A DNA stretch of 64,000 nucleotides from Collinsella tanakaei. Lineage in GTDB: Bacteria > Actinomycetota > Coriobacteriia > Coriobacteriales > Coriobacteriaceae. Both the position numbers and the translations under genes were made by a program. The stretch spans positions 1 through 64,000 of the forward strand of contig NZ_JACJMB010000006.1 in assembly GCF_016902615.1 (NCBI RefSeq). The letters run 5' to 3'. Below the pieces are notes generated by a model. That model searched no databases, was not told the DNA's origin, and saw nothing but the letters and a program-made list of their open reading frames with translations. Below are positions 1 through 64,000 of this stretch, in pieces; position 1 is the first letter of the stretch, and the number at the start of each line of letters is the position of its first letter.

Positions 1-82
1 GGGGCGGGGGTTGTTTGGTGCCAGGGGGCGGGCGAGCGCCCTCGGGGTGGCACCAAACTACCCCGTCCCCGATGAGGACACA
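1..82. repeat. Dispersed palindromic repeat, copy 1 (at window edge)
   Basis: An imperfect inverted repeat. The left arm (1-23) reads through TTGTTTGGTGCCA, and the right arm (48-70) reads TGGCACCAAACTACCCCGTC followed by CCC. The arms enclose a GC-rich inner hairpin. The right arm is followed by the tag GATGAGGACA. Related copies lie at 4376-4400, 38466-38520 and 58564-58597, always outside genes. The copy may extend left of the window. It looks like a REP/REPIN-type element; that class is an inference. Confidence 0.7.
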
Positions 83-85
83 GAC

Positions 86-1198
86 CTATTCGGCTGCGCT
101 GTCCTTGCGCTCGGGTTCCCACTGATAGAAATAGGTGTCGAAATTCGTCAGGTCGTCGCTTCCCGCCTCGCGCATGGGCTGCAGGATCTCATCGTTGTGC
201 GACGACATCGACTCCCCTTGGGGAATGGAGAGGGAGACGTCCCACGAATCGCAGATCTGGTCAACGCGGCCGTACATCCACTCGGCAAGCTGGCGCATGT
301 GGTCGATATCCTCGCGATAGACCGTGTCTTCCGGAGCCTCCAGGGCGTCGATCTGATCGATGGTCGTCTGGATGGCATCGCGCAGCGCGTAGGCGCTCTC
401 GGACGCCTCGGTGCGCGCAGTCAGGTCCGACAGCAGATAGTTGCTGTTGAACGAGTCGATAACCTCGCCGATGTTGCTGTCGCTGTTGTAGGAATCGATC
501 TGGTGGTAGATGATCGTGAGCTTATCGAACACCTCGTCGTCGGTAAGCGGGCCGGAATCTTGCGGCTCGGTGGGGTTCACGCCCGACCCGTCGGTCGCTG
601 CGTTGTCCGAGTCGCCCGTCTCGCTCAGCTGCCTGCTCGGGAAGGCCTCACGAGCCGCAGCGCGAAACGCATCGTAGAAACCGGGCATGACACCCAGAGG
701 ATCCATCGTGACAAACGCGGTCGCGCCGCCCGCGAGCGCGACGACCAGCAGCACGGCAACAAGCTTGCCCCAGTGGCGCCGACGGGGGTGATACGGGTCC
801 TCATCGACCGCACGCGCCTTGCGCCTGCTCGAACGGGGCGCCTCGAGGTCCTCGCGAGAGAGCACGTTGGTAGAGGAAGGGTCCACGGAATCGTCGAGCA
901 CTCGGCCGGCACTCACCGGCTCCACGCGCGGGGCCTCCGTCTGGATGAGCGACTTCGTCAGCCGCGGGAAGCTCGCGGTCTTTCCCGCCGCGAGGTCGGA
1001 TGAGGAGGAATCCGTCGACAGGATGCCCGGGGCGGGCCTGCCGCATTTCGGGCACGTGCGATCGTGGAGGGAGAGCCGGGCGCCGCAGCCCTCGCAGAAC
1101 ACGAACTCATCGGTATTCGCAGGACCGACGTAGCCGTGGCAATGCGGACAGAACGTCTCGCCGTCACCGATGGTTTTGAGACAGTGCGGGCAGATCAC
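86..1198 (-). CDS. Zinc-ribbon single-pass membrane protein of unknown function
   Basis: A 370-residue protein. Two N-terminal zinc ribbons are visible: CPHC with a second CPHC at residues 3-20, and CEGC with CPKC at 35-52. A Ser/Arg-rich linker follows, then one membrane segment at about 144-165, then a roughly 200-residue C-terminal part that would be outside the cell if the ribbons are cytoplasmic. The start is a GTG preceded by GAGGGAG. The layout (zinc ribbon, membrane anchor, extracytoplasmic domain) is common among actinobacterial and Firmicute proteins of unknown role. No enzymatic motif is seen in the C-terminal part. It is transcribed alone, with no close partner gene. Confidence 0.75.
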   Translation of the reverse strand: MICPHCLKTIGDGETFCPHCHGYVGPANTDEFVFCEGCGARLSLHDRTCPKCGRPAPGILSTDSSSSDLAAGKTASFPRLTKSLIQTEAPRVEPVSAGRVLDDSVDPSSTNVLSREDLEAPRSSRRKARAVDEDPYHPRRRHWGKLVAVLLVVALAGGATAFVTMDPLGVMPGFYDAFRAAAREAFPSRQLSETGDSDNAATDGSGVNPTEPQDSGPLTDDEVFDKLTIIYHQIDSYNSDSNIGEVIDSFNSNYLLSDLTARTEASESAYALRDAIQTTIDQIDALEAPEDTVYREDIDHMRQLAEWMYGRVDQICDSWDVSLSIPQGESMSSHNDEILQPMREAGSDDLTNFDTYFYQWEPERKDSAAE

Positions 1199-1412
1199 GA
1201 AGCTCCCTCATTTCAAGCTCGAACGCTACGGGCACAGCATACCACCTCGCCCGGACATCGCGTGGCATCGCCAAACAGCATCAACGCGACTGCGTGCACG
1301 CTCCGCATAGCCGTCGAGCACCGAAAACGATGGCCGGCCCATGCCGGAGCGCGCCTTTCGCGCACCGGGTGTCAACCAAAAAATCCACGTGAGATGGAGC
1401 GTATAGGGTACC

Positions 1413-4163
1413 TCAGCGTTTGCGTTTGCCCATCTTCACCTTGATGCCCTCGCTGGACTGTACGACGCGGCGGCGCTGGCGCTGGCGCGCGTCGGCCTTC
1501 TCGCGGGCGACCTCCTCGATCGCCGCATTCTGGGCACGCTCGAGCTCCCGGGTCTCCTTGCTGCGGGCGACCCGGCTGCGCACGCGATGGATGAGGCGCC
1601 GCGGCGCCGACCCCGTGGAGGTGACCTTTCTCCCCCGCTTGCCCAGCGACATCTTCACGCCGCGGCCGAACCCGGTCGCAGACCTGCTCTGGCGCTCGGG
1701 AGCGCGCCCGATGAGGGCCGCCAAGGCGAAGAAGAGCCCCATGCCGACAAGGGAGATGCCGATGGTAAGCGCCAGGAGCCCAAACGGAAGCGCGGCTATG
1801 GAGAAAAACTCGGGGAACAGACCGATGCTGATCAGGAGGCCGGCGATGACGCAGATGAACAGCGCAGCGCGCAGGCGCGTGAAGGGCCAGGAGATGCGCC
1901 AGATGAGGCTGCAGCTCACCGATGCTGTGGCGATCAGGCACATCGTCGAGAGGGTCTGGGTGTCGAGCTGGGCTGTCGCGCCCGCGAACATGCACAACCC
2001 GCACGCAACGAGCACGGCGATCGAGGCGGGGACGCAGCGCTTCAGCACATTCGTCAGGAAGCGTCCGCGAACCCGCGCACGGTTCGGCTCGAGGGCGAGC
2101 ACGAAGCTCGGGAAGCCGATGCAGAAGAAGTTGATGATCGTCATCGTTATCGGCTGGAAGGGATAAGGCGGGCAGAAGATGCAGATTGCCGCGAGCCCCA
2201 TGGAGAAGAGCGTCTTGGTGAGGAACAGCGCGGCGGAGCGCTGCAGGTTGTTGATGGAGCGTCGGCCCTCGGCGACGACCTCGGGCATCGAGGCGAAATC
2301 GTTGTCGACGAGCACGATCTCGGCGACGTTGCGCGCCGCATCGGAGCCCGCGGCCATGGCGACCGAGCAGTCGGCCTCCTTCAGGGCGAGGACGTCGTTC
2401 ACGCCGTCTCCGGTCATGGCCACCGTATGCCCCCGGCGCTTGAGGGCGACGACGAGCTCGCGCTTCTGCTGGGGCGTGACGCGCCCGAAGACGTGGTAGC
2501 GGTCGATCGCCGCATCGAGGCGCGCGGGCGTATCGAGCGTCGTGGCGTCGACATACGCATCGGCGCCCGGGATCCCGACGACCTTCGCGATGGAGGACAC
2601 GGTGCGCGGGTCGTCGCCGGAGATGACGTTGAGCTCGACGCCCTGCTGCTTGAAGTAGCGGATGGTGTCGGCAGCCGAGGAGCGGATCTCGTCGCGGATC
2701 GTCACAAGGCCGATGGGCCGCGCGCTCCCGACCATATCGCCCGTCTCGGTAAAGCCGTCCACCTGCGCGATCACGAGAACTCGGCAGGTCTCGGCGAACC
2801 CGTTCACAGTGCCCTCGAGCGCGGCGAAGGTATCGGGGGCGAGGCAGAACTGGGCGGCACCCATGATGAACGAGCCGTTCGCGAAGGTCGCACCGCTCCA
2901 CTTCTTCGTGGAGGAGAACGGGATGACCGCCTGGGCGCGCGGCACGTCGACGGTGCGGCGCGCATAGTAGTTCAGGACCGCACGGCAGGTTTCGTTGGCA
3001 TCCGCCTCGGTCGCGCGCGCGATACCGCACAGCGCCGCGTGGACCTCGGTGGCGCGTGCGGAGGCGGCATCGTCGGCGACGACCGCCCAGCCATCGTCGT
3101 CAAGGGCGTAGACGCCCGCTACCTCCATATGGCCCGATGTGATGGTGCCCGTCTTGTCAAGACACAACACGTCGACGCGCGCGAGCGTCTCGATGCAGTA
3201 GAGCTGCTGCGCGAGCACCTTGCGGCGCGCGAGGCGAAACGTCGCGATCGCGAGCACGGAAGACGTGAGCAGCACGAGCCCCTGGGGGATCATGCCGAGA
3301 AGGGCCCCCACCGTCGACAGGATCGCCTGGGAGATGTCCCCCCAGGCGGCGGAGCCGCTCAGCAGCCAACCGACGATCGAGGTGGAAGGGTCCGCCGCGC
3401 TGGCCGCCCACGCCGCATACGATTCGTGTGCGCTCGAGAAGAACAGGGCGATACCGAGCGGAACCATGATGACGCTCGCGAAGCGCACGATGGCGTTCAG
3501 CGCGTTCATGATCTCGGAGTTGACCTTCTTGACGTACTTCGCCTCGTTGTTGATGCGCGCGACGTAGTTCTCCGCGCCGACGTGCTCGACGCGCGCGCAG
3601 ATGACGCCGGAGTCGATGAAGCTGCCGCTCATGAGGTTCGAGCCCGGGGTCTTGCGGATCAGGTCGCTCTCGCCGGTGAGCAGGCTCTCGTTCACGGAGG
3701 CCTCGCCCTGCACGACAACGGCGTCGGCGGGAATCTGGTCGCCGCGGCCGAGGCGGATGAGGTCGTCCTGCACGATCTGGTCGAGGTCGATCTCGCAGTC
3801 GGCACCGTCGCGTATGACCGTCGCCCGCTTGCTCACAAGCAGCGTCAGCTTGTCCACCATGCGCTTGGAGCGCAGCGCCTGGAAGATGCCGATGCCGGTG
3901 TTCAGGATGACGATGAGCAGGAAGGTCAGGTTCTTGAGGGAGCCGGTCGCGATGACCAGCACGGCCAGGATGATATTGATGAGATTGAACAGCGTGCAGG
4001 TGTTCTCGATGATAAGCTCGCGGACCGATTTGGTCTTGAGCTCCATATTCACGTTGACCTTGCCGGCCTCGATGCGCTGCCTCACCTCTTCGAGCGTGAG
4101 GCCCTTGAGTTCTTGAGTATCCGGCATCTGGGAACCGGTGTCCGCGGTCGTCGTGTCGGCCAT
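1413..4163 (-). CDS. HAD-type P-type cation-transporting ATPase
   Basis: A membrane pump that uses ATP to move a cation; the ion cannot be named from sequence. It is about 916 residues from the ATG at 4163, which has AGAGGAG just upstream; an ATG 33 bases further out lacks a ribosome site. Visible in order: two membrane segments (about 55-95), actuator motif TGES (about 163-166), two further segments with GMIPQGL, the phosphorylation motif DKTGT with Asp near 336, the hinge TGDGVNDVLALKEAD, and a C-terminal membrane bundle. The C-terminus is rich in Arg/Lys. The membrane motif reads PQGL where many relatives have PEGL. It resembles the poorly characterised bacterial group related to Ca2+ ATPases. 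Confidence 0.9.
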   Translation of the reverse strand: MADTTTADTGSQMPDTQELKGLTLEEVRQRIEAGKVNVNMELKTKSVRELIIENTCTLFNLINIILAVLVIATGSLKNLTFLLIVILNTGIGIFQALRSKRMVDKLTLLVSKRATVIRDGADCEIDLDQIVQDDLIRLGRGDQIPADAVVVQGEASVNESLLTGESDLIRKTPGSNLMSGSFIDSGVICARVEHVGAENYVARINNEAKYVKKVNSEIMNALNAIVRFASVIMVPLGIALFFSSAHESYAAWAASAADPSTSIVGWLLSGSAAWGDISQAILSTVGALLGMIPQGLVLLTSSVLAIATFRLARRKVLAQQLYCIETLARVDVLCLDKTGTITSGHMEVAGVYALDDDGWAVVADDAASARATEVHAALCGIARATEADANETCRAVLNYYARRTVDVPRAQAVIPFSSTKKWSGATFANGSFIMGAAQFCLAPDTFAALEGTVNGFAETCRVLVIAQVDGFTETGDMVGSARPIGLVTIRDEIRSSAADTIRYFKQQGVELNVISGDDPRTVSSIAKVVGIPGADAYVDATTLDTPARLDAAIDRYHVFGRVTPQQKRELVVALKRRGHTVAMTGDGVNDVLALKEADCSVAMAAGSDAARNVAEIVLVDNDFASMPEVVAEGRRSINNLQRSAALFLTKTLFSMGLAAICIFCPPYPFQPITMTIINFFCIGFPSFVLALEPNRARVRGRFLTNVLKRCVPASIAVLVACGLCMFAGATAQLDTQTLSTMCLIATASVSCSLIWRISWPFTRLRAALFICVIAGLLISIGLFPEFFSIAALPFGLLALTIGISLVGMGLFFALAALIGRAPERQSRSATGFGRGVKMSLGKRGRKVTSTGSAPRRLIHRVRSRVARSKETRELERAQNAAIEEVAREKADARQRQRRRVVQSSEGIKVKMGKRKR

Positions 4164-4185
4164 AAGACTCCTCTGAATATGAGAA

Positions 4186-4215
4186 GAGAACCGCACGGCT
4201 CGCCCCGCGGTTCTC
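4186..4215 (-). terminator. Hairpin between tRNA-Arg and the P-type ATPase gene
   Basis: Nine-base-pair stem GAGAACCGC / GCGGTTCTC with a 12-base loop, lying just downstream of tRNA-Arg on the minus strand. It is followed by TTCTC, not a clean U run, so it could be a tRNA terminator or a processing hairpin in the leader of the ATPase gene. Confidence 0.4.
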
Positions 4216-4250
4216 CCCCATCAAGCGTTTATGCAAACGCGCAGCTGCAA

Positions 4251-4327
4251 TGGTGCCCCATGTCGGATTCGAACCAACGGCCTTCTGCTCCGGAGGCAGA
4301 CGCTCTAATCCCCTGAGCTAATGGGGC
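4251..4327 (-). tRNA. tRNA-Arg(CCG)
   Basis: The complete cloverleaf can be drawn. The acceptor stem GCCCCAT / ATGGGGC is perfect, the D arm reads GCTC...GAGC, and the anticodon stem TCTGC / GCAGA encloses the loop CTCCGGA, giving anticodon CCG. The T arm GTTGG-TTCGAAT-CCGAC is present, and CCA is encoded at the 3' end. It reads the Arg codon CGG. Confidence 0.97.
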
Positions 4328-4375
4328 GCACAAACACGAGTATAGCGCCGGGCCGGCGCGGGCGCCATAGTCATT

Positions 4376-4400
4376 TTGCCCCGTCCCCGATGGAGACACG
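4376..4400. repeat. Partial copy of the dispersed palindromic repeat
   Basis: Only the outer right-arm end is present: GCCCCGTCCCCGATGGAGAC. It matches the CCCCGTCCCC core plus the GATGAGGACA tag of the fuller copies at 1-82 and 38466-38520, with one changed base in the tag. It sits between tRNA-Arg and the aro operon promoter region. Confidence 0.5.
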
Positions 4401-4452
4401 TGTCATGGCGGTTAAGAAATCAGTCGGACACAGGCCGGTGTCCGCGCGTTGG

Positions 4453-4460
4453 TATACACT
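4453..4460 (+). promoter_or_regulatory. Possible -10 element of the aro operon
   Basis: TATACACT lies 42 bases before the aroF start in an otherwise GC-rich gap. No convincing -35 box is seen at the right spacing, so this is a weak call resting on the -10 alone. No T-box, TRAP or other leader signal was recognised upstream of aroF. Confidence 0.35.
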
Positions 4461-4501
4461 GCTCTGCTACACATACCATACCCGCAAACGATAGGAGACC
4501 C

Positions 4502-5521
4502 ATGATCGCCATTCTGCGCAACAGCGCATCAGACGAGGCCGTCGGCCACCTCATATCGTGGATCGAGGGCAAGGGCCTCACCACGCATGTTTCCCGTGGC
4601 GAAAACGAGATCGTCATCGGCCTCGTGGGCGACACGACCCGCATCGACCCGTTCTTGCTCGAATCCATGGATATCGTCGAGCGCGTCCAACGCGTTTCCG
4701 AGCCCTTCAAGAAGGCGAACCGCAAGTTCCACCCGACCGACACCGTCGTCGACTGCGGCCACGGCGTGAAGATCGGCGGCGGCCACTTCCAGGTCATCGC
4801 CGGACCCTGCTCGGTCGAGGGCAGAAACCTCATCGACATCGCACGCCGCGTACACGCCGCGGGCGCCACGATGCTGCGCGGCGGCGCCTTCAAGCCCCGC
4901 ACCTCCCCGTATTCCTACCAGGGCATGGGCGAGGCGGGCCTCGACCTTCTGCTCGAGGCCGGATCTGAGCTCGATATGCCCGTCGTGACCGAGATCATGG
5001 ACCCCCGCGATGTCGAGCTGTTCGTGGACCGCGGCGTCGACGTCATGCAGATCGGCGCGCGCAACGCGCAGAACTTCAGCCTGCTGAAGGAGGTCGGCCG
5101 CACCAAGACGCCTGTCCTGCTGAAGCGCGGCATGTCCGGCACCGTCGATGAGCTCCTCATGGCCGCCGAGTACATCATGAGCGAGGGCAACGACAACGTC
5201 ATCCTGTGCGAGCGCGGCATCCGCACGTTTGAGACGCGCACGCGCAACACGTTCGACCTGAACGCCGTGCCGGTCCTCCACTACCTGTCGCATCTGCCCG
5301 TCGTCGCGGACCCAAGCCATGCGACCGGCTATACGCGCTATGTCGAGCCGATGGCGCTCGCTGCCTGCGCCGCCGGGGCGGACGGCCTCGAGATCGAGGT
5401 CCACGACTGCCCAGAGAAGGCCTGGTCCGACGGCGCCCAGGCGCTGACGCCCGATCAGTTCGACCGTACGATGGAGCGCATCCGGGCCATCCGCTTCGTC
5501 ATCGCTGAAGACCATGAGTAG
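4502..5521 (+). CDS. aroF: 3-deoxy-7-phosphoheptulonate synthase (DAHP synthase, type I-beta)
   Basis: Catalyses the first step of aromatic biosynthesis, joining phosphoenolpyruvate and erythrose-4-phosphate. The protein has 339 residues. The ATG at 4502 has AGGAG a few bases upstream, and starting here gives the N-terminus MIAILRN typical of the family. Residues 1-70 form the ferredoxin-like regulatory domain known from the Thermotoga-type enzyme, which in that family mediates feedback control by Tyr/Phe. The barrel follows with IAGPCSVEG, RGGAFKPRTSPYS, QIGARNAQNF, LLKRG, CERGIRTFE and DPSHATG, which carry the substrate and metal contacts. It is the first gene of the eight-gene aro operon; its stop overlaps tyrA by 8 bases. 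Confidence 0.96.
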   Translation: MIAILRNSASDEAVGHLISWIEGKGLTTHVSRGENEIVIGLVGDTTRIDPFLLESMDIVERVQRVSEPFKKANRKFHPTDTVVDCGHGVKIGGGHFQVIAGPCSVEGRNLIDIARRVHAAGATMLRGGAFKPRTSPYSYQGMGEAGLDLLLEAGSELDMPVVTEIMDPRDVELFVDRGVDVMQIGARNAQNFSLLKEVGRTKTPVLLKRGMSGTVDELLMAAEYIMSEGNDNVILCERGIRTFETRTRNTFDLNAVPVLHYLSHLPVVADPSHATGYTRYVEPMALAACAAGADGLEIEVHDCPEKAWSDGAQALTPDQFDRTMERIRAIRFVIAEDHE

Positions 5522-6434
5522 CGACCAGCAAGCCCGGGGCCTGAGCGTCGGCATCGTCGGGTTGGGACTCATCGGCGGCAGCTTCGCCCGCGCCTATGCG
5601 GCCGCCGGCGCGCGCGTCTTCGCGTTCGATCCCAATGAGGACACGATGGGGGCCGCGCGGGTGGAGACGGTGGCCGGCGAGTTCGACGACACGACGGTGC
5701 CCTGCTGCGACCTGATCGTGCTCGCCGCCTATCCGCAGGCCTGCCTCACCTGGCTGCACGACCATGCGGAGCTGCTCGGCAGCATCTCCGACCCTGCACG
5801 CGGAACGGGACCTGTGGTGATCGACACGGCAGGCGTCAAGACGGCGGTCTGCCGCGAGGCGTTCGCCCTTGCAGCGCAGCACGGTTTCGCCTTCGTCGGC
5901 GTCCACCCCATGGCGGGTACGGAGAACTCGGGGTTCGCCTATGCCCGCGCCGACCTCTTCCGCGGTGCCCCGGTCGTGCTCACGCCCCCTGCGCTCGACG
6001 ACATCTCCCGCCTCATGCTCCTCGACCGCGTGCACACGCTGCTCGCCCCGGCCGGTTTCGGGACCTACAGCGTCACGACCCCCGAGGAGCACGACGCCGT
6101 CATCGCCTTCACGAGCCAGCTCGCGCACGTGGTGTCGAACGCCTACGTGAAGAGCCCGACCGCCCAGGAGCACCATGGCTTCTCGGCGGGCAGCTATCGC
6201 GACCTGACGCGCGTCGCGCACCTGAACGCGCCCATGTGGGCCGAGCTCATGCTCGACAACGCGGACAACCTGAGTCGGGAGATCTCGATGCTGATCGACG
6301 CCCTCGCGGCCTATCGCGATGCGCTCGATGCCGGCGATTTCGAGCGCCTGCGCATGCTGCTCGCCGAGGGTGACCGCATCAAGCGCGCCCTCGATGACGC
6401 ACGGGACGACGAGTCGGAATACGAGGGGAAGTAG
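5514..6434 (+). CDS. tyrA: Prephenate dehydrogenase
   Basis: Oxidatively decarboxylates prephenate to 4-hydroxyphenylpyruvate with NAD(P)+ for tyrosine synthesis. The protein has 306 residues. The N-terminal Rossmann motif GLGLIGGSFARAY is at about 15-27. HPMAGTENSG, the conserved His-Pro-Met-Ala-Gly stretch of the active site, follows. The C-terminal half is the helical dimerisation domain, with SAGSYRDLTRVA. There is no C-terminal ACT domain, so feedback control within this protein is not evident. The start overlaps aroF by 8 bases, suggesting coupled translation. Confidence 0.94.
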   Translation: MSSDQQARGLSVGIVGLGLIGGSFARAYAAAGARVFAFDPNEDTMGAARVETVAGEFDDTTVPCCDLIVLAAYPQACLTWLHDHAELLGSISDPARGTGPVVIDTAGVKTAVCREAFALAAQHGFAFVGVHPMAGTENSGFAYARADLFRGAPVVLTPPALDDISRLMLLDRVHTLLAPAGFGTYSVTTPEEHDAVIAFTSQLAHVVSNAYVKSPTAQEHHGFSAGSYRDLTRVAHLNAPMWAELMLDNADNLSREISMLIDALAAYRDALDAGDFERLRMLLAEGDRIKRALDDARDDESEYEGK

Positions 6435-6440
6435 GCAGCC

Positions 6441-7532
6441 ATGCACACCATTGACGTCAACACGGGACGCCCCTATCGCGTCCATGTCGGGACCTTTCTG
6501 CTCGAGCGCGTCGGCGAGACGTGCCGCGAGGTCGCCGGCGGCGAGCGCGCCTGCATCGTGACGGACACCAACGTCGGCCCGCTGTACGCAAATCCCGTCC
6601 GCCAGGGCCTGGCCGAGGCGGGCTATGAGGTCGACATCTTCACCTTCGAGGCGGGCGAGGCGAACAAGCGCGCCGGCACCTACATCTCGATCCTCGAGTT
6701 CCTCGCCGAGCGCGCCTACACGCGCTCCGACGTCGTCGTCGCCCTCGGCGGCGGCGTGACGGGTGATATGGCGGGCTTCGCCGCGGCGACCTACATGCGC
6801 GGCTGCGCCTATGTCCAGGTCCCGACGAGTCTGCTCGCCATGGTCGACTCCTCGGTGGGCGGCAAATGCGCCATCGACCTCTCGTCCGGCAAGAACCTCG
6901 CCGGCGCGTTCTGGCAGCCCGCGGCGGTGCTCGCAGACATCGGCTGCCTCGCGACGCTCGATGACGCCCAGTTCGCCGACGGCTGCGGCGAGGTCGTGAA
7001 ACACGCGGCCATCGCCGATCCCGACCTGTTCTGCGCGCTCGAGCGCACGCCCCTCACCCCCGAGCTGCTGCGCGAGAACGTGCCACTCGTCGAGGAGCTC
7101 GTCGCGCGCAACATCGACATCAAGCGCGCGGTCGTCGAGATGGACGAGCGCGAGACCCAGGCGCGCAAGCTCCTGAACTTCGGGCACAGCATCGGCCACG
7201 CCGTCGAGGCGAGCGAGAACTACCGTCTCGGCCACGGAACCTGCGTCGCCATCGGCATGACGGCGATCTCGCGCGCCGCGGCCGCACTCGGCGCATGCGA
7301 TACGACCGTGCCGGAGCGCATCGAGACTGCCTGCGCCGCCCACGGCCTGACGACGCGTACCGAGCGCACCCTCGACGAGATCTTCGACGCCGCGCTCCAC
7401 GACAAGAAGCGCCACGGGGACACCATCGATGTGGTCATCCCCCGCCGGATCGGCGCCTGCTCCATCGAAACGGTATCCCTGGCAACATTCCGCGACCTCA
7501 TCGCCGAGGGAATCGGCGCGAAAGGAAAGTGA
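6441..7532 (+). CDS. aroB: 3-dehydroquinate synthase
   Basis: Cyclises DAHP to 3-dehydroquinate, using NAD+ and a divalent metal. The protein has 363 residues and all key positions are intact: the NAD-binding GGGVTGD (103-109), DSSVGGK (136-142), metal ligands Glu184 (GCGEVVKH), His249 (NFGHSIGH) and His265. This is the functional copy; a second, degenerate AroB-like protein is encoded at 21540-22646. The stop codon shares one base with the aroA start (TGATG). Confidence 0.96.
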   Translation: MHTIDVNTGRPYRVHVGTFLLERVGETCREVAGGERACIVTDTNVGPLYANPVRQGLAEAGYEVDIFTFEAGEANKRAGTYISILEFLAERAYTRSDVVVALGGGVTGDMAGFAAATYMRGCAYVQVPTSLLAMVDSSVGGKCAIDLSSGKNLAGAFWQPAAVLADIGCLATLDDAQFADGCGEVVKHAAIADPDLFCALERTPLTPELLRENVPLVEELVARNIDIKRAVVEMDERETQARKLLNFGHSIGHAVEASENYRLGHGTCVAIGMTAISRAAAALGACDTTVPERIETACAAHGLTTRTERTLDEIFDAALHDKKRHGDTIDVVIPRRIGACSIETVSLATFRDLIAEGIGAKGK

Positions 7533-8860
7533 TGGCATCCATGCTCGCCCGCATCCACCCGACCCCGCTTTCCGGTACCGTCCCCGCGATCGCGTCGAAA
7601 TCGATGGCGCACCGCCTCATCATCGCCGCGGCCCTCTCGAGCGGCACGACCCATGTCATCTGCAACACGACCTGCGCCGACATCGAGGCGACCGTGCGCT
7701 GCCTCTCCGCCCTCGGCGCGCGCATCGAGACGGTCGATGACGGGTTCGAAGTGCACCCCGTCCCCAAGAGCATCGAGCTCGGGATCTTGAAGGCGTTCCA
7801 GGGGGTGACGCTCGACTGCGGGGAATCGGGCAGCACGCTTCGCTTCATGCTCCCCGTCGCCTGCGCCCTCGGCGCCAACGCCCGCTTCATCGGGGCCGGG
7901 CGCTTGGGCCAGCGCCCCTTGTCGCCCCTATCCGACGAGCTCATGGCAGCCGGCTCCTCGATCGCCGGGCAGGGCGGTTTCCCGCTCACCTGCGAGGGCC
8001 GCATGCGCCCCGGGCACTTCGTGCTGTCCGGCAACGTGAGCTCGCAGTTCATCTCCGGTCTGCTCCTGGCGTTCCCGCTGCTGCCCGGCTCGAGCGACAT
8101 CGAGGTGCGCGGCCGCATCGAGAGCCGCCCGTACATCAACCTCACGATTCAGGCGCTCAAGCTCTTCGGCGTCGACATCGCCGTCGAGCGCTCCATCGCG
8201 CCGAACGGCATCGACGAGATGACGACGTTTCGCTTCGCAAACACGCCGTACCGCACGCCCGGCGAGGTCACCGTCGAGGGCGACTGGTCGAACGCGGCGT
8301 TTTGGCTGTGCGCCGGCGCCCTGTCGACCGCGCCGGTCGAGGTGAGCGGCATCTCGCTCACCTCCGCGCAGGGCGACCGCAATGTTCTCGCGGCCCTCTC
8401 GCGCTTCGGAGCCCGCACGAAGCGCGCGCCGCAGGCCGCCATCGTCGAGCCCGACGGGCTGCATGCGTTCTCGATGAGCGCCCAGGACATCCCCGACCTC
8501 GTCCCCATCATCGCCGCCGTCGCCTCCTGCGCGGAAGGAACGACCATCATCAAGGACTGCGCGCGCCTGCGCATCAAGGAGTCCGACCGTCTCGCCACGA
8601 CCGCCTCGGAGCTCTGCGCGCTCGGCGCACGCGTCGTCATCGACCACGACAGCCTCGTGATCCACGGTCAGCCCACCTTGACCGGCGGTACGGTGGACGC
8701 GCACAACGACCACCGCATCGCCATGATGGCCGCCATCGCCGCCGAGCGCTGCGAGGGCGATGTCCTCATCCACGGCGCCGAGGCGGTCAACAAGTCGTAT
8801 CCGACGTTCTTCGAGCACTACCGCATGCTCGGCGGGCGCGTCGAGCTCATCGAGGAGTAG
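7532..8860 (+). CDS. aroA: 3-phosphoshikimate 1-carboxyvinyltransferase (EPSP synthase)
   Basis: Transfers the enolpyruvyl group of PEP to shikimate-3-phosphate. The protein is 442 residues, the usual length. The ATG at 7532 overlaps the aroB stop, and GAAAGGAAAG precedes it. Family motifs are KSMAHR near the N-terminus (Lys and Arg contacts to substrate), GESGSTLRFMLP, RPLSPLSDEL, GDWSNAAFW, RIKESDRL and NDHRIAMM. The sequence GESGSTLRF resembles the class with Gly-Glu-Ser-Gly at the PEP site. The next gene, aroC, starts 4 bases after the stop. Confidence 0.95.
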   Translation: MASMLARIHPTPLSGTVPAIASKSMAHRLIIAAALSSGTTHVICNTTCADIEATVRCLSALGARIETVDDGFEVHPVPKSIELGILKAFQGVTLDCGESGSTLRFMLPVACALGANARFIGAGRLGQRPLSPLSDELMAAGSSIAGQGGFPLTCEGRMRPGHFVLSGNVSSQFISGLLLAFPLLPGSSDIEVRGRIESRPYINLTIQALKLFGVDIAVERSIAPNGIDEMTTFRFANTPYRTPGEVTVEGDWSNAAFWLCAGALSTAPVEVSGISLTSAQGDRNVLAALSRFGARTKRAPQAAIVEPDGLHAFSMSAQDIPDLVPIIAAVASCAEGTTIIKDCARLRIKESDRLATTASELCALGARVVIDHDSLVIHGQPTLTGGTVDAHNDHRIAMMAAIAAERCEGDVLIHGAEAVNKSYPTFFEHYRMLGGRVELIEE

Positions 8861-8864
8861 GCCC

Positions 8865-10004
8865 ATGGCCTCAGTATTCGGACATTCCCTGACGCTTTCG
8901 GTCTTCGGCCAGTCGCACTCCCCCGCCATCGGCTGCACCCTCGACGGCCTGCCGGCGGGTATCCCCCTCGACGTCGAGGAGCTGCAGCGGTTTTTGGCCC
9001 GCCGCGCCCCGGGACGCTCAGCTACCGCCACGACGCGCAAGGAGGCGGATCGCCCCGAGATCCTCTCGGGTATCACCGACGGGCACACGAACGGCGCACC
9101 GTTTTCGGCCATCATCCGCAACACCAACACGCGCTCCCAGGACTATGCCGAGCTCAGGCGCATCCCGCGCCCCGGACACGCCGACTATCCCGCGCGCGTG
9201 AAGTACGCGAACCAGCACGACGTGGCGGGCGGCGGCCACTTCTCGGGCCGCCTTACCGCCCCTGTCTGCATCGCCGGCGGCCTGTGCCTGCAGGCCCTCG
9301 AGCGCGCAGGCGTGCACGTCGTGGCGCATATCGCCCAACTCGGCGTCGACCGCATCGCCGACGAGGCGCTCGATTCGCTCCGCTATCGTCCCGAGCAGCG
9401 CGCGGCGATCCGCGCGAACGCGCTGCCGACGATATCGGATACCGCGGCCGAGCAGATGACCCAGGTGATCCTCGCGGCGAAGTCCGAGCTCGACAGCGTG
9501 GGCGGCATCATCGAATGCGCCGCATACGGCATGCCCACCGGCGTCGGCGACCCCATGTTCGACGGCATCGAGAACCGTATCGCGCAAGCCGCCTTCGGCA
9601 TTCCCGCCGTAAAGGGCGTCGAGTTCGGCGCGGGGTTCGGCGCGGCGGCGCTCACGGGCAGCGAGAACAACGACCCCTACCGCATGGAGGACGGCCGCAT
9701 CGCCCCGCAGACGAACAACGCCGGCGGCATCCTCGGCGGCATCACGACCGGTGCCCCCATCATCTGGCGCATGGCCGTCAAGCCGACCCCCTCCATCGGG
9801 CGCACGCAGATGAGCGTCGACATGGACGCCGGCGAGAACAGCGACCTCAAGGTGCGCGGTCGGCACGATCCCTGCATCGTTCCGCGCGCCGTGCCCGTCG
9901 CTGAGGCCGTATGCGCCCTCGCGCTCGTCGACGCCCTGCTCGACGACGGCTTCGCGCATCTTTTCGCCGACGCGCAAGCATCCCCATCGACCGATATCGA
10001 CTAA
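8865..10004 (+). CDS. aroC: Chorismate synthase
   Basis: Converts EPSP to chorismate; the family needs reduced FMN. The protein has 379 residues. The ATG at 8865 follows GAGGAG, which lies in the end of aroA, so translation is likely coupled. Motifs seen: GHSLTLSVFGQSHSPAIG at the start, GRSATATTRKEAD, RPGHADYPARVKY, GGGHFSGRLTA, NNAGGILGG and GRHDPCIVPRA. All are standard for the family. Confidence 0.96.
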   Translation: MASVFGHSLTLSVFGQSHSPAIGCTLDGLPAGIPLDVEELQRFLARRAPGRSATATTRKEADRPEILSGITDGHTNGAPFSAIIRNTNTRSQDYAELRRIPRPGHADYPARVKYANQHDVAGGGHFSGRLTAPVCIAGGLCLQALERAGVHVVAHIAQLGVDRIADEALDSLRYRPEQRAAIRANALPTISDTAAEQMTQVILAAKSELDSVGGIIECAAYGMPTGVGDPMFDGIENRIAQAAFGIPAVKGVEFGAGFGAAALTGSENNDPYRMEDGRIAPQTNNAGGILGGITTGAPIIWRMAVKPTPSIGRTQMSVDMDAGENSDLKVRGRHDPCIVPRAVPVAEAVCALALVDALLDDGFAHLFADAQASPSTDID

Positions 10005-10019
10005 ACCCAGAGGAGCACC

Positions 10020-11165
10020 ATGGACCTCGCGGACATCAGAACACGAATTGACGAGATCGACAACGGCATCCTGGCGCTGTTCGCCGAGCGCATGGAGCTT
10101 GCCGCCGACGTCGCCGCCTCGAAGCGCGCGACCGGCAAGGCCGTCTTCGACCCGGCGCGCGAGCGCGACAAGCTCTACCGCCTCGTCACGGCGGCGCCTG
10201 ACGCCATCAAGCCTGAGGTCGCGAGCCTGTTCTCCCTCCTCATGAGCATGAACAAGGCAGCGCAGCTCAAGATTCTGAACGCGGACCGGACGGACAGCGC
10301 CGCTGCGCAGGCGAAAGCGGCCCTTCTGGCCCAGGACACGCCCTTCCCCATGACGGCGACGGTCGCCTGCCAGGGCGTCGAGGGCGCCTACAGCCAGATC
10401 GCCGCCTGCCGCCTGTTCTCCACGCCGAAGATCACGTTCCACCCCACGTTCGAGGGCGTGTTCCGCGCGGTTCGCGACGGCGCATGCGAATACGGCGTGC
10501 TGCCGATCGAGAACTCGACCGCAGGCTCCGTGAACGCCGTGTACGACCTGCTCGCCGAGTACCGGTTCTCCATCGTCCGGTCGCTGAGGCTGAAGATCGA
10601 CCACCAGCTGCTCGCCAAGCCCGGCGTCGCGCTTGCGGATGTCCATGAGGTTTTCTCGCATGAGCAGGCCATCGCCCAGTGCTCTGAGCTCCTCGACCGC
10701 CTCGGCGTGCGCGTGCACGTGTGCGAGAACACCGCGCGCGCCGCCGAGCTCGTGGCCACGAGCGACCGCACCGACATCGCGGCGCTCTCCTCGCGAAGCT
10801 GCGCGGCCCTCTACGGTCTCGACGTGCTTGCGAAGGACGTCCAGGACGAGGGCAACAACTACACCCGCTTCGTGGTGATCTCCGCCACCCCGCAGGTGTT
10901 TCCCGGAGCGACCCGGACCTCGCTCATGGTCACGCTGCCGCATGCCCCCGGCGCCCTCTACCGGGTGCTCGAGCGGCTCTACGCCCTCGACATCAACCTC
11001 GTCAAGCTCGAAAGCCGCCCCATCCCCAACCGCGACTTCGAGTTCCTGTTCTACTTCGACCTCGACTGCCCGTATGGCAGCCCCGCGCTCGACACGCTGC
11101 TCGATGCGCTCGATGACGTCTGCGAGCGCTACACCTACATCGGCTCGTATACGGAGGTGGTCTAG
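10020..11165 (+). CDS. pheA: Bifunctional chorismate mutase / prephenate dehydratase (P-protein)
   Basis: Rearranges chorismate to prephenate and dehydrates it to phenylpyruvate. The protein has 381 residues. The N-terminal helical AroQ-type chorismate mutase spans about 1-85 (IDEIDNGILALFAERM). The dehydratase domain spans about 110-285, with GVEGAYSQIAA, LPIENSTAGSV and NYTRFVVI. A C-terminal ACT domain spans about 295-378, containing ALYRVLERL and ESRPIPN, the phenylalanine-binding ESRP site of the family. Feedback inhibition by Phe is therefore expected. The ribosome site AGAGGAG precedes the ATG. The mutase here also supplies prephenate for tyrA. Confidence 0.95.
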   Translation: MDLADIRTRIDEIDNGILALFAERMELAADVAASKRATGKAVFDPARERDKLYRLVTAAPDAIKPEVASLFSLLMSMNKAAQLKILNADRTDSAAAQAKAALLAQDTPFPMTATVACQGVEGAYSQIAACRLFSTPKITFHPTFEGVFRAVRDGACEYGVLPIENSTAGSVNAVYDLLAEYRFSIVRSLRLKIDHQLLAKPGVALADVHEVFSHEQAIAQCSELLDRLGVRVHVCENTARAAELVATSDRTDIAALSSRSCAALYGLDVLAKDVQDEGNNYTRFVVISATPQVFPGATRTSLMVTLPHAPGALYRVLERLYALDINLVKLESRPIPNRDFEFLFYFDLDCPYGSPALDTLLDALDDVCERYTYIGSYTEVV

Positions 11166-12425
11166 ATGGCACCGTCCGCACCCTACGGCGTGCTCGGGCG
11201 CACGCTCGGCCACAGCTACACGCCGATCATCTACCGCGAGCTTGCGGGCCTTGACTATGTGCGCTTCGAGCGCGAGCCCGATCAGCTCGAGGCGTTTCTT
11301 GCCGGCGACGAGTGGGCGGGCGTGAACGTCACGATCCCCTATAAGCGCGCAGTCATCCCCTACCTTTCGGAGCTGAGCGACATCGCCCGCAGGCTCGGCA
11401 ACGTGAACACCATCACCCGCCTGCCCGACGGCGGGCTGCGCGGCGACAACACGGATTATTTCGGCTTCCAGATGCTCGTTGAATCGCTCGGCATCGAGCT
11501 TTCCGGCGCCCGGGCGCTCGTCCTCGGCGGCTCGGGCGGAGCCGGCACGACGGCGCGATGCGTGCTGGAGGACCTGGGCGCCGAGGCGATCTCGGTCGGG
11601 CGCACGGGGGCGGTGACCTATGACGATCTTGACGGCTACCGCGACGTCGACCTCATCGTCAACTGCACGCCCGTCGGCATGTATCCGGCCTGCCCCGCCT
11701 CGCCCATCGCCCTCGAGGGCTTCACCGAGCTCTCCGCCGTCATCGACATCGTGTACAACCCTGCGCGCACGGGCATCATGATGCAGGCGGAACGGCTCGG
11801 CATCCCCAGCGCCGGCGGCCTCATGATGCTCGTTGCGCAGGCGGCGGCCGCCGTCGAGCGCTACATCGGCACGCCACCCGATCGCGCGCAGGTGCGCGAG
11901 CTCACCTGCGCCCTGTCCGCCACCGAGCAAAACATCGCCTTCATCGGCATGCCGGGTAGCGGCAAGACGCGCGTGGGCCAGCAGGTGGCCGCCCTGCTCG
12001 GGCGCACCCACGTGGACGCGGACGCTGCCTTCGAAAAGCGCTGTGGCATGCCCGCGGGCGCCTACATCACCGCATATGGGGAGGAGGCGTTCCGTCGCGA
12101 GGAGACCGCCTGCCTGGAGGAGCTTGGACGCAGATCCGGCATCGTCATCTCCTGCGGCGGCGGCGTCGTGACGCGCCCGGAGAACTACGCGCTGCTGCAT
12201 CAGAACAGCATGATCGTGATGCTGAACCGGCCGCTGAACGAGCTCTCCTCGAAGGGGCGCCCTATCAGCGCCCGCGACGGCGTGGAGAAGCTCGCGGCGG
12301 AGCGCATGGACCTCTACCGCGCTTGGGCGGACCTCATCGTCGATTCGCGCGACTGCGCCCCGGCGACCGCACGCGCCGTCTTAGAGTTCCTGCCGCGCAT
12401 GCTGGACGACACCCGCGAGAACTAG
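11166..12425 (+). CDS. aroE/aroK: Shikimate dehydrogenase - shikimate kinase fusion
   Basis: One 419-residue chain carries two consecutive pathway steps. Residues 1-250 are AroE: GHSYTP at the shikimate site, NVTIPYK with catalytic Lys60, GDNTD with Asp97, the NADP loop GGSGGAG at 121-127, and NCTPVGM. Residues 255-419 are a shikimate kinase: P-loop GMPGSGKT (261-268), DADAAFEKRCGM (metal and shikimate Asp), EEAFRREE, and CGGGVV. The start codon directly abuts the pheA stop. A complete separate shikimate kinase is encoded at 22643-23176, so kinase activity is duplicated. Both halves look intact. Confidence 0.93.
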   Translation: MAPSAPYGVLGRTLGHSYTPIIYRELAGLDYVRFEREPDQLEAFLAGDEWAGVNVTIPYKRAVIPYLSELSDIARRLGNVNTITRLPDGGLRGDNTDYFGFQMLVESLGIELSGARALVLGGSGGAGTTARCVLEDLGAEAISVGRTGAVTYDDLDGYRDVDLIVNCTPVGMYPACPASPIALEGFTELSAVIDIVYNPARTGIMMQAERLGIPSAGGLMMLVAQAAAAVERYIGTPPDRAQVRELTCALSATEQNIAFIGMPGSGKTRVGQQVAALLGRTHVDADAAFEKRCGMPAGAYITAYGEEAFRREETACLEELGRRSGIVISCGGGVVTRPENYALLHQNSMIVMLNRPLNELSSKGRPISARDGVEKLAAERMDLYRAWADLIVDSRDCAPATARAVLEFLPRMLDDTREN

Positions 12426-12434
12426 GAGGACGAC

Positions 12435-12881
12435 ATGAGAGCGCTCGTGCTCAACGGACCGAATCTCAATCTGCTCGGGCTGCGGGAGCCTGACATCTAC
12501 GGACGCGAGACCTACGATGACCTCGTCGCGCTCTGTCAGCGCGCCGGGGCAGCGGCCGGCTTCGAACTCGTGGACGTAAGGCAGTCGAACCATGAGGGCG
12601 ACCTCATCGATTGGATCCAAGAGGCGTACGGGACCTTTGACGGCATCGTCATCAACCCTGCCGCCTACACGCACACGAGCGTCGGGCTGCTCGACGCTTG
12701 CAAGGCGGTGAGCCTGCCGGTCGTCGAGGTCCACATCTCGGCGGTGGAGGAGCGCGAGGACTTCCGCCAGGTATCCTACGTTCGTGCCGCCTGTTTCGCC
12801 ACGATCACCGGCGAAGGTCTCGCCGGCTATGCGCACGCCCTGGAGCTTTTAGCGGACCGCTTGCAGCGCCGCGGCGCATAA
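12435..12881 (+). CDS. aroQ: 3-dehydroquinate dehydratase, type II
   Basis: Reversibly dehydrates 3-dehydroquinate to 3-dehydroshikimate. The protein has 148 residues. Motifs are NGPNLNLLGLREPDIYG with the active-site Tyr, RQSNHEGDLID, INPAAYTHTSV, and EVHISAVEEREDFR followed by a small C-terminal helix. AGGAGG lies five bases before the ATG. It is the last gene of the operon; after it the eight genes cover all seven shikimate steps plus both arms to Phe and Tyr. The usual order puts dehydratase near the second locus (aroK-aroB-like-pepP-efp), where it is missing. Confidence 0.95.
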   Translation: MRALVLNGPNLNLLGLREPDIYGRETYDDLVALCQRAGAAAGFELVDVRQSNHEGDLIDWIQEAYGTFDGIVINPAAYTHTSVGLLDACKAVSLPVVEVHISAVEEREDFRQVSYVRAACFATITGEGLAGYAHALELLADRLQRRGA

Positions 12882-12978
12882 GGCAAACGTTCGCATCCGC
12901 GGCCCCGCATCACCTGGCTGCGCCGAGGTTATAGTATTTCATACAGGACGGGTATTCGACACACAGGGGGCGCGAAGC

Positions 12979-14904
12979 GTGCGGGACGGCATCGGGATCT
13001 GGGCGCGCAGGCGGATCGTTGCGGCTCGTCATGGCATCTCCCAGCTACCCGATGCGATCACGTCAGGTGCCCTCTACACCCTGCTGTTCGCGACGATCAT
13101 CTGGCTGTTCGGCACCGCGCACATCATGATCATCTCGCCCATCGTGGTGATCTTTCGCGGCCGGCGCCGCAAGATGTTCCCGTTATCGCTCATCCCCCGC
13201 GTCATCGTCACGCTGCTTATCCTGAACGTGCTCGCCCATCTCGCGACGCTCAATATCGTCTTCTGCTTCGCGCTCAACATCCTCGTCCCCTTCCTGCTCG
13301 TCATGGTGCAGGCAAGCCAGTTCGCGCCCAAGGCGTACTTCGGCTACGTCATGGCGTTCGTGTTTTTAGAGCTCCGCCCTCTCGCGCTCGACGACTTCCT
13401 TGTTCAGCTGGCCGTCACCGCCTATGCCGCCTGCATCCTCGGCGCGGTGCTGCTCGTCATGAGGTGGCAGCGCGTGCGCGAGGGCAGCACCGATTTCAAT
13501 CTTGCCGAAAGCTTGGAGCGCCTCGCGTCGCTGCTCGACCGGCTGGCGGACGGCGCGAAGGTCGTCGATGTGCACAGCGAGCTCACCGAGATCGAACGCG
13601 ACTACGACCGCCTGTGCATAAACGACCGCCGCCTCATCCGTACGCCCGATGCCACCTCGCTTCGCTACCATCTCGTCGCCACGCTCTTCCAGCGTGCCAT
13701 CTACCTCATCGATGACGCGTCGTGGCAGCGCGGTGTGGGCGAGGGGCTCTCCATTGAGGCCCTGCACGATGTCGCTTCGATGATCAGGCAGGTCAAGGCC
13801 GCCCGGACGCCCGAGGAGCGCGCCGTGGTGCACCGCTGCCTGCAGATGATGCTCGATATGGTGGAGCTGCCCGACGGGCGTATACGCGTCTTCTTCCGCA
13901 GCATCCTGCACATCCTCATGCTCATCGTCTCCGACCCCGTCATCCGACCCCGGGGCCTCAAACAGCGCATCAAACCGGCACGCGAGTCCGTCGAGCGCCT
14001 GCTGATGTCGCTCAATCCCGATACGTTCCAGTTCCGCTTCGCCACGCGTTTGGCGATCGTCATGACCCTCACCTGCTCATTCAGCCTGCTCACCGGCTTA
14101 AATCACGCCTACTGGCTGCCCTTGAACGCGTTTTTGCTGCTGATGCCGAGCTACGAGGAGAGCTCGCATCGCATGGTCACCCGACCCGTGGGCACGCTCA
14201 TCGGCTGCTTCGTGTCGTTTCTCGTCGTACAGGTGCTCAAAGACCCCATCGAGATCTACGTGTTCTGCATGGTCATCATCACGCTCCTCTACGCCTGCAC
14301 CCCGGGAAGCTGGGTCCAGGCGATCTTCGCGACATCGTTTGCGCTCACGATGTGCTCGCTCACGATGGCGGAGACGACCGCCATGGCGCTACGCGTGCTC
14401 TACGTCTGCCTTGCCGCTCTGATCGTGCTCGCGGTCAATCGTCTCGTGATGCCCTCGACCAAAGAACGAATCTATGCGGGCAACCGCAGGCAGTTGTTTG
14501 AAACCTGTCGATCATATTGGGGTATCGTCATCGACAGCATCGATGGCGATATCGAGCTCGGCCAGGCGGCCGACATGCTCTCGGATTTCCATCTGATCTA
14601 CGAGCAGGCCTACAGCTACGCGCAGGAAATCGACGACGAAGCCGAGCGCACGGCGGAATGCCGACACCTCGTGACGCTTTGGCATATGTTCTCCGAGGTG
14701 GAGCAGATCGAGTACCTCGTCCTTGCCGGTGAGGTCGATGGGCGAGACAGCGTCGTGCTGCGGCAGGTTGCCTCACGCTTGGGCGACAAGGTCGTACCGG
14801 CCCAACGTGGGTGCCTGGCCGTCGCGCTTGCCGCCGAGATCCGCTCCGATGAGATACGCTACGCCCTGGTGCACTATATCGAAAACGCCCTCGCGCTCAC
14901 TTGA
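12979..14904 (+). CDS. FUSC-family (aromatic acid exporter-like) membrane protein
   Basis: A 641-residue protein with a repeated architecture: an N-terminal block of about five hydrophobic segments (about 30-160), a long cytoplasmic part, a second membrane block (about 355-495), and a second cytoplasmic tail. This double membrane-plus-cytosolic layout is that of the FUSC/YccS/AaeB family, some members of which export aromatic acids. The start is a GTG with CAGGGGG eight bases upstream. A gap of 97 bases with TATAGT separates it from aroQ, so it may have its own promoter or be read through from the aro operon. A role in exporting an aromatic compound is inferred only from position and family. 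Confidence 0.7.
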   Translation: MRDGIGIWARRRIVAARHGISQLPDAITSGALYTLLFATIIWLFGTAHIMIISPIVVIFRGRRRKMFPLSLIPRVIVTLLILNVLAHLATLNIVFCFALNILVPFLLVMVQASQFAPKAYFGYVMAFVFLELRPLALDDFLVQLAVTAYAACILGAVLLVMRWQRVREGSTDFNLAESLERLASLLDRLADGAKVVDVHSELTEIERDYDRLCINDRRLIRTPDATSLRYHLVATLFQRAIYLIDDASWQRGVGEGLSIEALHDVASMIRQVKAARTPEERAVVHRCLQMMLDMVELPDGRIRVFFRSILHILMLIVSDPVIRPRGLKQRIKPARESVERLLMSLNPDTFQFRFATRLAIVMTLTCSFSLLTGLNHAYWLPLNAFLLLMPSYEESSHRMVTRPVGTLIGCFVSFLVVQVLKDPIEIYVFCMVIITLLYACTPGSWVQAIFATSFALTMCSLTMAETTAMALRVLYVCLAALIVLAVNRLVMPSTKERIYAGNRRQLFETCRSYWGIVIDSIDGDIELGQAADMLSDFHLIYEQAYSYAQEIDDEAERTAECRHLVTLWHMFSEVEQIEYLVLAGEVDGRDSVVLRQVASRLGDKVVPAQRGCLAVALAAEIRSDEIRYALVHYIENALALT

Positions 14905-14919
14905 GGGAGCGCGAGGGCG
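14886..14919. terminator. Bidirectional terminator between the FUSC gene and recN
   Basis: A 13-base-pair GC stem (CGCCCTCGCGCTC at 14886-14898 and its complement at 14907-14919) has an 8-base loop that contains the stop codon of the plus-strand gene. It is flanked by GAAAAC on one side and GAAAACG on the other, giving TTTT after the hairpin when read on the minus strand. It serves convergent transcripts. Confidence 0.75.
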
Positions 14920-14948
14920 AAAACGGACGGTGGGCACGAAGGAGCGCG

Positions 14949-16580
14949 TTAGAGCGTTCCGGCCTCGGCCAGCATCTCGCGAGCATGGTCGAGCGACGCG
15001 CGGCTGGCGTCTCCCGAGAGCATGCGGGCGATCTCGCGAACACGATCCTCCCCCGCAACCGGCGTAAGCGTGGTCTCTGGCAGGTCGTCGTCTGACTTCG
15101 ACACGACGTAATGGCGCGCGCCCATGACGGCCACCTGCGCCAGGTGCGTGACGACGATGACCTGATGCGTGCGGGCGAGGTCGGCGAGCACCTGACCGAG
15201 GGAGCGGGCGGTGGAGCCGCCGACACCGGCATCGACCTCATCGAAGATGAGGGTGTCGACCCCGTCCGCCTCACCGAGCACCACCTTGCAGGCGAGCATG
15301 ACACGCGACAGCTCGCCTCCGGAGGCGATACGGCGCAACGGACGGGCCGTCATGCCGGCAGAGGCGCGGTAGAGCAGCTCGCAGGCGCAGCTGCCGGCCT
15401 CGGTCCACTGCGCGCGGGGCAGCTCGCGGCTCTCCCACACCAGCTCGGCGCGGCCCATCTCCAGGCGGGTCATCTGAGCTGCGACCTCGCGACAGAAGCG
15501 GGGCGCCGCGACATCGCGCGCACGGGCGAGCGCTCGGGCCGCATCGCTCAGCACCCGCTCCGCCTCGTCGCGCGCCTCTGTCGCTCGCCGGAGGCGATCT
15601 TCGGCATCATCCACGAGCGAAAGCAGCTCGTGAGCCTCATCGCGCCGAGCGAAGACGTCCTCCATGCGCGGGCCGAATTGACGCAGCAGACCCTTGAGGG
15701 CGGCGTAGCGCTCCTGCGCGCGGGCGAGCTCGCGCTCGTCGAAGTCGATGGAGGCGCGATACCGCCTGAGATCGGCCGCGACGTCCTCGATGGAGATGGC
15801 CGCCGAGGCGAGCGCGTCGGCGAAAGACGCCAGCTCGCTGTCGACGCGACCCATGCGGGAGAGCTCGGCGATGGCGCTGTTCAGCGCATCGAGCGCCCCG
15901 TCTTCGTCGGATAGCGACGCGTCCGCATCAAGCGCAGCGGCGATCAGGGACTCAGCGTGCTCAGCGCGCGGCAGCGTCTCCTCGAGCTCTTCGAGCTCAC
16001 CGGGCTTGGGGTCGACCTCAGAGATCGCCTCGTAGGCGAATCGGGCGTCCTCAAGGCGCGCTCCCTGCGTCCGGGAGGCCTTCTCCACCCGGTCGAGCTC
16101 GCGCTGCGCGGCGCGAGCATCGGCAAGCGCCTTTCGGTAGGCCTCATGGGCAGCCGTCACGCCCCCGCCCGCCCAGGCATCGACCATCTCGATATGCGAC
16201 GCGGGATCGAGCAGGCGCTGGTGCTCATGCTGGCCGCACAGGTCGATGTGGGCGCCCACGCGGCCGGCGAGCTCGCGAACGCTCGCGATGGCCCCGTCGA
16301 TCTTGACGCGGCTGCGGCCATCAGAGCCCACACGGCGCACGACGACGCAGCCGTCGGTGTCATGAGCCCCGAAAAACAGGCGACCGGTGACGACCGCGGC
16401 CTCCTCGCCCTCGCGCACCATCGCTGAATCGGCACGCTCGCCGCACAGAAGCTTCGTGGCGGACAGCAGCGCCGTCTTGCCGGCACCGGTCTCGCCGGTG
16501 AGGACCGTGAGGCCCGCACACGGCTCCAGTACCGCCTCTCGGATAAGGGCGAGGTTTTCGACGCGGATCTCATCAATCAT
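14949..16580 (-). CDS. recN: DNA repair protein RecN
   Basis: An SMC-like ATPase acting at double-strand breaks. The protein has 543 residues. The ATG at 16580 overlaps nadK by 8 bases and gives the typical N-terminus MIDEIRVENLALI. The Walker A GETGAGKT is near residue 30. A long coiled-coil middle (about 140-370) follows, then the signature ASGGELSRVMLA, the Walker B LIFDEVDAGVGG and HQVIVVTHLAQVA. It is the last gene of the asp23-nusB-xseB-tlyA-nadK-recN transcript, a position it also has in Bacillus. Confidence 0.94.
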   Translation of the reverse strand: MIDEIRVENLALIREAVLEPCAGLTVLTGETGAGKTALLSATKLLCGERADSAMVREGEEAAVVTGRLFFGAHDTDGCVVVRRVGSDGRSRVKIDGAIASVRELAGRVGAHIDLCGQHEHQRLLDPASHIEMVDAWAGGGVTAAHEAYRKALADARAAQRELDRVEKASRTQGARLEDARFAYEAISEVDPKPGELEELEETLPRAEHAESLIAAALDADASLSDEDGALDALNSAIAELSRMGRVDSELASFADALASAAISIEDVAADLRRYRASIDFDERELARAQERYAALKGLLRQFGPRMEDVFARRDEAHELLSLVDDAEDRLRRATEARDEAERVLSDAARALARARDVAAPRFCREVAAQMTRLEMGRAELVWESRELPRAQWTEAGSCACELLYRASAGMTARPLRRIASGGELSRVMLACKVVLGEADGVDTLIFDEVDAGVGGSTARSLGQVLADLARTHQVIVVTHLAQVAVMGARHYVVSKSDDDLPETTLTPVAGEDRVREIARMLSGDASRASLDHAREMLAEAGTL

Positions 16581-17433
16581 CGCGACGCACCCCGTAGAAG
16601 ACGCGGGAGACGGAGTTGTAGAAGCTCTCCGGGCCGTAATCGAGCAGAAGGATGTCGGCAGCGCCGCGCCTGACGGAGACGTGCTCGATCGTGCCGCGGC
16701 AGCTGACGAACTGCCCGTCGACCGAGACGGCCGGCGCACACGGGCGGTCGCCGGACATCGTCACCTCCACGACGTCGGAGGGCGAGGTCAAAAAGGCGCG
16801 CGCCTGGATGGTATGCGGGGCGATCGGGACACACACCATGCCGGTGTAGTCGGGGCTCACGATGGGACCGCCCGCCGACAGGGCATAGCCGGTCGAGCCC
16901 GTGGCGGTCGACACCACGACACCGTCTCCGCGCAGCCGATCGATATGATGACCCGACACGGAGATGTCGAACTCGACCATGTCGGACAGCGGGGCGCGCG
17001 TGAGCGCCATGTCGTTCAGGCCCGCAGCCTCGATAACCTCCTTGGTGTCGTCCTCGGCCACGGCCCGAATCGTGCAGGCGAGAGTGGCTCGGCGACTCAC
17101 GTGCATCTCGCCCGCGAGCGCGTCCGAGACGACCGCGAGGATATCGCGCTCCTGGGGACTCGCCGCGGTGAGGAAGCCCACATGGCCGTAGCTCAGGCCC
17201 AAGATGGGAATCTCACGGGCGCCGACGATACGCGCGGCGCGCAGCAGCGTCCCATCTCCCCCGAGCGAGATGACAAGGTCGCTGCCCGACGCGTCCGGCG
17301 CACCGGCGATAAGCGAACAGGGATCCTGCGCCCAATCGACCTCATACCCCTGGCGCGTAAGCCACAGCTCAAGCGTCAGCCCGCTCTGGACGGCCTCATC
17401 GCTGCGATAGTTCGGAACGAGATAGATCTTCAT
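16573..17433 (-). CDS. nadK: NAD kinase
   Basis: Phosphorylates NAD+ to NADP+. The protein has 286 residues. The catalytic GGDGTLLRAAR motif is near residues 58-68, followed by GLSYGHVGFLT, LNDMALTRAP and the glycine-rich DGVVVSTATGSTGYALSAGGPIV region. Its start overlaps the tlyA stop by 4 bases (ATGA) and its end overlaps recN by 8, so the three are translationally linked. Confidence 0.95.
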   Translation of the reverse strand: MKIYLVPNYRSDEAVQSGLTLELWLTRQGYEVDWAQDPCSLIAGAPDASGSDLVISLGGDGTLLRAARIVGAREIPILGLSYGHVGFLTAASPQERDILAVVSDALAGEMHVSRRATLACTIRAVAEDDTKEVIEAAGLNDMALTRAPLSDMVEFDISVSGHHIDRLRGDGVVVSTATGSTGYALSAGGPIVSPDYTGMVCVPIAPHTIQARAFLTSPSDVVEVTMSGDRPCAPAVSVDGQFVSCRGTIEHVSVRRGAADILLLDYGPESFYNSVSRVFYGVRRDD

Positions 17434-18233
17434 AGCGTCACCGTTTTCTCATGAAGCTCGGCGATATGGGATGCGAACGCGCGCTCGTCGCGCATATCGG
17501 GGGCACCGAGGCGCCCGAAAAGGAAGAACTCCCGGTTGCCCTTGGCGCCGGTGATCGGCGAGGCGCAGATATCGACCGGGTAGAGCCCCTGCGCGCAGAA
17601 CAGGTCGATGGCATCGCACAGGACGCGGGCGCGCACCTGCGCATCGCGCACGACGCCGCCTGCGCCAACCTCTTCCGGTGCAGCCTCGAACTGCGGCTTC
17701 ACCAGCGTGCAGAACATGCCCGCAGGAGCGAGAAGCGCGACGACGGCGTCGATGATGCGTGCGATGCTCGTGAAGGAGACGTCGCACACCGCCAAGTCGA
17801 AGGCGTGCGTATAGCCAAGGTCCGGAACGTCGACGATGTTGGTCCGCTCGAGGAGATCCACGCGGTCGTCGTTGCGCAGAGACCAGGCGAACTGCGCGCG
17901 GCCGACGTCCACCGCCACGACGCGCGCGGCCCCGCGCTGCAGCAGGCAGTCGGTGAAGCCTCCGGTCGAGCACCCGATATCGATGCAGGTGAGGCCGGCG
18001 GGGTCGATGGCGAACGCATCGAGGGCGCCGGCGAGCTTGAGGCCGCCGCGCCCCACATAGGGGATATGGCCCTTGATATGGATGGCTGCGCCCACGGGCA
18101 CGCGCGCGGCGCTCGAGCACAGACGCTCGCCTTCGCTCGACACCAGGCCCGCCATGCAAAGGCGCAGGGCCTCGTCACGGTCGGCGACAAGGCCCTGCGC
18201 TATCATCTCATCGTCAAGTCGGACACGCTTCAT
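17430..18233 (-). CDS. tlyA: TlyA-family rRNA 2'-O-methyltransferase
   Basis: The family methylates 16S/23S rRNA, which in mycobacteria gives sensitivity to capreomycin. The protein has 267 residues. An N-terminal S4 RNA-binding domain (about 1-60: RLDDEMIAQGL, DRDEALRLCMAGLV) is followed by YVGRGGLKLAGAL. The SAM-binding motif is CIDIGCSTGGFTDCLLQRGA. KPQFEA and GNREFFLFG complete the fold. The old name hemolysin A is misleading. It overlaps both xseB and nadK by 4 bases. Confidence 0.92.
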   Translation of the reverse strand: MKRVRLDDEMIAQGLVADRDEALRLCMAGLVSSEGERLCSSAARVPVGAAIHIKGHIPYVGRGGLKLAGALDAFAIDPAGLTCIDIGCSTGGFTDCLLQRGAARVVAVDVGRAQFAWSLRNDDRVDLLERTNIVDVPDLGYTHAFDLAVCDVSFTSIARIIDAVVALLAPAGMFCTLVKPQFEAAPEEVGAGGVVRDAQVRARVLCDAIDLFCAQGLYPVDICASPITGAKGNREFFLFGRLGAPDMRDERAFASHIAELHEKTVTL

Positions 18234-18520
18234 GATGCGTCGCGCTCCTGCGTGTCGCTCACGTCCGGGGCGGCATCGGCGTCCTGGCCATCGGTGTGCT
18301 CCGCAGCCGCATCGGCCTCGTTGGCCTCAGCCAGCTGATCTTCCTCGCGCGGCGTCAGCTCGAGCGTATCGACCATGTCGACGGCGCGCGAGCCGATCTC
18401 GATAGCCTCATCGAACAGGTCGAGACAGCGCTCGAGAGAGGTGTCCTTCGAGCGCACCTGCTGGATGATCTCGTCGAGCCTCATCGTCAGGTCATCGAAA
18501 TTGCCCTGCGTATCAGCCAT
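18230..18520 (-). CDS. xseB: Exodeoxyribonuclease VII small subunit
   Basis: The small subunit of the single-strand exonuclease ExoVII. The protein has 96 residues. The core of about 60 residues (FDDLTMRLDEIIQQVRSKDTS, LERCLDLFDEAIEIG) matches the XseB family, and an acidic Ala/Asp/Glu-rich tail of about 35 residues is extra. The start chosen is the ATG at 18520, overlapping nusB by 8 bases; an ATG 12 bases upstream is possible. The large-subunit gene xseA, normally adjacent, is absent here and from the rest of the window. Confidence 0.85.
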   Translation of the reverse strand: MADTQGNFDDLTMRLDEIIQQVRSKDTSLERCLDLFDEAIEIGSRAVDMVDTLELTPREEDQLAEANEADAAAEHTDGQDADAAPDVSDTQERDAS

Positions 18521-18995
18521 CGAGACCCTCATCGACTGCCTGGTCCGCATCGTCGGCGACAGGGGCGAACAGCGACGGGTCGCGGGAGATACGGCCGAGC
18601 ACGCCGTTCACGAAACGCGAGGACTCATCGGTACCGTAGGCCTTCGCGATCTCGACCGCCTCGTTGATGACGATGGCGTCCTCAGCGGGAGCGTTCTCCC
18701 CCGCCAGGCGCATCTCGTAGACGGCGATGCGCAGCAGGTTGCGGTCGGCGCTTGGCATGCGGTAGAGGCTCCAGTTGTCGGAGACCTCGTGCAGGGCGTC
18801 ATCGATCTCATCGAGGTGGGCGTAGCAGCCCCGAGCGAGCTCCTCGGCATACGGCTGCAGGGGCTTGTTGGAGGACAGCAGGTAATCGCCCGCCAGTACC
18901 TCGTCAACGGGCTTATCGAGCGCCTCGGCCTGGAACAGGATCTGCAGGGCCTGGCTTCGAGCGAGCGTGCGCCCGCGCTCAACTTTAAGACTCAA
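18513..18995 (-). CDS. nusB: Transcription antitermination factor NusB
   Basis: Binds boxA RNA with NusE/S10 in rRNA antitermination. The protein has about 160 residues. Motifs are RSQALQILFQAEA, DRNLLRIAVYEMRL, AINEAVEIAKAYGTDESSRFVNGVLG (here VINEAVEIAK). The probable start is a TTG at 18995 preceded by AAGGAG, which overlaps the end of the asp23 gene; there is no ATG in a suitable place. It follows asp23 with coupled translation. Confidence 0.92.
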   Translation of the reverse strand: MSLKVERGRTLARSQALQILFQAEALDKPVDEVLAGDYLLSSNKPLQPYAEELARGCYAHLDEIDDALHEVSDNWSLYRMPSADRNLLRIAVYEMRLAGENAPAEDAIVINEAVEIAKAYGTDESSRFVNGVLGRISRDPSLFAPVADDADQAVDEGLDG

Positions 18996-18997
18996 GA

Positions 18998-19360
18998 TTA
19001 CTCCTTGGGGAACACGAGGCCGTCGATGCACACATCGACCGCACTCACACCGACGCCGACCTGACCGTCGATCGCCTTCACGCAGACGGAGCGAACGGCC
19101 TCGGCGAGCTTCTTGAACGGGTAGCCGAAGAACACCGTGACACGCACCGTGAGGTGGAGCTTGCCGTCCTCGACGGTCACCTCGATGGGGGGCAGGGTCG
19201 GCTGCGAGCTTCTCGCAGAGAACATGGACACGAGGTTCGTCGCGAAATCATTGACGCCGACCGAGGCGACGCCCTCGACCTCTTCCACGGCATGGGACAC
19301 GATGATGGACAGAACCTCGGGTGCGATAGCGATACCGTCGATCTTGATCTCAGAAGACAT
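18998..19360 (-). CDS. Asp23/Gls24 family envelope stress protein
   Basis: A 120-residue protein starting at the ATG at 19360. The family motifs are APEVLSIIVSHAVEEVEGVASV near the start and LTVRVTVFFGYPFKKLAEAVR in the second half. Family members associate with the membrane or are linked to cell-envelope homeostasis; some are called YqhY. In Bacillus yqhY also lies directly upstream of nusB, so the order is conserved. It is the first gene of the nusB-recN transcript, downstream of the efp terminator. Confidence 0.88.
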   Translation of the reverse strand: MSSEIKIDGIAIAPEVLSIIVSHAVEEVEGVASVGVNDFATNLVSMFSARSSQPTLPPIEVTVEDGKLHLTVRVTVFFGYPFKKLAEAVRSVCVKAIDGQVGVGVSAVDVCIDGLVFPKE

Positions 19361-19463
19361 GTTCTCACCCATTCCTTGGTGATTGAATGCGGAAAGGTTC
19401 TTTTGAACCAGTGTACACGATACCCCATATAGCGGCTGTTGGCACGTGAGTTCCGCATGCGAC

Positions 19464-19495
19464 GAAAAAAGGGCGGGGTACGATGGACCCCGCCC
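19464..19495 (-). terminator. Intrinsic terminator of efp
   Basis: A GC hairpin, GGGCGGGGT / ACCCCGCCC with a short loop at 19471-19495, is followed by a run of T on the minus strand (19464-19470). It lies 25 bases after the efp stop and separates efp from the asp23-recN transcript. Confidence 0.9.
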
Positions 19496-19520
19496 TGAAA
19501 CGCGCATCTCGCGGTAAGGG

Positions 19521-20084
19521 TTAGACGCGGGAGACGAACTTGCCGTCGCGGGTGTCGACCTTGATCTTCTCGCCCACGTTGAGGTACATGGGGACCTGGA
19601 TGGTCGCGCCGGTCTCGATGACAGCGGGCTTCGTGCCGCCCTGGACGGTATCGCCCTTGAAGCCGGGATCGGTCTCGGTGACCTCGACCTCGATGAACAT
19701 CGGCGGGTTGACGCCCATGAGCTCGTCATCGGCGTACAGGAGCTGGCAGACGTCGTTCTCCTTGAGCCACTTGGCGTTGTCGCCGATGAAGTCCACCGGG
19801 ACGGGGATCTGGTCGTAGGTCTCCATGTTCATGAAGTAGTAGTGATTGCCGTCGTTGTAGAGATACTGCATCTCGGTCGTGGTGAGCGTGACGCTCTCGA
19901 ACTTGGTGCCGGCGTTGCAGGTGTTCTCGACGACGCGGCCGGTCTTGATGTCCTTGGTCTTGTAGCGAACGAAGGCGCCGCCCTTGCCGGGCTTGACGTG
20001 CTGGAACTCAACGATGGTGTAGACCTTGTCCTTGATGCGAAGACCGAGGCCGTTCTTGAAATCAGCGGTGGTGATGGATGCCAT
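19521..20084 (-). CDS. efp: Elongation factor P
   Basis: Relieves ribosome stalling at polyproline stretches. The protein has 187 residues, three beta-barrel domains. The tip loop reads KPGKGGAF, with Lys34 at the position that is lysylated or otherwise modified in other bacteria. No modifying enzyme gene (epmA/epmB/earP type) is seen in the window, which fits the actinobacterial pattern in which Lys34 can act unmodified. AAAGG precedes the ATG. It is followed by a strong terminator and preceded by a 241-base gap with its own -10-like box. Confidence 0.96.
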   Translation of the reverse strand: MASITTADFKNGLGLRIKDKVYTIVEFQHVKPGKGGAFVRYKTKDIKTGRVVENTCNAGTKFESVTLTTTEMQYLYNDGNHYYFMNMETYDQIPVPVDFIGDNAKWLKENDVCQLLYADDELMGVNPPMFIEVEVTETDPGFKGDTVQGGTKPAVIETGATIQVPMYLNVGEKIKVDTRDGKFVSRV

Positions 20085-20121
20085 GGAAGACCTTTCTCAC
20101 TCAATACACATAACGACATAA

Positions 20122-20127
20122 AGTATA
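20122..20127 (-). promoter_or_regulatory. Possible -10 element of efp
   Basis: TATACT on the minus strand, 37 bases before the efp start codon and inside an AT-richer patch of the 241-base gap between pepP and efp. A matching -35 box is not clear. The rest of the gap (20130-20325) shows no gene or repeat. Confidence 0.4.
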
Positions 20128-20325
20128 CGACAGATGGCAGATGCTGCACGAAATGCAACAGAACCTGCACCGATGCCGGTGCGGGTACGCAACGGCACCC
20201 GACGAGCGCCGGCCGCGCGGCGACCATACGGCAGCATGTCCGCATGGCCCATGCGCCGACGGAACGCGTGGGCTACCGATGCGATCGCCTGCCGCACGGT
20301 CGCACAAGGCCTTTCGCGGACCGTC

Positions 20326-21456
20326 CTAGCAATCGATGACCTGCAGCTCATGGGACGACTTCGTGAAGGGCTCGTAGCCGTCCTCGGTGACCAGGCCGTA
20401 GTCCTCCAGGCGCACGCCGCCGACACCGGGCAGGTACACGCCGGGCTCCACGGTGATGACCGAACCGGCCTCCACGATGTTGCTCGTACGGCCGAAATTC
20501 GGCAGCTCGTGGATGTCGATGCCCACGCCGTGGCCGAGGCCATGGCCGTAGCAGTCCCCATAGCCCGCGTCCGAGATGATCTTGACGGAGAGCATATGGA
20601 TGTCGCGCCCGTCGACTCCCGCATGGATGGCGGCGACGCACTCCTCATGGGTGCGGCGGACGAGGTCGTAGAGGGCGCGCTGCTCGTCCGTGGGCTCGCC
20701 GAGCACGACGGTGCGCGTCATGTCCGAATCGTAATCGCGGTAGCGCGCGCCGTAGTCCATGAGGACGAAGTCGCCCTTCTCGACGACGCGGTCGCTCGGA
20801 ACCGCGTGGGGGTTTGCGGAGTTGGGGCCGGAGGCGACGATGGAATCGAAGGCGAGGCCGTCGGCGCCGTTGTTCAGCATGAAGCTCTCGAGCTCGGTGC
20901 GGATCTGCTTCTCGGTCAGGCCCGGGCGGATGAACTCGAGCATATGTGCGAAGGCGGCGTCGGTGATGGACTGAGCGCGGCGCATGAGCTCGATCTCCTC
21001 GGCGTCCTTGACGGCGCGCATGCGGCGTATGTCGCCGTGCATCTGCGGCAGGGCGACGGCGATAGAGCGATCCTCGAGGCCGCGCACGATTCCCTGGTAG
21101 AAGCTGAGCTGCATGTCGTCCTCGATGGCGACGGTACGGCAGCGCGCATCGAGGGCGTGCTGGGCCACCCAGCCGGGGATATCGTGGCCGTCCATGTCGA
21201 CGGCCCAGGGGCTTCCCTCGGGCAGGTTCTCCTGGAAGCTGTTGAAATAGCGCGAGTCGGTGTGCAGATAGCAGCCATCGGCTGTGATGAAGGCCGCATG
21301 CGGGAACTCATAGGTGTAGTCGAACACGCCGGTGGCACCGGTGAGCCACCTCAGATTCGCCTCGTCGCGCACGACGACGGCGTCGTAGCCGCGCTCCTCC
21401 ATCATCGCGCGCACGCGCGCGATACGGCCTGCAGGTCCACTCAAACGATCGGTCAT
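20326..21456 (-). CDS. pepP: Xaa-Pro aminopeptidase (M24B family)
   Basis: Removes N-terminal residues that precede proline. The protein has 376 residues. The ATG at 21456 has GAAAGGAG upstream. The creatinase-like N-terminal domain spans about 1-130 ([19 protein letters not shown]). The pita-bread catalytic domain carries the metal ligands: Asp in [10 protein letters not shown], Asp in [10 protein letters not shown], His in [14 protein letters not shown], Glu in VEPGVYLPG and Glu in [11 protein letters not shown]. The aroB-pepP(Q)-efp neighbourhood is conserved in many Gram-positive bacteria. Confidence 0.93.
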
Positions 21457-21539
21457 GAATTGCTCCTTTCTCAGGGCGTTGAGGATAGGCTCCCCTGTCA
21501 TATGTTGAAGATGCGAGATCGAGAGCGCAAGTCGAGACG

Positions 21540-22646
21540 CTATTCGTCACAGGCAAGCTCGCGACGGGACGCCAAGAAGGCCTCCGCATGCCGCTCGAGC
21601 AGCTCGGAGTCGATGGCGCACAGCCGGATGGCGCCGGGGAACCGCGGAAGCGAGAGCATCAGGCGGTTCGAGCGCGCGAAACGCTCCGCCTTGATGGCCT
21701 CGCAGAAGCGAGCGGGCTCGAGGTCGAACGCAAGCTCCTCGATACCGAGATCCTCGAGGCGGTCATCGATCTCGAAGATGGTGTCGACATCAAGGTTGCA
21801 CACGTCGTGCGCCAGGCGCGACTCGAACCGGATGCCCTCGGCAAGCAGGCGGTACCACGGCACGCCGTCCCCCAGGCACGCGCGCAGGGCGCACGCCGTC
21901 GTGTGCCCGAAGAGATAGGCGGAGCGCGACGACGGATTCGCCGAGCGGATCGCGCTGCTGCGGGCCGACTGGGCGTTGCAGAGCGCATCGGCGAAGGCCA
22001 CCGCGTCCTTGGAAACCATGCCCTCGATCTTCTCGGCGAACTGCTCCCAGATACGACGGCTCTGGGAGAAAGCGGAGGTGAGCAGCTGCACATAGCCCGC
22101 GCCCAGCGCGTCGATATCGGCGCCGACAACGAGATCCAGGTCGCAGACGACCATATCCCAGCCGGGAGTCAAAGTAAGCGCGTCCTCGACGCCGGCCACA
22201 TCGAGTGCGCGCATCGACGTGGCGACGGTGCACATGGCCTCGAGCGTGCAGGCCACCGCGACACTCGACATGCCGCCGCGCCACATCTTGGCGCAGAAGG
22301 CGACAACGGAGCAGACATCGGTGTCGCCGAGGGCGACGATCAGGTCGTCGGACGTAAGACCGTGCTCAGCGAGCTTGGCGAACACGAGCTCTGCGGTGGC
22401 GAGGTCGCGCACGGAATCGCGCTCGGCGACAGAGAGACTCTCGACAGCAAACCCGTTATCGATCAGCGCGCGGCGAAGCTCCCGGCGCAGCTCGGTGGAA
22501 GCCATCCCGTCGTCGACGACAAGTGCGCGCTTCGGGGCGCCCACGACATGCTTCAGGAGACCGGGGAGCTCCCCGGCCGCGTTCAGGCCGACGCGAAAGT
22601 CAGTGGTGCTCGACCCGAAGTTCACAAGCAGGCGGCGGACGCTCAT
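21540..22646 (-). CDS. AroB-like protein lacking 3-dehydroquinate synthase catalytic residues
   Basis: A 368-residue protein whose position (after aroK, before pepP-efp) is that of aroB in many Gram-positives and whose overall layout fits the dehydroquinate synthase fold. Key motifs are lost: GGGVTGD is replaced by GDTD (107-110), the metal-ligand Glu of GCGEVVKH is replaced by Tyr in LGAGYVQL (181-188), and only one His of the metal site remains recognisable (LFGHTTA, His248). A functional aroB lies in the aro operon at 6441-7532. The reading frame is full length and its start overlaps aroK by 4 bases, so it is probably translated. It may be a decaying paralogue or a protein with a new role. 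Confidence 0.75.
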   Translation of the reverse strand: MSVRRLLVNFGSSTTDFRVGLNAAGELPGLLKHVVGAPKRALVVDDGMASTELRRELRRALIDNGFAVESLSVAERDSVRDLATAELVFAKLAEHGLTSDDLIVALGDTDVCSVVAFCAKMWRGGMSSVAVACTLEAMCTVATSMRALDVAGVEDALTLTPGWDMVVCDLDLVVGADIDALGAGYVQLLTSAFSQSRRIWEQFAEKIEGMVSKDAVAFADALCNAQSARSSAIRSANPSSRSAYLFGHTTACALRACLGDGVPWYRLLAEGIRFESRLAHDVCNLDVDTIFEIDDRLEDLGIEELAFDLEPARFCEAIKAERFARSNRLMLSLPRFPGAIRLCAIDSELLERHAEAFLASRRELACDE

Positions 22647-23176
22647 ATCAGACCACGCTCCAAAAGCAATTCGGCACAGAGGTAGGAGACCTCGGTGAAG
22701 GTTTTATCACGGATATCGACCGTCAGGTCGGCGGCGCGCCGGTACAGCGGCCGGCGATGCTCGAGCAGGCGGGTCGCATGCTCGATGGACCGGAAATCGG
22801 GACGGGTGTCGCGGCGGCGGATCTGGCGCAGCGAATCATCGATATCGCCATCGAGGTAGACGCAAAAGCCCATCTCCCGCATCAGGGAGATGTTGCAGGG
22901 CGTCTCAACGATACCACCACCGCAGGAGACGAGCAGGCTCCGCTCGCATCTCAAAGATTCGAGCACCTCGGTCTCGAGCTCGCGGAAGCGCGCCTCGCCG
23001 TCGCGCTCGAAGATGCAGCGCACCGTCATCCCCTGCCGGCGCTCGACGAGCCGGTCGGTATCGACAAAGCGGCGATTGAACATCATGCCGAGATTGCGGG
23101 CGAGCGTCGACTTGCCCGCACCGAGAAACCCGATGAAGAAGATATGGTCGCACCCGCGCTTCACCGCCCGCTGCAT
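22643..23176 (-). CDS. aroK: Shikimate kinase (second copy, stand-alone)
   Basis: A 177-residue protein with a complete shikimate kinase motif set: P-loop GFLGAGKS near residues 16-23, FVDTDRLVERRQGMTV (Mg and shikimate Asp), GEARFRELE (shikimate Arg), CGGGIV, and RPLYRRAAD in the lid region. AGGAG is nine bases before the ATG. The other kinase is the C-terminal half of the AroE fusion. Being next to the AroB-like gene, with 4 bases of overlap, this looks like the ancestral aroK-aroB locus. Confidence 0.88.
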   Translation of the reverse strand: MQRAVKRGCDHIFFIGFLGAGKSTLARNLGMMFNRRFVDTDRLVERRQGMTVRCIFERDGEARFRELETEVLESLRCERSLLVSCGGGIVETPCNISLMREMGFCVYLDGDIDDSLRQIRRRDTRPDFRSIEHATRLLEHRRPLYRRAADLTVDIRDKTFTEVSYLCAELLLERGLI

Positions 23177-23182
23177 ACGCGC

Positions 23183-23680
23183 CTACTCCTCGCAGGGCAC
23201 GTTGCGCAGGGCGCGGCGCTCGAAGATGCGGAAGATCTGCGTGTACCAGAGGTCGACCGTCGTCTGCGGCTTGACGAGAATCGTCTCCACGCCGGCGAGC
23301 TTGCCCGCGAGGACGTCGGTATAGAGCTGGTCGCCGATGAGCACCGCCTCGCCGGGCGCGGCCCCCATGCGGCGCAGGGCCGCGCTGATGGCGAACGGCG
23401 CGGGTTTCATGGCATGGCTGATAGCAGAGAGCCCGAGCTCGGAAGCGGAGCGCATGACCTGGTCGCGATGCCAGTTGTTCGACACCATGTACAGCGAGAA
23501 CCCGAGGGCGCGGGCGCGCTCGAGCCAGGCAGAGACCTCCTTCGGCGCGCAGGCGGCATCGCGCGGCACGAGTGTGTTGTCGCGGTCGAGCATGATGGCG
23601 CGCTTACCCTGTGCGCGCAGGTCGTCAAGGTCGATACGGTCGACCGACGAGACGTAGCGATGGGGCGAAAGCAAACTCAT
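23183..23680 (-). CDS. YqeG-family HAD phosphatase (subfamily IIIA)
   Basis: A 165-residue protein with the HAD motif I LDRDNTLVPR (residues 31-40, nucleophile Asp), motif II SNNW, and motif III plus acidic pair IGDQLYTDVLAG. The family is related to the mitochondrial phosphatidylglycerophosphate phosphatase GEP4, but bacterial members are mostly uncharacterised. The start overlaps the mltG stop by 4 bases, so it is part of the alaS-to-pepP run. Confidence 0.88.
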   Translation of the reverse strand: MSLLSPHRYVSSVDRIDLDDLRAQGKRAIMLDRDNTLVPRDAACAPKEVSAWLERARALGFSLYMVSNNWHRDQVMRSASELGLSAISHAMKPAPFAISAALRRMGAAPGEAVLIGDQLYTDVLAGKLAGVETILVKPQTTVDLWYTQIFRIFERRALRNVPCEE

Positions 23681-24927
23681 TGATGCGACTCCGAATACTC
23701 CTGGCTATCACGTTCGAACTGCTCGTAATCGGAGCTGAAGCGGTGCGTGCCGTCGCCATCGGGAGACGCCACGTAATACAGGTAGTCGGTGTCCGACGGA
23801 TTGAGGGCGGCCTCGATCGAGGAGACGGAGGGGCTGCAGATGGGCCCGGGCGTGAGCCCGAGGTTCTGGTAGATGTTGTAGGGCGAATCGATCTCGAGAT
23901 CATCGTAGGTGACCGGATCGCTGCCGCCGCCGCGGGCGTAGACGATGGCCGCATCGATCTGCAGCGGCATATCGATGGCCAGGCGGTTGTACATGACGCT
24001 CGCCACGAGCGGCCGCTCATCGGCAACTGCGGTCTCGCGCTCGATAAGGGAGGCCATCGTCACGATATCGTGGGCGGACAGGCCCGTGGGCGCGTTATCG
24101 AGACCCAGGGAGGCCGTCTCGGCCTGGAACTGATCGAGTAGTGTGCGGATCACCTGATCGGCAGTCGGCTGCTCCGAGAAGGAGTACGTCTTGGGGTAGA
24201 GGTAACCTTCCAGGGAGTCATCGTAAGCGCCCTCGAGGAACGGATAGTCCGCCACGTAGTTCGAGGCCTTGGCCTGCGCGATGAACTCATCGGCCGGGAT
24301 GCCGAGCGTCTCCTCGACGCGCGCGGCGGTCTGGGCGACCGTCAGGCCCTCTTGGATGGTAAGGGTGATGCCCTCGACATTCGGGCCCTCGACGAGCTGG
24401 GTGACGACCGAGGCGGGATCCTGCCCGGTCGTGAGGATGTAATCGCCCGGCTTGATCGACATGGCGGCATCCGCCGCCTCGACGGCCGCGTAATAGGCCT
24501 TCGGGTTATCGATGATGTGATTTTGCGCGAGGATCTGCGCGATGTCGTCACCGGAGGATCCCTCGGGGATGTTCAGCTGGACCTCTTGGCCCGCCGCGAC
24601 CGTTTCGGCCTGAGCGCCGAAGATGGCATCGTGAACGGTGGGGACGACAACGAAGCAGACGACGATGAGAATGATGGCGATGATGACGCCGCCGACGATA
24701 GCGGGTACCGGAGAGGTTCGCTGCTGGGTGCGCCGAGCGTGCGGACGCGGGGCTTGAACCGCCGGGCGCGGGGTGGCCGTCCTGGTGCCCCGCGGCGCTG
24801 CGGTTGACCTTTGCGCGCCCTCGCGTCCAGCAGGCTCGCGAAACCGCTTGCCCGCGGGGCGCTGAGTTGATGTCGACGCAGTCGATGTCTGGGAACGGCG
24901 CGGTGCGCGACCGTCATTCGGCGCCAT
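23677..24927 (-). CDS. mltG: Endolytic murein transglycosylase MltG
   Basis: Cuts nascent glycan strands at the membrane and helps set peptidoglycan strand length. The protein has 416 residues from the ATG at 24927, preceded by GAAAGGA. A cytoplasmic Arg/Thr-rich N-terminus of about 80 residues is followed by one membrane segment (IVGGVIIAIILIVVCFVVVP), a LysM-like region, and the YceG catalytic domain with EGYLYPKTYSF, MASLIERET (catalytic Glu) and LQIDAAIVYA. It overlaps ruvX by 14 bases. The ruvX-mltG order is widespread. Confidence 0.93.
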   Translation of the reverse strand: MAPNDGRAPRRSQTSTASTSTQRPAGKRFREPAGREGAQRSTAAPRGTRTATPRPAVQAPRPHARRTQQRTSPVPAIVGGVIIAIILIVVCFVVVPTVHDAIFGAQAETVAAGQEVQLNIPEGSSGDDIAQILAQNHIIDNPKAYYAAVEAADAAMSIKPGDYILTTGQDPASVVTQLVEGPNVEGITLTIQEGLTVAQTAARVEETLGIPADEFIAQAKASNYVADYPFLEGAYDDSLEGYLYPKTYSFSEQPTADQVIRTLLDQFQAETASLGLDNAPTGLSAHDIVTMASLIERETAVADERPLVASVMYNRLAIDMPLQIDAAIVYARGGGSDPVTYDDLEIDSPYNIYQNLGLTPGPICSPSVSSIEAALNPSDTDYLYYVASPDGDGTHRFSSDYEQFERDSQEYSESHQ

Positions 24928-25348
24928 GTTCATCCTTTCGGTCCTGGGCATCAAGCCACGCCTGCAAAAAGAGCGATGCGGCGACCATATCCACCTTGCC
25001 GCGCATCTTCCGCTCGGTAAGGCCCTTTTCACGCAGGATGCGCTTCGCCTCGCGCGAGGACAGCCGCTCATCGGCGAAGACGACGGGCAGGTCGAGGGCG
25101 CGCCCGATCTCGCGCGCGGTCGCCATCACGCGTTCAGCCTGGGGACCGTCCGTGCCCGCCATGGTCTGCGGACGGCCACAGACCAAAACGTCGGGCTCAT
25201 GGTCCTCCACGATCTGCCTGAAGCTGCGCGCGATGTGCACGACCTCGGTCGCGGGCAGCACCTTGACGGGCATCGCCACGCGACCGGAGCGGTCGGAGAC
25301 GGCGATGCCCACGCGGACATCGCCGATATCGAGAGCGAGCGCGACCAC
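24914..25348 (-). CDS. ruvX: RuvX/YqgF-family Holliday junction resolvase
   Basis: A 144-residue RNase H-fold nuclease thought to act on Holliday junctions or in pre-16S rRNA maturation. Motifs are ALDIGDVRVGIAVSD (catalytic Asp) at the start, VCGRPQTMAGTDGPQAERV, VFADERLSSREA (catalytic Glu/Arg) and KVDMVAASLFLQAWLD. The start is GTG, two bases after the alaS stop, with only a weak ribosome site, so its translation probably depends on alaS. The alaS-ruvX order is conserved in many bacteria. Confidence 0.9.
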   Translation of the reverse strand: MVALALDIGDVRVGIAVSDRSGRVAMPVKVLPATEVVHIARSFRQIVEDHEPDVLVCGRPQTMAGTDGPQAERVMATAREIGRALDLPVVFADERLSSREAKRILREKGLTERKMRGKVDMVAASLFLQAWLDAQDRKDEHGAE

Positions 25349-25350
25349 GT

Positions 25351-28008
25351 TTAGAGCCCGAGCTGGACGCGCGCGGCGTCGAGGGCGGCGGAGATGCCGC
25401 TCGCGTTCTTGCCGCCCGCCTGGGCCATCGTCGGGCGACCGCCGCCGCGGCCGTCGACTGCAGGAGCGATCGCCTTGATGATATCGCCCGCATGGAAGCC
25501 CGCCGACACCGCGTCATCGGTGGCAGCGGCGAGAAGCGCCGGCGTGCCCTTCTCGGTGACGGTCGCGAGCACGCAGGCGACGGGGCCCGTTACCTTCTGG
25601 CGAATCGTATCCCAGACGTTGCGCAGCTCAGCGGCCTCGAGACCGGAGAGCTGGGCGATGACGAGCTTGTAGGCGCCCGCATCGAGGGCGCCCTCGATGG
25701 CCGAGCCGATAGCATCGGAGGAACCGCCGGTGAGCGCGGCCTTCAGCTTCTGGTTGACATCGTGCAGGTTCTGCTGGAGCGAGGAGATGCGGTCGCAGAC
25801 CTCGTCGTCGCGGCACTTGAGCTGGGTTGCCGCCTGAGCGAGCAGCTGCTGCTTGCCCTCGAGGTAGGCCATCGCGCCCAGGCTCGTGACGGCCTCGATG
25901 CGACGGACGTTCGAGCCGGTGGAGGACTCGGAGACGATGCGGAACAGGCCGATCTCGGCGGTGTTGCGCGCATGGGTGCCGCCGCAGAGCTCGCGGGAGA
26001 ACGGACGGTCCTCATCGCCCGCGGACACGACGCGCACCACGTCGCCGTACTTCTCTCCGAACAGCGCGACGGCACCGGAGGCGCGGGCCTCGTCGATGCC
26101 CATGATGCGGGTAACGACGGGCTTGGCGGCGAAGATCTCGTCGTTCACGATCTGCTCGATCTGCGCGAGCTCGTCGGTGGAGACGGCCTCGAAATGGGTG
26201 AAGTCGAAGCGCAGGCGGTGCTCATCGAGCTGGGAGCCGGCCTGGTTGACATGGTCGCCGAGAACCTGCTTGAGCGCGGCGTCGAGCAGGTGGGTCGCGG
26301 TGTGGTTGCGGCGGATGAGCTCGCGACGGCGCACGTCAATGGCAGCGAGGACCGTGTCGCCGACGGAAACGGTGCCCTCGGCCACCGTCGCGTGGTGCGC
26401 ATAGAGGCCATGGTGCGAGTGGGTGTCGGAGACGACAAGCGCGCAGGTGTCCGTGGCGAGCGTTCCGGTGTCGCCCACCTGACCGCCCATCTCGGCGTAG
26501 AACGGGGTGCGGTCGAGCACGATGTCGACCTCCTGGCCGGCATCGGCATGCGCGACGGACTCCCCGTTCGCGACGATGGCCACCACCTTCGCGTCATCGA
26601 TGCGGGTCGCGTCGTAGCCGACGAACTCGGTGGCGGGAACCTCGTCGGTGAGCTCGACCCAGACGTCGCTGAACGTGCCCCAGGCGTCGCCCTTGACGTT
26701 GGCGCGGGCGCGCTCGCGCTGAGCCTCCATCTCGCGGTTGAAGCCGTCGATATCGACCGTATGACCGGCCCCCTCGGCGATCTCGACCGTGAGGTCGATC
26801 GGGAAGCCGAACGTGTCGTGCAGCATGAAGGCGGCCGCACCGTCGAGCACCTCGCCCTCGCCCAGAGCGGACAGCGCCTCGTCGAGGTAGACGCGGCCGT
26901 TGTCGAGCGTCGTGGAGAAGCGCTCCTCCTCGGCGTTCACGATGCCCTTGACGAGCGCCACGTTCTTCGTGAGCTCGGGGTAGGCGTCGCCCATGAGCTC
27001 GTTCACGCGATCGATGAAGCGCGCAAGGAACGGGCCCTCCACACCGAGCAGACGGCCGTGGAAGACGGCACGACGCAGCAGGCGGCGCAGCACGTAGCCA
27101 CGGCCCTCGTTGCCCGGCAGGATGCCGTCGGAGATCATGAAGTCAACCGAGCGGGCATGGTCGGCGATGATGCGCAGCGAGCGGCTCGGGCCCTCGTAGT
27201 CATCGCTCACATAGGTGACACCGGAGATCTCCTCGCCGAGCTTGATGAGGCCCTGCATGATGTCGCTGTCGAAAAACGAGCTCTTGCCCTGCATGATGGC
27301 GCTCATGCGCTCCAGTCCCATGCCGGTGTCGAGGTTGCGGTGCGGCAGCTCCGGCATGGAGCCGTCCTCCTGGCGGTCGAACTGCGTGAAGACGAGGTTC
27401 CAGTACTCGAGGAAGCGATCGCAATCGCAGCCCGGCGCGCAGTCGGGACGGCCGCAGCCAACGTCCTCGCCCATGTCGTAGTAGATCTCGGAGCACGGAC
27501 CGCACGGGCCGGTCGGGCCGGCGGCCCAGAAGTTGTCGTCGGCGCCGAGGCGGGAGATGTGGCTCTCCTTGATTCCGAGCGAGCGCCAGATATCATGCGT
27601 CTCGTCGTCATCGGTGAAGACGGTGAAGTACAGGCGGTCGATAGGCAGGTGGAAGACCTCGGTGGACAGCTCGAGGGCCCAGGCGCAGGCCTGCTGCTTG
27701 GAGACGCCGCCGAAGGAGAAGTTGCCGAGCATCTCGAAGAAGCTCGCATGACGGCCGTCGGAGCCGATGATATCGATGTCGTTGGTGCGCACGCACTTCT
27801 GGCACGACGTGGCGCCGATCTCGTGCATGGTCTTCTTGCCCTGGTAGTACTGCTTGAACTGGTTCATGCCGGCGTTGGCGAGCAGCAGCGAGGGATCATC
27901 GGGGATAAGCGGCGAGCTGGGGAACAGCTTGCAACCGCGGTCCTCGAAGAACTTCAGGAACGCGGAGCGGATCTCCGCGGTGGTCATGGTCGAAACTTCT
28001 GCAGTCAT
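25351..28008 (-). CDS. alaS: Alanine--tRNA ligase
   Basis: Charges tRNA-Ala. The protein has 885 residues, the usual length. The catalytic domain starts with FLKFFEDRGCKLFPSSPL and carries NAGMNQFKQYY and NLVFTQFDR. The editing domain has HTATHLLDAALKQ and CGGTHARNT, which hold the zinc-binding His/Cys residues. The C-terminal DHHA1 domain ends with GGRPTMAQAGGK. GAGGAG lies eight bases before the first ATG; a second ATG seven codons in is also possible. It is the first gene of the alaS-ruvX-mltG-yqeG-aroK-aroB'-pepP run. Confidence 0.97.
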   Translation of the reverse strand: MTAEVSTMTTAEIRSAFLKFFEDRGCKLFPSSPLIPDDPSLLLANAGMNQFKQYYQGKKTMHEIGATSCQKCVRTNDIDIIGSDGRHASFFEMLGNFSFGGVSKQQACAWALELSTEVFHLPIDRLYFTVFTDDDETHDIWRSLGIKESHISRLGADDNFWAAGPTGPCGPCSEIYYDMGEDVGCGRPDCAPGCDCDRFLEYWNLVFTQFDRQEDGSMPELPHRNLDTGMGLERMSAIMQGKSSFFDSDIMQGLIKLGEEISGVTYVSDDYEGPSRSLRIIADHARSVDFMISDGILPGNEGRGYVLRRLLRRAVFHGRLLGVEGPFLARFIDRVNELMGDAYPELTKNVALVKGIVNAEEERFSTTLDNGRVYLDEALSALGEGEVLDGAAAFMLHDTFGFPIDLTVEIAEGAGHTVDIDGFNREMEAQRERARANVKGDAWGTFSDVWVELTDEVPATEFVGYDATRIDDAKVVAIVANGESVAHADAGQEVDIVLDRTPFYAEMGGQVGDTGTLATDTCALVVSDTHSHHGLYAHHATVAEGTVSVGDTVLAAIDVRRRELIRRNHTATHLLDAALKQVLGDHVNQAGSQLDEHRLRFDFTHFEAVSTDELAQIEQIVNDEIFAAKPVVTRIMGIDEARASGAVALFGEKYGDVVRVVSAGDEDRPFSRELCGGTHARNTAEIGLFRIVSESSTGSNVRRIEAVTSLGAMAYLEGKQQLLAQAATQLKCRDDEVCDRISSLQQNLHDVNQKLKAALTGGSSDAIGSAIEGALDAGAYKLVIAQLSGLEAAELRNVWDTIRQKVTGPVACVLATVTEKGTPALLAAATDDAVSAGFHAGDIIKAIAPAVDGRGGGRPTMAQAGGKNASGISAALDAARVQLGL

Positions 28009-28115
28009 GTGTCGAACTCCTCGATTGACGCTTCAGGTAGGCGCAAAACGCACATAGGATAGCAGACACATGCAGGTTCATCTTGCAGATTGCCCGGACA
28101 GCACGGTATATGCAC

Positions 28116-28148
28116 GCTGGGGGCGTCCCCGTAGGAGACGCCCCCAGC
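28116..28148. terminator. Strong GC hairpin between alaS and the AI-2E transporter gene
   Basis: The near-perfect stem GCTGGGGGCGTC / GACGCCCCCAGC has a short loop and lies seven bases after the stop of the minus-strand gene at 28155. No T run follows on either strand, so termination may not be Rho-independent. Position suggests it ends the sigma operon. Confidence 0.6.
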
Positions 28149-28154
28149 AACGAG

Positions 28155-29549
28155 TTACTTTCCGTCGTCCTCGTGGGATTCCCTGTCGCGATCGGAGCGG
28201 TTGAGCGGAAGCTTGAAGACGCCCGTCGACCCAGATTGCAGGCCGGAAAGCTTCGGCCAAGGGATCTCGAGGTCGCTTTTCGGCTTCGGGACGGCCGTGG
28301 CGTCGGGCACGACGTCGTTGTCGAGAATCTCGGATTCCGCGACGAAACGATCGTCGCCCAGCGCGTCGAAGGCAGGCACGGGATCGCCGTTGTCATCCAG
28401 GTACGGCGTACCCTTGAAGATGGCGCCCTTGTAGCTCACGAGCTGACGCTTCGTGCTCTGTTCGAAGTAGAAGATGAACAGGCCCTTCAAGGCGGCGCAC
28501 AACGGGATGGCCACGACCATGCCGAGCGGTCCCATCAGGGTGCTGCCGATCACGATGGCGGCAAGGCTCATGGCGGGATGGACCTGAACGGTCGACTGCA
28601 TGACCTTCGGGGAGATGATGTTGTCCGTGAGGTTCTGCGCGATGACGCACACCACGAGCGTCCAGATGGCGATGGAGGGACCGTAGAAGAACGCGATCAC
28701 GACGGCGATCGCCGCGGAGAACACCGGTCCGATAACCGGGATGAGATGGAAGATGGCGGTGACGACGCCCATGAGGCCGGCATAGGGATGGCCGACGAGC
28801 AGCAGGCCGATAAATACGATGACGCCGTTGATGAAGGATGTGATGATCGTCGAGCGCATGTACCCGCCGACGGAACGGGAGAGGATCGCGACGATGAAAC
28901 GGTAGTCGCTCTCCTTGCGGCCGCCGAGCGCGCGGCCGATCTCGCCGTGGATCGTCGGGTAGTCGCACGCGAGCCAGTACGCGAGCACCAGGCCGAGGAA
29001 CGCCACGAACATCGTGTTCGCGAACCCACCGATAAACGGCATCACGCCCCGACCGAGATCGGTGGCAAGATCGGTGACGAAGGTGGTCGCGCTCTTCTGC
29101 AGCGATTCGAACAGGTCGTTCAGGTCGTTCAGCATATCGGAGGACGTCAGGCTGCGCAGGTCGCCGATGACGTCGGTGGCCCAGGACTGCAGGGAGGCGA
29201 AGTAGCGCGGCATCATGTTCAAGACATCGATGATCTGGTCGATGAACATCGGCAGCAGCAGCGTGAACAGCAAGATCACGACGGCGAGCACGATGACGAG
29301 ACCGACGAGCGCCCCCGCAGCACGCGGGATGCCGCGATGCTCGAGGGCGTTGACGATCGGCGCCTCGACGAAGGCGATGAGGGACCCCACGGCCAGAAAC
29401 TCGATGACCGGTGCAAGGACCCCCATGACGTTCAAGAGCATGGATCCGATGATGAGCAGGCCCACCACCGCCCAGATGCGCAGAGTTGCCACGCGCGTGT
29501 CGCGAAGCGTCTTATCGGCTGTGGTGGAGTGCATCTGATCCTGACTCAT
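28155..29549 (-). CDS. AI-2E family transporter
   Basis: A 464-residue membrane protein of the family formerly named PerM/YdiK/TqsA. It has an N-terminal pair of segments (about 24-70), the characteristic long amphipathic middle region, and a C-terminal membrane bundle ending near residue 370. GHPYAGLMGVVTAIFHLIPVIGP and PKVMQSTVQVHPAMSLAAIVIGSTLMGPLG are the recognisable family stretches. A soluble tail of about 90 residues follows. Substrates vary in the family and cannot be named. It overlaps the sigma factor stop by 4 bases, so it is the last gene of the sigma operon. Confidence 0.85.
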   Translation of the reverse strand: MSQDQMHSTTADKTLRDTRVATLRIWAVVGLLIIGSMLLNVMGVLAPVIEFLAVGSLIAFVEAPIVNALEHRGIPRAAGALVGLVIVLAVVILLFTLLLPMFIDQIIDVLNMMPRYFASLQSWATDVIGDLRSLTSSDMLNDLNDLFESLQKSATTFVTDLATDLGRGVMPFIGGFANTMFVAFLGLVLAYWLACDYPTIHGEIGRALGGRKESDYRFIVAILSRSVGGYMRSTIITSFINGVIVFIGLLLVGHPYAGLMGVVTAIFHLIPVIGPVFSAAIAVVIAFFYGPSIAIWTLVVCVIAQNLTDNIISPKVMQSTVQVHPAMSLAAIVIGSTLMGPLGMVVAIPLCAALKGLFIFYFEQSTKRQLVSYKGAIFKGTPYLDDNGDPVPAFDALGDDRFVAESEILDNDVVPDATAVPKPKSDLEIPWPKLSGLQSGSTGVFKLPLNRSDRDRESHEDDGK

Positions 29550-30337
29550 CGTTTACCCATGACTCCTTCGGGATCGATTTTGTCCTGAATCTTCTTGAGC
29601 GTGCGGCGCAGAAGGCGCGATACCTGGACCTGGGAGACACCGAGCTTCTCGGCGATCTCGATCTGGGTCATCCCTTTCAGGAACCTCATCTCGACCACCT
29701 CGCGCTCACGCGGCGAGAACCCCTTCAGGGCGTCCTCGATCACCAGGCGGTCATCGGTGAACGACAGCGCGCTGTCCTCGGTGGCGTAGCGGTCGAGCAA
29801 TGACGGCGTGTCCTCGGAGTCCGACCCGCTCGGCGCCTCAAGGGGCACCGACGTGTAGGCCGAGGAGGACTCCATGGCCTCGAGCACATCGTCAACGGTG
29901 GTACCCAGGTACTCAGCGATCTCGTCGACGGTCGGAGAGCGCTGCAGCTGCGTCGTGAGCGCATCCGTCGCCTGGTTGATCTTGGCGGAAAGCTCCTGGA
30001 GGCGGCGCGGCACGCGCACGCTCCAGCCCTTATCGCGGAAGTGGCGCTTGATCTCGCCGAGGATCGTCGGCGTCGCATACGTCGTGAACTCAAGCCCGCG
30101 CTCGGGATCGAAGCGGTCGATGGCTTTCAGCAAGCCGAGATATCCGACCTGCATGAGGTCGTCGAGCGGCTCACCGCGGTTCTTGAACTTGTTGGCAAGG
30201 AAACGGACGAGATTCAGGTGGGACATCACGAGCTTCTCGCGTGCATCCATATCGCCGTTCTGCTTGTACCGGCGAAAGAGCTCGTGGGTCTTCTCCTTAT
30301 CCCATGCCGCCTTGCCCGAAGCCGTCTTATCTGCCAT
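29546..30337 (-). CDS. RNA polymerase sigma factor of the SigB/SigF/SigG group
   Basis: A 263-residue alternative sigma factor. Region 2 reads NLVRFLANKFKNRGEPLDDLMQVGYLGLLKAIDRFDPERGLEFTTYATPTILGE in pieces, with the HFRDKGWSVRVPRRLQEL block typical of the SigB/SigF type. Region 3 spans about 115-160. Region 4 is EREVVEMRFLKGMTQIEIAEKLGVSQVQVSRLLRRTLKKI, containing the helix-turn-helix. In relatives this type controls general stress or sporulation genes and is held by an RsbW-type anti-sigma protein. The gene just upstream encodes an RsbW-like protein; the stop of that gene and this start share one base (TAATG). No spore genes are visible in the window. Confidence 0.92.
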   Translation of the reverse strand: MADKTASGKAAWDKEKTHELFRRYKQNGDMDAREKLVMSHLNLVRFLANKFKNRGEPLDDLMQVGYLGLLKAIDRFDPERGLEFTTYATPTILGEIKRHFRDKGWSVRVPRRLQELSAKINQATDALTTQLQRSPTVDEIAEYLGTTVDDVLEAMESSSAYTSVPLEAPSGSDSEDTPSLLDRYATEDSALSFTDDRLVIEDALKGFSPREREVVEMRFLKGMTQIEIAEKLGVSQVQVSRLLRRTLKKIQDKIDPEGVMGKR

Positions 30338-30714
30338 TACACATCTGCTTTCAGGGTCAACACGAGTGATGCGGGATCGTCGATCTTCTCGTACGTATCG
30401 CAGACGGTGCCCAAGATTAGATCGGCGTAGGCTGCCTCCCCTGCCGGTTCGGCATCCTGCACGGAGGTGCCCGCAAGCCCGAACGTCATCGAGACATGGG
30501 CCTCGTCCACGTCGAACGTAACGGACAGCGCCTCGTGGGGCTGGACGGAGCAGGCGTAGATGAACGCCTCCTCGGCGGCCATCCTGATGTCCTCGACGCG
30601 ATCGACGGACATCGAGCTCAAGGTCGCCACGTTCGCGGCCGTCATGCGAACGAGACGGGCGAGGCGCGGGTCAGCCGTGATGGAAAGCGAGATTGGTGCG
30701 GCACCGGTACTCAT
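30337..30714 (-). CDS. RsbW/SpoIIAB-like protein with degenerate ATP-binding boxes
   Basis: A 125-residue protein placed directly upstream of the sigma factor, as anti-sigma factors usually are. The N-terminal half fits the RsbW fold (ARLVRMTAANVATLSSM, then VEDIRMAAEEAFIYAC). The N-box that in RsbW reads EACTNAV is here EEAFIYAC (48-55), with the Mg/ATP Asn missing. The glycine-rich G1 and G2 boxes downstream are also not recognisable. It likely still binds the sigma factor but is unlikely to be an active ATP-dependent kinase. No anti-anti-sigma (RsbV/SpoIIAA) gene lies next to it. Confidence 0.7.
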   Translation of the reverse strand: MSTGAAPISLSITADPRLARLVRMTAANVATLSSMSVDRVEDIRMAAEEAFIYACSVQPHEALSVTFDVDEAHVSMTFGLAGTSVQDAEPAGEAAYADLILGTVCDTYEKIDDPASLVLTLKADV

Positions 30715-31283
30715 TCATGGTCCTTCCGATTCGAGTCCGAGGCGTCAGACGACTCGGAATAGGTGTAGTACTGCTGAACATGGGGGACATCCGCATCGGG
30801 CTCCGGCGTATCCGGCGCATCTGCGGGCTCCTGCGCGGACTCGCCCTCCCCTTCCGAAAGCGTATGGTCGGGTTCAGAGGCCGCGGCGCGGTGCTTGCCG
30901 AACAGCTTCTGCACCTTCTCGGTCGCAGCCGTGGCGATACCGCTGACGGCATCGGAGGCAGACGACATGCTGCCGGTGACCTCGGAGACATCGCGCAGCA
31001 CGCCGTTGACCTCGATCAGGTCTGCCGAGAGTGCCTCGATGGCGATGCTCCCCTGTTTGAGGAGCGGTTCGACCTGGCCGAGGGCGGGCTGGATGTCGTC
31101 AAGGACCGTATCGAGCTTTTCGATCACGGGTTTCGTGTCGGCAAGCGTCTCATTCAGGCCCTCGAGCGTGGTGTCGAGCGAATCGACCGTAGAGCGCGTG
31201 CGGCGAAGCACGAGTGCCAGCTCCACGACCGCCCAGATGCCGGCGATGACGAGAACGATCAGCACGATTTGAAGGGGATCCAT
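30711..31283 (-). CDS. DUF948-like membrane-anchored coiled-coil protein
   Basis: A 190-residue protein from the ATG at 31283, which has GGGAGG upstream. One N-terminal membrane segment (QIVLIVLVIAGIWAVVELALVL) is followed by a helical, coiled-coil-like region of about 90 residues rich in Leu/Val/Asp (TVDSLDTTLEGLNETLAD) and an acidic tail ending in DSNRKDHE. This is the layout of DUF948/YoxC-like general-stress proteins. It overlaps the RsbW-like gene by 4 bases and is the first gene of the sigma operon, suggesting co-regulation by the sigma factor. Confidence 0.75.
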   Translation of the reverse strand: MDPLQIVLIVLVIAGIWAVVELALVLRRTRSTVDSLDTTLEGLNETLADTKPVIEKLDTVLDDIQPALGQVEPLLKQGSIAIEALSADLIEVNGVLRDVSEVTGSMSSASDAVSGIATAATEKVQKLFGKHRAAASEPDHTLSEGEGESAQEPADAPDTPEPDADVPHVQQYYTYSESSDASDSNRKDHE

Positions 31284-31422
31284 ACTGCCTCCCTGCAAGG
31301 TGATGGGTTGATACGGCGGCGCGCCATGCGCGACCTGAATTGATACTACCCGACTCACGCACTTCCATGCGCGCCAACGGAAGAGTGATACGCAAAAGCA
31401 AGGTGCGGATTGATGCCAGCGC

Positions 31423-32763
31423 CTACGAGGAGCTCGACGGTTCCGTGCGGTCGCGGGCACCCTGCTCAAAGCGCCATTCCTCCCACCCGCGACCAGCCGG
31501 ATGCCAGAACGCGCCGCGTTCGAGCCCCTCGGGCAGGTAGCGCTGGTCGACCCAGCCGCTCGGGTAGTCATGGGGGTACCGATACTCGCCGTAATCCTCC
31601 GACCCCGGCCGATGCCGATCGCGCAGATAGCTCGGCACCTCGCGGCGTCCGCTTGAGCGCACGTCGGCCAGGGCCGCATCGATCGACGCCTCGCAGGCGT
31701 TGCTCTTAGGTGCCAACGCCACGTAGAGGGCAGCCTGCGCGAGGTTGATGCGGCACTCCGGATACCCGATGACCTCGGCCGCCTTGAACGCGGCCGCAGC
31801 GACGAGAAACGCCTGGGGATCGGCGTTGCCCACGTCCTCAGATGCCTGGATCATGATGCGGCGCGCGATGAACTTCGGGTCCTCCCCGGCGTCGATCATG
31901 CGGGCGAGCCAGTACACCGTCGCATCCGGGTCGCTGCCGCGCATGGACTTGATGAACGCCGAGATGATGTCGTAGTGCATGTCGCCGTCCTTGTCGTAGG
32001 GCAGGCCGCGACGCGGAGTCGCCATCTGCACGTCATCGAGCGTGATCGCTATGGGCTGCTGCGCCTCCGCATCGACATCGGGCCGCGTGATGGCGACCTC
32101 GCTTGCCAGCTCAAGCGTGGTAAGGGCGCTGCGGGCGTCACCGGCGGCGAGCCGGCAGATGGCCGAGACGACCTCGTCGGCGGCGGAGAATCGACCGGAA
32201 AGGCCCCGCTCGTCCGCGAGCGCACGGCGCACGAGCACCGCGATGTCGTCTTCTGAGAGCGCCTCGAGCTCAACGACACGGCTGCGCGAGATGAGGGCGG
32301 AGTTCACCTCGAAATACGGGTTCTCCGTCGTGGCGCCGATCATGATCACGGTGCGGTTCTCGACAGCGTGCAGCAGCGCATCCTGCTGCGAACGGGAGAA
32401 CCGGTGGATCTCGTCGATGAACAGGATGGTCCGGCGGCCGAACGCCATAAGGCGGCGCTGGGCCTCGTCGATCTCGCGCCGGAGGTCCTTCACGGTCCCG
32501 GTCACCGCGGACACCTCCACGAACTCGCTGCGCGTATGGGCTGCGATGACGTGCGCGAGCGTCGTCTTTCCGGTACCCGCCGGCCCGTAGAGGATGACGC
32601 TCGACAGCACGTCGTGCTCGATGGCGCGCCGAAGCCACGAATCGGGCCCGACGGCTTTGGTCTGACCGACATACTCGTCGAGCGACGTGGGCCGCATCCT
32701 CACGGCAAGCGGTGCGTACTTCAGGCGCTGGGCGCGCTCGCCGGCAGAAAACAGATCATCCAT
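31423..32763 (-). CDS. rarA: Replication-associated recombination protein A (RarA/MgsA)
   Basis: A clamp-loader-like AAA+ ATPase that acts at stalled forks. The protein has 446 residues. RMRPTSLDEYVGQ near the start and Walker A GPAGTGKT are followed by Walker B LFIDEIHRFSRSQQDALL, GATTENPYFEVNSALISR and the C-terminal tetramerisation region (YDIISAFIKSMRGSDPDATVYWLARM). The ATG at 32763 is chosen because GGGAG precedes it; in-frame starts further out lack a site. Confidence 0.93.
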   Translation of the reverse strand: MDDLFSAGERAQRLKYAPLAVRMRPTSLDEYVGQTKAVGPDSWLRRAIEHDVLSSVILYGPAGTGKTTLAHVIAAHTRSEFVEVSAVTGTVKDLRREIDEAQRRLMAFGRRTILFIDEIHRFSRSQQDALLHAVENRTVIMIGATTENPYFEVNSALISRSRVVELEALSEDDIAVLVRRALADERGLSGRFSAADEVVSAICRLAAGDARSALTTLELASEVAITRPDVDAEAQQPIAITLDDVQMATPRRGLPYDKDGDMHYDIISAFIKSMRGSDPDATVYWLARMIDAGEDPKFIARRIMIQASEDVGNADPQAFLVAAAAFKAAEVIGYPECRINLAQAALYVALAPKSNACEASIDAALADVRSSGRREVPSYLRDRHRPGSEDYGEYRYPHDYPSGWVDQRYLPEGLERGAFWHPAGRGWEEWRFEQGARDRTEPSSSS

Positions 32764-32825
32764 AAGCTCCCATTTCGTCATCACGTTGAACGCAGGCGCC
32801 ACGCCGACGCGCACAAGGTTGCGCC

Positions 32826-34085
32826 CTAGCGATCGTTGATATAGGTGCGCTGCGGAAACCTGATCTCGGGAAACAGCTTCGTGGCGAACTCGGCGAAATA
32901 CCCATCGGTCATGCTCGCGATGTAGTCGACGACGGTCTGGTCGAGATCAGACTCCCAATCATACCGCTTGCCGTAATGCGACAGGGCCTCGTCGATGCGC
33001 GCTATGTGGTGCCGGAAGATGTAACTCGACTCGTCGCCCGCTTGCAGGTCGGCAAGGCACCGGTCGTACACGAGCTCGAACGCATGCGCGAGGATCTCGG
33101 CACGCTCGCCCTCGATACCGCTCGTGCGGTAGATCTTGGCGTAATTCTCCGCCTTCGCGCGCGCGATCTCGCAGAAGAGCTCCGGGCTCATCTCGATGCG
33201 GTCCTTGCCGTAGCTGTGCTCGATGATGTCCACCGTCGCATGGCTCAAGATCCAGGAGTTGTACCGCCCGCCGAGACCGTCGTCGAAGTCGTCATCGGAG
33301 ATCAGACCGGCGGCGATGGCATCTTGGCGGTCGCGACCGACGTAGGCGATGATGTCCGAGATGCGCACGACGCAGCCCTCGAGCGTCATCGGACGCAGAT
33401 GCCCGATCGCGCGCTCCCCGGTCTCGACGCAGGAGGCGACGATGCGGTCGAACTCATCGAAGCCCGCAAGGCCGGACAGCTCGAATACGCGCTGCTCGTA
33501 CTCGCCGTTATGGCAGAGCACGCCATCAAGCGTCTGGAGGCACAGATTCCGCCCGTACAGCCGATCGAGCACGCGCACGGAGTGGACGTTATGGAAGAAC
33601 CAGCGGCCCGTCCGCTCGTGGAAGACATCGTTCAGGTAGCGCTCGCCCGCGTGCCCGAACGGCGTGTGCCCCAGGTCATGTCCGAGGCCGATCGCTTCGA
33701 TCAGGTCGCAGTTGAGTCCGAGAGCGTAGCCGATATCGCGCGCGATGCGGCTGACGAGCTGCACATGCAACCCGCGACGCGACAGGTCGTCGTTGCTGCG
33801 GAAGCTGAACACCTGGGTCTTGCCGGTGTAGCGGTTGTATGCGGGGGTGTGCAGGATCTTTTCGACATCACGCACGAACGCCGGGCGCCAGATGCTCGCC
33901 TCATCCTGCGGGCGCTCCTCGCGCCGCCTTGCGGCGCCGTCGTCGGTGCGGAAGGGATTGACCCACCCCTGGGCGCGGTCGTGCTCCATGCGGGCGACCA
34001 TCGCATCCGACAGCCTGTCGGGAATGGAGTTCATATGGCGCAGGACCTCTTCGCGCCGCGTGGCGCTTCGCGTCTCGTTGGGCAT
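32826..34085 (-). CDS. dgt: dGTP triphosphohydrolase-type HD hydrolase
   Basis: Hydrolyses dGTP (or other dNTPs) to the nucleoside and triphosphate. The protein has 419 residues from the ATG at 34085, preceded by AAAGGGGG. The HD-domain metal motif is GLGHDLGHTPFGHAGER, with the preceding SRIARDIGYALGL region and the C-terminal CVVRISDIIAYVGRDRQDA. TPAYNRYTGKTQVFS is the family's N-terminal block (usually RLxxKTQV). It may help protect the dNTP pool. It lies 62 bases before rarA. Confidence 0.88.
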   Translation of the reverse strand: MPNETRSATRREEVLRHMNSIPDRLSDAMVARMEHDRAQGWVNPFRTDDGAARRREERPQDEASIWRPAFVRDVEKILHTPAYNRYTGKTQVFSFRSNDDLSRRGLHVQLVSRIARDIGYALGLNCDLIEAIGLGHDLGHTPFGHAGERYLNDVFHERTGRWFFHNVHSVRVLDRLYGRNLCLQTLDGVLCHNGEYEQRVFELSGLAGFDEFDRIVASCVETGERAIGHLRPMTLEGCVVRISDIIAYVGRDRQDAIAAGLISDDDFDDGLGGRYNSWILSHATVDIIEHSYGKDRIEMSPELFCEIARAKAENYAKIYRTSGIEGERAEILAHAFELVYDRCLADLQAGDESSYIFRHHIARIDEALSHYGKRYDWESDLDQTVVDYIASMTDGYFAEFATKLFPEIRFPQRTYINDR

Positions 34086-34332
34086 CGGGATACGCCCCCT
34101 TTCTTCTCTCATCTCATCAAAATGCATGGTCGCACACCGCATCGACGGATACGGAACCAGCACATATGTTCTCCATATCTTATTGAAGGAGGCGAGAACC
34201 CGTCACCGCGGTAAGACGCGCGTCGGGAAAGGCTCGGATGCGTTTGAGACGATTTGCCGCGATGGCGATGCGGAGCCTACCGGACCTGTAGCATGGAGCC
34301 ATTCGCTGCCCACGAAAGGACCCGTGTAGACG

Positions 34333-34782
34333 ATGCATCCCCTCGACCTCATCCTGATAGCGCTTCTCATCGTAGCGAGCGTCATCGATGTACGCGAGCG
34401 CAGGCTCCCCAACCCGCTCGCTGCCGTCATCTGCGCAGTGAGTGCCGCGAGGTGCCTAGCACAGGGCGGCGTGGATCTCCTCGTGAGCCACATGCTCGCG
34501 GCGGCAGCCCTCTGCACGGCGCTCGTGTTCCTCGAGGTCGCCTGGCGCTCCCGTGGCGCGGGAGCCGGCATCGGCATGGGAGACATCAAGCTCACCTTCG
34601 CGCTCATGATATGGGATCCCACGGCGGGCTGCCTATCGCTTGTGGGCGGCCTATGCGCCCTCGCCATCTGGGCGATCGCCACACGAGTGCGAACCCTGCC
34701 GCTCATCCCCTACCTCGCACTCATCCAGATCGCCCTCATCATGTGCGGCGCTGACGGGAGTCGGCTCATCTCCCTGCGCTAG
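34333..34782 (+). CDS. Prepilin peptidase (A24 family), short form
   Basis: A 149-residue polytopic membrane protein with the two catalytic Asp motifs of type IV prepilin peptidases: SVIDVRERRLPN (Asp19) and GMGDIKL (Asp84). It lacks the N-terminal methylase domain of PilD, as in the TadV/CpaA-type short enzymes. No pilin, tad or com genes are found in the window, so it is an orphan here. A possible ribosome site, AAAGGA, is further than usual (about 12 bases) from the ATG. Confidence 0.85.
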   Translation: MHPLDLILIALLIVASVIDVRERRLPNPLAAVICAVSAARCLAQGGVDLLVSHMLAAAALCTALVFLEVAWRSRGAGAGIGMGDIKLTFALMIWDPTAGCLSLVGGLCALAIWAIATRVRTLPLIPYLALIQIALIMCGADGSRLISLR

Positions 34783-34965
34783 CGAGGGAGCGGTAAGGGC
34801 CAAGCTAACAAGAGCCCGACACGATAGCGAGGCTCGGCAACTCGATCCGTATTATCGTCGAGGGTATGCACGGCGATACCGAACCGTATGAAATGTAAAG
34901 ATCCGCGCGGCGGTGCATGCAACTGTCTATAATGATCGGGATGCAACCGAACCGTAAGGAGCACC

Positions 34966-35328
34966 ATGTACGAAGCGAACGCCACGTACGCAACGAACAA
35001 CTCGACCGGCGACCCCATGGCGCAGGCGCCGCGCGCCATCGAGTCGGCGAGCGCTTCGACCGCCTGCCAGACCAATGGCTCCAAATTCGCCTACGTGCTG
35101 ACCGCGGGGGTGCTCGGCATCGTCAGCCTGCTGCTGATCGCCATCGCGCTGCTGATCTACTCCGTGTTCACCGAAACGGGTAGCTACCAAAGCCACCGCA
35201 GCTCCTACGTAGATGACCCTACCTATGGCATGTACGATGACGATTGGTACGACTATGGCGATGGCGATGGCTATGGCTACGACTACCACGATGGGTACTT
35301 CGACCATATGGGCAACATCGAGCTGTAA
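34966..35328 (+). CDS. Small single-pass membrane protein with Asp/Tyr/Gly-rich tail
   Basis: A 120-residue protein not recognised as a known family. AAGGAG is well placed before the ATG, supporting translation. A Ser/Thr/Ala-rich N-terminal part (1-40) is followed by one membrane segment (42-67, ending LLIYSVF). The C-terminal tail (81-114) is dominated by Asp, Tyr and Gly (YDDDWYDYGDGDGYGYDY). The tail has no Lys or Arg after residue 78. A strong bidirectional terminator follows the gene. Possible roles (Ca2+ binding, surface display) are guesses. Confidence 0.65.
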   Translation: MYEANATYATNNSTGDPMAQAPRAIESASASTACQTNGSKFAYVLTAGVLGIVSLLLIAIALLIYSVFTETGSYQSHRSSYVDDPTYGMYDDDWYDYGDGDGYGYDYHDGYFDHMGNIEL

Positions 35329-35357
35329 CAGCAAGCTTTCAAGACATGTCGATACGC

Positions 35358-35394
35358 GACGGCGCGGACCTCACTATACGAGGTCCGCGCCGTC
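35358..35394. terminator. Bidirectional hairpin between convergent genes
   Basis: A perfect 15-base-pair stem beginning GACGGCGCGGACCTC with a short ACTATAC loop lies between the plus-strand small membrane protein gene and the minus-strand glycosyltransferase gene. GTTCTC follows on the plus side. It serves both convergent transcripts. Confidence 0.75.
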
Positions 35395-35426
35395 GTTCTC
35401 TATACGGTAAAGCGCAGCGCGATTCC

Positions 35427-36722
35427 CTACTTTACGCCGTCCATAACCTGGTCGAGCGTGACGGAGACGCCATGCCGTGTGGGCACCCAGTCCACCTTGA
35501 GGAACAGCGCCGCAACGGTGATGGGGATGTAGGTGAACATGAACAGCGGGAACGTGAACACGTTGGCGATAACCCTCAGCTTGCTTTGGCAATGGATGTG
35601 CTTGCGCTCGAAGATCGTGGTGAAGAGGCCGGCCGTGAAAAACGTTCCGTACATGGAGAGAAACGTCATGATGATGGAGCCGAGGCACATGTTCAGCTCG
35701 CGGTCCGTAGCCAGAAAGCCATGTGACAGCGACCCGACGATCATGAAGGTGAGATTGACCAGCACCGAGACGAGCGACAGGAGGTTTCCCGGCGCGATCG
35801 TCATGAACAGGTCGTAGGCGGCGAAGCGGCGCAGGATCACAAACGACTTCACCAGATGCGCCCCGTAGGTGAACAGGACCTGATAGAACCCCTTCGTCCA
35901 ACGCATGCGCTGCTTCCACGACGCCGCGAAGGTGACGGGCTGCTCATCGTAGAACTCCGCAGGGGCGTAGCCGATTCGCACCCCATGGATGGCGCAGAAC
36001 GTGGAGAACTGGATGTCCTCGGTGAGCGTATGGAAATCCCAGCCGTGCATGCCCTCGATGATCTTCGCCGAGACGAGGAAGCCCGAACCCGACACGGCGC
36101 ACGAGGTGCCGCAGATCATGCGGGCGTTGTTGAGAAAGCGCGCCTCGCGCAGAAACCAGGTGGCGTAGGCGGCGGAGATCCACGAGCTGCCGAAGTTCTT
36201 GGAGTTGCGGTAGCTCGTGAGCGCGAGGTAGCCCGCGTCGAAGCCGTCATTCATGATGGAGACGTAATCGCGCGACAGCAGGTTGTCGGCATCGAAGATG
36301 AAGAATCCCTCGTAGCGGCCGGGATACTCGTTGAGGATGCGGTCGAAGCCATAGTCCATGACCCAGCTTTTGCCCTTGCGGGCCAGGTCGTGGCGCTCGT
36401 AGACGATGGCGCCGGCCTCCCGGGCGACGCGCGCGGTATCGTCGGTGCAGGCATCGGCGACGACGAAGATGTCGATGAGCTCGGAAGGATAGTCCTGGTC
36501 GCGGATGGACTGCACGAGGTTGGCGATGACCGCCTCCTCGTTGTGCGCGGCGATGAAGAACGCGTAGCGATGGAGCCGTTTAGCGCGCGGAAGCTTCACC
36601 TCACCGTTGATCATGCCGACGAGAAAGAAGACAACCTGGTAGAGAAAGCACAGGCTGAAGAGCGCCCCGACGATGAAGTTGAAGATGACGATGGGCGTCA
36701 GATGGGAAAGATCAAGCGGCAT
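35427..36722 (-). CDS. Membrane-bound glycosyltransferase family 2
   Basis: A 431-residue processive-type GT2 enzyme. An N-terminal membrane segment (about 10-38) is followed by the catalytic domain with AAHNEEAVIANLVQSI, DACTDDTA, the DxD motif in FFIFDADNLL, the TED motif (HTLTEDIQF) and QRMRW. A C-terminal group of three to four membrane segments follows. This set of motifs (D, DxD, TED, QxxRW) is that of synthases such as those for hyaluronan, poly-GlcNAc and cellulose. The sugar cannot be named. No export or modification genes accompany it. Confidence 0.85.
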   Translation of the reverse strand: MPLDLSHLTPIVIFNFIVGALFSLCFLYQVVFFLVGMINGEVKLPRAKRLHRYAFFIAAHNEEAVIANLVQSIRDQDYPSELIDIFVVADACTDDTARVAREAGAIVYERHDLARKGKSWVMDYGFDRILNEYPGRYEGFFIFDADNLLSRDYVSIMNDGFDAGYLALTSYRNSKNFGSSWISAAYATWFLREARFLNNARMICGTSCAVSGSGFLVSAKIIEGMHGWDFHTLTEDIQFSTFCAIHGVRIGYAPAEFYDEQPVTFAASWKQRMRWTKGFYQVLFTYGAHLVKSFVILRRFAAYDLFMTIAPGNLLSLVSVLVNLTFMIVGSLSHGFLATDRELNMCLGSIIMTFLSMYGTFFTAGLFTTIFERKHIHCQSKLRVIANVFTFPLFMFTYIPITVAALFLKVDWVPTRHGVSVTLDQVMDGVK

Positions 36723-36836
36723 GCGGTGACCTCAGGAACCTCAGGATTGTACACATGGTCGCAAGTGTACCGCGCGCGCATGGATGCCCTGTGTCCGCAA
36801 CGTGAACGTCCAGACGAACAACACGTGTGTCGAGCG

Positions 36837-37844
36837 CTATTCGTACATGAGCTGCGGGATGATGCGCTCGCCTACCTCCGTGCGGCCCATGGAGCGGTCG
36901 CAGATCTCCTCGTAGGCGGCGGCCAGGTCCCACGGCAGCGTATCGCGGCACTCGATGGTCTCGCCGGTCACCGGATGGTCGAACGAGACGCGCCACGAAT
37001 GGAGAAACTGGCGCGTAAGGCCGAGGTTCGACCGCTCGGACCCCACTCCGTAGAGCGGATCGCCCACGAGCGCATGGTTGATATGGCGCATGTGCACGCG
37101 GATCTGGTGCGTGCGCCCTGTGTAGAGATGGCATTCGACGAGCGTGTAGCCATCGTCGCCGCGGGCCGCCTCAAAGCGCTCGAGCACCTGGAAGGTCGTG
37201 ATCGCCTGGCGCGCAAAGGGGTCGTCGGACACGGCCATCTTGACGCGGTCGCGGGTGGAGCGCGCGATACCGGTATTGATCGTGCCGGAATCCATGGCAA
37301 TATAGCCATGGCAGAGCGCGATATAGCGGCGGTCGAGCGTGCGCAGGCGGATGAGGTCCTGCAGCGCCCGCTGCGTCTCGTCATCCTTCGCGGCGAGCAT
37401 GAGCCCGGAGGTATCCCGGTCCAAGCGGTGGACGATGCCAGGGCGATCATCGCCCTGCAGGGTCCCCAGGTGGTCGATACCGCAGTGGTAGACGAGCGCG
37501 TTCGCGAGCGTGCCGTCGTCGTGGCCGTGAGCGGGGTGGCATACGAGACCGCGCTGCTTGGACAGCACGATCAGATAGTCGTCCTCGTAACGGATGTCGA
37601 GCGGGATGGCCTGTCCCACGACGGGACCCGCCTCGCGCGGCTCGGGAAGCTCCGCCTCCACACGGTCCCCGTCGGCGAGCACGAGCTTTTTGGAATAGAC
37701 GGTCTCGCCGTTCACGCACACGGCGCCGGACTCGATGAGCTTGGCGCAGGCGGAGCGGGACGGACAGGCGTCCTGGGCCCCCATGAAGGCATCGAGGCGC
37801 GCACCCGCCGTATCGGAGGTGATAAGGAAGCGAACGTCGCTCAC
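36837..37844 (-). CDS. rluD: RluA-family pseudouridine synthase (RluD-like)
   Basis: Isomerises uridines in 23S rRNA. The protein has 335 residues. An N-terminal S4 domain (ARLDAFMGAQDACPSRSACAKLIESGAV) is followed by the catalytic HRLDRDTSGLML with the active-site Asp, and TGRTHQIRVHMRHINHALVGDPLYG. The start is GTG at 37844, overlapping the lspA stop by 4 bases, with GGGAGG in the lspA end as ribosome site. The lspA-rluD order is common in Gram-positives. Confidence 0.92.
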   Translation of the reverse strand: MSDVRFLITSDTAGARLDAFMGAQDACPSRSACAKLIESGAVCVNGETVYSKKLVLADGDRVEAELPEPREAGPVVGQAIPLDIRYEDDYLIVLSKQRGLVCHPAHGHDDGTLANALVYHCGIDHLGTLQGDDRPGIVHRLDRDTSGLMLAAKDDETQRALQDLIRLRTLDRRYIALCHGYIAMDSGTINTGIARSTRDRVKMAVSDDPFARQAITTFQVLERFEAARGDDGYTLVECHLYTGRTHQIRVHMRHINHALVGDPLYGVGSERSNLGLTRQFLHSWRVSFDHPVTGETIECRDTLPWDLAAAYEEICDRSMGRTEVGERIIPQLMYE

Positions 37845-38431
37845 TTGTCCCTCCCCTCGCGGCGAGCGGCCTTGCGCGCCCGCTTCTCGGCATCGCGGCG
37901 ATTGAGCTCCTGGGTGGCGTCAACCTTGCTCGCCGGCGAGATGACGAACCCGATGAACGCGATGATCGCGCCGCAGGTGATGCCGATGTCGGCGACGTTG
38001 AAGATCGGGAAATCGATGAACTGCACGCAGAAGAAGTCGGTGACGAATCCGAACAGCAGGCGGTCGATGGCGTTGCCCACCGCTCCGCCGGCGACCATGC
38101 CGAGACCGATGACCTCGAGCTTGGAGACGAGCGGTGCCCGGTACAGGTAGGCGACGGTGAAGATGACGACCGCGATGGCGAGCAGCACGAACACGAACCC
38201 GAACCCCTCGCCCAGGCTGAACGCCGCGCCCGTGTTCGCGGCGAAGCGGAACTCGAGCACACCGGGGATGAACGGGGCGGCGACGAACCCATGGGCGACA
38301 AGCCCGCGGATGAAGACCTTCGTCACCTGGTCGACGATAAGGAATGCGAAAAACAGCGCGAGCGCGCACACGGCACGCCATGCGCGCGACGGGACGAATT
38401 CCTCGGCGGTACGGGGGGTGTCCATCGTCAT
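37841..38431 (-). CDS. lspA: Lipoprotein signal peptidase (signal peptidase II)
   Basis: Cleaves the signal peptide of prolipoproteins. The protein has 196 residues from the ATG at 38431, preceded by GAGGAGG. Four membrane segments are visible, with the catalytic Asp pair in GGAVGNAIDRL and FNVADIGITCG. A basic C-terminal tail of about 35 residues is extra to the core. Longer in-frame extensions run into the palindromic repeat upstream and are rejected. Confidence 0.94.
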   Translation of the reverse strand: MTMDTPRTAEEFVPSRAWRAVCALALFFAFLIVDQVTKVFIRGLVAHGFVAAPFIPGVLEFRFAANTGAAFSLGEGFGFVFVLLAIAVVIFTVAYLYRAPLVSKLEVIGLGMVAGGAVGNAIDRLLFGFVTDFFCVQFIDFPIFNVADIGITCGAIIAFIGFVISPASKVDATQELNRRDAEKRARKAARREGRDK

Positions 38432-38465
38432 GCGCCCTCCTCTCCAGAAAACACGTGGCACGGAT

Positions 38466-38520
38466 GGGGACGGGGTTGTTTGGTGCCACATGGCTCCAAA
38501 CAACCCCGTCCCCGATGAAG
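38466..38520. repeat. Dispersed palindromic repeat, best-preserved copy
   Basis: Two 23-base arms (38466-38488 and 38491-38513) are complementary with one mismatch and are separated by two bases. The left arm starts GGGGACGGGGTTGTTTGG; the right arm ends CAACCCCGTCCCC and is followed by the tag GATGAAGACA. It would form a long hairpin in RNA or single-stranded DNA. It sits between ileS and lspA. Confidence 0.85.
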
Positions 38521-38527
38521 ACAGCGC

Positions 38528-41332
<2,805 letters not shown>

Positions 41333-41339
41333 GAATACC

Positions 41340-41662
41340 CCCTTCGTCTCGAGGGCGCTTCTCGCATGAAAAAAAGCGCCCGTCCCTTGCAAGCTGGGAC
41401 GAAGCGCTCAATGGTGGCGGATGCTCAGCACCCGCGGACAAGCTCCTCGCTATACCACCCAGCTTCAGGCACCTGCGTGCCCACAACTCGGCCGACCACA
41501 TGACGGCGGTCGTCCCGGCGACGTCTACTGGGCAGAGGCTCCTGCCGTTCGGGCCGCAGCTCCGGGGTGATTTTCACACGGGCGCGCGCACAGGCTTCTC
41601 AGCTGCTGCCTGCTCTCTCGTGACGCGCGGGGACCGGCTACTCCTCCCCTTCACAGCCATTG
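41340..41662 (-). promoter_or_regulatory. T-box riboswitch leader of ileS
   Basis: The minus-strand leader carries the T-box core TGGGTGGTATAGCG (41448-41461), a variant of the usual GGTGGNACCGCG, that pairs with the tRNA acceptor end. Upstream lie an AGAGAGC-type stem I element and GTGTGAAAATCACC, in which ATC (41571-41569) is a plausible Ile specifier codon. Downstream is a terminator hairpin with a T run. Uncharged tRNA-Ile would stabilise the antiterminator and allow ileS transcription. The specifier placement is an inference without a fold. Confidence 0.85.
41369..41409 (-). terminator. Intrinsic terminator within the ileS T-box leader
   Basis: The stem GAGCGCTTCGTCCC / GGGACGGGCGCT (one bulged base) is followed by seven T on the minus strand. 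It lies between the T-box core and the ileS ribosome site, which indicates control by transcription termination. A second pairing, GGGCGCTT with AAGCGCCC just downstream, could compete with it. Confidence 0.85.
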
Positions 41663-41668
41663 GCGGGT

Positions 41669-41674
41669 ATTGTA
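41669..41674 (-). promoter_or_regulatory. -10 element of the ileS promoter
   Basis: TACAAT preceded by TGC (extended -10) on the minus strand, about seven bases before the expected 5' end of the T-box leader. The -35 region, around GTCACA, is poorly conserved, as expected with an extended -10. The stretch from here to 41897 has no recognisable gene. Confidence 0.65.
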
Positions 41675-41897
41675 GCACGCAAGGCGTTACATGTTGTGAC
41701 CGTATTGGGAAGGCTTAGGTCGAAATGCGAGATGAACGCTGCGTCCACAGGACCTGCCTGTGAACCGGCAGGGTGACCGATCAGCCAGAGCATTCCGGAA
41801 GCAAGCGCCCGATGCGGCCAGGCGTGAGACGCTTCCCGATGAGCTCGGTGCGAGCCGCCGGCTGCGTGGCAGCGGCGGCAAGTTCGGCGCCCGAGTC

Positions 41898-42698
41898 CTA
41901 CAGCTGGATGGTATCGAGATCGTCGGGTATGTAGATGCCCCCGGAAAACGCGGTCGCGGCCTCGGCGGTGTAGAGCTCACAACGGTGCGCGAGGTTCTTG
42001 TCCTCGGTATGGTAGAGCACGAGGTTTCGCGCACCCAGGCGCTCGGCAAGGCGCGCCGCATCGAGCGCGGTCGAATGGTGCTTCTCGTACGGATGGAAGA
42101 TATCCGCCTCGCCTGCCAGGCAGAACGCCTCGTGCAGAAGCCACGTCGTCCCTTCCGCATAGACGCGCTCCCGCTCGTTGTACGGTTCGTCGCCGCAGCA
42201 CGTGAGCGTACGGCCCGACCCCAGATCCATCGCGAAGCCGAACTGCTTCGCCTTCGCGGACCCGATGTCGAAAAACGTCACCGCATGCCCCATGACCTCG
42301 CGGGTCTCGCCGTCGGAGACGCGCACGATATGCAGGGTGCGCCCGATCTCGGAGGCGATCTTTGCACCCAGTAGGCTCTGCGCCAGGCTCTCCAGCAGGT
42401 CTGCGACCTCATCATGGGCGTAGATGGTCGCCTCGCCCGCATACGTGCCGCGCTGCGCGCCCTGGCAGATCATGCGCATAAGCCAGATGACACCGAGCAG
42501 GTGGTCGATGTGCTTATGCGTGACGAATATCTCGCGGACGTCGCGCCAGCTCGTACCGGCCTGCTCGAGCCGCGAAAGAATCAGGTTACCGCCGCCGGCG
42601 TCGACGAGTAGGCACCGGTCGCCATCGCGCACCAGAAAGCAGGTGTTGTAGCAAGCGGTAGCCTGCGCGTTGCCGGTGCCGAGAACGGTGATCTCCAC
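41898..42698 (-). CDS. MBL-fold metallo-hydrolase (RNase Z-like group)
   Basis: A 266-residue protein with the metallo-beta-lactamase motif THKHIDHLLG, an N-terminal LGTGNAQATACYNTCFLV, and a C-terminal H-containing stretch (HHSTALDAARLAERLG, LVLYHTEDKN). The GTG start follows AAAGGAG. The overall pattern resembles RNase Z/arylsulfatase-like members; the substrate (RNA or a small ester) cannot be settled. The first His motif reads THKHIDH, keeping the metal ligands. It stands alone between ileS and the oxidoreductase gene. Confidence 0.82.
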   Translation of the reverse strand: MEITVLGTGNAQATACYNTCFLVRDGDRCLLVDAGGGNLILSRLEQAGTSWRDVREIFVTHKHIDHLLGVIWLMRMICQGAQRGTYAGEATIYAHDEVADLLESLAQSLLGAKIASEIGRTLHIVRVSDGETREVMGHAVTFFDIGSAKAKQFGFAMDLGSGRTLTCCGDEPYNERERVYAEGTTWLLHEAFCLAGEADIFHPYEKHHSTALDAARLAERLGARNLVLYHTEDKNLAHRCELYTAEAATAFSGGIYIPDDLDTIQL

Positions 42699-42868
42699 GT
42701 GCGCTCCTTTGACGATTCGACGATCCGCTCCCCGGCGGACACCGGGTCATGATAGCGCACGGCCCCAGGCCAGCAGGCGGTAGACCATGATATCGGCACG
42801 AGCGAGCACCCCCGCACGACTCGGTCGTGCGACAATGAGAGCGCAGATCGTGAAAGGAGACCAGCTAT

Positions 42869-43846
42869 ATGAAGATCGGATACCTTGGAGCCGGCAACAT
42901 CTCGAGCCAGATGGCCGCAACCGTCGCGAAGATGGACGAGGCGCAAAACTACGCCGTCGCCGCACGCGACCTTGCGCGCGCCGAGGCCTTCGCCGAGCGC
43001 TGGGGCTTTGAGCGCGCCTACGGGTCGTACGAGGAGCTGCTCGCGGATCCCGAGGTCGACCTCGTCTACGTCGCCCTCCCCCATTCGCATCACCACCGCT
43101 GGACGCTCGCCGCGCTCGAGGCTGGCCATCATGTGCTCTGCGAGAAGGCCTTCGCCGTCAACGAGGCGCAAGCGCGCGAGATGATCGATCGTGCGCGTGC
43201 CAAAGGGCTGCTGCTCGCCGAGGCCATCTGGACGCGCTACATGCCCTCGCGCAAAATCATCGACGACATCGTCGCCTCCGGCTCCATCGGCCGCGTGCTC
43301 ACCGTGGATGCGAACCTGGGTTACAAGGTCGACATGAACGAGCGCATGGTCGCACCTGAGCTTGCCGGCGGCGCCCTGCTCGACCTGACGGTCTACCCGC
43401 TGAACTTCGCCAGCATGGTGCTCGGAGACGACATCGCGCGCATCGACGCGCACATGGTGCCGACCGCAACCGGGGTCGACGGGCAGGATTCCGTCACGCT
43501 CACCTATGCCGACGGCCGCATGGCAACCATGTTCACGACCATGCACACCATGACCGACCGACGCGGCCTCATCTGCGGCACCGAGGGCTTCATCATGGTG
43601 GAGAACATCAACAACCCGCAGCGCATCTTCGTCTACGACGCCGACGGCCTCAACAGCTCGCTTCGTGAGACCATCGAGGTTCCCGAGCAGATCACGGGCT
43701 ACGAGTACGAGGTGCTCGCTTGCAAACGCGCAATCGAGGCGGGCAGCATCGAGTGCCCGGAGATGACACATGCCGAGACGCTCGAGCTCATGCGGCAGAT
43801 GGACGCCATCCGCGCTCAGTTCGGCATCGTGTATCCGTTCGAGTAG
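42869..43846 (+). CDS. Gfo/Idh/MocA-family oxidoreductase
   Basis: A 325-residue NAD(P)-dependent dehydrogenase. The N-terminal Rossmann motif GYLGAGNISSQMA and the family motif EKAFAVN (usually EKP) at about 92-98, followed by the alpha/beta C-terminal domain, place it in the Gfo/Idh/MocA group that acts on sugars and related polyols. The Pro of EKP is replaced by Ala. AAAGGAGA precedes the ATG. No sugar transport genes are adjacent, so the substrate is unknown. Confidence 0.85.
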   Translation: MKIGYLGAGNISSQMAATVAKMDEAQNYAVAARDLARAEAFAERWGFERAYGSYEELLADPEVDLVYVALPHSHHHRWTLAALEAGHHVLCEKAFAVNEAQAREMIDRARAKGLLLAEAIWTRYMPSRKIIDDIVASGSIGRVLTVDANLGYKVDMNERMVAPELAGGALLDLTVYPLNFASMVLGDDIARIDAHMVPTATGVDGQDSVTLTYADGRMATMFTTMHTMTDRRGLICGTEGFIMVENINNPQRIFVYDADGLNSSLRETIEVPEQITGYEYEVLACKRAIEAGSIECPEMTHAETLELMRQMDAIRAQFGIVYPFE

Positions 43847-43876
43847 AAGATTCGCCTGAACGCGACCCACATGATT

Positions 43877-44008
43877 ATGCGGAAGGGCGAAGCGGCTGCC
43901 GCTCGAACATGGACGAACGCACACGTCCTTCCGCATCACTTCGGCGAGAACGAACTTGCCGTGAGTTTCGCTCAGAGACCTTCTTAGCGAAACTCACGGC
44001 AAGTTCGT
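43877..44008. repeat. Nested inverted repeats with a perfect 23-bp hairpin
   Basis: Two inverted repeats lie in the gap after the oxidoreductase gene. The outer-left pair ATGCGGAAGG (43877-43886) and CCTTCCGCAT (43927-43936) is perfect over 10 bases. The second is a perfect 23-base pair: the arm starting ACGAACTTGCCGTGAG at 43950-43972 and its complement at 43986-44008, with a 13-base loop. No T run follows. This is longer than normal terminators and may be a small mobile or REP-like element. Confidence 0.7.
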
Positions 44009-44070
44009 CATTTCAGCTGCGCGCGGTAACATCAAAAACCGGAACTTTCGGTGCCTCAAGGCACTCTCGC

Positions 44071-44829
44071 TCACGCCGCAGGGCGGGTGCGCCAAATCGC
44101 GAGAGCAACAAGCAGCAGGCCCGCAACGCCAAAGGCGAACAAAAGCCCCGCTGTGTAGCCATCGAGCCCCGCGCCATACGGGATGTTCGCGAGTGCATCT
44201 GCCGCACGATAGAAGCCAAGCGAGTAGAGCGCCTGCGGTACGATGGGCAAGCCGGAGATAAGATTGTGCAGGGCATGGGCGACCATGCCGGGAACAACCG
44301 AGTGAGCTCGCTTGACCAACAGCCCGAGTAGCACACCAAGAATAAACGCCGACATCGCCCGGTACGCGCTGAAATGAAACAGACCGAACACGACCGCCTG
44401 AACTACATTCGCAATCGCGAACGGAACGCAGGCGCGCGCCAATCCGACAAGCCACGCCCCGCGAAACCATAACTCCTCAAAGACAGGGGCGATGACGCAT
44501 CCCGAAACAACCGAGGCGACGGTGACGGCAAACGAAGTCCCCTCCGACATCGAGCTCCCCGCAGTCGCGCTCTCCTGGGCAGCACGGACGGAATCAAACA
44601 TCCATGGCGCAAAGGCGCGACAAGCGCCATTGAGCGCCTGAAGAACAAAAGCGAGACCGACTACGAGCAGAATTGCGCAGAGCAGCTGTCGCACATGCGG
44701 AAGATACGAAGGCACCGCAGCGGCATCCGATTGCAGCGCAGACGACCGTCCGTCCCTTCTGGATACAACCCCTCGTAGCCATGAGCGCAGCACCAAACGG
44801 TAGAACAAGATGAACGGCACGCCGAGCAT
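44071..44829 (-). CDS. CPBP-family (CAAX) intramembrane metalloprotease, probably 5'-damaged
   Basis: A 252-residue polytopic membrane protein with the three CPBP motifs: EELWFRG (Glu118, Glu119, Arg123), FGLFH (His152) and HALHN (His185, Asn189). Bacterial members include bacteriocin-immunity-type proteins and uncharacterised proteases. The ATG at 44829 has no good ribosome site. The same frame continues upstream, past one in-frame TAG at 44856-44854, into a hydrophobic segment and a plausible start at 45027. That suggests an original gene about 66 codons longer, interrupted by a nonsense codon. The catalytic region itself is intact. Confidence 0.75.
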   Translation of the reverse strand: MLGVPFILFYRLVLRSWLRGVVSRRDGRSSALQSDAAAVPSYLPHVRQLLCAILLVVGLAFVLQALNGACRAFAPWMFDSVRAAQESATAGSSMSEGTSFAVTVASVVSGCVIAPVFEELWFRGAWLVGLARACVPFAIANVVQAVVFGLFHFSAYRAMSAFILGVLLGLLVKRAHSVVPGMVAHALHNLISGLPIVPQALYSLGFYRAADALANIPYGAGLDGYTAGLLFAFGVAGLLLVALAIWRTRPAA

Positions 44830-44853
44830 AATCGCACTCGTCAGGGCATAGAC

Positions 44854-45027
44854 CTATGCCGCGGCTGCAACACCACCCGGAACGGCACCGGCAGAAGAGG
44901 CTTCAACCAAGGCGCTGTGCACCGGCTCAAGCACGAGCTGGAACGCACCGACGAGCACCGGAGGCAGCACCGCTCCGGCGACGACCTGCGCCCGGGGAGC
45001 ACGCGTCCGCGTCTTTACATCGTCCAT
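44854..45027 (-). pseudogene. Detached N-terminal part of the CPBP protease gene
   Basis: From the ATG at 45027 the frame reads MDDVKTRTRAPRAQ, then a hydrophobic stretch VVAGAVLPPVLVGAFQLVLEPV typical of a first membrane segment, and ends at TAG 44856-44854. The next codons in the same frame (VYALTSAIMLGVPFILFYR) run straight into the downstream gene. The reading frame and membrane layout argue that the two are one gene split by a single nonsense change. Confidence 0.6.
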
Positions 45028-45050
45028 CTCGTCTTTACATCGTCCATCTC
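45011..45050. repeat. Perfect 20-bp tandem duplication at the start of the CPBP gene
   Basis: Two adjacent identical 20-base units (45011-45030 and 45031-45050, unit starting GTCTTTACATCGTCC). On the minus strand they include the start codon and the first codons. Because 20 is not a multiple of three, translation from the ATGs near the upstream GGGAGG ribosome site ends at a TAA within the repeat, while the second copy's ATG (45027) is in frame with the protein but has a poorer ribosome site. Confidence 0.85.
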
Positions 45051-45330
45051 CATAACGTCTTAACCTCCCGCACGGCCATAGGGGCCAATCAATACGCGAA
45101 CACCTTACACCCGGTCGCCACCTCGCCCATCGAAGCGGCTTGCGCATGCAATCGAGCGCCCTCTCGATCTGAACGCATAACCAAAGCAAGCCGCAGCGAA
45201 CCCACACACGAAAGATTCGACCACGCAGGCGCCACCTCAAACAACCGAAACCCAATGGAAATGGTTGAGACCTATACTCTTCACAATTTGCATCACAAGG
45301 CAAAGGCCATAACAAGAAAGAAGGAGCTCA
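45051..45330. other. Divergent intergenic region upstream of the iron alcohol dehydrogenase gene
   Basis: About 280 bases without a supported gene. It holds the leader of the damaged CPBP gene on the minus strand and, at 45273-45278, TATACT as a possible -10 for the plus-strand dehydrogenase gene. The right end is AT-richer than the surroundings. No repeats or structured RNA were recognised. Confidence 0.45.
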
Positions 45331-46416
45331 ATGCGTACCATCCAGATGAGCGACTATACCGTGGGTGAGGACGCCTTCGACGCCATACCCGAGACCCTTG
45401 CGAGCTACGGCGCGAAGACCGTGGTGCTCGTCGGCGGCGAGCGCGCGCTCGCTGCAGCCGCGCCCGGCATCAAGGAAGCGCTCGCTGGCACCGACATCGA
45501 GGTGCTCGACACCATCGTCTACGGCAAGGACTCCACGCGCACCAACGTCAACCGCCTGCTGGACGCCCCCGCATTCCGCGATGCCGACGTGGCGTTCGCC
45601 ATCGGCGGCGGCAAGGCCATCGACACGGTGAAGACTGCCTCGAGCGAGCTCAACAAGACCGTGTTCTCAGTCCCCACCATCTGCTCGAACTGCTCGGCCG
45701 CCACGGCCATCGCCGTCATCTACCATGACGACGGGTCGCTCGAGGGCTACGCCTACCCGCCGTGCCCGGCGCATATCTTCATCAACCCGCGCATCATCGC
45801 CGAGGCGCCCGAGGAGTACTTCTGGGCCGGCATCGGCGACGCCCTGTCCAAGCAGCCCGAGGTCGAGTGGGCCACGAGCACCCGTGAGCTCGGCCATACC
45901 GCGAGCCTGGGCCTCGCCCTCGCCCACACTTGCACCGAGCCCCTCATGACCTGGGGTGTCCAGGGTCTCGCCGACGTGCGCGCGAACCGCTCGAGTGAGG
46001 CGGTGCGCCAGATCGCCCTCGACATCGTGGTGAACACGGGTTACGTCTCGAACCTCACGAACCAGCCCGACTTCTACTACAACTCCACCCTCGCCCACGC
46101 GTTCTACAACGGTTCCACCGGCGTGCATCGCGCGGGCAAGCACCTGCACGGCGAGGTCGTGAGCTTCGGCGTGCTCGTGATGTTCGCCTACGCGAGCAAC
46201 ACATCCGAGCTTGAGCGCTACGCGAAGTTCAACAAGAAGCTCGGCCTGCCTGTCACGCTCGCCGAGATCGACTTGGACGAAAGCCAGCTCGAGCAGCTCA
46301 CCGAGTTCGCCCACACCAGCAACGAGTGGAAGCAGGGCAACCCCGAGCCCTTCGAGGACACTCGCTTCATCGAGGCCATCAAGACCGCCGACACCTACGG
46401 TCGCTCGCTGAGCTAA
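45331..46416 (+). CDS. Iron-containing alcohol dehydrogenase / glycerol dehydrogenase-like protein
   Basis: A 361-residue protein. The N-terminal NAD-binding half has the family motif AIGGGKAIDTVKTA (about 90-103) and SVPTICSNCSAAT. The metal-binding half has GIGDALSK (Asp ligand), LAHAFYNG (His) and HLHGEVVSFG (His). AAGGAG precedes the ATG by four bases. It resembles the glycerol dehydrogenase branch; the substrate is not set by the sequence. A strong terminator follows, so it is monocistronic. Confidence 0.88.
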   Translation: MRTIQMSDYTVGEDAFDAIPETLASYGAKTVVLVGGERALAAAAPGIKEALAGTDIEVLDTIVYGKDSTRTNVNRLLDAPAFRDADVAFAIGGGKAIDTVKTASSELNKTVFSVPTICSNCSAATAIAVIYHDDGSLEGYAYPPCPAHIFINPRIIAEAPEEYFWAGIGDALSKQPEVEWATSTRELGHTASLGLALAHTCTEPLMTWGVQGLADVRANRSSEAVRQIALDIVVNTGYVSNLTNQPDFYYNSTLAHAFYNGSTGVHRAGKHLHGEVVSFGVLVMFAYASNTSELERYAKFNKKLGLPVTLAEIDLDESQLEQLTEFAHTSNEWKQGNPEPFEDTRFIEAIKTADTYGRSLS

Positions 46417-46442
46417 CGCAGCTGGCCAAGACCTACCCATAC

Positions 46443-46489
46443 GGCCGGCGGGCCGGACGCAGACACACGTCCGGCCCGCCGGCCTTTTC
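46443..46489 (+). terminator. Intrinsic terminator of the alcohol dehydrogenase gene
   Basis: A perfect 17-base-pair GC stem beginning GGCCGGCGGGCCGGACG has an 8-base loop and is followed by TTTTC on the plus strand. It lies 26 bases after the stop codon. Confidence 0.92.
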
Positions 46490-46516
46490 AATCAATCATG
46501 TAGGAGAGTTCGGCTT

Positions 46517-47527
46517 TCAATCACGCACGCGCAGGTAAATCTGCCGCTTTCCGCTCTCCCCGGTCGGCTCATCGAACTCATAGGCGCCGAGCGATTTCAG
46601 GAACGGTCGGAGCTTCTTGAAGCCGTAGTTGCGGACATCGAAGTCGGGCAGGCGCTTGGAGAGCTGGTCGCCAAGCTGACCGAGCGACACCCATCCGTCG
46701 TCGTCGGAGAACTTGTCCACGATCGCATTGATCGTCTCGCGGATCTTCTTGAGGTGACGGCGGCGGTCCGCCTTGCTCATCTCGCCGAAGGGAACCTCTT
46801 CGCCGTCGTCATCCTCATCATCGGCAGCATCGGTCTCCACAGTGAGCGGCGTCTGACCCCCAGCATCACCGGGACGGCGGCGCGGCGGGGCCGCATGGAC
46901 GCTGTCCTCAGCAACATCAGCCTCAGAGGATGCAGAAGCCGCCGCGTCGCCGGAAGCCTTCCCGCTACTGGCATCCTTGCGTTTAGCGCTCTTCGACCTC
47001 GAGCGCTTCCGTGACCGGGAACGAGATGCAGCCTCATCGGCATCGTCGTCCTCGTCGGTTTCCTCCTCCGCCTTATGTGCCGCATAGAGCAGATCCAGGT
47101 ACTTAAAGCTGTTACACGCGGAGATGAACGGCTGCGGGGTCTTCTGCTCCCCCATGCCGATCACCTGCATACCGCTTTCGCGCAGGCGCGCAGCCAGGCG
47201 CGTGAAGTCGGAGTCAGAGCTTACGATCGCAAACCCGTCGACATTGCCGGAATACAGGATGTCCATCGCATCGATGATCATCGCCGAGTCGGTTGCGTTC
47301 TTGCCGTACGTGTAGCTGTACTGCTGCATCGGTACGATCGAATTGTCGAGCAGGCAGCTCTTCCAGCTTACAAGCCTAGGGCTCGTCCAGTCGCCGTAGA
47401 TGCGCTTATAGGTAGCGATACCGGAGTTCGCCACCTCTTCCAAGATGATCTTGATGTATTTCTCCGCCACGTTGTCCGCGTCGATAAGGATTGCGAACCG
47501 CAAGTCGGAATCGTACGAGCTCGCCAT
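46517..47527 (-). CDS. NYN-domain (LabA/DUF88) putative RNase with C-terminal OST-HTH/LOTUS domain
   Basis: A 336-residue protein. The N-terminal NYN domain (about 8-150) has the acidic motifs FAILIDADNVAEKY, ATDSAMIIDAMDIL and FAIVSSDSDFTRLA, matching the metal-binding Asp set of PIN/NYN nucleases. A low-complexity linker (about 155-250) is rich in Ser, Arg, Lys, Asp and Glu. The C-terminal domain (about 255-335, INAIVDKFSDDDGWVSLGQLG, FDVRNYGFKKLRPFLKSLG) is an OST-HTH/LOTUS RNA-binding module. An RNA-cleaving or RNA-binding role is likely but the target is unknown. Confidence 0.85.
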   Translation of the reverse strand: MASSYDSDLRFAILIDADNVAEKYIKIILEEVANSGIATYKRIYGDWTSPRLVSWKSCLLDNSIVPMQQYSYTYGKNATDSAMIIDAMDILYSGNVDGFAIVSSDSDFTRLAARLRESGMQVIGMGEQKTPQPFISACNSFKYLDLLYAAHKAEEETDEDDDADEAASRSRSRKRSRSKSAKRKDASSGKASGDAAASASSEADVAEDSVHAAPPRRRPGDAGGQTPLTVETDAADDEDDDGEEVPFGEMSKADRRRHLKKIRETINAIVDKFSDDDGWVSLGQLGDQLSKRLPDFDVRNYGFKKLRPFLKSLGAYEFDEPTGESGKRQIYLRVRD

Positions 47528-47972
47528 AGGCCCCCTTCGTTGTTGGTATCCCTGTCATGGTACCCCGTTTTAAAGAATCTCAGTGAGGGCGAAGTTCTCA
47601 CAGACCTTGCATCCCACCTGGTTCACGCGCGGCAGGCTCGCCCTGCCAGAGGATACCCACACCGCACTCACACGCTCCGCCCGAAGGCTGCAGCAGGCCC
47701 CTCGGATGCAACGCCTGGACGGAATTTTGCGACCCAGAATCGATCGGGCGTGGAGGGCCACCCGGGACATCCAGATTACCTGCGGATATTGCCTCAAACA
47801 GGGCAGAGAACATGCCGGTTTCTCACAGCGCGAAATAAGCTCGCCTAATACCGCAAATGCGTGGCAACACAGTCGCGTTGAGCCTCCGCGCCCAAACGCC
47901 GTCGACGCCCGAAAGGCCGACGGCTGGCCTGATCCATATTGAATACCGCACATAGACGGCCTGATATCACGA
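47528..47972. other. Long intergenic region without a supported gene
   Basis: About 445 bases between the NYN gene start and the ftsH terminator. Open frames exist on both strands (about 120 codons) but have Arg/Ser-rich or unbalanced composition, no ribosome site and no known motif. The stretch contains several short self-complementary blocks (for example GGCAGG/CCTGCC and GCCGTCGAC near 47900). It could hold a structured RNA, but tmRNA, RNase P RNA and SRP RNA signatures were looked for and not found. Confidence 0.4.
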
Positions 47973-48008
47973 AGGCGCCCGCCTCAGATCGATCCGAGGC
48001 GGGCGCCT
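47973..48008 (-). terminator. Hairpin downstream of ftsH
   Basis: A near-perfect stem of 13 base pairs, AGGCGCCCGCCTC and its complement, with a 10-base loop, starts 26 bases after the ftsH stop. Only TTCGT follows on the minus strand, so the U tract is weak. Confidence 0.7.
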
Positions 48009-48034
48009 AAAACCCGATTGGGGAGATCGAGCCA

Positions 48035-49945
<1,911 letters not shown>

Positions 49946-50096
49946 AGGCATACTCCGTTTCGTACAGTGACAATGGCATAAGGATACCCCTGAGTTGAAA
50001 TCGTAGACACACCCCGTGATGAAAACGCGGGTTCTCGTTTTTATGGGCGCCCTGCCCGGGCAGCGCTGACCCTCGCCCCGTCGCCCCTCCCTATCC

Positions 50097-51083
50097 TTAT
50101 ACCGTCGCGATGAGGAAATTCGAGACCATGCACGCCGCGTCGCCACGCGCTGCCGCCTCATCCGGCCAGAGCGCAGGGCCGCTTCCCATGATGCCGGCGT
50201 TTGCCGCCCAAGCCACCGACGCGTGCGCCCAGGTAGCGACCGCGCGCCCGTCCGCATAGCGCTCGAGCAACCCATCCGGCGCGTCGACGTCGCCGATGCC
50301 AAAAAACATCGCGTAGTTCGCGAGCATCACGGCGAGCTCCTGCCTCGTCACGGGTGCATCGGGCCGAAACGTCCCGTCACCGTAGCCGTGCACGACCTCA
50401 GCCGAAACGGCCCATGCGAGAGCTGCTGCGTAATACGCCCTCCCGTCGACGTCGATAAACCCGAGGACATACGAGCCGTCCGCCGCCACCTCGCCCCCAA
50501 GCGTGAAGGTGTTGCCCTGCATGACCGCGAGGTTGTGCAGCATGCACACCGCCTGCGCGCGCGTGAGTGCCTCCGCGGGCCCGAACAGGTCCGCACCCGC
50601 ATAGCCGCCCACAAGGCCGAGGTCGTAGAGGCGCTCGATGGCCGGATACCAATACGCGTCGACGTCGACGTCGGCAAATGGAAGCGACGAGTCGGCACCG
50701 TCGGGGCCCACGTCGAACGAGAGGCGGACGTAGGTCGCGGGCATGGTAAACGCCCAGGCATCGGCGGCCGTCTCGCGAAGCGGCACGATCGCCCCGGATG
50801 CGTCGCGCGCGATAAGCCCGCGCACATGATATCCCGCGCGCGCCGATGCGGACACGCCCACCTCGGTCCCGGTCGCGATGACGTCGGCCGCCGGATCGAT
50901 CGAGACATCCGCATGCGCGGCGCCCTCGACAACCACGTTCTGGACATCGGGCGCGAAGTCGACGGCGATGGTGACGTGCCCATCCGGCTTGCGAAACGTG
51001 GTATCGGCGTGCATCGAGCGGTGGATCTCACCAGCATCGGTCGAAACGACGATGCGCTCGGCGCGATACCCCTCATCCGGCAC
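50097..51083 (-). pseudogene. SLH-domain surface protein, 3' part of a frameshifted gene
   Basis: From a GTG at 51083 the frame encodes 328 residues, but it stays open upstream to about 51200 without a start of its own. It holds a beta-rich part that includes AWAFTMPATYVRLSFDV and then three S-layer homology repeats: FADVDVDAYWYPAIERLYDLG, GFIDVDGRAYYAAALAWAV and RYADGRAVATWAHASVAWA (each with a downstream R-x-[QD]-A motif). SLH repeats attach proteins to the cell wall. No signal peptide is present in this part; it is supplied by the upstream piece in another frame. Confidence 0.75.
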
Positions 51084-51129
51084 GGCGATGACGTCGCAGC
51101 TATCGCTGATTTGGCTCCACGGCCTGACC

Positions 51130-51558
51130 TCAACCGATCCGTGCTCGCAGGGAGCAATCGTGATCTCTTGGGGATCGAGCGCGTACGCGGCGGAAATCGC
51201 CCGCGTCGCACGCGGGCATCGTGAAGGTCAGCACGTCGCCATCGGCGTAGGCAACCGTCGTGCCGCCCGCGTCGGTCACGGTGATCCCAGCCGCCACATA
51301 CCACGGGAGCGGCACCGCCTGCACCCTGACATGCGCGCCCGCACAGGCCGTGTCGCCATCGAGCGCGTCCCCATCGACGTACACGACAAGAGCGCCGAGA
51401 TCATCGTCCACAACAGTTGCCGCAAAGGACCTCGCAGCACCGGACTCCGCCGCATGCGCCCGAACGGGAGATACGCAGACCGCACGTGCGCACAGCAGGG
51501 CGAGAGCCGCCGCCATGAGCATCGCCGAGCAACGCATACGTCCCGTCTGGCACCCCAT
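51130..51558 (-). pseudogene. SLH-domain surface protein, 5' part with signal peptide
   Basis: From the ATG at 51558 (AGGAGG upstream) the frame reads a clear signal peptide (MRCSAMLMAAALALLCARAV, cleavage after AHA) and then TVTDAGGTTVAYADGDVLTFTMPACD. Beyond that point the frame turns into Arg-rich sequence and stops at 51130. A one-base shift near 51195-51215 continues as ATRAISAAYALDPQEIT and joins the 3' part. The TFTMPA motif also recurs in the 3' part. One gene with a single frameshift is the best explanation; a sequencing error is possible. Confidence 0.72.
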
Positions 51559-51781
51559 AGCAAGTCCTCCTTCTGCACCGACCATCGTTGATTCCATTAT
51601 GGGGACCGTCGCCGCCATTTGTTGCGCAAGTCCCCAGAGGGGGACGCGGGACCTATGGTGCCCGGGCATGAACGACACGTCACATGAAGGTCAAATGAAT
51701 CGCCCGATGCGACGCAATCCCTAAGGGCGCTCCCCTACCATGGGAGGGCATGGAGGGAATTGCATACGAAGGGAAGGCGCA

Positions 51782-53185
51782 ATGGCGTTCGGAAGGCGCT
51801 TGAGCAGGCATGCCGGTGCGGCATCGCTCGATGTAACCGAGGGTACGATCTGGAAGCAGCTGTTGCTGCTCTGTGTGCCCATCTTCTTCAGCTCATTCTT
51901 CCAACAGGCGCACGCCCTCATCAACACCTTCATCCTGGGCCAGTTCGGCGGCAAGCTCGCCCTGGGCGGCGTGCAGGCGACGGCATCGCTGTTCGAGCTT
52001 GCGGTCGGGTTCTCCGTGGGCCTCGGCGCCGGTTGCGCCGTCATCTCGGGCCAGTTCTTCGGCAGCCACGACGACGAGCGGCTCTCCCGCTCCATCCACA
52101 CCGCCATGACGATCGCGGTCGTGCTCGGCCTCGCCGTCTCGGTCGCAGGCGTCATCTTCGTACCCCATATCCTCACGATCATGGGCACGCCCGCCGACCT
52201 CATGGGCGAAGCCGTCCCCTACTCCCGCTTCTACGCGGCGGCCATGGTCTGCTCGCTCGTGCTGAACATGGGTTCCGCCCTGCTGCGCTCCGTCGGCGAC
52301 ACGCGCACGCCCGCCCTCATCATCGCGAGCGGCTGTCTGATCAACGCATGTCTGGACATCCTGTTCGTCGCCGTGCTGGGCCTCGAGGCGATGGGCTGCG
52401 GCATGGCGACCGCCATCACGCTCACGATCAACGCAGCGACCATGACGATCCGCCTCATGCGCGCCAAGGGGGCCTGGCGACTCGACATCCGTCGCCTGGG
52501 CATCGACGGCCGCATCTGCAGAAGCATGCTCGCCACGGGCCTGCCGCTCGGCATCCAGTCGTCGCTCTACTCCATCTCCAACATCATCCTGCAGTCCACG
52601 GTCAACACGTTCGGCACCGACGCGGTCACCGGTTGGGGCCTCTCGGGCCGCCTGGACGCGTTCATATGGATGGTCACCGAGGCGCTCGGGGTATCCATGA
52701 CGACGTTTTCCGCGCAGAACTTCGGCGCGCGGAACTACGAGCGCATGCGCCGCGGCTACCACACCTCGCTTATCATCACCGTGTGCATCATCGGCGGCAT
52801 GTCGGCACTGCTCGTCGCCTTCGTGGGCCCGCTGTCGCGCATCTTCATCGATGACGCGGCGGTCACCGGATACACGACACTCATGCTGCACTTCATCGCG
52901 CCGTTCTACCTGTTCTACTCGATTGTGGACAACACGTCGGGTGCCATACGCGGATCGGGCGAGAGCCTGCGGCCCATGCTTCTGACGGTCCTCGGAACCG
53001 TCGTGTTCCGCATGATCTGGCTGCTCGCCGTGGTGCCCCAGCACCATACGATCGAGACGATGCTCATGGTCTACCCGGTCACCTGGATCTTGACGGCCAT
53101 CCTCTTCGTCGCCTATCACCATTGGGGCCATTGGCTGAATCACGCCGAGGCGCGCGCCGAGAAGCTCAGCCACGGCGTCGTATAG
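51782..53185 (+). CDS. MATE-family efflux transporter
   Basis: A 467-residue protein with 12 predicted hydrophobic segments. It has the MATE-type first segment IWKQLLLLCVPIFFSSFFQQAHALINTFILGQF and the second-half repeat TGLPLGIQSSLYSISNIILQSTVN. The family exports drugs or metabolites in exchange for Na+ or H+. The start is the ATG at 51782 with AAGG upstream. The neighbouring genes give no hint of a substrate. Confidence 0.9.
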   Translation: MAFGRRLSRHAGAASLDVTEGTIWKQLLLLCVPIFFSSFFQQAHALINTFILGQFGGKLALGGVQATASLFELAVGFSVGLGAGCAVISGQFFGSHDDERLSRSIHTAMTIAVVLGLAVSVAGVIFVPHILTIMGTPADLMGEAVPYSRFYAAAMVCSLVLNMGSALLRSVGDTRTPALIIASGCLINACLDILFVAVLGLEAMGCGMATAITLTINAATMTIRLMRAKGAWRLDIRRLGIDGRICRSMLATGLPLGIQSSLYSISNIILQSTVNTFGTDAVTGWGLSGRLDAFIWMVTEALGVSMTTFSAQNFGARNYERMRRGYHTSLIITVCIIGGMSALLVAFVGPLSRIFIDDAAVTGYTTLMLHFIAPFYLFYSIVDNTSGAIRGSGESLRPMLLTVLGTVVFRMIWLLAVVPQHHTIETMLMVYPVTWILTAILFVAYHHWGHWLNHAEARAEKLSHGVV

Positions 53186-53375
53186 GAACGCGCACGGGAC
53201 GGCCCGCTGACGCCAACTGCGATTGGCCGGCGCACATACCCGCCGATTCACTGGACGCCTTCCAGCCGAATCGCTCGACCCCGCTACGTCGAAAAGAGCC
53301 TTCTGGGGTCGAGCAGGTCATCACGACATGCCGCGCGCCGAAAAAGGAAGCGGCAAGGGACCCCGAGGCGACACC

Positions 53376-54290
53376 TTACGCGAACATGCCGGGGCGGTAA
53401 TGATAGCCGTTGTCGGCATGCGGGCAGAGCTGCCAAAACGCAACGGCACTCGCGGCGGCGACGTTTAGCGAGTCCACGCCGTGCGCCATGGGGATGCGTA
53501 TCGTCAGGTCAGCGCCGTGGATGGTCTTCGCCTGCAGGCCCGCGCCCTCCGTCCCCATGAACAGGGCGAGCCGCTCGATATCGTGCAGTGCGGGGTCGTC
53601 CAGCGAGCGCGAATCGTCAGCCAGCGCCATGGCGGCGCAGGTGAACCCCGCCTCATGCAGATCGGCGAGGCCGTCGTGCGGCCAGACGCGCGCCTCGCTG
53701 CCGATGCGCGTCCAGGGGACCTGAAACACCGTGCCCATGCTCACGCGCACTGCGCGGCGATAGAGCGGGTCGCAGCAGGTCGGGCTCACCAAGATGCCGT
53801 CGACGTTCAGGGCGGCGGCGCTCCGGAAGATGGCGCCGACGTTCGTGTGGTCGACGATGCCCTCGAGCACGCACACGCGCACCGGGCGCCCTTCCGCCCG
53901 CTCGACCAAGCCCGCCAGGAACGCCGGAGCGGGCGCGAGCACGGGACGGCGAAACGCCGCAAGCGCCCCGCGCGTGACGGTGAAGCCGGTGAGCCGCTCC
54001 ATCAGCTCCATTGGTGCGACGAACACCGGGATATCTGCCTCGGGACGCTCTGTCGTCACCCGCTCGAGCAGGGGCATGAGCTGATCGAGCCAGCGCTCAC
54101 CCATAAGGAAGCTCACCGGCTCGAGGCCCGCGGCGACCGCCCGTTCGATCACCTTGGCGCTCTCCGCGATGAAGATCCCCTTCTCGGGCTCGAGTACGCT
54201 TCTGAGCTCGCGCTCCGTCAGGCGGCAATACGCATCGAGCCGCTCATCAACGAGCGTGTCGATGCGGATGATCTGAGGCGATACAGCCAT
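53376..54290 (-). CDS. TrmH/SpoU-family RNA 2'-O-methyltransferase
   Basis: A 304-residue protein from the ATG at 54290, preceded by AAAGGAG. An N-terminal substrate-binding part has RELRSVLEPEKGIFIAESAKVIERA. The SPOUT methyltransferase domain carries the three family motifs: DHTNVGAIFRSAAALNVDG, LFMGTEGAGL and RIPMAHGVDSLNVAAASAVA. The rRNA or tRNA target is not determined. Confidence 0.9.
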   Translation of the reverse strand: MAVSPQIIRIDTLVDERLDAYCRLTERELRSVLEPEKGIFIAESAKVIERAVAAGLEPVSFLMGERWLDQLMPLLERVTTERPEADIPVFVAPMELMERLTGFTVTRGALAAFRRPVLAPAPAFLAGLVERAEGRPVRVCVLEGIVDHTNVGAIFRSAAALNVDGILVSPTCCDPLYRRAVRVSMGTVFQVPWTRIGSEARVWPHDGLADLHEAGFTCAAMALADDSRSLDDPALHDIERLALFMGTEGAGLQAKTIHGADLTIRIPMAHGVDSLNVAAASAVAFWQLCPHADNGYHYRPGMFA

Positions 54291-54509
54291 GCGAATAGCT
54301 CCTTTATCGGGGGTGGGGTCCTCATCGAGATGCCGAAAACCAAGGCGAGCAGCAAGGAACCCTGAATAGGGGCTTTTGCAACCGCATGCGCGCAGGCGGG
54401 ACGGATGCAATCGGGGCGAGAAAGGTGTTATGAAACTGTACCGACACAGCCCATGACACAAGCGCCCAGCACGGGACCCTGCCGCAAAATCACGTAGCCG
54501 GCGGTTCCC

Positions 54510-55691
54510 TTAAGAGCGCTTGCGGCCGAACAGGTGGCGTCCGGTGTTTTTCAGCTTGTCCACGAGCGTCGGGTCGGGGTGCGCCGCATCCCAGGCCTCG
54601 CGGCGGCGGCGCTTCTCGTACTCGTTGATGAGCGGCGCGCCGTAACCGTTCACGAGCTCGCGATACCACGAAACCATGTCGGCGAGGTCCTCTTCGTTGG
54701 GACGGCCCTTGTTCATACCGCCCATGAGCTTGTAGGGACCCCACGTGTCGAGACCGGGGCAGCCGTGCCCGGCGAGGAAATTCGCCTGCTTCGCACGGCA
54801 GATGCCGTCGATGTCCTTGCCGTACCACTTGCTCGCGCCGCCGTACGTCAAAAGCCCGAAGACGAACTCCCCTGGCCCGAGCGACGCCTGCAGCACGCGG
54901 GCAAGGTCATGGTCGATCTCGCCGTGGTAGATGCCGCTCGCGACACCGACGAGATGATATTGGCGCAGGTCGACCGCAGGATGCTTCTTGTCGACCGTCG
55001 CGATATCGAGCGTGTCGACGTCATCGGGAAACGCCGCAGCGATCGCGTCGACAACGCGCTTCGTGTTGCCGTGGTGCTTCGAGCGGTAGAGGATCATGGT
55101 GCGGATGCGCACGCCGCCATCCTCTGTCCCCGCAGCGGGCTCAGCGTTGTCTGCCGGTTCGGCGAACTGATCGGCCATCGAGCGCCGGCGATAGGTCACG
55201 AAGCGGTACTCGATGCCGGCATCCTCCTCATCGTCACCGATAAGAGCGGTATCGGATTCGCTCGCCACCTCCCAGTCGTCATCCTCATCGAGGTTCGGGA
55301 AATGCGTGTCGGCCAAGCGCAGGCAATGGGTCTTCGTCACGACCGCGACCGCGCACTGGGGCAGCAGCTGGCGATAGATCTCCTCGCCACCGATCACCCA
55401 CGCCTCCTCCACGTCGGCCACGGCCGCGAGGGCCTCGTCGACGGAGTGCACGACCTCGACGCCCTCGCGCGCAAAGGCCGCATCGCGCGTGAGCACGATG
55501 TTCCGACGGTTCTTGAGGGGCCTGCCGCCCGGGAAGCTGTCGAGGGTTTTTCGGCCCATGATGACGGGATGCCCGGTCGTGCACGCGACGAAATGCTTCA
55601 TGTCGGCTCGGTTCGAGACGATCATGTCGCCCTCGTAGCCGATGCCCCAGTCGTCGCTCACCGCGACGATGGCTGACAGCTTGCAAGCCAT
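54510..55691 (-). CDS. folA: Dihydrofolate reductase - flavodoxin fusion protein
   Basis: A single 393-residue frame with two domains. Residues 1-168 are dihydrofolate reductase: AVSDDWGIGYEGDMIVSNRADMKHF (Asp30 in the catalytic position), VIMGRKTLDSFPGGRPL and EAWVIGGEEIYRQLLP. A linker of about 30 residues follows. Residues 198-350 are a flavodoxin-like domain: LYRSKHHGNTKRV (FMN phosphate loop), VGVASGIYHGEID and GLLTYGGASKWYGKDIDG. A C-terminal basic tail is unique. thyA lies immediately upstream with 9 bases between, so folate recycling and dTMP synthesis are co-expressed. A flavin-linked electron supply to the reductase is a hypothesis. Confidence 0.88.
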   Translation of the reverse strand: MACKLSAIVAVSDDWGIGYEGDMIVSNRADMKHFVACTTGHPVIMGRKTLDSFPGGRPLKNRRNIVLTRDAAFAREGVEVVHSVDEALAAVADVEEAWVIGGEEIYRQLLPQCAVAVVTKTHCLRLADTHFPNLDEDDDWEVASESDTALIGDDEEDAGIEYRFVTYRRRSMADQFAEPADNAEPAAGTEDGGVRIRTMILYRSKHHGNTKRVVDAIAAAFPDDVDTLDIATVDKKHPAVDLRQYHLVGVASGIYHGEIDHDLARVLQASLGPGEFVFGLLTYGGASKWYGKDIDGICRAKQANFLAGHGCPGLDTWGPYKLMGGMNKGRPNEEDLADMVSWYRELVNGYGAPLINEYEKRRRREAWDAAHPDPTLVDKLKNTGRHLFGRKRS

Positions 55692-55700
55692 GTGTTCTCC

Positions 55701-56549
55701 TTAGATGGCGATAGGGATGTTCTTCACCTGCGGACCATGGTGGTAGTCCTCGACGATCAGGTCGTCGGTCGTGAAGTCGTAGAAGTTCTTGACCTCGGGG
55801 TTGAGCGAGACCTTGGGCGCCGGGTATTGCGGGCGCGCGATGAGCTCACGCACGATATCGACGTGCCGGTCGTAGATGTGGGCGTCGACGATGACATGCA
55901 GCAGGTTGCCGGCGATCATGTCCGATACCTGCGCGACCATCATGAGCAGGATCGCGTACTGGCAGACGTTCCAGTTGTTCGCAGCGAGGATATCCTGGCT
56001 GCGCTGCATGAGGACCATGTTCAGGACGGGTTTGTCGAAGCCCTCCTCATGGGTCACGTTGTAGGTGACGCTGTAGGCGCACGGATAGAGGTGCATCTCG
56101 GACAGATCGGCGAACGTGTACATGTTCGTCATGATGCGACGCGAGAACGGGGTGTGCTTGAGGTCGTAGAGCACGCGGTCCATCTGGTCGAAATCGCCCT
56201 CAAGGTAGTGCGACTTCTGCGCGATCTGGTAGCCGTAGGCCTTGCCGATGGAGCCGGTCTCGTCTGCCCATTCATCCCAGATGTGTGAGTTCAGATCGTG
56301 GATGTTATTCGATTTGCGCTGGTAGATCCACAGAATCTCATCCATGGCGCTCTTCAGGGCCGTGCGGCGCAGCGTGAGCGCCGGGAACTCCTCGCGCAGG
56401 TCGTAGCGATTCGTCACGCCGAAGGTCTTGATGGTGTAGGCGGGCGTCCCGTCCTCCCAGTGAGGGCGCACCCTCTCGCCTTCCGTCGTCGTCCCGTGCT
56501 CCAGGATATCCGTGCACATCGTCACGAAGAGCTGGTCCGCTTTGCTCAT
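55701..56549 (-). CDS. thyA: Thymidylate synthase
   Basis: Methylates dUMP to dTMP with methylene-tetrahydrofolate. The protein has 282 residues from the ATG at 56549. The nucleophile is Cys157 in HLYPCAYSVTYNV. The usual PCH is PCA here; the Bacillus subtilis ThyA-type enzyme also lacks this His (PCV), so this is a variant, not a defect. Other features are MQRSQDILAANNWNVCQYA and DAHIYDRH. It forms an operon with the downstream DHFR-flavodoxin gene. Confidence 0.93.
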   Translation of the reverse strand: MSKADQLFVTMCTDILEHGTTTEGERVRPHWEDGTPAYTIKTFGVTNRYDLREEFPALTLRRTALKSAMDEILWIYQRKSNNIHDLNSHIWDEWADETGSIGKAYGYQIAQKSHYLEGDFDQMDRVLYDLKHTPFSRRIMTNMYTFADLSEMHLYPCAYSVTYNVTHEEGFDKPVLNMVLMQRSQDILAANNWNVCQYAILLMMVAQVSDMIAGNLLHVIVDAHIYDRHVDIVRELIARPQYPAPKVSLNPEVKNFYDFTTDDLIVEDYHHGPQVKNIPIAI

Positions 56550-56726
56550 GCGCTCCCCCATCTTTCGGTCAACAATGCCCACCATTGTACGGCAGCGACG
56601 CAAACACGGGATGGGGCAATATTGTATGCACGGATCGGGTTCCCAAGGGTCCTGAGGCCAACCCGCGACACGCAGCGACGGCGCCATGTGTTACAGCGGC
56701 GGCGCATCGAAGTGGACATGCATGCT

Positions 56727-56861
56727 ATTTCCGCTTTTAGGCGTCCGCCTGGCAGACAGGGCGAACACGGCACGGAGCGGACATCGGAAACCAGGCGCGA
56801 AGGCACCGCACACCAAGGCCTTGCGGGCGCGGTCGCCGCGGACCCGCCTAAAAGCGGAAAT
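56727..56861. repeat. Short element with 17-bp terminal inverted repeats (MITE-like)
   Basis: The arms ATTTCCGCTTTTAGGCG (56727-56743) and CGCCTAAAAGCGGAAAT (56845-56861) are perfect complements and enclose about 100 bases. Inner parts also contain complementary blocks (GTCCGC/GCGGAC and CGCCTGG/CCAGGCG). It lies in the gap between thyA and the YitT gene. No clear target duplication is visible. Confidence 0.65.
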
Positions 56862-56906
56862 TCATTGCACGCGGCAGAACTTAAGCAACCCTTTGAGCAG
56901 CCGGAT

Positions 56907-57554
56907 CTACGCGGGTTCCGCTTCCGTCTCGTTCTCAGAGGAGCTGAACCCGACGATAACGTCGATCAGGGGCGAGGAGATGAACACCGTGATGAGCGAG
57001 AACACGATCTTCGTCACCGGGATATAGCTAAGCGACAGCACCAGAACGCTCAAGTCCGTGACGAGATAGCAGCGCGAAAGTCGCCAACCGGAAAGCTTCT
57101 GGATGGAAAGCGCAAGGGCATCGTCGCCGCCCGCGGAGCCGCCGCCGCGCACCACCAGGCCCGCACCAACGCCGACGAAGATGCCACCGAGCACCGCCGC
57201 CACGAACGGCAGGGAGGAAAGATTCGGCAGCAGGTAGGGCAGATGCTCCCAGAGAGCATAGAACCCCGCAATCGCCGCGCTGGAGACAACGGACCATCCG
57301 AGGAAGCCCACACCGAGCAGGCGCAGGGCGAAGGCGTAGCACAAAAGATCGAGAATCGGCGACACGATGGACGAGGGGATGCCGAACCAGTGGTTCGCGA
57401 GCAGCAGGGCGCCGATCACGCCACCCTCGGTGATGCCCACGACCTCGTGGATGTTGTGGATGCCGAAGGTAAGGATAGCCGAGCCGAGTACGACCAACGA
57501 GAGCCGACGCGTGTATTCCGAACGATTTTGACGCAGACGTTTCCAGGAACCCAT
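56907..57554 (-). CDS. YitT/YczE-like membrane protein
   Basis: A 215-residue protein with five or six hydrophobic segments, starting MGSWKRLRQNRSEYTRR. LSLVVLGSAILTFGIHNIHEVVGITEGGVIGALLL and GGIFVGVGAGLVVRGGGSAGGDDALAL match the YitT/YczE family of uncharacterised membrane proteins. The ATG at 57554 is preferred because GGTGAT, in an AGAAAGGTGAT site, is well spaced; longer starts at 57563 or 57566 leave no spacing. It is divergent from a MerR regulator gene and has a MerR-type promoter. Confidence 0.8.
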   Translation of the reverse strand: MGSWKRLRQNRSEYTRRLSLVVLGSAILTFGIHNIHEVVGITEGGVIGALLLANHWFGIPSSIVSPILDLLCYAFALRLLGVGFLGWSVVSSAAIAGFYALWEHLPYLLPNLSSLPFVAAVLGGIFVGVGAGLVVRGGGSAGGDDALALSIQKLSGWRLSRCYLVTDLSVLVLSLSYIPVTKIVFSLITVFISSPLIDVIVGFSSSENETEAEPA

Positions 57555-57594
57555 GGGTCCCATCACCTTTCTGTACTCGTGATTGTCTGTATCT

Positions 57595-57625
57595 AGGCTA
57601 AACTCTGGTACTGTACCAAGGTCAA
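57595..57625 (-). promoter_or_regulatory. MerR-type promoter and operator of the YitT gene
   Basis: On the minus strand TTGACC (-35; 57625-57620) and TAGCCT (-10; 57600-57595) are separated by 19 bases, longer than the usual 17. The spacer holds a perfect palindrome TGGTAC-A-GTACCA (57618-57606). This overlong spacer with a central dyad is the hallmark of promoters activated by MerR-family proteins through DNA twisting. The regulator gene starts 19 bases away on the other strand. Confidence 0.82.
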
Positions 57626-57643
57626 ATCGAATGTGGAGGACCT

Positions 57644-58483
57644 ATGGAACGTCCGCGACCGAAACGGCGCTACCGTATCGGAGAGATCTCGAAGCTGTTC
57701 GGCATCGGCCAGGATTCGCTGCGTTACTACGAACGTTTGGGCATACTCAAGCCGCACCGCACCGCCAACGGCTACCGCGTCTACGACCTTAACGACATGT
57801 ACAAGCTCTCCATCATCAAGGACCTGCGCAGACTCGACATGCCGATGGCGCAGATCGGAGCGTACCTGAACGACCAGTCGCTCGCCAAGACCGAGGAGAT
57901 GCTCACCCGCGAGCTCGAACTGATAAGCGAGCAGGTCCGCAGCCTCGGTGAGCGCGCTTGGGCCGTCGAGAGGCGCGCGCGAGCACTCGAGCGCGCCCAG
58001 TCCGCCGAGGTGGGCGTCTACGTCATCAAGCGCTACCGGACACGGCAATGCGTGCGGCTCGCCACGCGCCTGGAGCGCGACGAGGAGATGGACTTCGCCA
58101 TCCAGCGGCTCTATCGCGAGCACGAGGCGCTGCTGCCCGATCTGGGCAGCATGAGGATCGGCGGTGTCCTGTCGGGGGCGGAAATCGAGGCGGGGCGCAC
58201 GAACGTGTACGACTCGGTGTTCTTCATCCTCGAGGACACCGACGTCCCCGCCGATTTCGAGCTGCCCGCCGGCAGATACCTCACGGTGCGCTACCGGGGC
58301 CCCTACGAGCAAAACGGTCCCATCGCCCGCGCAGCGCTCCGCTATGCGCGCGAACAGGACCTCACGGTATCAGGCGACCCCATTGAGCTCTACGAGATAG
58401 ACAACCGCGACACCGCGCGCGAGGAGGAATTCCTGACAACCATCGAGATCCCCCTCGGTGCGGACGAGCGACGCGGTGCTTGA
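57644..58483 (+). CDS. MerR-family transcriptional regulator with GyrI-like effector domain
   Basis: A 279-residue protein. The N-terminal MerR helix-turn-helix (about 9-80: RIGEISKLFGIGQDSLRYYERLGILKPHRTANGYRVYD) is followed by a coiled dimerisation helix (about 80-118) and a C-terminal GyrI-like ligand-binding domain (RLATRLERDEE, YLTVRYRGPYEQN). Such regulators sense hydrophobic or drug-like ligands (BmrR type). It is divergent from the YitT membrane protein gene, whose promoter carries the matching operator. GGAGG precedes the ATG. Confidence 0.9.
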   Translation: MERPRPKRRYRIGEISKLFGIGQDSLRYYERLGILKPHRTANGYRVYDLNDMYKLSIIKDLRRLDMPMAQIGAYLNDQSLAKTEEMLTRELELISEQVRSLGERAWAVERRARALERAQSAEVGVYVIKRYRTRQCVRLATRLERDEEMDFAIQRLYREHEALLPDLGSMRIGGVLSGAEIEAGRTNVYDSVFFILEDTDVPADFELPAGRYLTVRYRGPYEQNGPIARAALRYAREQDLTVSGDPIELYEIDNRDTAREEEFLTTIEIPLGADERRGA

Positions 58484-58508
58484 TCGGGCAGCCTCACCGC
58501 ACAAGCAA

Positions 58509-58549
58509 ACGGGCCTTCAGCCGACAGATCCGTCGAGCTGAAGGCCCGT
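58509..58549 (+). terminator. Hairpin downstream of the MerR gene
   Basis: Thirteen base pairs, ACGGGCCTTCAGC and its complement, with a 15-base loop, start 26 bases after the MerR gene stop. No T run follows. The hairpin could also end the minus-strand ffh transcript, which stops 60 bases beyond. Confidence 0.65.
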
Positions 58550-58563
58550 CACGTTCATGCAAC

Positions 58564-58597
58564 GTGGCACCAAACTACCCCGTCCCGAATGAGGACA
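58564..58597. repeat. Dispersed palindromic repeat, half copy
   Basis: Only the right arm is present: GTGGCACCAAACTACCCCGT, then CCCGAATGAGGACA. It matches the right arm and tag of the copy at 1-82 almost exactly. The position is just downstream of ffh. Confidence 0.7.
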
Positions 58598-58610
58598 GAT
58601 GGGACATAGG

Positions 58611-60098
58611 TTACTTGTTGCGCAGCTGGCGCTCCATCTCGCGGAGCATGTCCATCTCGGAGCCGCCGCCCGCGCCCGGAGCCCCCATGCCGGCAAACGG
58701 GTTGGCCCCGCCCATGCCGCCGAGGTTGCCCATGCCGGGAATCCCGGGCATGCGAAGCTTCTTGCCCTTTTTGCCCTTCTTCCCCTTCTTGCCGGCCGCG
58801 GCCTGATTGGCCATGCTGCGCACGCGGCCCATCATCTTGTTCATCTCGCCCCACTGCTTCATGAGCTGGTTCACGTCGGCGGGCGTGGTGCCCGAGCCGC
58901 GGGCGATGCGGGCACGGCGCTGGCCGTTGATGATGGAGGGACGGTTGCGCTCCTCCTTCGTCATGGACATGATCATGGCCTCGTTGCGCGCGAAGATGCT
59001 CTCGTCGAGGTTGCCGCCCATCTGGTTCAGCATCTTCTGGCCGCCCGGCAGCATACCGAGGATGCCCTTCATGCCGCCCATCTTCTTGACGGCCTTCATC
59101 TGCTCGAGCATGTCGTTCATGGTGAAGCCGTCGCGCAGCATGCGCTCCGCAGAGGCGAGGGTCTCCGCATCGGCGGCCTCCTGGGCCTTCTCGATGATGC
59201 CGATGACGTCGCCCATGCCGAGGATGCGCTTGGCCATGCGGTCGGGATGGAACGTCTCGAGCGAGTCGGGCTTCTCGCCCATCGACACGAACTTGATGGG
59301 CTTGCCGGTCACCGCACGGACCGACAGCGCGCCGCCGCCGCGGGCGTCGCCGTCGAGCTTGGAGATGATGACGCCGTCGAAGTCGGTGCGCTCGGCGAAG
59401 GTGGACACGACGTTGACGATGTCCTGACCGGTCATGGCGTCGACGACCATGAGGACCTGGTCGGGCTTGACCGCGCGCTTGATGTCGACGGCCTCCTGCA
59501 TCATCTGCTCGTCGATCTGCAGGCGGCCGGCGGTATCGACGATCACGACGTCACGCATGGTGGCGACGGCCTCGCGGATGGCGTCCTGGGCTATCTGGAC
59601 CGGATGCGCGCCGTCACCGCGGAAGACCGGCACGCCGATCTCGCCGCCGAGCGTGGCGAGCTGGTCGGCGGCTGCGGGGCGGTAGACGTCGCAGGCGGCG
59701 AGCAACGGCGAACGCCCCTGCTTCTTCAGCAGGTAGGCGAGCTTCACGGCAGCGGTCGTCTTACCGGAGCCCTGCAGGCCGACGAGCATGATGACGTTCG
59801 GGATGCGGCTCGAGAACACGAGCTTGCTCTCGGTGGAGCCGAGCAGCTCGGTCAGCTCGTCGAGCACGATCTTGACGACGTTTTGCGCCGGGGTGAGCGA
59901 TTCCATGACCTCGGCGGTCATGCAGCGCTCCTTCGTCTTGGCGACGAAGTCCTTCACGACCTTGAAGTTGACGTCAGCCTCGAGCAGCGCCATGCGGATA
60001 TCGCGCATCGCGCTCGTGATATCGGCCTCGGTGAGCTTGCCCTTGCCGCGCAGGCGGTCGAAGGTGCTGTTCAGGCGGTCGGACAGGCTTTCGAACAT
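58611..60098 (-). CDS. ffh: Signal recognition particle protein Ffh
   Basis: The GTPase of the signal recognition particle that targets membrane proteins. The protein has 495 residues; the ATG at 60098 has AGGAG upstream. The N-G domain has GLQGSGKTTAAVKLAYL, DVYRPAA, VDTAGRLQIDE and SKLDGDARGGGALS. The M domain is Met-rich (MNDMLEQMKAVKKMGGMKGILGMLPGGQ), with a Lys/Gly/Met-rich C-terminus. The SRP RNA gene is not in the window. ftsY lies upstream. Confidence 0.96.
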   Translation of the reverse strand: MFESLSDRLNSTFDRLRGKGKLTEADITSAMRDIRMALLEADVNFKVVKDFVAKTKERCMTAEVMESLTPAQNVVKIVLDELTELLGSTESKLVFSSRIPNVIMLVGLQGSGKTTAAVKLAYLLKKQGRSPLLAACDVYRPAAADQLATLGGEIGVPVFRGDGAHPVQIAQDAIREAVATMRDVVIVDTAGRLQIDEQMMQEAVDIKRAVKPDQVLMVVDAMTGQDIVNVVSTFAERTDFDGVIISKLDGDARGGGALSVRAVTGKPIKFVSMGEKPDSLETFHPDRMAKRILGMGDVIGIIEKAQEAADAETLASAERMLRDGFTMNDMLEQMKAVKKMGGMKGILGMLPGGQKMLNQMGGNLDESIFARNEAMIMSMTKEERNRPSIINGQRRARIARGSGTTPADVNQLMKQWGEMNKMMGRVRSMANQAAAGKKGKKGKKGKKLRMPGIPGMGNLGGMGGANPFAGMGAPGAGGGSEMDMLREMERQLRNK

Positions 60099-60238
60099 AG
60101 CGATTCTCCTAGCAGCGAAGATACTGGCAGAAAACGGGTAGCGACCCGATCGCCTGCGCATGCGGTCCGCAGGTGATCGAGGGGTGCAGCGGGGCGAAAA
60201 AGAAAGATGGCTCTCCCCTACCGCCGCCGCGCGAGCGG

Positions 60239-61153
60239 CTACTCGGCGCCCACGAGGGCGCGGCAAAACGCGTGGGCGTCGAAGGTCTGCAGGTCGTCGA
60301 CCTGCTCGCCCACGCCGATGCGCAAGATGGGCAGCTTCAGCTTCGAGGCGACCGCCATGGCGATACCGCCCTTGGCCGTGCCGTCGAGCTTCGTCATGAT
60401 GATGCCGTCGATGCCGAGCGCCTCGTTGAACTCGAGCGCTTGCGACAGGCCGTTCTGACCGGTAGCAGCGTCGATCACGAGCACGACGGAGACCGGCATG
60501 GGGCCGGCCGCGCACTTCTCGGCGCGCTTGCGGGTGACGTTCACGACCTTCGCGAGCTCGCGCATGAGGTCGGAGGAGGTGTGAAGGCGCCCCGCCGTGT
60601 CGATGAGCACGAGCTGGCTCCCCTCGCGATCGGCAGCGTCCAGCACGTCGTAGCACACGCTCGCCGGGTCGGCACCGCGCTCGCGCTTGATGACGGGTAC
60701 GCCCGCGCGCTCGCCCCAGACATCGAGCTGCTCGATGGCGGCGGCGCGAAACGTGTCGGCGCTGCCGATGACGGTCCTGATACCCGAGCGCGCCGCCGAG
60801 CTCGCGATCTTGCCGACGGTCGTGGTCTTGCCCGCGCCGTTGATGCCGACAAAGAGCACCACGGAGGGCACGTCGGAAAACGGGTCGCGCGCAGGCGGGA
60901 TAAACGTCTGCTCCAAGCGGTCAGCCAGGGCGTCTTTCAGCTGACGGGCGGTCGTGAGGTTCTTCTTGGCCGCAAGGTCGCGCAGATCGTCGGTCACCGA
61001 CATGGCGACGTCAGCGCCCATGTCCCCCATGACGAGCGTGTCCTCGAGGTCCTCCCAAAACGTCTCATCGACGTCGCCGCCGAAGTAGAAGACCTCGTTT
61101 AGGGCCTCGCGGCTGCGCTCGAGGCCGCGCTTCAAGGTATCAAAGAAACCCAT
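60239..61153 (-). CDS. ftsY: Signal recognition particle receptor FtsY
   Basis: The membrane-associated SRP receptor GTPase, partner of Ffh. The protein has 304 residues, a short form without the long acidic A domain. GINGAGKTTTVGKIA, DTFRAAAIEQL, IDTAGRLHTS and TKLDGTAKGGIAM are the GTPase motifs. Its start shares one base with the smc stop (TAATG), so it is translationally coupled to smc. The gap of 140 bases to ffh holds no recognisable signal. Confidence 0.95.
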   Translation of the reverse strand: MGFFDTLKRGLERSREALNEVFYFGGDVDETFWEDLEDTLVMGDMGADVAMSVTDDLRDLAAKKNLTTARQLKDALADRLEQTFIPPARDPFSDVPSVVLFVGINGAGKTTTVGKIASSAARSGIRTVIGSADTFRAAAIEQLDVWGERAGVPVIKRERGADPASVCYDVLDAADREGSQLVLIDTAGRLHTSSDLMRELAKVVNVTRKRAEKCAAGPMPVSVVLVIDAATGQNGLSQALEFNEALGIDGIIMTKLDGTAKGGIAMAVASKLKLPILRIGVGEQVDDLQTFDAHAFCRALVGAE

Positions 61154-64000
61154 TATGCATTCACTACCTTTCCGGTTTCGCGGTCGAGCCGCTGGCTCAC
61201 CACGCGGCTCACGCCGTCGGCCTGCATGGAGACACCATACAGCACATCGGCGTCCTCCATGGTGCGCCGCTGATGGGAAATGACGAGCAGCTGCGTCGTC
61301 TTGCGCAGATGGTCGATGGCGCCGATGAGCTTGCCGAGGTTGGAGTCGTCAAGCGCCGCCTCCACCTCGTCGAGGACGTAGAACGGCACCGTGCGCGTAC
61401 GGTAGACGGCAAACAGCAGCGCGAGCGCCGTCAGGCTCTTCTCGCCCCCGCTCATGAGCATCATCTTCGTGATGCGCTTGCCGCGCGGCTGGGCGACGAC
61501 CTCGACCCCCGTCGTCGAAGGATGGTCGGGATCGGTCATCTCCAGGTGCGCGTTGCCGCCCGGGAAGAGCATGCCGAACACCTCTCGGAAGTTCGCATCC
61601 ACCTTCTCGAACGTCGTGACGAACTGGCGGCGCATCTTGCGGTCGATCGCGGCGGTGATCTTCGTCAGGGCCCCGCGGGCGCTCTCGAGATCGGCGAGCT
61701 GAGCGGCGATGTAGTCGGCGCGCTCACGCAGCCGCTCGTACTCCTCGAAGGCGACCTGGTTCACCGGGCCGAGGTTGTTGATCTGACGCACGAGGTCGGC
61801 AAGCTCGCGCTCGCAGGCGGCCCGGTCATCGGGAGCGGGCAGCATGAGTGCCTCCTCCAAAACCGTCGCGCCGTCGGCGGTGATGGCGGAGATGGCGTTT
61901 TCCACCTGCACCTCGAGCTTGCCGCGCTCGATGGCCACCTGGGAGACCTCGGCGGTCGCGGCGTCGACCGCCTCCTTGGCCCGGTCGACCTCGGCGCGGG
62001 CGCCCTCGATCGTCTTCTTGAGCGACGCAGAGTCCGCCTCTTCGATGGATGCCTGGTCGCGCAGGCGCGCCGCCCAGTCCATGGCGCGCTCCGAGATGGC
62101 CATGTAGCGGTCGTGCAGCGGGTCCACGCGCAGGCGGAGCACCTCGAGCGAGCGCGATGCCTGCCTCGTGGCGCGGATGCGGCGGTCGGTGCTCTCCAGG
62201 CGGCGCTCGAGCTCGGGTCGGCGCGCCTCGAGGCTCTTCAGCCGCTCGGCTGCCTGCGCGGCGCGCACCTTCGCATCGGCGAGCTTGCCTGCAGCCTCGG
62301 AGTCGTCGCGCCGGACGCGCTCGAGCTCGTCGGTTGCCTCCTCGACCTGGCTCGACAGCTCGTCGACCTCGGCGCGCGCCTCGTCGCGAGCGGATGCGAG
62401 CTCATCCAGGCGGGGCTGCGCCGCACGCACCGAGGCGCTAGCCTGCTCGCGGCGACGTTCCACCTGCGTGCGCTCGGAGGTGGTGCGCGAGAGGTTCTGC
62501 TCGAGCCGACCGATCTCGGAGAGGATCGAGGAGCGCTCGCCCTCCAGGCGCGCGATCTCTCCGGCGAGCTCGCCATCGGTGCTGCGGGCGCGGGCGAGGG
62601 CCTCCGACGCCTCCGTCACGAGGGCGATCGCGCGCTCCAAGCGGGCAGAGAGCTCGGGCTCGATGTCCTCGAGTTCACGGATGCGACGCTTGCGCTCGAG
62701 CGTGCCCGCCGCGGCGTCGCCTGCCGAGCCGACGCGCACGACACCGCGCGCGCTCACCCGCGCTCCGTCCGCCGTCACGTAGGTCACGCCGGCGATCGCC
62801 GGCGCACACAGGGCGTCCTCGAGCGAATCGACGACGTAGACGCCGCCGAGCAGGGCGGCGACGGCGGGGCCAAAGCCGTCTCGCACACGCAGGCGCTCGA
62901 CCAACCGGTATCCCGCGGCACCCTCGACCGCGGCGGCGGCGTCCGCCTCGCGGGACAGCAGCACCGCCTCGCCCGAGGAGGAGCGCTGCTCGAGTGCGAA
63001 GGTCGCGAGCGAGCCGAGCGCCTCGGCGTTATCGACCACCAGCGCGTCGATGTCGGATGCGAGCAGGCGCTCGACGAGATCCTCGAGCTCGCGGGGCGCC
63101 TCGATGATGTCGCCCAGGTGCGCGCGGACGGTCCCGGCGTGCGTGCGGGCGACCTTCGAGGCGAGCGGGCTGGAGGAATCCATACGCTCGTCGACGCGTT
63201 TCAGGCTCGCGAGCTCGGAGGTCACCTCAGAGGCGGCGGTGCGGGCCTGGGTCTCCTGGGCACGGCGATCATCAAGGGCGGCCTTGGCCGTGTCGGCGGC
63301 CTGCCGCGCCTCATCGCGACGGGCGTGCGCCTCATCGAGGGCGTCCGCGAGCTCATCGGCACGCTCGCGCCTGCTCTCCAGCTGGGCACCGAGCGTCTCG
63401 ATCTGCTCTTCGAGCTGCTCGAGCCGAGAGGCGAACATGGAGTCCTCGAGCTCGGCGTTCGAAAGGGTCTCCTTCACCTTCACGTATTCGAGCGCGGCGT
63501 CATCGGCGGTGCGCTGCGCGTCGCGACGGGCGCGCGTGAGGCGACTCAGCAGTTCATCGAGCTCGACGCGACGCGCATGCAGCGTGTCCGCAGCGGGTTC
63601 GAGCTCGGCCACATCGGCGCGGGCGACCTCGGCGGCGGCACGGACCTCGTCGAGCTGGCGGCCGATATCCTCAAGATCCGCCACCACGCGGCGGCGCTGG
63701 TGCTCGGAGCCCGAGAGCGTGCCGCGCATCTCCGAGAGGCGGGCCACCATGTTGCGGCCCTTCTCCTCGAGCAGGCGCATATCGGAGCCGATGCGGCCCA
63801 CGATATCCTGCATATGGCGGCGCTGCTCGCCCAGATCGCCTACGAACAGGCCCTTCTCCTCGAGCATGACCTGGAGCTTCTCGAGCTCGTGTTGCTTTTC
63901 GGAGAGCCGGTAGCGGGCGAGCTCGAGGGCGGCGTCAGCCTCCTTGCCGCGGGCCTCGAGGTCGCCCCAGAGCGCCTGCAGGCCGCGCAGCTCGTCGACC
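61153..64000 (-). CDS. smc: Chromosome segregation protein SMC (partial, 5' end outside window)
   Basis: The C-terminal 949 or so residues of the condensin ATPase; the frame stays open to the window end with no start. In order: long coiled coil 1, the hinge (about 63140-62730, with AHLGDIIEAPRELEDLVERLL and DGARVSARGVVRVGSAGD), coiled coil 2 rich in Ala/Glu/Arg, and the C-terminal head with the signature LMSGGEKSLTALALLFA, Walker B VLDEVEAALDD and QLLVISHQRRTME. The order smc-ftsY-ffh is common in Gram-positives. Confidence 0.95.
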   Translation of the reverse strand, partial: VDELRGLQALWGDLEARGKEADAALELARYRLSEKQHELEKLQVMLEEKGLFVGDLGEQRRHMQDIVGRIGSDMRLLEEKGRNMVARLSEMRGTLSGSEHQRRRVVADLEDIGRQLDEVRAAAEVARADVAELEPAADTLHARRVELDELLSRLTRARRDAQRTADDAALEYVKVKETLSNAELEDSMFASRLEQLEEQIETLGAQLESRRERADELADALDEAHARRDEARQAADTAKAALDDRRAQETQARTAASEVTSELASLKRVDERMDSSSPLASKVARTHAGTVRAHLGDIIEAPRELEDLVERLLASDIDALVVDNAEALGSLATFALEQRSSSGEAVLLSREADAAAAVEGAAGYRLVERLRVRDGFGPAVAALLGGVYVVDSLEDALCAPAIAGVTYVTADGARVSARGVVRVGSAGDAAAGTLERKRRIRELEDIEPELSARLERAIALVTEASEALARARSTDGELAGEIARLEGERSSILSEIGRLEQNLSRTTSERTQVERRREQASASVRAAQPRLDELASARDEARAEVDELSSQVEEATDELERVRRDDSEAAGKLADAKVRAAQAAERLKSLEARRPELERRLESTDRRIRATRQASRSLEVLRLRVDPLHDRYMAISERAMDWAARLRDQASIEEADSASLKKTIEGARAEVDRAKEAVDAATAEVSQVAIERGKLEVQVENAISAITADGATVLEEALMLPAPDDRAACERELADLVRQINNLGPVNQVAFEEYERLRERADYIAAQLADLESARGALTKITAAIDRKMRRQFVTTFEKVDANFREVFGMLFPGGNAHLEMTDPDHPSTTGVEVVAQPRGKRITKMMLMSGGEKSLTALALLFAVYRTRTVPFYVLDEVEAALDDSNLGKLIGAIDHLRKTTQLLVISHQRRTMEDADVLYGVSMQADGVSRVVSQRLDRETGKVVNA

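Follow-up and report, generated by a model that had tools for sequence, protein, structure and literature searches.

A putative pseudoenzyme derived from 3-dehydroquinate synthase in the aroB slot of Coriobacteriaceae and Atopobiaceae

Results

The window, by which we mean the whole stretch of 64,000 nucleotides of Collinsella tanakaei that was analysed, carries on its minus strand a gene cluster with the order mltG-yqeG-aroK-AroB'-pepP-efp. Within this cluster lies an open reading frame of 368 aa (21540..22646, -). We call its product AroB', a protein of the 3-dehydroquinate synthase (DHQS) fold without NAD motif, metal ligands and catalytic residues, as judged from the reading frame, family matches, alignment and predicted structure. 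Its start codon overlaps the stop codon of aroK (ATGA). The shikimate kinase gene aroK of this slot (22643..23176, -; PF01202, 128 bits) encodes a protein with intact active-site residues, and a homoserine-kinase-like match to the same protein stays below the cut-off. Further upstream follow a gene for a YqeG-like HAD-family phosphatase (23183..23680, -; PF13242/PF09419), and a gene for an MltG/YceG-like protein (23677..25071, -; PF02618, 270 bits). A pepP-like gene for an M24 peptidase (20326..21501, -; PF00557) is located directly downstream of AroB', followed by the elongation factor P gene efp (19521..20084, -; PF01132/PF08207/PF09285). The first-pass annotation had assigned the gene to the classical slot aroK-aroB-pepP-efp and described it as full length with an open frame, and both descriptions hold. 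On the plus strand opposite pepP and AroB' (20134-22685), long antisense reading frames of 594 and 365 aa are present, as expected in GC-rich DNA.

AroB' is only distantly recognized by models of its family. It matches Pfam PF01761 with 27.7 bits, barely over the cut-off of 24.2, and the NCBIfam model aroB (TIGR01357) with 50.4 bits, far under the cut-off of 305; three relatives reach 48-68 bits against the latter model. For the C-terminal domain DHQS_C (PF24621), AroB' gives no match at E<=1, whereas the AroB encoded in the aro operon of the window matches at 120 bits. Named relatives of the protein are found in Collinsella and Enorma and, further out, in Olsenella, Thermophilibacter and Eggerthellaceae.

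The operon copy is the normal aroB that the first-pass annotation had reported. This canonical gene (6441..7532, +) scores 343.7 bits against TIGR01357, above the cut-off, and its product keeps 20 of 20 active-site residues. According to Pfam, the surrounding aro operon (4376..12425, +) encodes DAHP synthase, prephenate dehydrogenase, AroB, EPSP synthase, chorismate synthase, chorismate mutase-prephenate dehydratase and an aroE::aroK fusion. The fusion is a single reading frame (11166..12425, +) that recurs in other Coriobacteriaceae and Atopobiaceae, where the operon has a similar order. The order DAHPS-tyrA-aroB-aroA-aroC-pheA-aroE::aroK is found in most of the 19 operon loci fetched, some of which are cut by contig ends or short of genes.

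We scored 20 active-site and cofactor positions by alignment, with the roles of the pocket residues assigned by the numbering of A. nidulans DHQS and not from coordinates. AroB' of the window matches at three of the 20. The NAD-binding motif GGGVxGD is replaced by GDTDVCS, in agreement with the replacement of GGGVTGD by GDTD noted earlier. The metal-ligand positions (Glu, His, His) are occupied by Gln187, H248 and Trp264. The Glu position does not hold the Tyr that had been annotated; this Tyr lies two residues earlier. The single plain His ligand of that annotation is indeed present as H248, but this position varies among relatives. The equivalent of the catalytic His275 is Cys252.

This loss extends to most of the coriobacterial relatives at the same locus, with which an alignment had been proposed. 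Removal of duplicate sequences left 115 of 159 rows, operon AroB included. Of the 20 active-site residues, 1-5 remain in 89 of the 114 distinct slot proteins, 19-20 in another 23 and 13-14 in two. Among the 89 degenerate proteins, two of which (L050 and L131) come from outside Coriobacteriaceae and Atopobiaceae, 78 retain none of the metal ligands, nine retain one and two retain two. The 23 intact proteins come from Eggerthellaceae and further families within the order. With all three metal ligands in 0/89 proteins on the one side and 23 proteins intact at 19-20 of 20 on the other, the degeneracy is not a matter of chance. The loss of the active site is old and clade-wide and not a feature of one strain. 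Judged by its residues, AroB' cannot be a DHQ synthase. In Candida Aro1, replacing the metal-binding His residues abolished DHQS activity (PMC9074039).

Phylogenetic analysis of 82 AroB proteins unites the degenerate copies from Coriobacteriaceae and Atopobiaceae in a single clade (SH-aLRT 96) and places the operon AroBs outside the slot family, with further AroBs of actinobacteria (100). This tree comes from a quick search without bootstrap and is rooted only for display. Several Eggerthellaceae have the gene order mltG-yqeG-aroE-aroC-aroK-aroB-pepP-efp in this cluster, and aroE and aroC are absent from it in the 24 loci compared from Coriobacteriaceae and Atopobiaceae. Tree and gene order together indicate that one AroB displaced another. 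Relatives whose protein at this locus has its catalytic residues intact, which the first-pass annotation had named as counter-evidence, do exist in Eggerthellaceae and allied families. On the tree, however, they represent the ancestral state and are not evidence against loss.

AroB' is retained almost throughout both families. Searched with an alignment of degenerate proteins, 63 of 65 Coriobacteriaceae genomes yield a near-full-length copy, the exceptions being G027 (72% complete) and G170, in which the locus is scrambled. For Atopobiaceae the count is 133 of 140 genomes, made by hand and requiring a single match that spans 298 or more of the 368 positions. Four of the remaining genomes (G084, G085, G291 and G077) have AroB' as two model pieces inside one reading frame; G304 has it at a contig end, G089 has it interrupted and G090 lacks it. 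A split gene in G084 and G085 was considered and rejected, as a single 436-aa reading frame contains both pieces in frame. For the loci that were translated, apparent internal stops were likewise discarded, as the matches only ran past the terminal stop. The loci of G170 (L283) and G089 (L281) are surrounded by extra mltG and yqeG stretches; either assembly error or real rearrangement accounts for them, and neither locus was counted as intact. In the Atopobiaceae copies L037 and L275, the open reading frames include putative N-terminal extensions that are acidic and Pro/Glu-rich.

Two genomes keep AroB' without a detectable shikimate pathway. In G177, which is assembled in one contig and 99% complete, no aroC, aroE, DAHP synthase or canonical aroB was detected, and aroA matches only below the cut-off, like the second aroA match of the window's genome. 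This genome keeps the slot aroK together with AroB'. In G077 (1.0 Mb), neither aroC, aroE, DAHP synthase and canonical aroB nor aroA above the cut-off or a shikimate kinase was detected; here a strongly diverged AroB' with ~20% identity is kept between yqeG and pepP. A third candidate, G029, was not counted as pathway-less: its kinase and aroE pieces lie within a 24,363-residue frame that is probably a run of unknown bases. The slot aroK adjoins AroB' in 87 of 89 degenerate loci, and these 87 kinases all carry the Walker Lys, D34, R58, R117 and R136, with the remaining active-site residues present in 85-87. In 13 Atopobiaceae loci (11 of 15 loci of one set, plus G077 and G291), aroK is absent between yqeG and AroB' and the AroB' reading frame is kept. 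Retention of AroB' depends neither on the shikimate pathway nor on the neighbouring kinase. The converse loss is seen in G090, where both slot genes, aroK and AroB', are gone and the aro operon is kept, so that AroB' is dispensable in this genome.

The first-pass annotation had suggested a test for purifying selection, and by simple Nei-Gojobori counts dN/dS of AroB' is ~0.10 among close species. In 14 genomes of the C. aerofaciens group, the median is 0.098 for AroB' (91 pairs), compared to 0.064 for the operon aroB, 0.046 for the slot aroK and 0.027 for pepP. In 15 named loci we obtain 0.102 for AroB' (104 pairs), 0.116 for yqeG and 0.100 for mltG. Values are higher in the tanakaei-like group (0.29 at a dS of 1.15) and in the genus lacking aroK, with 0.19-0.41 among five genomes and 0.58-0.72 against a sixth (L270), where pepP is raised too.

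Residue conservation was analysed in 66 degenerate sequences, 33 per family. To obtain this set, 18 near-identical rows of the C. aerofaciens group were dropped, and the odd or partial rows L049, L050, L092, L093, L116, L117 and L131 were also left out. The 17 lost positions have a mean entropy of 2.23 bits, compared to 1.85 for the other 344 positions (p 0.037), which indicates that the former active site can vary freely. At the same time, W122, R273, R277, D294, R341 and H353 are invariant in 66/66 sequences. In the former pocket, R229 (equivalent to K250) is found in 63/66 and R241 (equivalent to R264) in 64/66; codons 229-241 span these kept or conservatively replaced positions (21924..21962, -, computed from the start codon). 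R273 is present in 23/23 intact slot AroBs and in 0/48 other AroBs, and R273, F274, R277 and D294 are common to AroB' and the intact slot AroBs. Most of the invariant residues persist in the AroB' copies without aroK and in G177.

The DHQS fold is intact in the AlphaFold model of AroB' (pLDDT 95.2, pTM 0.93), the structural check that had been proposed. The model superimposes on DHQS 5eks with a Z-score of 40.3 and an rmsd of 2.5 over 352 residues; it was built from an alignment including intact AroBs, which favours the DHQS fold. The diverged G077 copy also has a confident predicted fold (pLDDT 86.8).

Discussion

AroB' combines clade-wide loss of catalytic residues with purifying selection and a conserved predicted fold, the hallmarks of a pseudoenzyme. 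We class it as such and not as AroB, the absence of activity being deduced from its residues. The first-pass annotation had left the choice between a new function and recent decay. Decay is contradicted by a dN/dS of ~0.10, by frames open across two families and by the intact predicted fold, while a new or retained function other than DHQ synthesis is supported. Retention in G177 and G077 without the pathway, and in 13 loci without aroK, points to such a role, and we regard it as very likely that AroB' is a selected non-DHQS protein.

Probably, AroB' descends from an ancestral AroB that was displaced by the operon AroB and became a selected pseudoenzyme with a role outside DHQ synthesis. It would represent the ancestral AroB of the order, still residing in the old cluster mltG-yqeG-aroE-aroC-aroK-aroB-pepP-efp. 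In the ancestor that Coriobacteriaceae and Atopobiaceae share, the pathway would have passed to a separate aro operon, which brought an aroB of its own and the aroE::aroK fusion, and aroE and aroC would afterwards have left the old cluster. The old AroB would then have kept its fold but not the residues that bind NAD, metal and phosphate, and would now persist as a pseudoenzyme under selection. The intact slot AroBs of Eggerthellaceae and allies (e.g. L042, from the family of Paraeggerthella) share with AroB' the cluster, the side of the tree and R273/F274/R277/D294. They differ in keeping 19-20 of the 20 active-site residues, and L042 scores 354.5 bits against TIGR01357.

As to what AroB' does, a non-catalytic binder or scaffold is the reading that we favour on balance. 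Within what was once the substrate pocket, the Arg pair R229/R241 would hold a small carboxylate or another anion, and the protein would serve a housekeeping process instead of DHQ synthesis. We infer a role as an anion-binding scaffold or regulator. A further reading, which we put forward tentatively, is that the AroB of the order had a second, non-catalytic job before catalysis was lost. Only this older job, marked by R273, R277 and D294, would have been left after the operon took over, and it would matter enough to outlast the loss of the whole pathway.

The main rival is a new enzyme, in which the DHQS fold was rebuilt for an NAD- and metal-independent reaction using W122, R229, R241, R273, R277, D294, R328, R341 and H353. 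The many invariant charged residues across two families would fit such an active site. However, R273, R277 and D294 are shared with the intact slot AroBs and thus do not obviously mark a new one, and the structures listed as closest to the AroB' model are enzymes whose annotation includes NAD, metal or both, or apo forms of such enzymes. We consider a new enzyme unlikely. Less probable still is that AroB' acts as a scaffold or allosteric subunit of the slot shikimate kinase in an AroK-AroB' complex. The start-stop overlap, the adjacency in nearly all degenerate loci and the nearly invariant active site of the kinase are what a partnership would leave behind, but the 13 Atopobiaceae loci keep the AroB' frame with no aroK beside it, and G177 keeps both genes without any found use for shikimate 3-phosphate.

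There is very little to recommend AroB' as a prozyme, that is, a dead homologue that regulates the operon AroB by forming heterodimers with it. An operon AroB is encoded in most genomes that have AroB', and DHQS is a dimer (PMC9074039). An active paralogue is not always present, however, since AroB' is kept in G177 and G077 without operon AroB, and the two proteins sit on distant branches of the tree. That AroB' is a decaying, functionless relic of the displaced aroB is barely credible: displacement by the operon aroB is apparent, dN/dS lies above that of pepP and aroK and the gene was lost in G090, but dN/dS is near 0.1, frames are open in nearly all of the 205 genomes, even the diverged G077 copy is predicted to fold with confidence and non-catalytic residues are invariant.

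Compared to 3-dehydroquinate synthase AroB (TIGR01357; 5eks, 3okf), the putative pseudoenzyme AroB' retains the whole-length predicted fold, the length, the equivalent of R264 and the gene slot, but it has no NAD motif, metal site or catalytic Lys/His and stays far below the family cut-off. The fungal activator QUTA contains DHQS- and EPSPS-like domains, with the DHQS-like domain reused for regulation. AroB' can be likened to QUTA by this general description, although QUTA is fused and fungal. Another parallel is the DHQase domain of Candida albicans Aro1, which is described as inactive, with its catalytic residues lost, the domain kept and the activity coming from another protein (PMC9074039). 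Both are shikimate-pathway proteins kept after loss of catalytic residues with the activity supplied elsewhere. However, the Aro1 domain is a different enzyme with a different fold and part of a fusion, while AroB' stands alone, occurs in two bacterial families and is kept in two pathway-less genomes. The sugar phosphate cyclases EEVS, DDGS and DOIS (2gru, 4p53, 5tpr) also combine a DHQS-related fold with changed function; they are catalytic and use the three metal-ligand positions that AroB' has lost (PMC4426668, PMC5133447).

We found no earlier account of AroB' in the one open library searched, which was covered for Collinsella and Coriobacteriia, DHQ synthase, pseudoenzymes and sugar phosphate cyclases. 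AroB' offers a bacterial, stand-alone case of an enzyme that would have turned into a pseudoenzyme after its activity came from another gene. Family searches place it with DHQ synthase in many gut bacteria, and counting it as AroB would introduce an error into pathway reconstructions. Natural knock-outs exist for the pathway (G177, G077), for the neighbouring kinase (13 loci) and for AroB' itself (G090), so that the cause of selection for AroB' can be tested directly.

Outside Coriobacteriaceae and Atopobiaceae, losses are seen in single genomes. L050 and L131 keep 2-3 of the 20 active-site residues, L049 keeps 14 and L117 keeps 13. The latter two may represent losses still under way in other parts of the order. 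L131 (Eggerthellaceae MAG UW_TS_EGG1_1), with 3/20 residues in its slot AroB and with aroC and aroK still present, apparently lost the active site independently.

What the first reader, a model, noticed from the sequence alone, without database searches (positions are those of the whole stretch)
54510..55691. Dihydrofolate reductase fused to a flavodoxin domain, next to thyA
One frame of 393 residues joins a DHFR domain (1-168) to a flavodoxin-like domain (198-350) with a recognisable FMN phosphate loop (RSKHHGNT). I know of no standard flavodoxin fusion of DHFR. Known DHFR uses NADPH directly and needs no flavin. The fusion sits 9 bases after thyA. Possible readings: flavin-assisted reduction of folates, channelling, or a chance joining of two genes of an operon. 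The domain boundary lies in an acidic linker with two internal Met, so a separate downstream protein could also be made.
Basis: partly seen in the sequence, partly recalled or inferred. Interest (0 to 1): 0.8.

Follow-up and report, generated by a model that had tools for sequence, protein, structure and literature searches.

The report
Folate reductase fused to a flavodoxin
In several Collinsella gut bacteria the gene for the folate enzyme dihydrofolate reductase has joined, in two separate lineages, to its downstream neighbour, a flavin-binding (flavodoxin-type) protein; the joined protein is real and conserved, but what the flavin half does for folate chemistry is unknown.

Summary
In detail: window 55691-54510, minus strand, is one 393-residue frame with a Pfam DHFR domain (residues 5-169) and a flavodoxin domain (about 198-350), 9 bp after thyA. 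It is neither an assembly slip nor a chance joining. Ten of 45 Collinsella genomes carry the fusion; none of the ten has a separate close copy of either half. Both halves are under similar purifying selection (dN/dS about 0.19), while the acidic linker drifts (0.69) and varies only in whole codons. Trees place the fusions in two clades (eight genomes, two genomes); a single origin is rejected. The raw material is old: in all six flv-bearing genomes of other genera of the family, flv lies directly after dfr, three with a 4-bp ATGA/GTGA overlap. In 28 Collinsella, however, flv lies elsewhere, and some relatives have none, so DHFR does not need it. The DHFR half keeps catalytic Asp and NADPH-site residues; structure prediction gives two well-folded domains on a floppy tether. 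Best reading: stop-loss fusion of neighbouring genes, making one polypeptide with an ordinary NADPH-dependent DHFR and a tethered FMN protein of unknown client. Flavin-driven folate reduction remains possible but unsupported.

The parts
54510..55691 (-). fused gene dfr::flv, 393 aa, stop included
55185..55691 (-). DHFR domain, residues 1-169 (catalytic Asp30 codon 55602-55604)
   Evidence: dN/dS 0.193 in clade 1
55107..55184 (-). linker, residues 170-195: acidic, Ala-rich, unconserved, variable in length by whole codons; predicted disordered (177-190 pLDDT below 50)
54636..55106 (-). flavodoxin core, residues 196-352; alpha/beta flavodoxin fold
55062..55082 (-). FMN phosphate loop S-K-H-H-G-N-T, residues 204-210
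54513..54635 (-). C-terminal helical, basic extension, residues 353-393; shared by the family's flavodoxins, absent from the divergent homologues L101-L103
55701..56549 (-). thyA, thymidylate synthase, 9 bp upstream of the fusion
53376..54290 (-). spoU-family RNA methyltransferase, conserved downstream neighbour

Best explanation
Shown: the window holds a genuine two-domain gene made by in-frame loss of the boundary between two genes, dfr and flv, that are neighbours (sometimes with overlapping stop and start) across the family; this happened twice in Collinsella. Inferred: the product is one polypeptide whose first half is an ordinary NADPH-dependent DHFR recycling the dihydrofolate that ThyA makes, and whose second half is an FMN-binding flavodoxin-like protein that exchanges electrons with a separate, unidentified partner. 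The flexible acidic tether lets the halves act independently and fixes them at 1:1 production; no electron path from FMN to folate is required. The repeated fusion and the old neighbourhood suggest that the cell gains from co-producing the two, without showing that they touch.
For: Two Pfam domains in one frame. Census: ten fused of 45 Collinsella, with no second close copy of either half. Syntenic locus ffh-thyA-dfr-[flv]-spoU-ftsH in fused, adjacent and flv-less forms. All six flv-bearing genomes outside Collinsella have flv beside dfr; 4-bp stop/start overlaps in G114, G301 and G206. Two origins: nine fused genes as one clade rejected on the species markers (p-AU 8.4e-5), DHFR (3e-4) and FLV (0.011); with G315 added, one origin in 0% of 200 bootstrap trees. 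dN/dS 0.193 DHFR, 0.190 FLV core, 0.226 tail, 0.692 linker; five different linker lengths in clade 1 (21, 24, 25, 26, 27 residues), all in frame. Catalytic Asp, GR-x-T, L/I-T-R-D and GG motifs kept in the DHFR half. Model: most of both domains above pLDDT 90, linker below 50, pTM 0.52.
Against: Nothing here measures FMN binding, DHFR activity or a fusion-length protein in cells. Independence of the halves is inferred from sequence, from relatives that lack or have moved flv, and from a model built on a shallow alignment (44 rows); a low pTM cannot exclude a transient interface. Repeated fusion of adjacent genes is also a classic sign of functional partnership, which would point to a closer relation than I credit.
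Confidence: 0.62

Rival explanations
1. Neutral fusion: the stop codon between neighbouring genes was lost by chance, both halves still fold, and the tether has no consequence; the linker is leftover intergenic DNA.
For: Linker is unconserved in sequence and length; flv lies unlinked in 28 Collinsella and is absent from others; adjacency and overlap make such a loss easy.
Against: It arose twice, has been kept through eight genomes of one clade with only whole-codon linker changes, and neither half has been re-separated within a fused clade. In G021, G034, G073 and G081 roughly 90-160 bp separate the genes, so fusion from such a state needs more than one point mutation.
Confidence: 0.2
2. Functional partnership in folate or thymidylate metabolism: the FMN half passes hydride or electrons to a folate or pterin, or to a client that uses the tetrahydrofolate made by the DHFR half.
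For: Ancestral neighbourhood with dfr and two independent fusions. The best fold match is FldH, a flavodoxin-like protein that performs hydride transfer rather than one-electron transfer, so catalysis by this kind of domain has a precedent.
Against: DHFR retains its NADPH-site residues; relatives keep dfr without any flv; methionine-synthase reactivation finds no support, since the Met_synt_B12 domain gives only partial weak hits that do not follow flv; no fixed arrangement in the model.
Confidence: 0.13
3. The two halves are made as separate proteins, by an internal start at Met171 or Met199, or the fusion is an assembly error.
For: Two internal Met; G013 has a GTG with a fair Shine-Dalgarno match at the old start position.
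Against: The free-standing start codon is replaced in eight of nine fused genes and upstream pairing at the internal Met is weak (0.7 to -4.4 kcal/mol); Met171 is present in only three of the genomes compared; ten assemblies agree.
Confidence: 0.05

Closest known systems
Bacterial chromosomal DHFR (FolA/DfrA, Pfam PF00186)
   Same: Whole domain, catalytic acid, NADPH-site motifs, position after thyA
   Different: Carries a C-terminal flavodoxin domain; position of E. coli Trp22 is Val, and Val or Ile in all Coriobacteriales DHFRs compared here
Flavodoxin-like proteins FldH and HmuF of Fusobacterium nucleatum (8g64; PMC10404700)
   Same: Best fold match (VIA Z 16.0, 145 aligned residues, rmsd 2.9); phosphate loop of the G-N-T type
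   Different: 20% identity; heme cap not demonstrated here; longer C-terminal helix; fused to DHFR rather than in a heme operon; lead over classical flavodoxins under one Z unit
BilS, flavodoxin-like partner of bilirubin reductase BilR (PMC10769871)
   Same: A flavodoxin-like gene beside a reductase gene, and in one relative a flavodoxin-like domain within the reductase itself
   Different: Scores 20 bits against a cut-off of 155; partner is an Old Yellow Enzyme, not DHFR
DHFR-thymidylate synthase fusion of protists (from general knowledge)
   Same: DHFR joined to another protein
   Different: Here ThyA is a separate gene and the partner is a flavodoxin

Membership tests
Dihydrofolate reductase (PF00186) | Full-length family match above the curated cut-off | tested here: met
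   146 bits against 25, profile positions 2-159 of 159
Dihydrofolate reductase (PF00186) | Catalytic acid (E. coli Asp27) and Arg57, Thr113 | tested here: met
   Asp30, Arg62, Thr119 invariant in A2
Dihydrofolate reductase (PF00186) | NADPH-site residues: GR-x-T, basic residue after L/I-T, Gly-Gly pair | tested here: met
   IMGRKT, VLTRD, IGG
Dihydrofolate reductase (PF00186) | NADPH-dependent reduction of dihydrofolate | not testable with these tools
   needs an enzyme assay
Flavodoxin superfamily | Five-stranded alpha/beta flavodoxin fold | tested here: met
   pLDDT 87; VIA Z about 15 to D. vulgaris and Clostridium flavodoxins over 130-137 residues
Flavodoxin superfamily | Phosphate-binding loop S/T-x-x-G-x-T | tested here: met
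   S-x-H-H-G-N-T, one residue more than FldH
[quoted passage not shown]
   Trp-Tyr follows strand 4 in the window protein but these positions vary in the family; no FMN complex was modelled
Flavodoxin superfamily | FMN bound in the protein | not testable with these tools
   needs absorbance of the purified protein
BilS (NF045594) | Score over the curated cut-off | tested here: not met
   20.1 bits against 155
HemG (PRK11104) | Score over the curated cut-off | tested here: not met
   20.7 bits against 142
FldH/HmuF | Helical cap with heme-ligating His | tested here: inconclusive
   only a short helix (residues 318-323) lies between strand 5 and the last helix; heme ligation not assessed

The most novel reading that the evidence does not exclude
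The flavodoxin half is a folate-pathway flavoenzyme or dedicated electron donor: FMN hydroquinone on the flexible arm reduces a folate or pterin (or keeps a tetrahydrofolate-using partner reduced), so that the fusion is a two-cofactor folate reductase of strict anaerobes.
Probability: 0.1. Interest if true: 0.8.

Novelty: new variant of a known kind. Interest (0 to 1): 0.45.

Why it matters
DHFR is among the best-studied enzymes and a drug target; I found no report of a flavodoxin fusion in the open-access library searched. Collinsella offers a natural series (unlinked, adjacent, overlapping in related genera, fused twice) for testing what neighbourhood and fusion do, and it suggests a partner for an unassigned flavodoxin family of gut anaerobes.

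Tried and rejected
Assembly error or chance frame: rejected by ten concordant genomes. Single origin of all fusions: rejected. Phage or plasmid origin: phage hits are to DHFR, and two longer ones (Stenotrophomonas phage ANB28, Erwinia phage AH06) have no flavodoxin annotated; viral contigs gave none; plasmid hits checked are unfused flavodoxins. Fusion elsewhere: no flavodoxin match outside Collinsella lies in a frame long enough in the 396 phylum and 298 class genomes sampled. Methionine synthase as client: Met_synt_B12 matches are partial and do not track flv. Riboswitch near the operon: none over the gathering score in 50-62 kb. Promoter and terminator scan: no more than chance. A conserved functional neighbour of unlinked flv: none seen, neighbours differ between clades. 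A first dN/dS run had one row out of frame and was repeated.

Full report
The frame. Window 55691-54510 on the minus strand is one 393-residue frame. Pfam finds DHFR_1 over residues 5-169 (146 bits, whole profile) and Flavodoxin_5 from residue 199 (31.1 bits, cut-off 27). thyA ends 9 bp upstream. The finding's coordinates, domain limits and RSKHHGNT loop are right; it gave no strand.

Is the fusion real? A whole-genome census of the genus (45 genomes) and of the family (67 genomes) finds the fused frame in ten Collinsella genomes: G000, G008, G013, G016, G018, G023, G024, G076, G001 and G315. Named records with the fusion include C. ihumii GD8 and strains filed as C. tanakaei (An791, ET10, ET30), while the record C. 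tanakaei YIT 12063 has two separate genes. The fused genomes carry no second close copy of either half. In clade 1 the two domains have dN/dS of 0.193 and 0.190 (tail 0.226) against 0.692 for the linker, whose length varies (21-27 residues) only in whole codons. In eight of nine fused genes tested the start codon used by free-standing flv is replaced, and the retained internal Met has weak upstream pairing. This is what a translated single polypeptide should look like.

How it arose. All dfr genes of the genus that were looked at sit in one syntenic locus, ffh-thyA-dfr-[flv]-spoU-ftsH. Five Collinsella have separate neighbours (G021, G022, G027, G034, and G032 with about 0.5 kb between), 28 have flv elsewhere, and two (G007, G029) have none. 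In other genera of the family, six genomes have flv, and in all six it lies directly after dfr; in G114 and G301 the genes overlap as ATGA, in G206 as GTGA. Neighbourhood is therefore probably ancestral and fusion derived; the root of the family tree is not firmly placed, so the order of losses is less sure. Trees from FtsH, ThyA, SpoU and Ffh together, and from each half alone, put eight fusions in one clade and G001 beside unfused G027; G315, added to the marker tree, joins G001. One origin is rejected (p-AU 8.4e-5 for the markers, 3e-4 for DHFR, 0.011 for FLV); with G315 none of 200 bootstrap trees has one origin. One early fusion followed by several re-separations is the costlier alternative and is not strictly excluded.

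What the halves are. The DHFR half keeps the catalytic Asp, the conserved Arg and the NADPH motifs. It has Val where E. coli has Trp22, but Val or Ile stands there in all the Coriobacteriales DHFRs compared, fused or not, so this is unrelated to the fusion. The second half is a flavodoxin fold by prediction (pLDDT 87), closest to Fusobacterium FldH (VIA Z 16.0, rmsd 2.9 over 145 residues) and nearly tied with classical short-chain flavodoxins (Z about 15). FldH and HmuF bind FMN and carry out hydride transfer to anaerobilin (PMC10404700), so a catalytic role is conceivable, but FldH leads by less than one Z unit and its sequence similarity is weak (E 0.079). BilS and HemG models match far below cut-off. 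The full-length model has two confident domains, a disordered linker and pTM 0.52, as expected for domains without a fixed arrangement; the alignment was shallow.

How it most likely works. ThyA makes dihydrofolate; the DHFR half reduces it with NADPH; the flavodoxin half exchanges electrons with some other partner. Fusion makes the two in equal amounts. Steps shown: the gene, its conservation, its two origins, the retained residues. Steps inferred: FMN binding, independence, any benefit. The case for partnership rests on the ancestral neighbourhood and repeated fusion; the case against rests on 28 genomes with unlinked flv and others without it.

Limits. Whole genomes were searched for the fusion only in Coriobacteriia and in a sample of the Actinomycetota; one genome-contig scan with patterns from this protein found it in Collinsella alone, and Bacillota could not be surveyed by profile. 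The literature search covers open-access papers only.

Noticed in passing
window 55617-55619 (DHFR residue 25); A4 rows: The position of the highly conserved DHFR Trp22 is Val or Ile in every Coriobacteriales DHFR compared, fused or not, with Asn and Arg/Lys nearby where E. coli has Leu-Pro.
   Followed up: partly
window 54513-54635; A3 columns after 155: The family's flavodoxins carry a basic C-terminal extension with a very long last helix (model residues 138-175, then 181-192) that the divergent homologues L101-L103 lack; its role is unknown.
   Followed up: partly
L069, L054, L097, L098 between dfr and flv: The gaps before free-standing flv in G021, G034, G073 and G081 share a GGTATCAT stretch that could be a -10 element of an flv promoter, absent from the fused and overlapping forms (seen by eye).
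   Followed up: no
L053, between dfr and flv: In C. phocaeensis about 0.5 kb with what looks by eye like a glyoxalase-type gene lies between dfr and flv.
   Followed up: no
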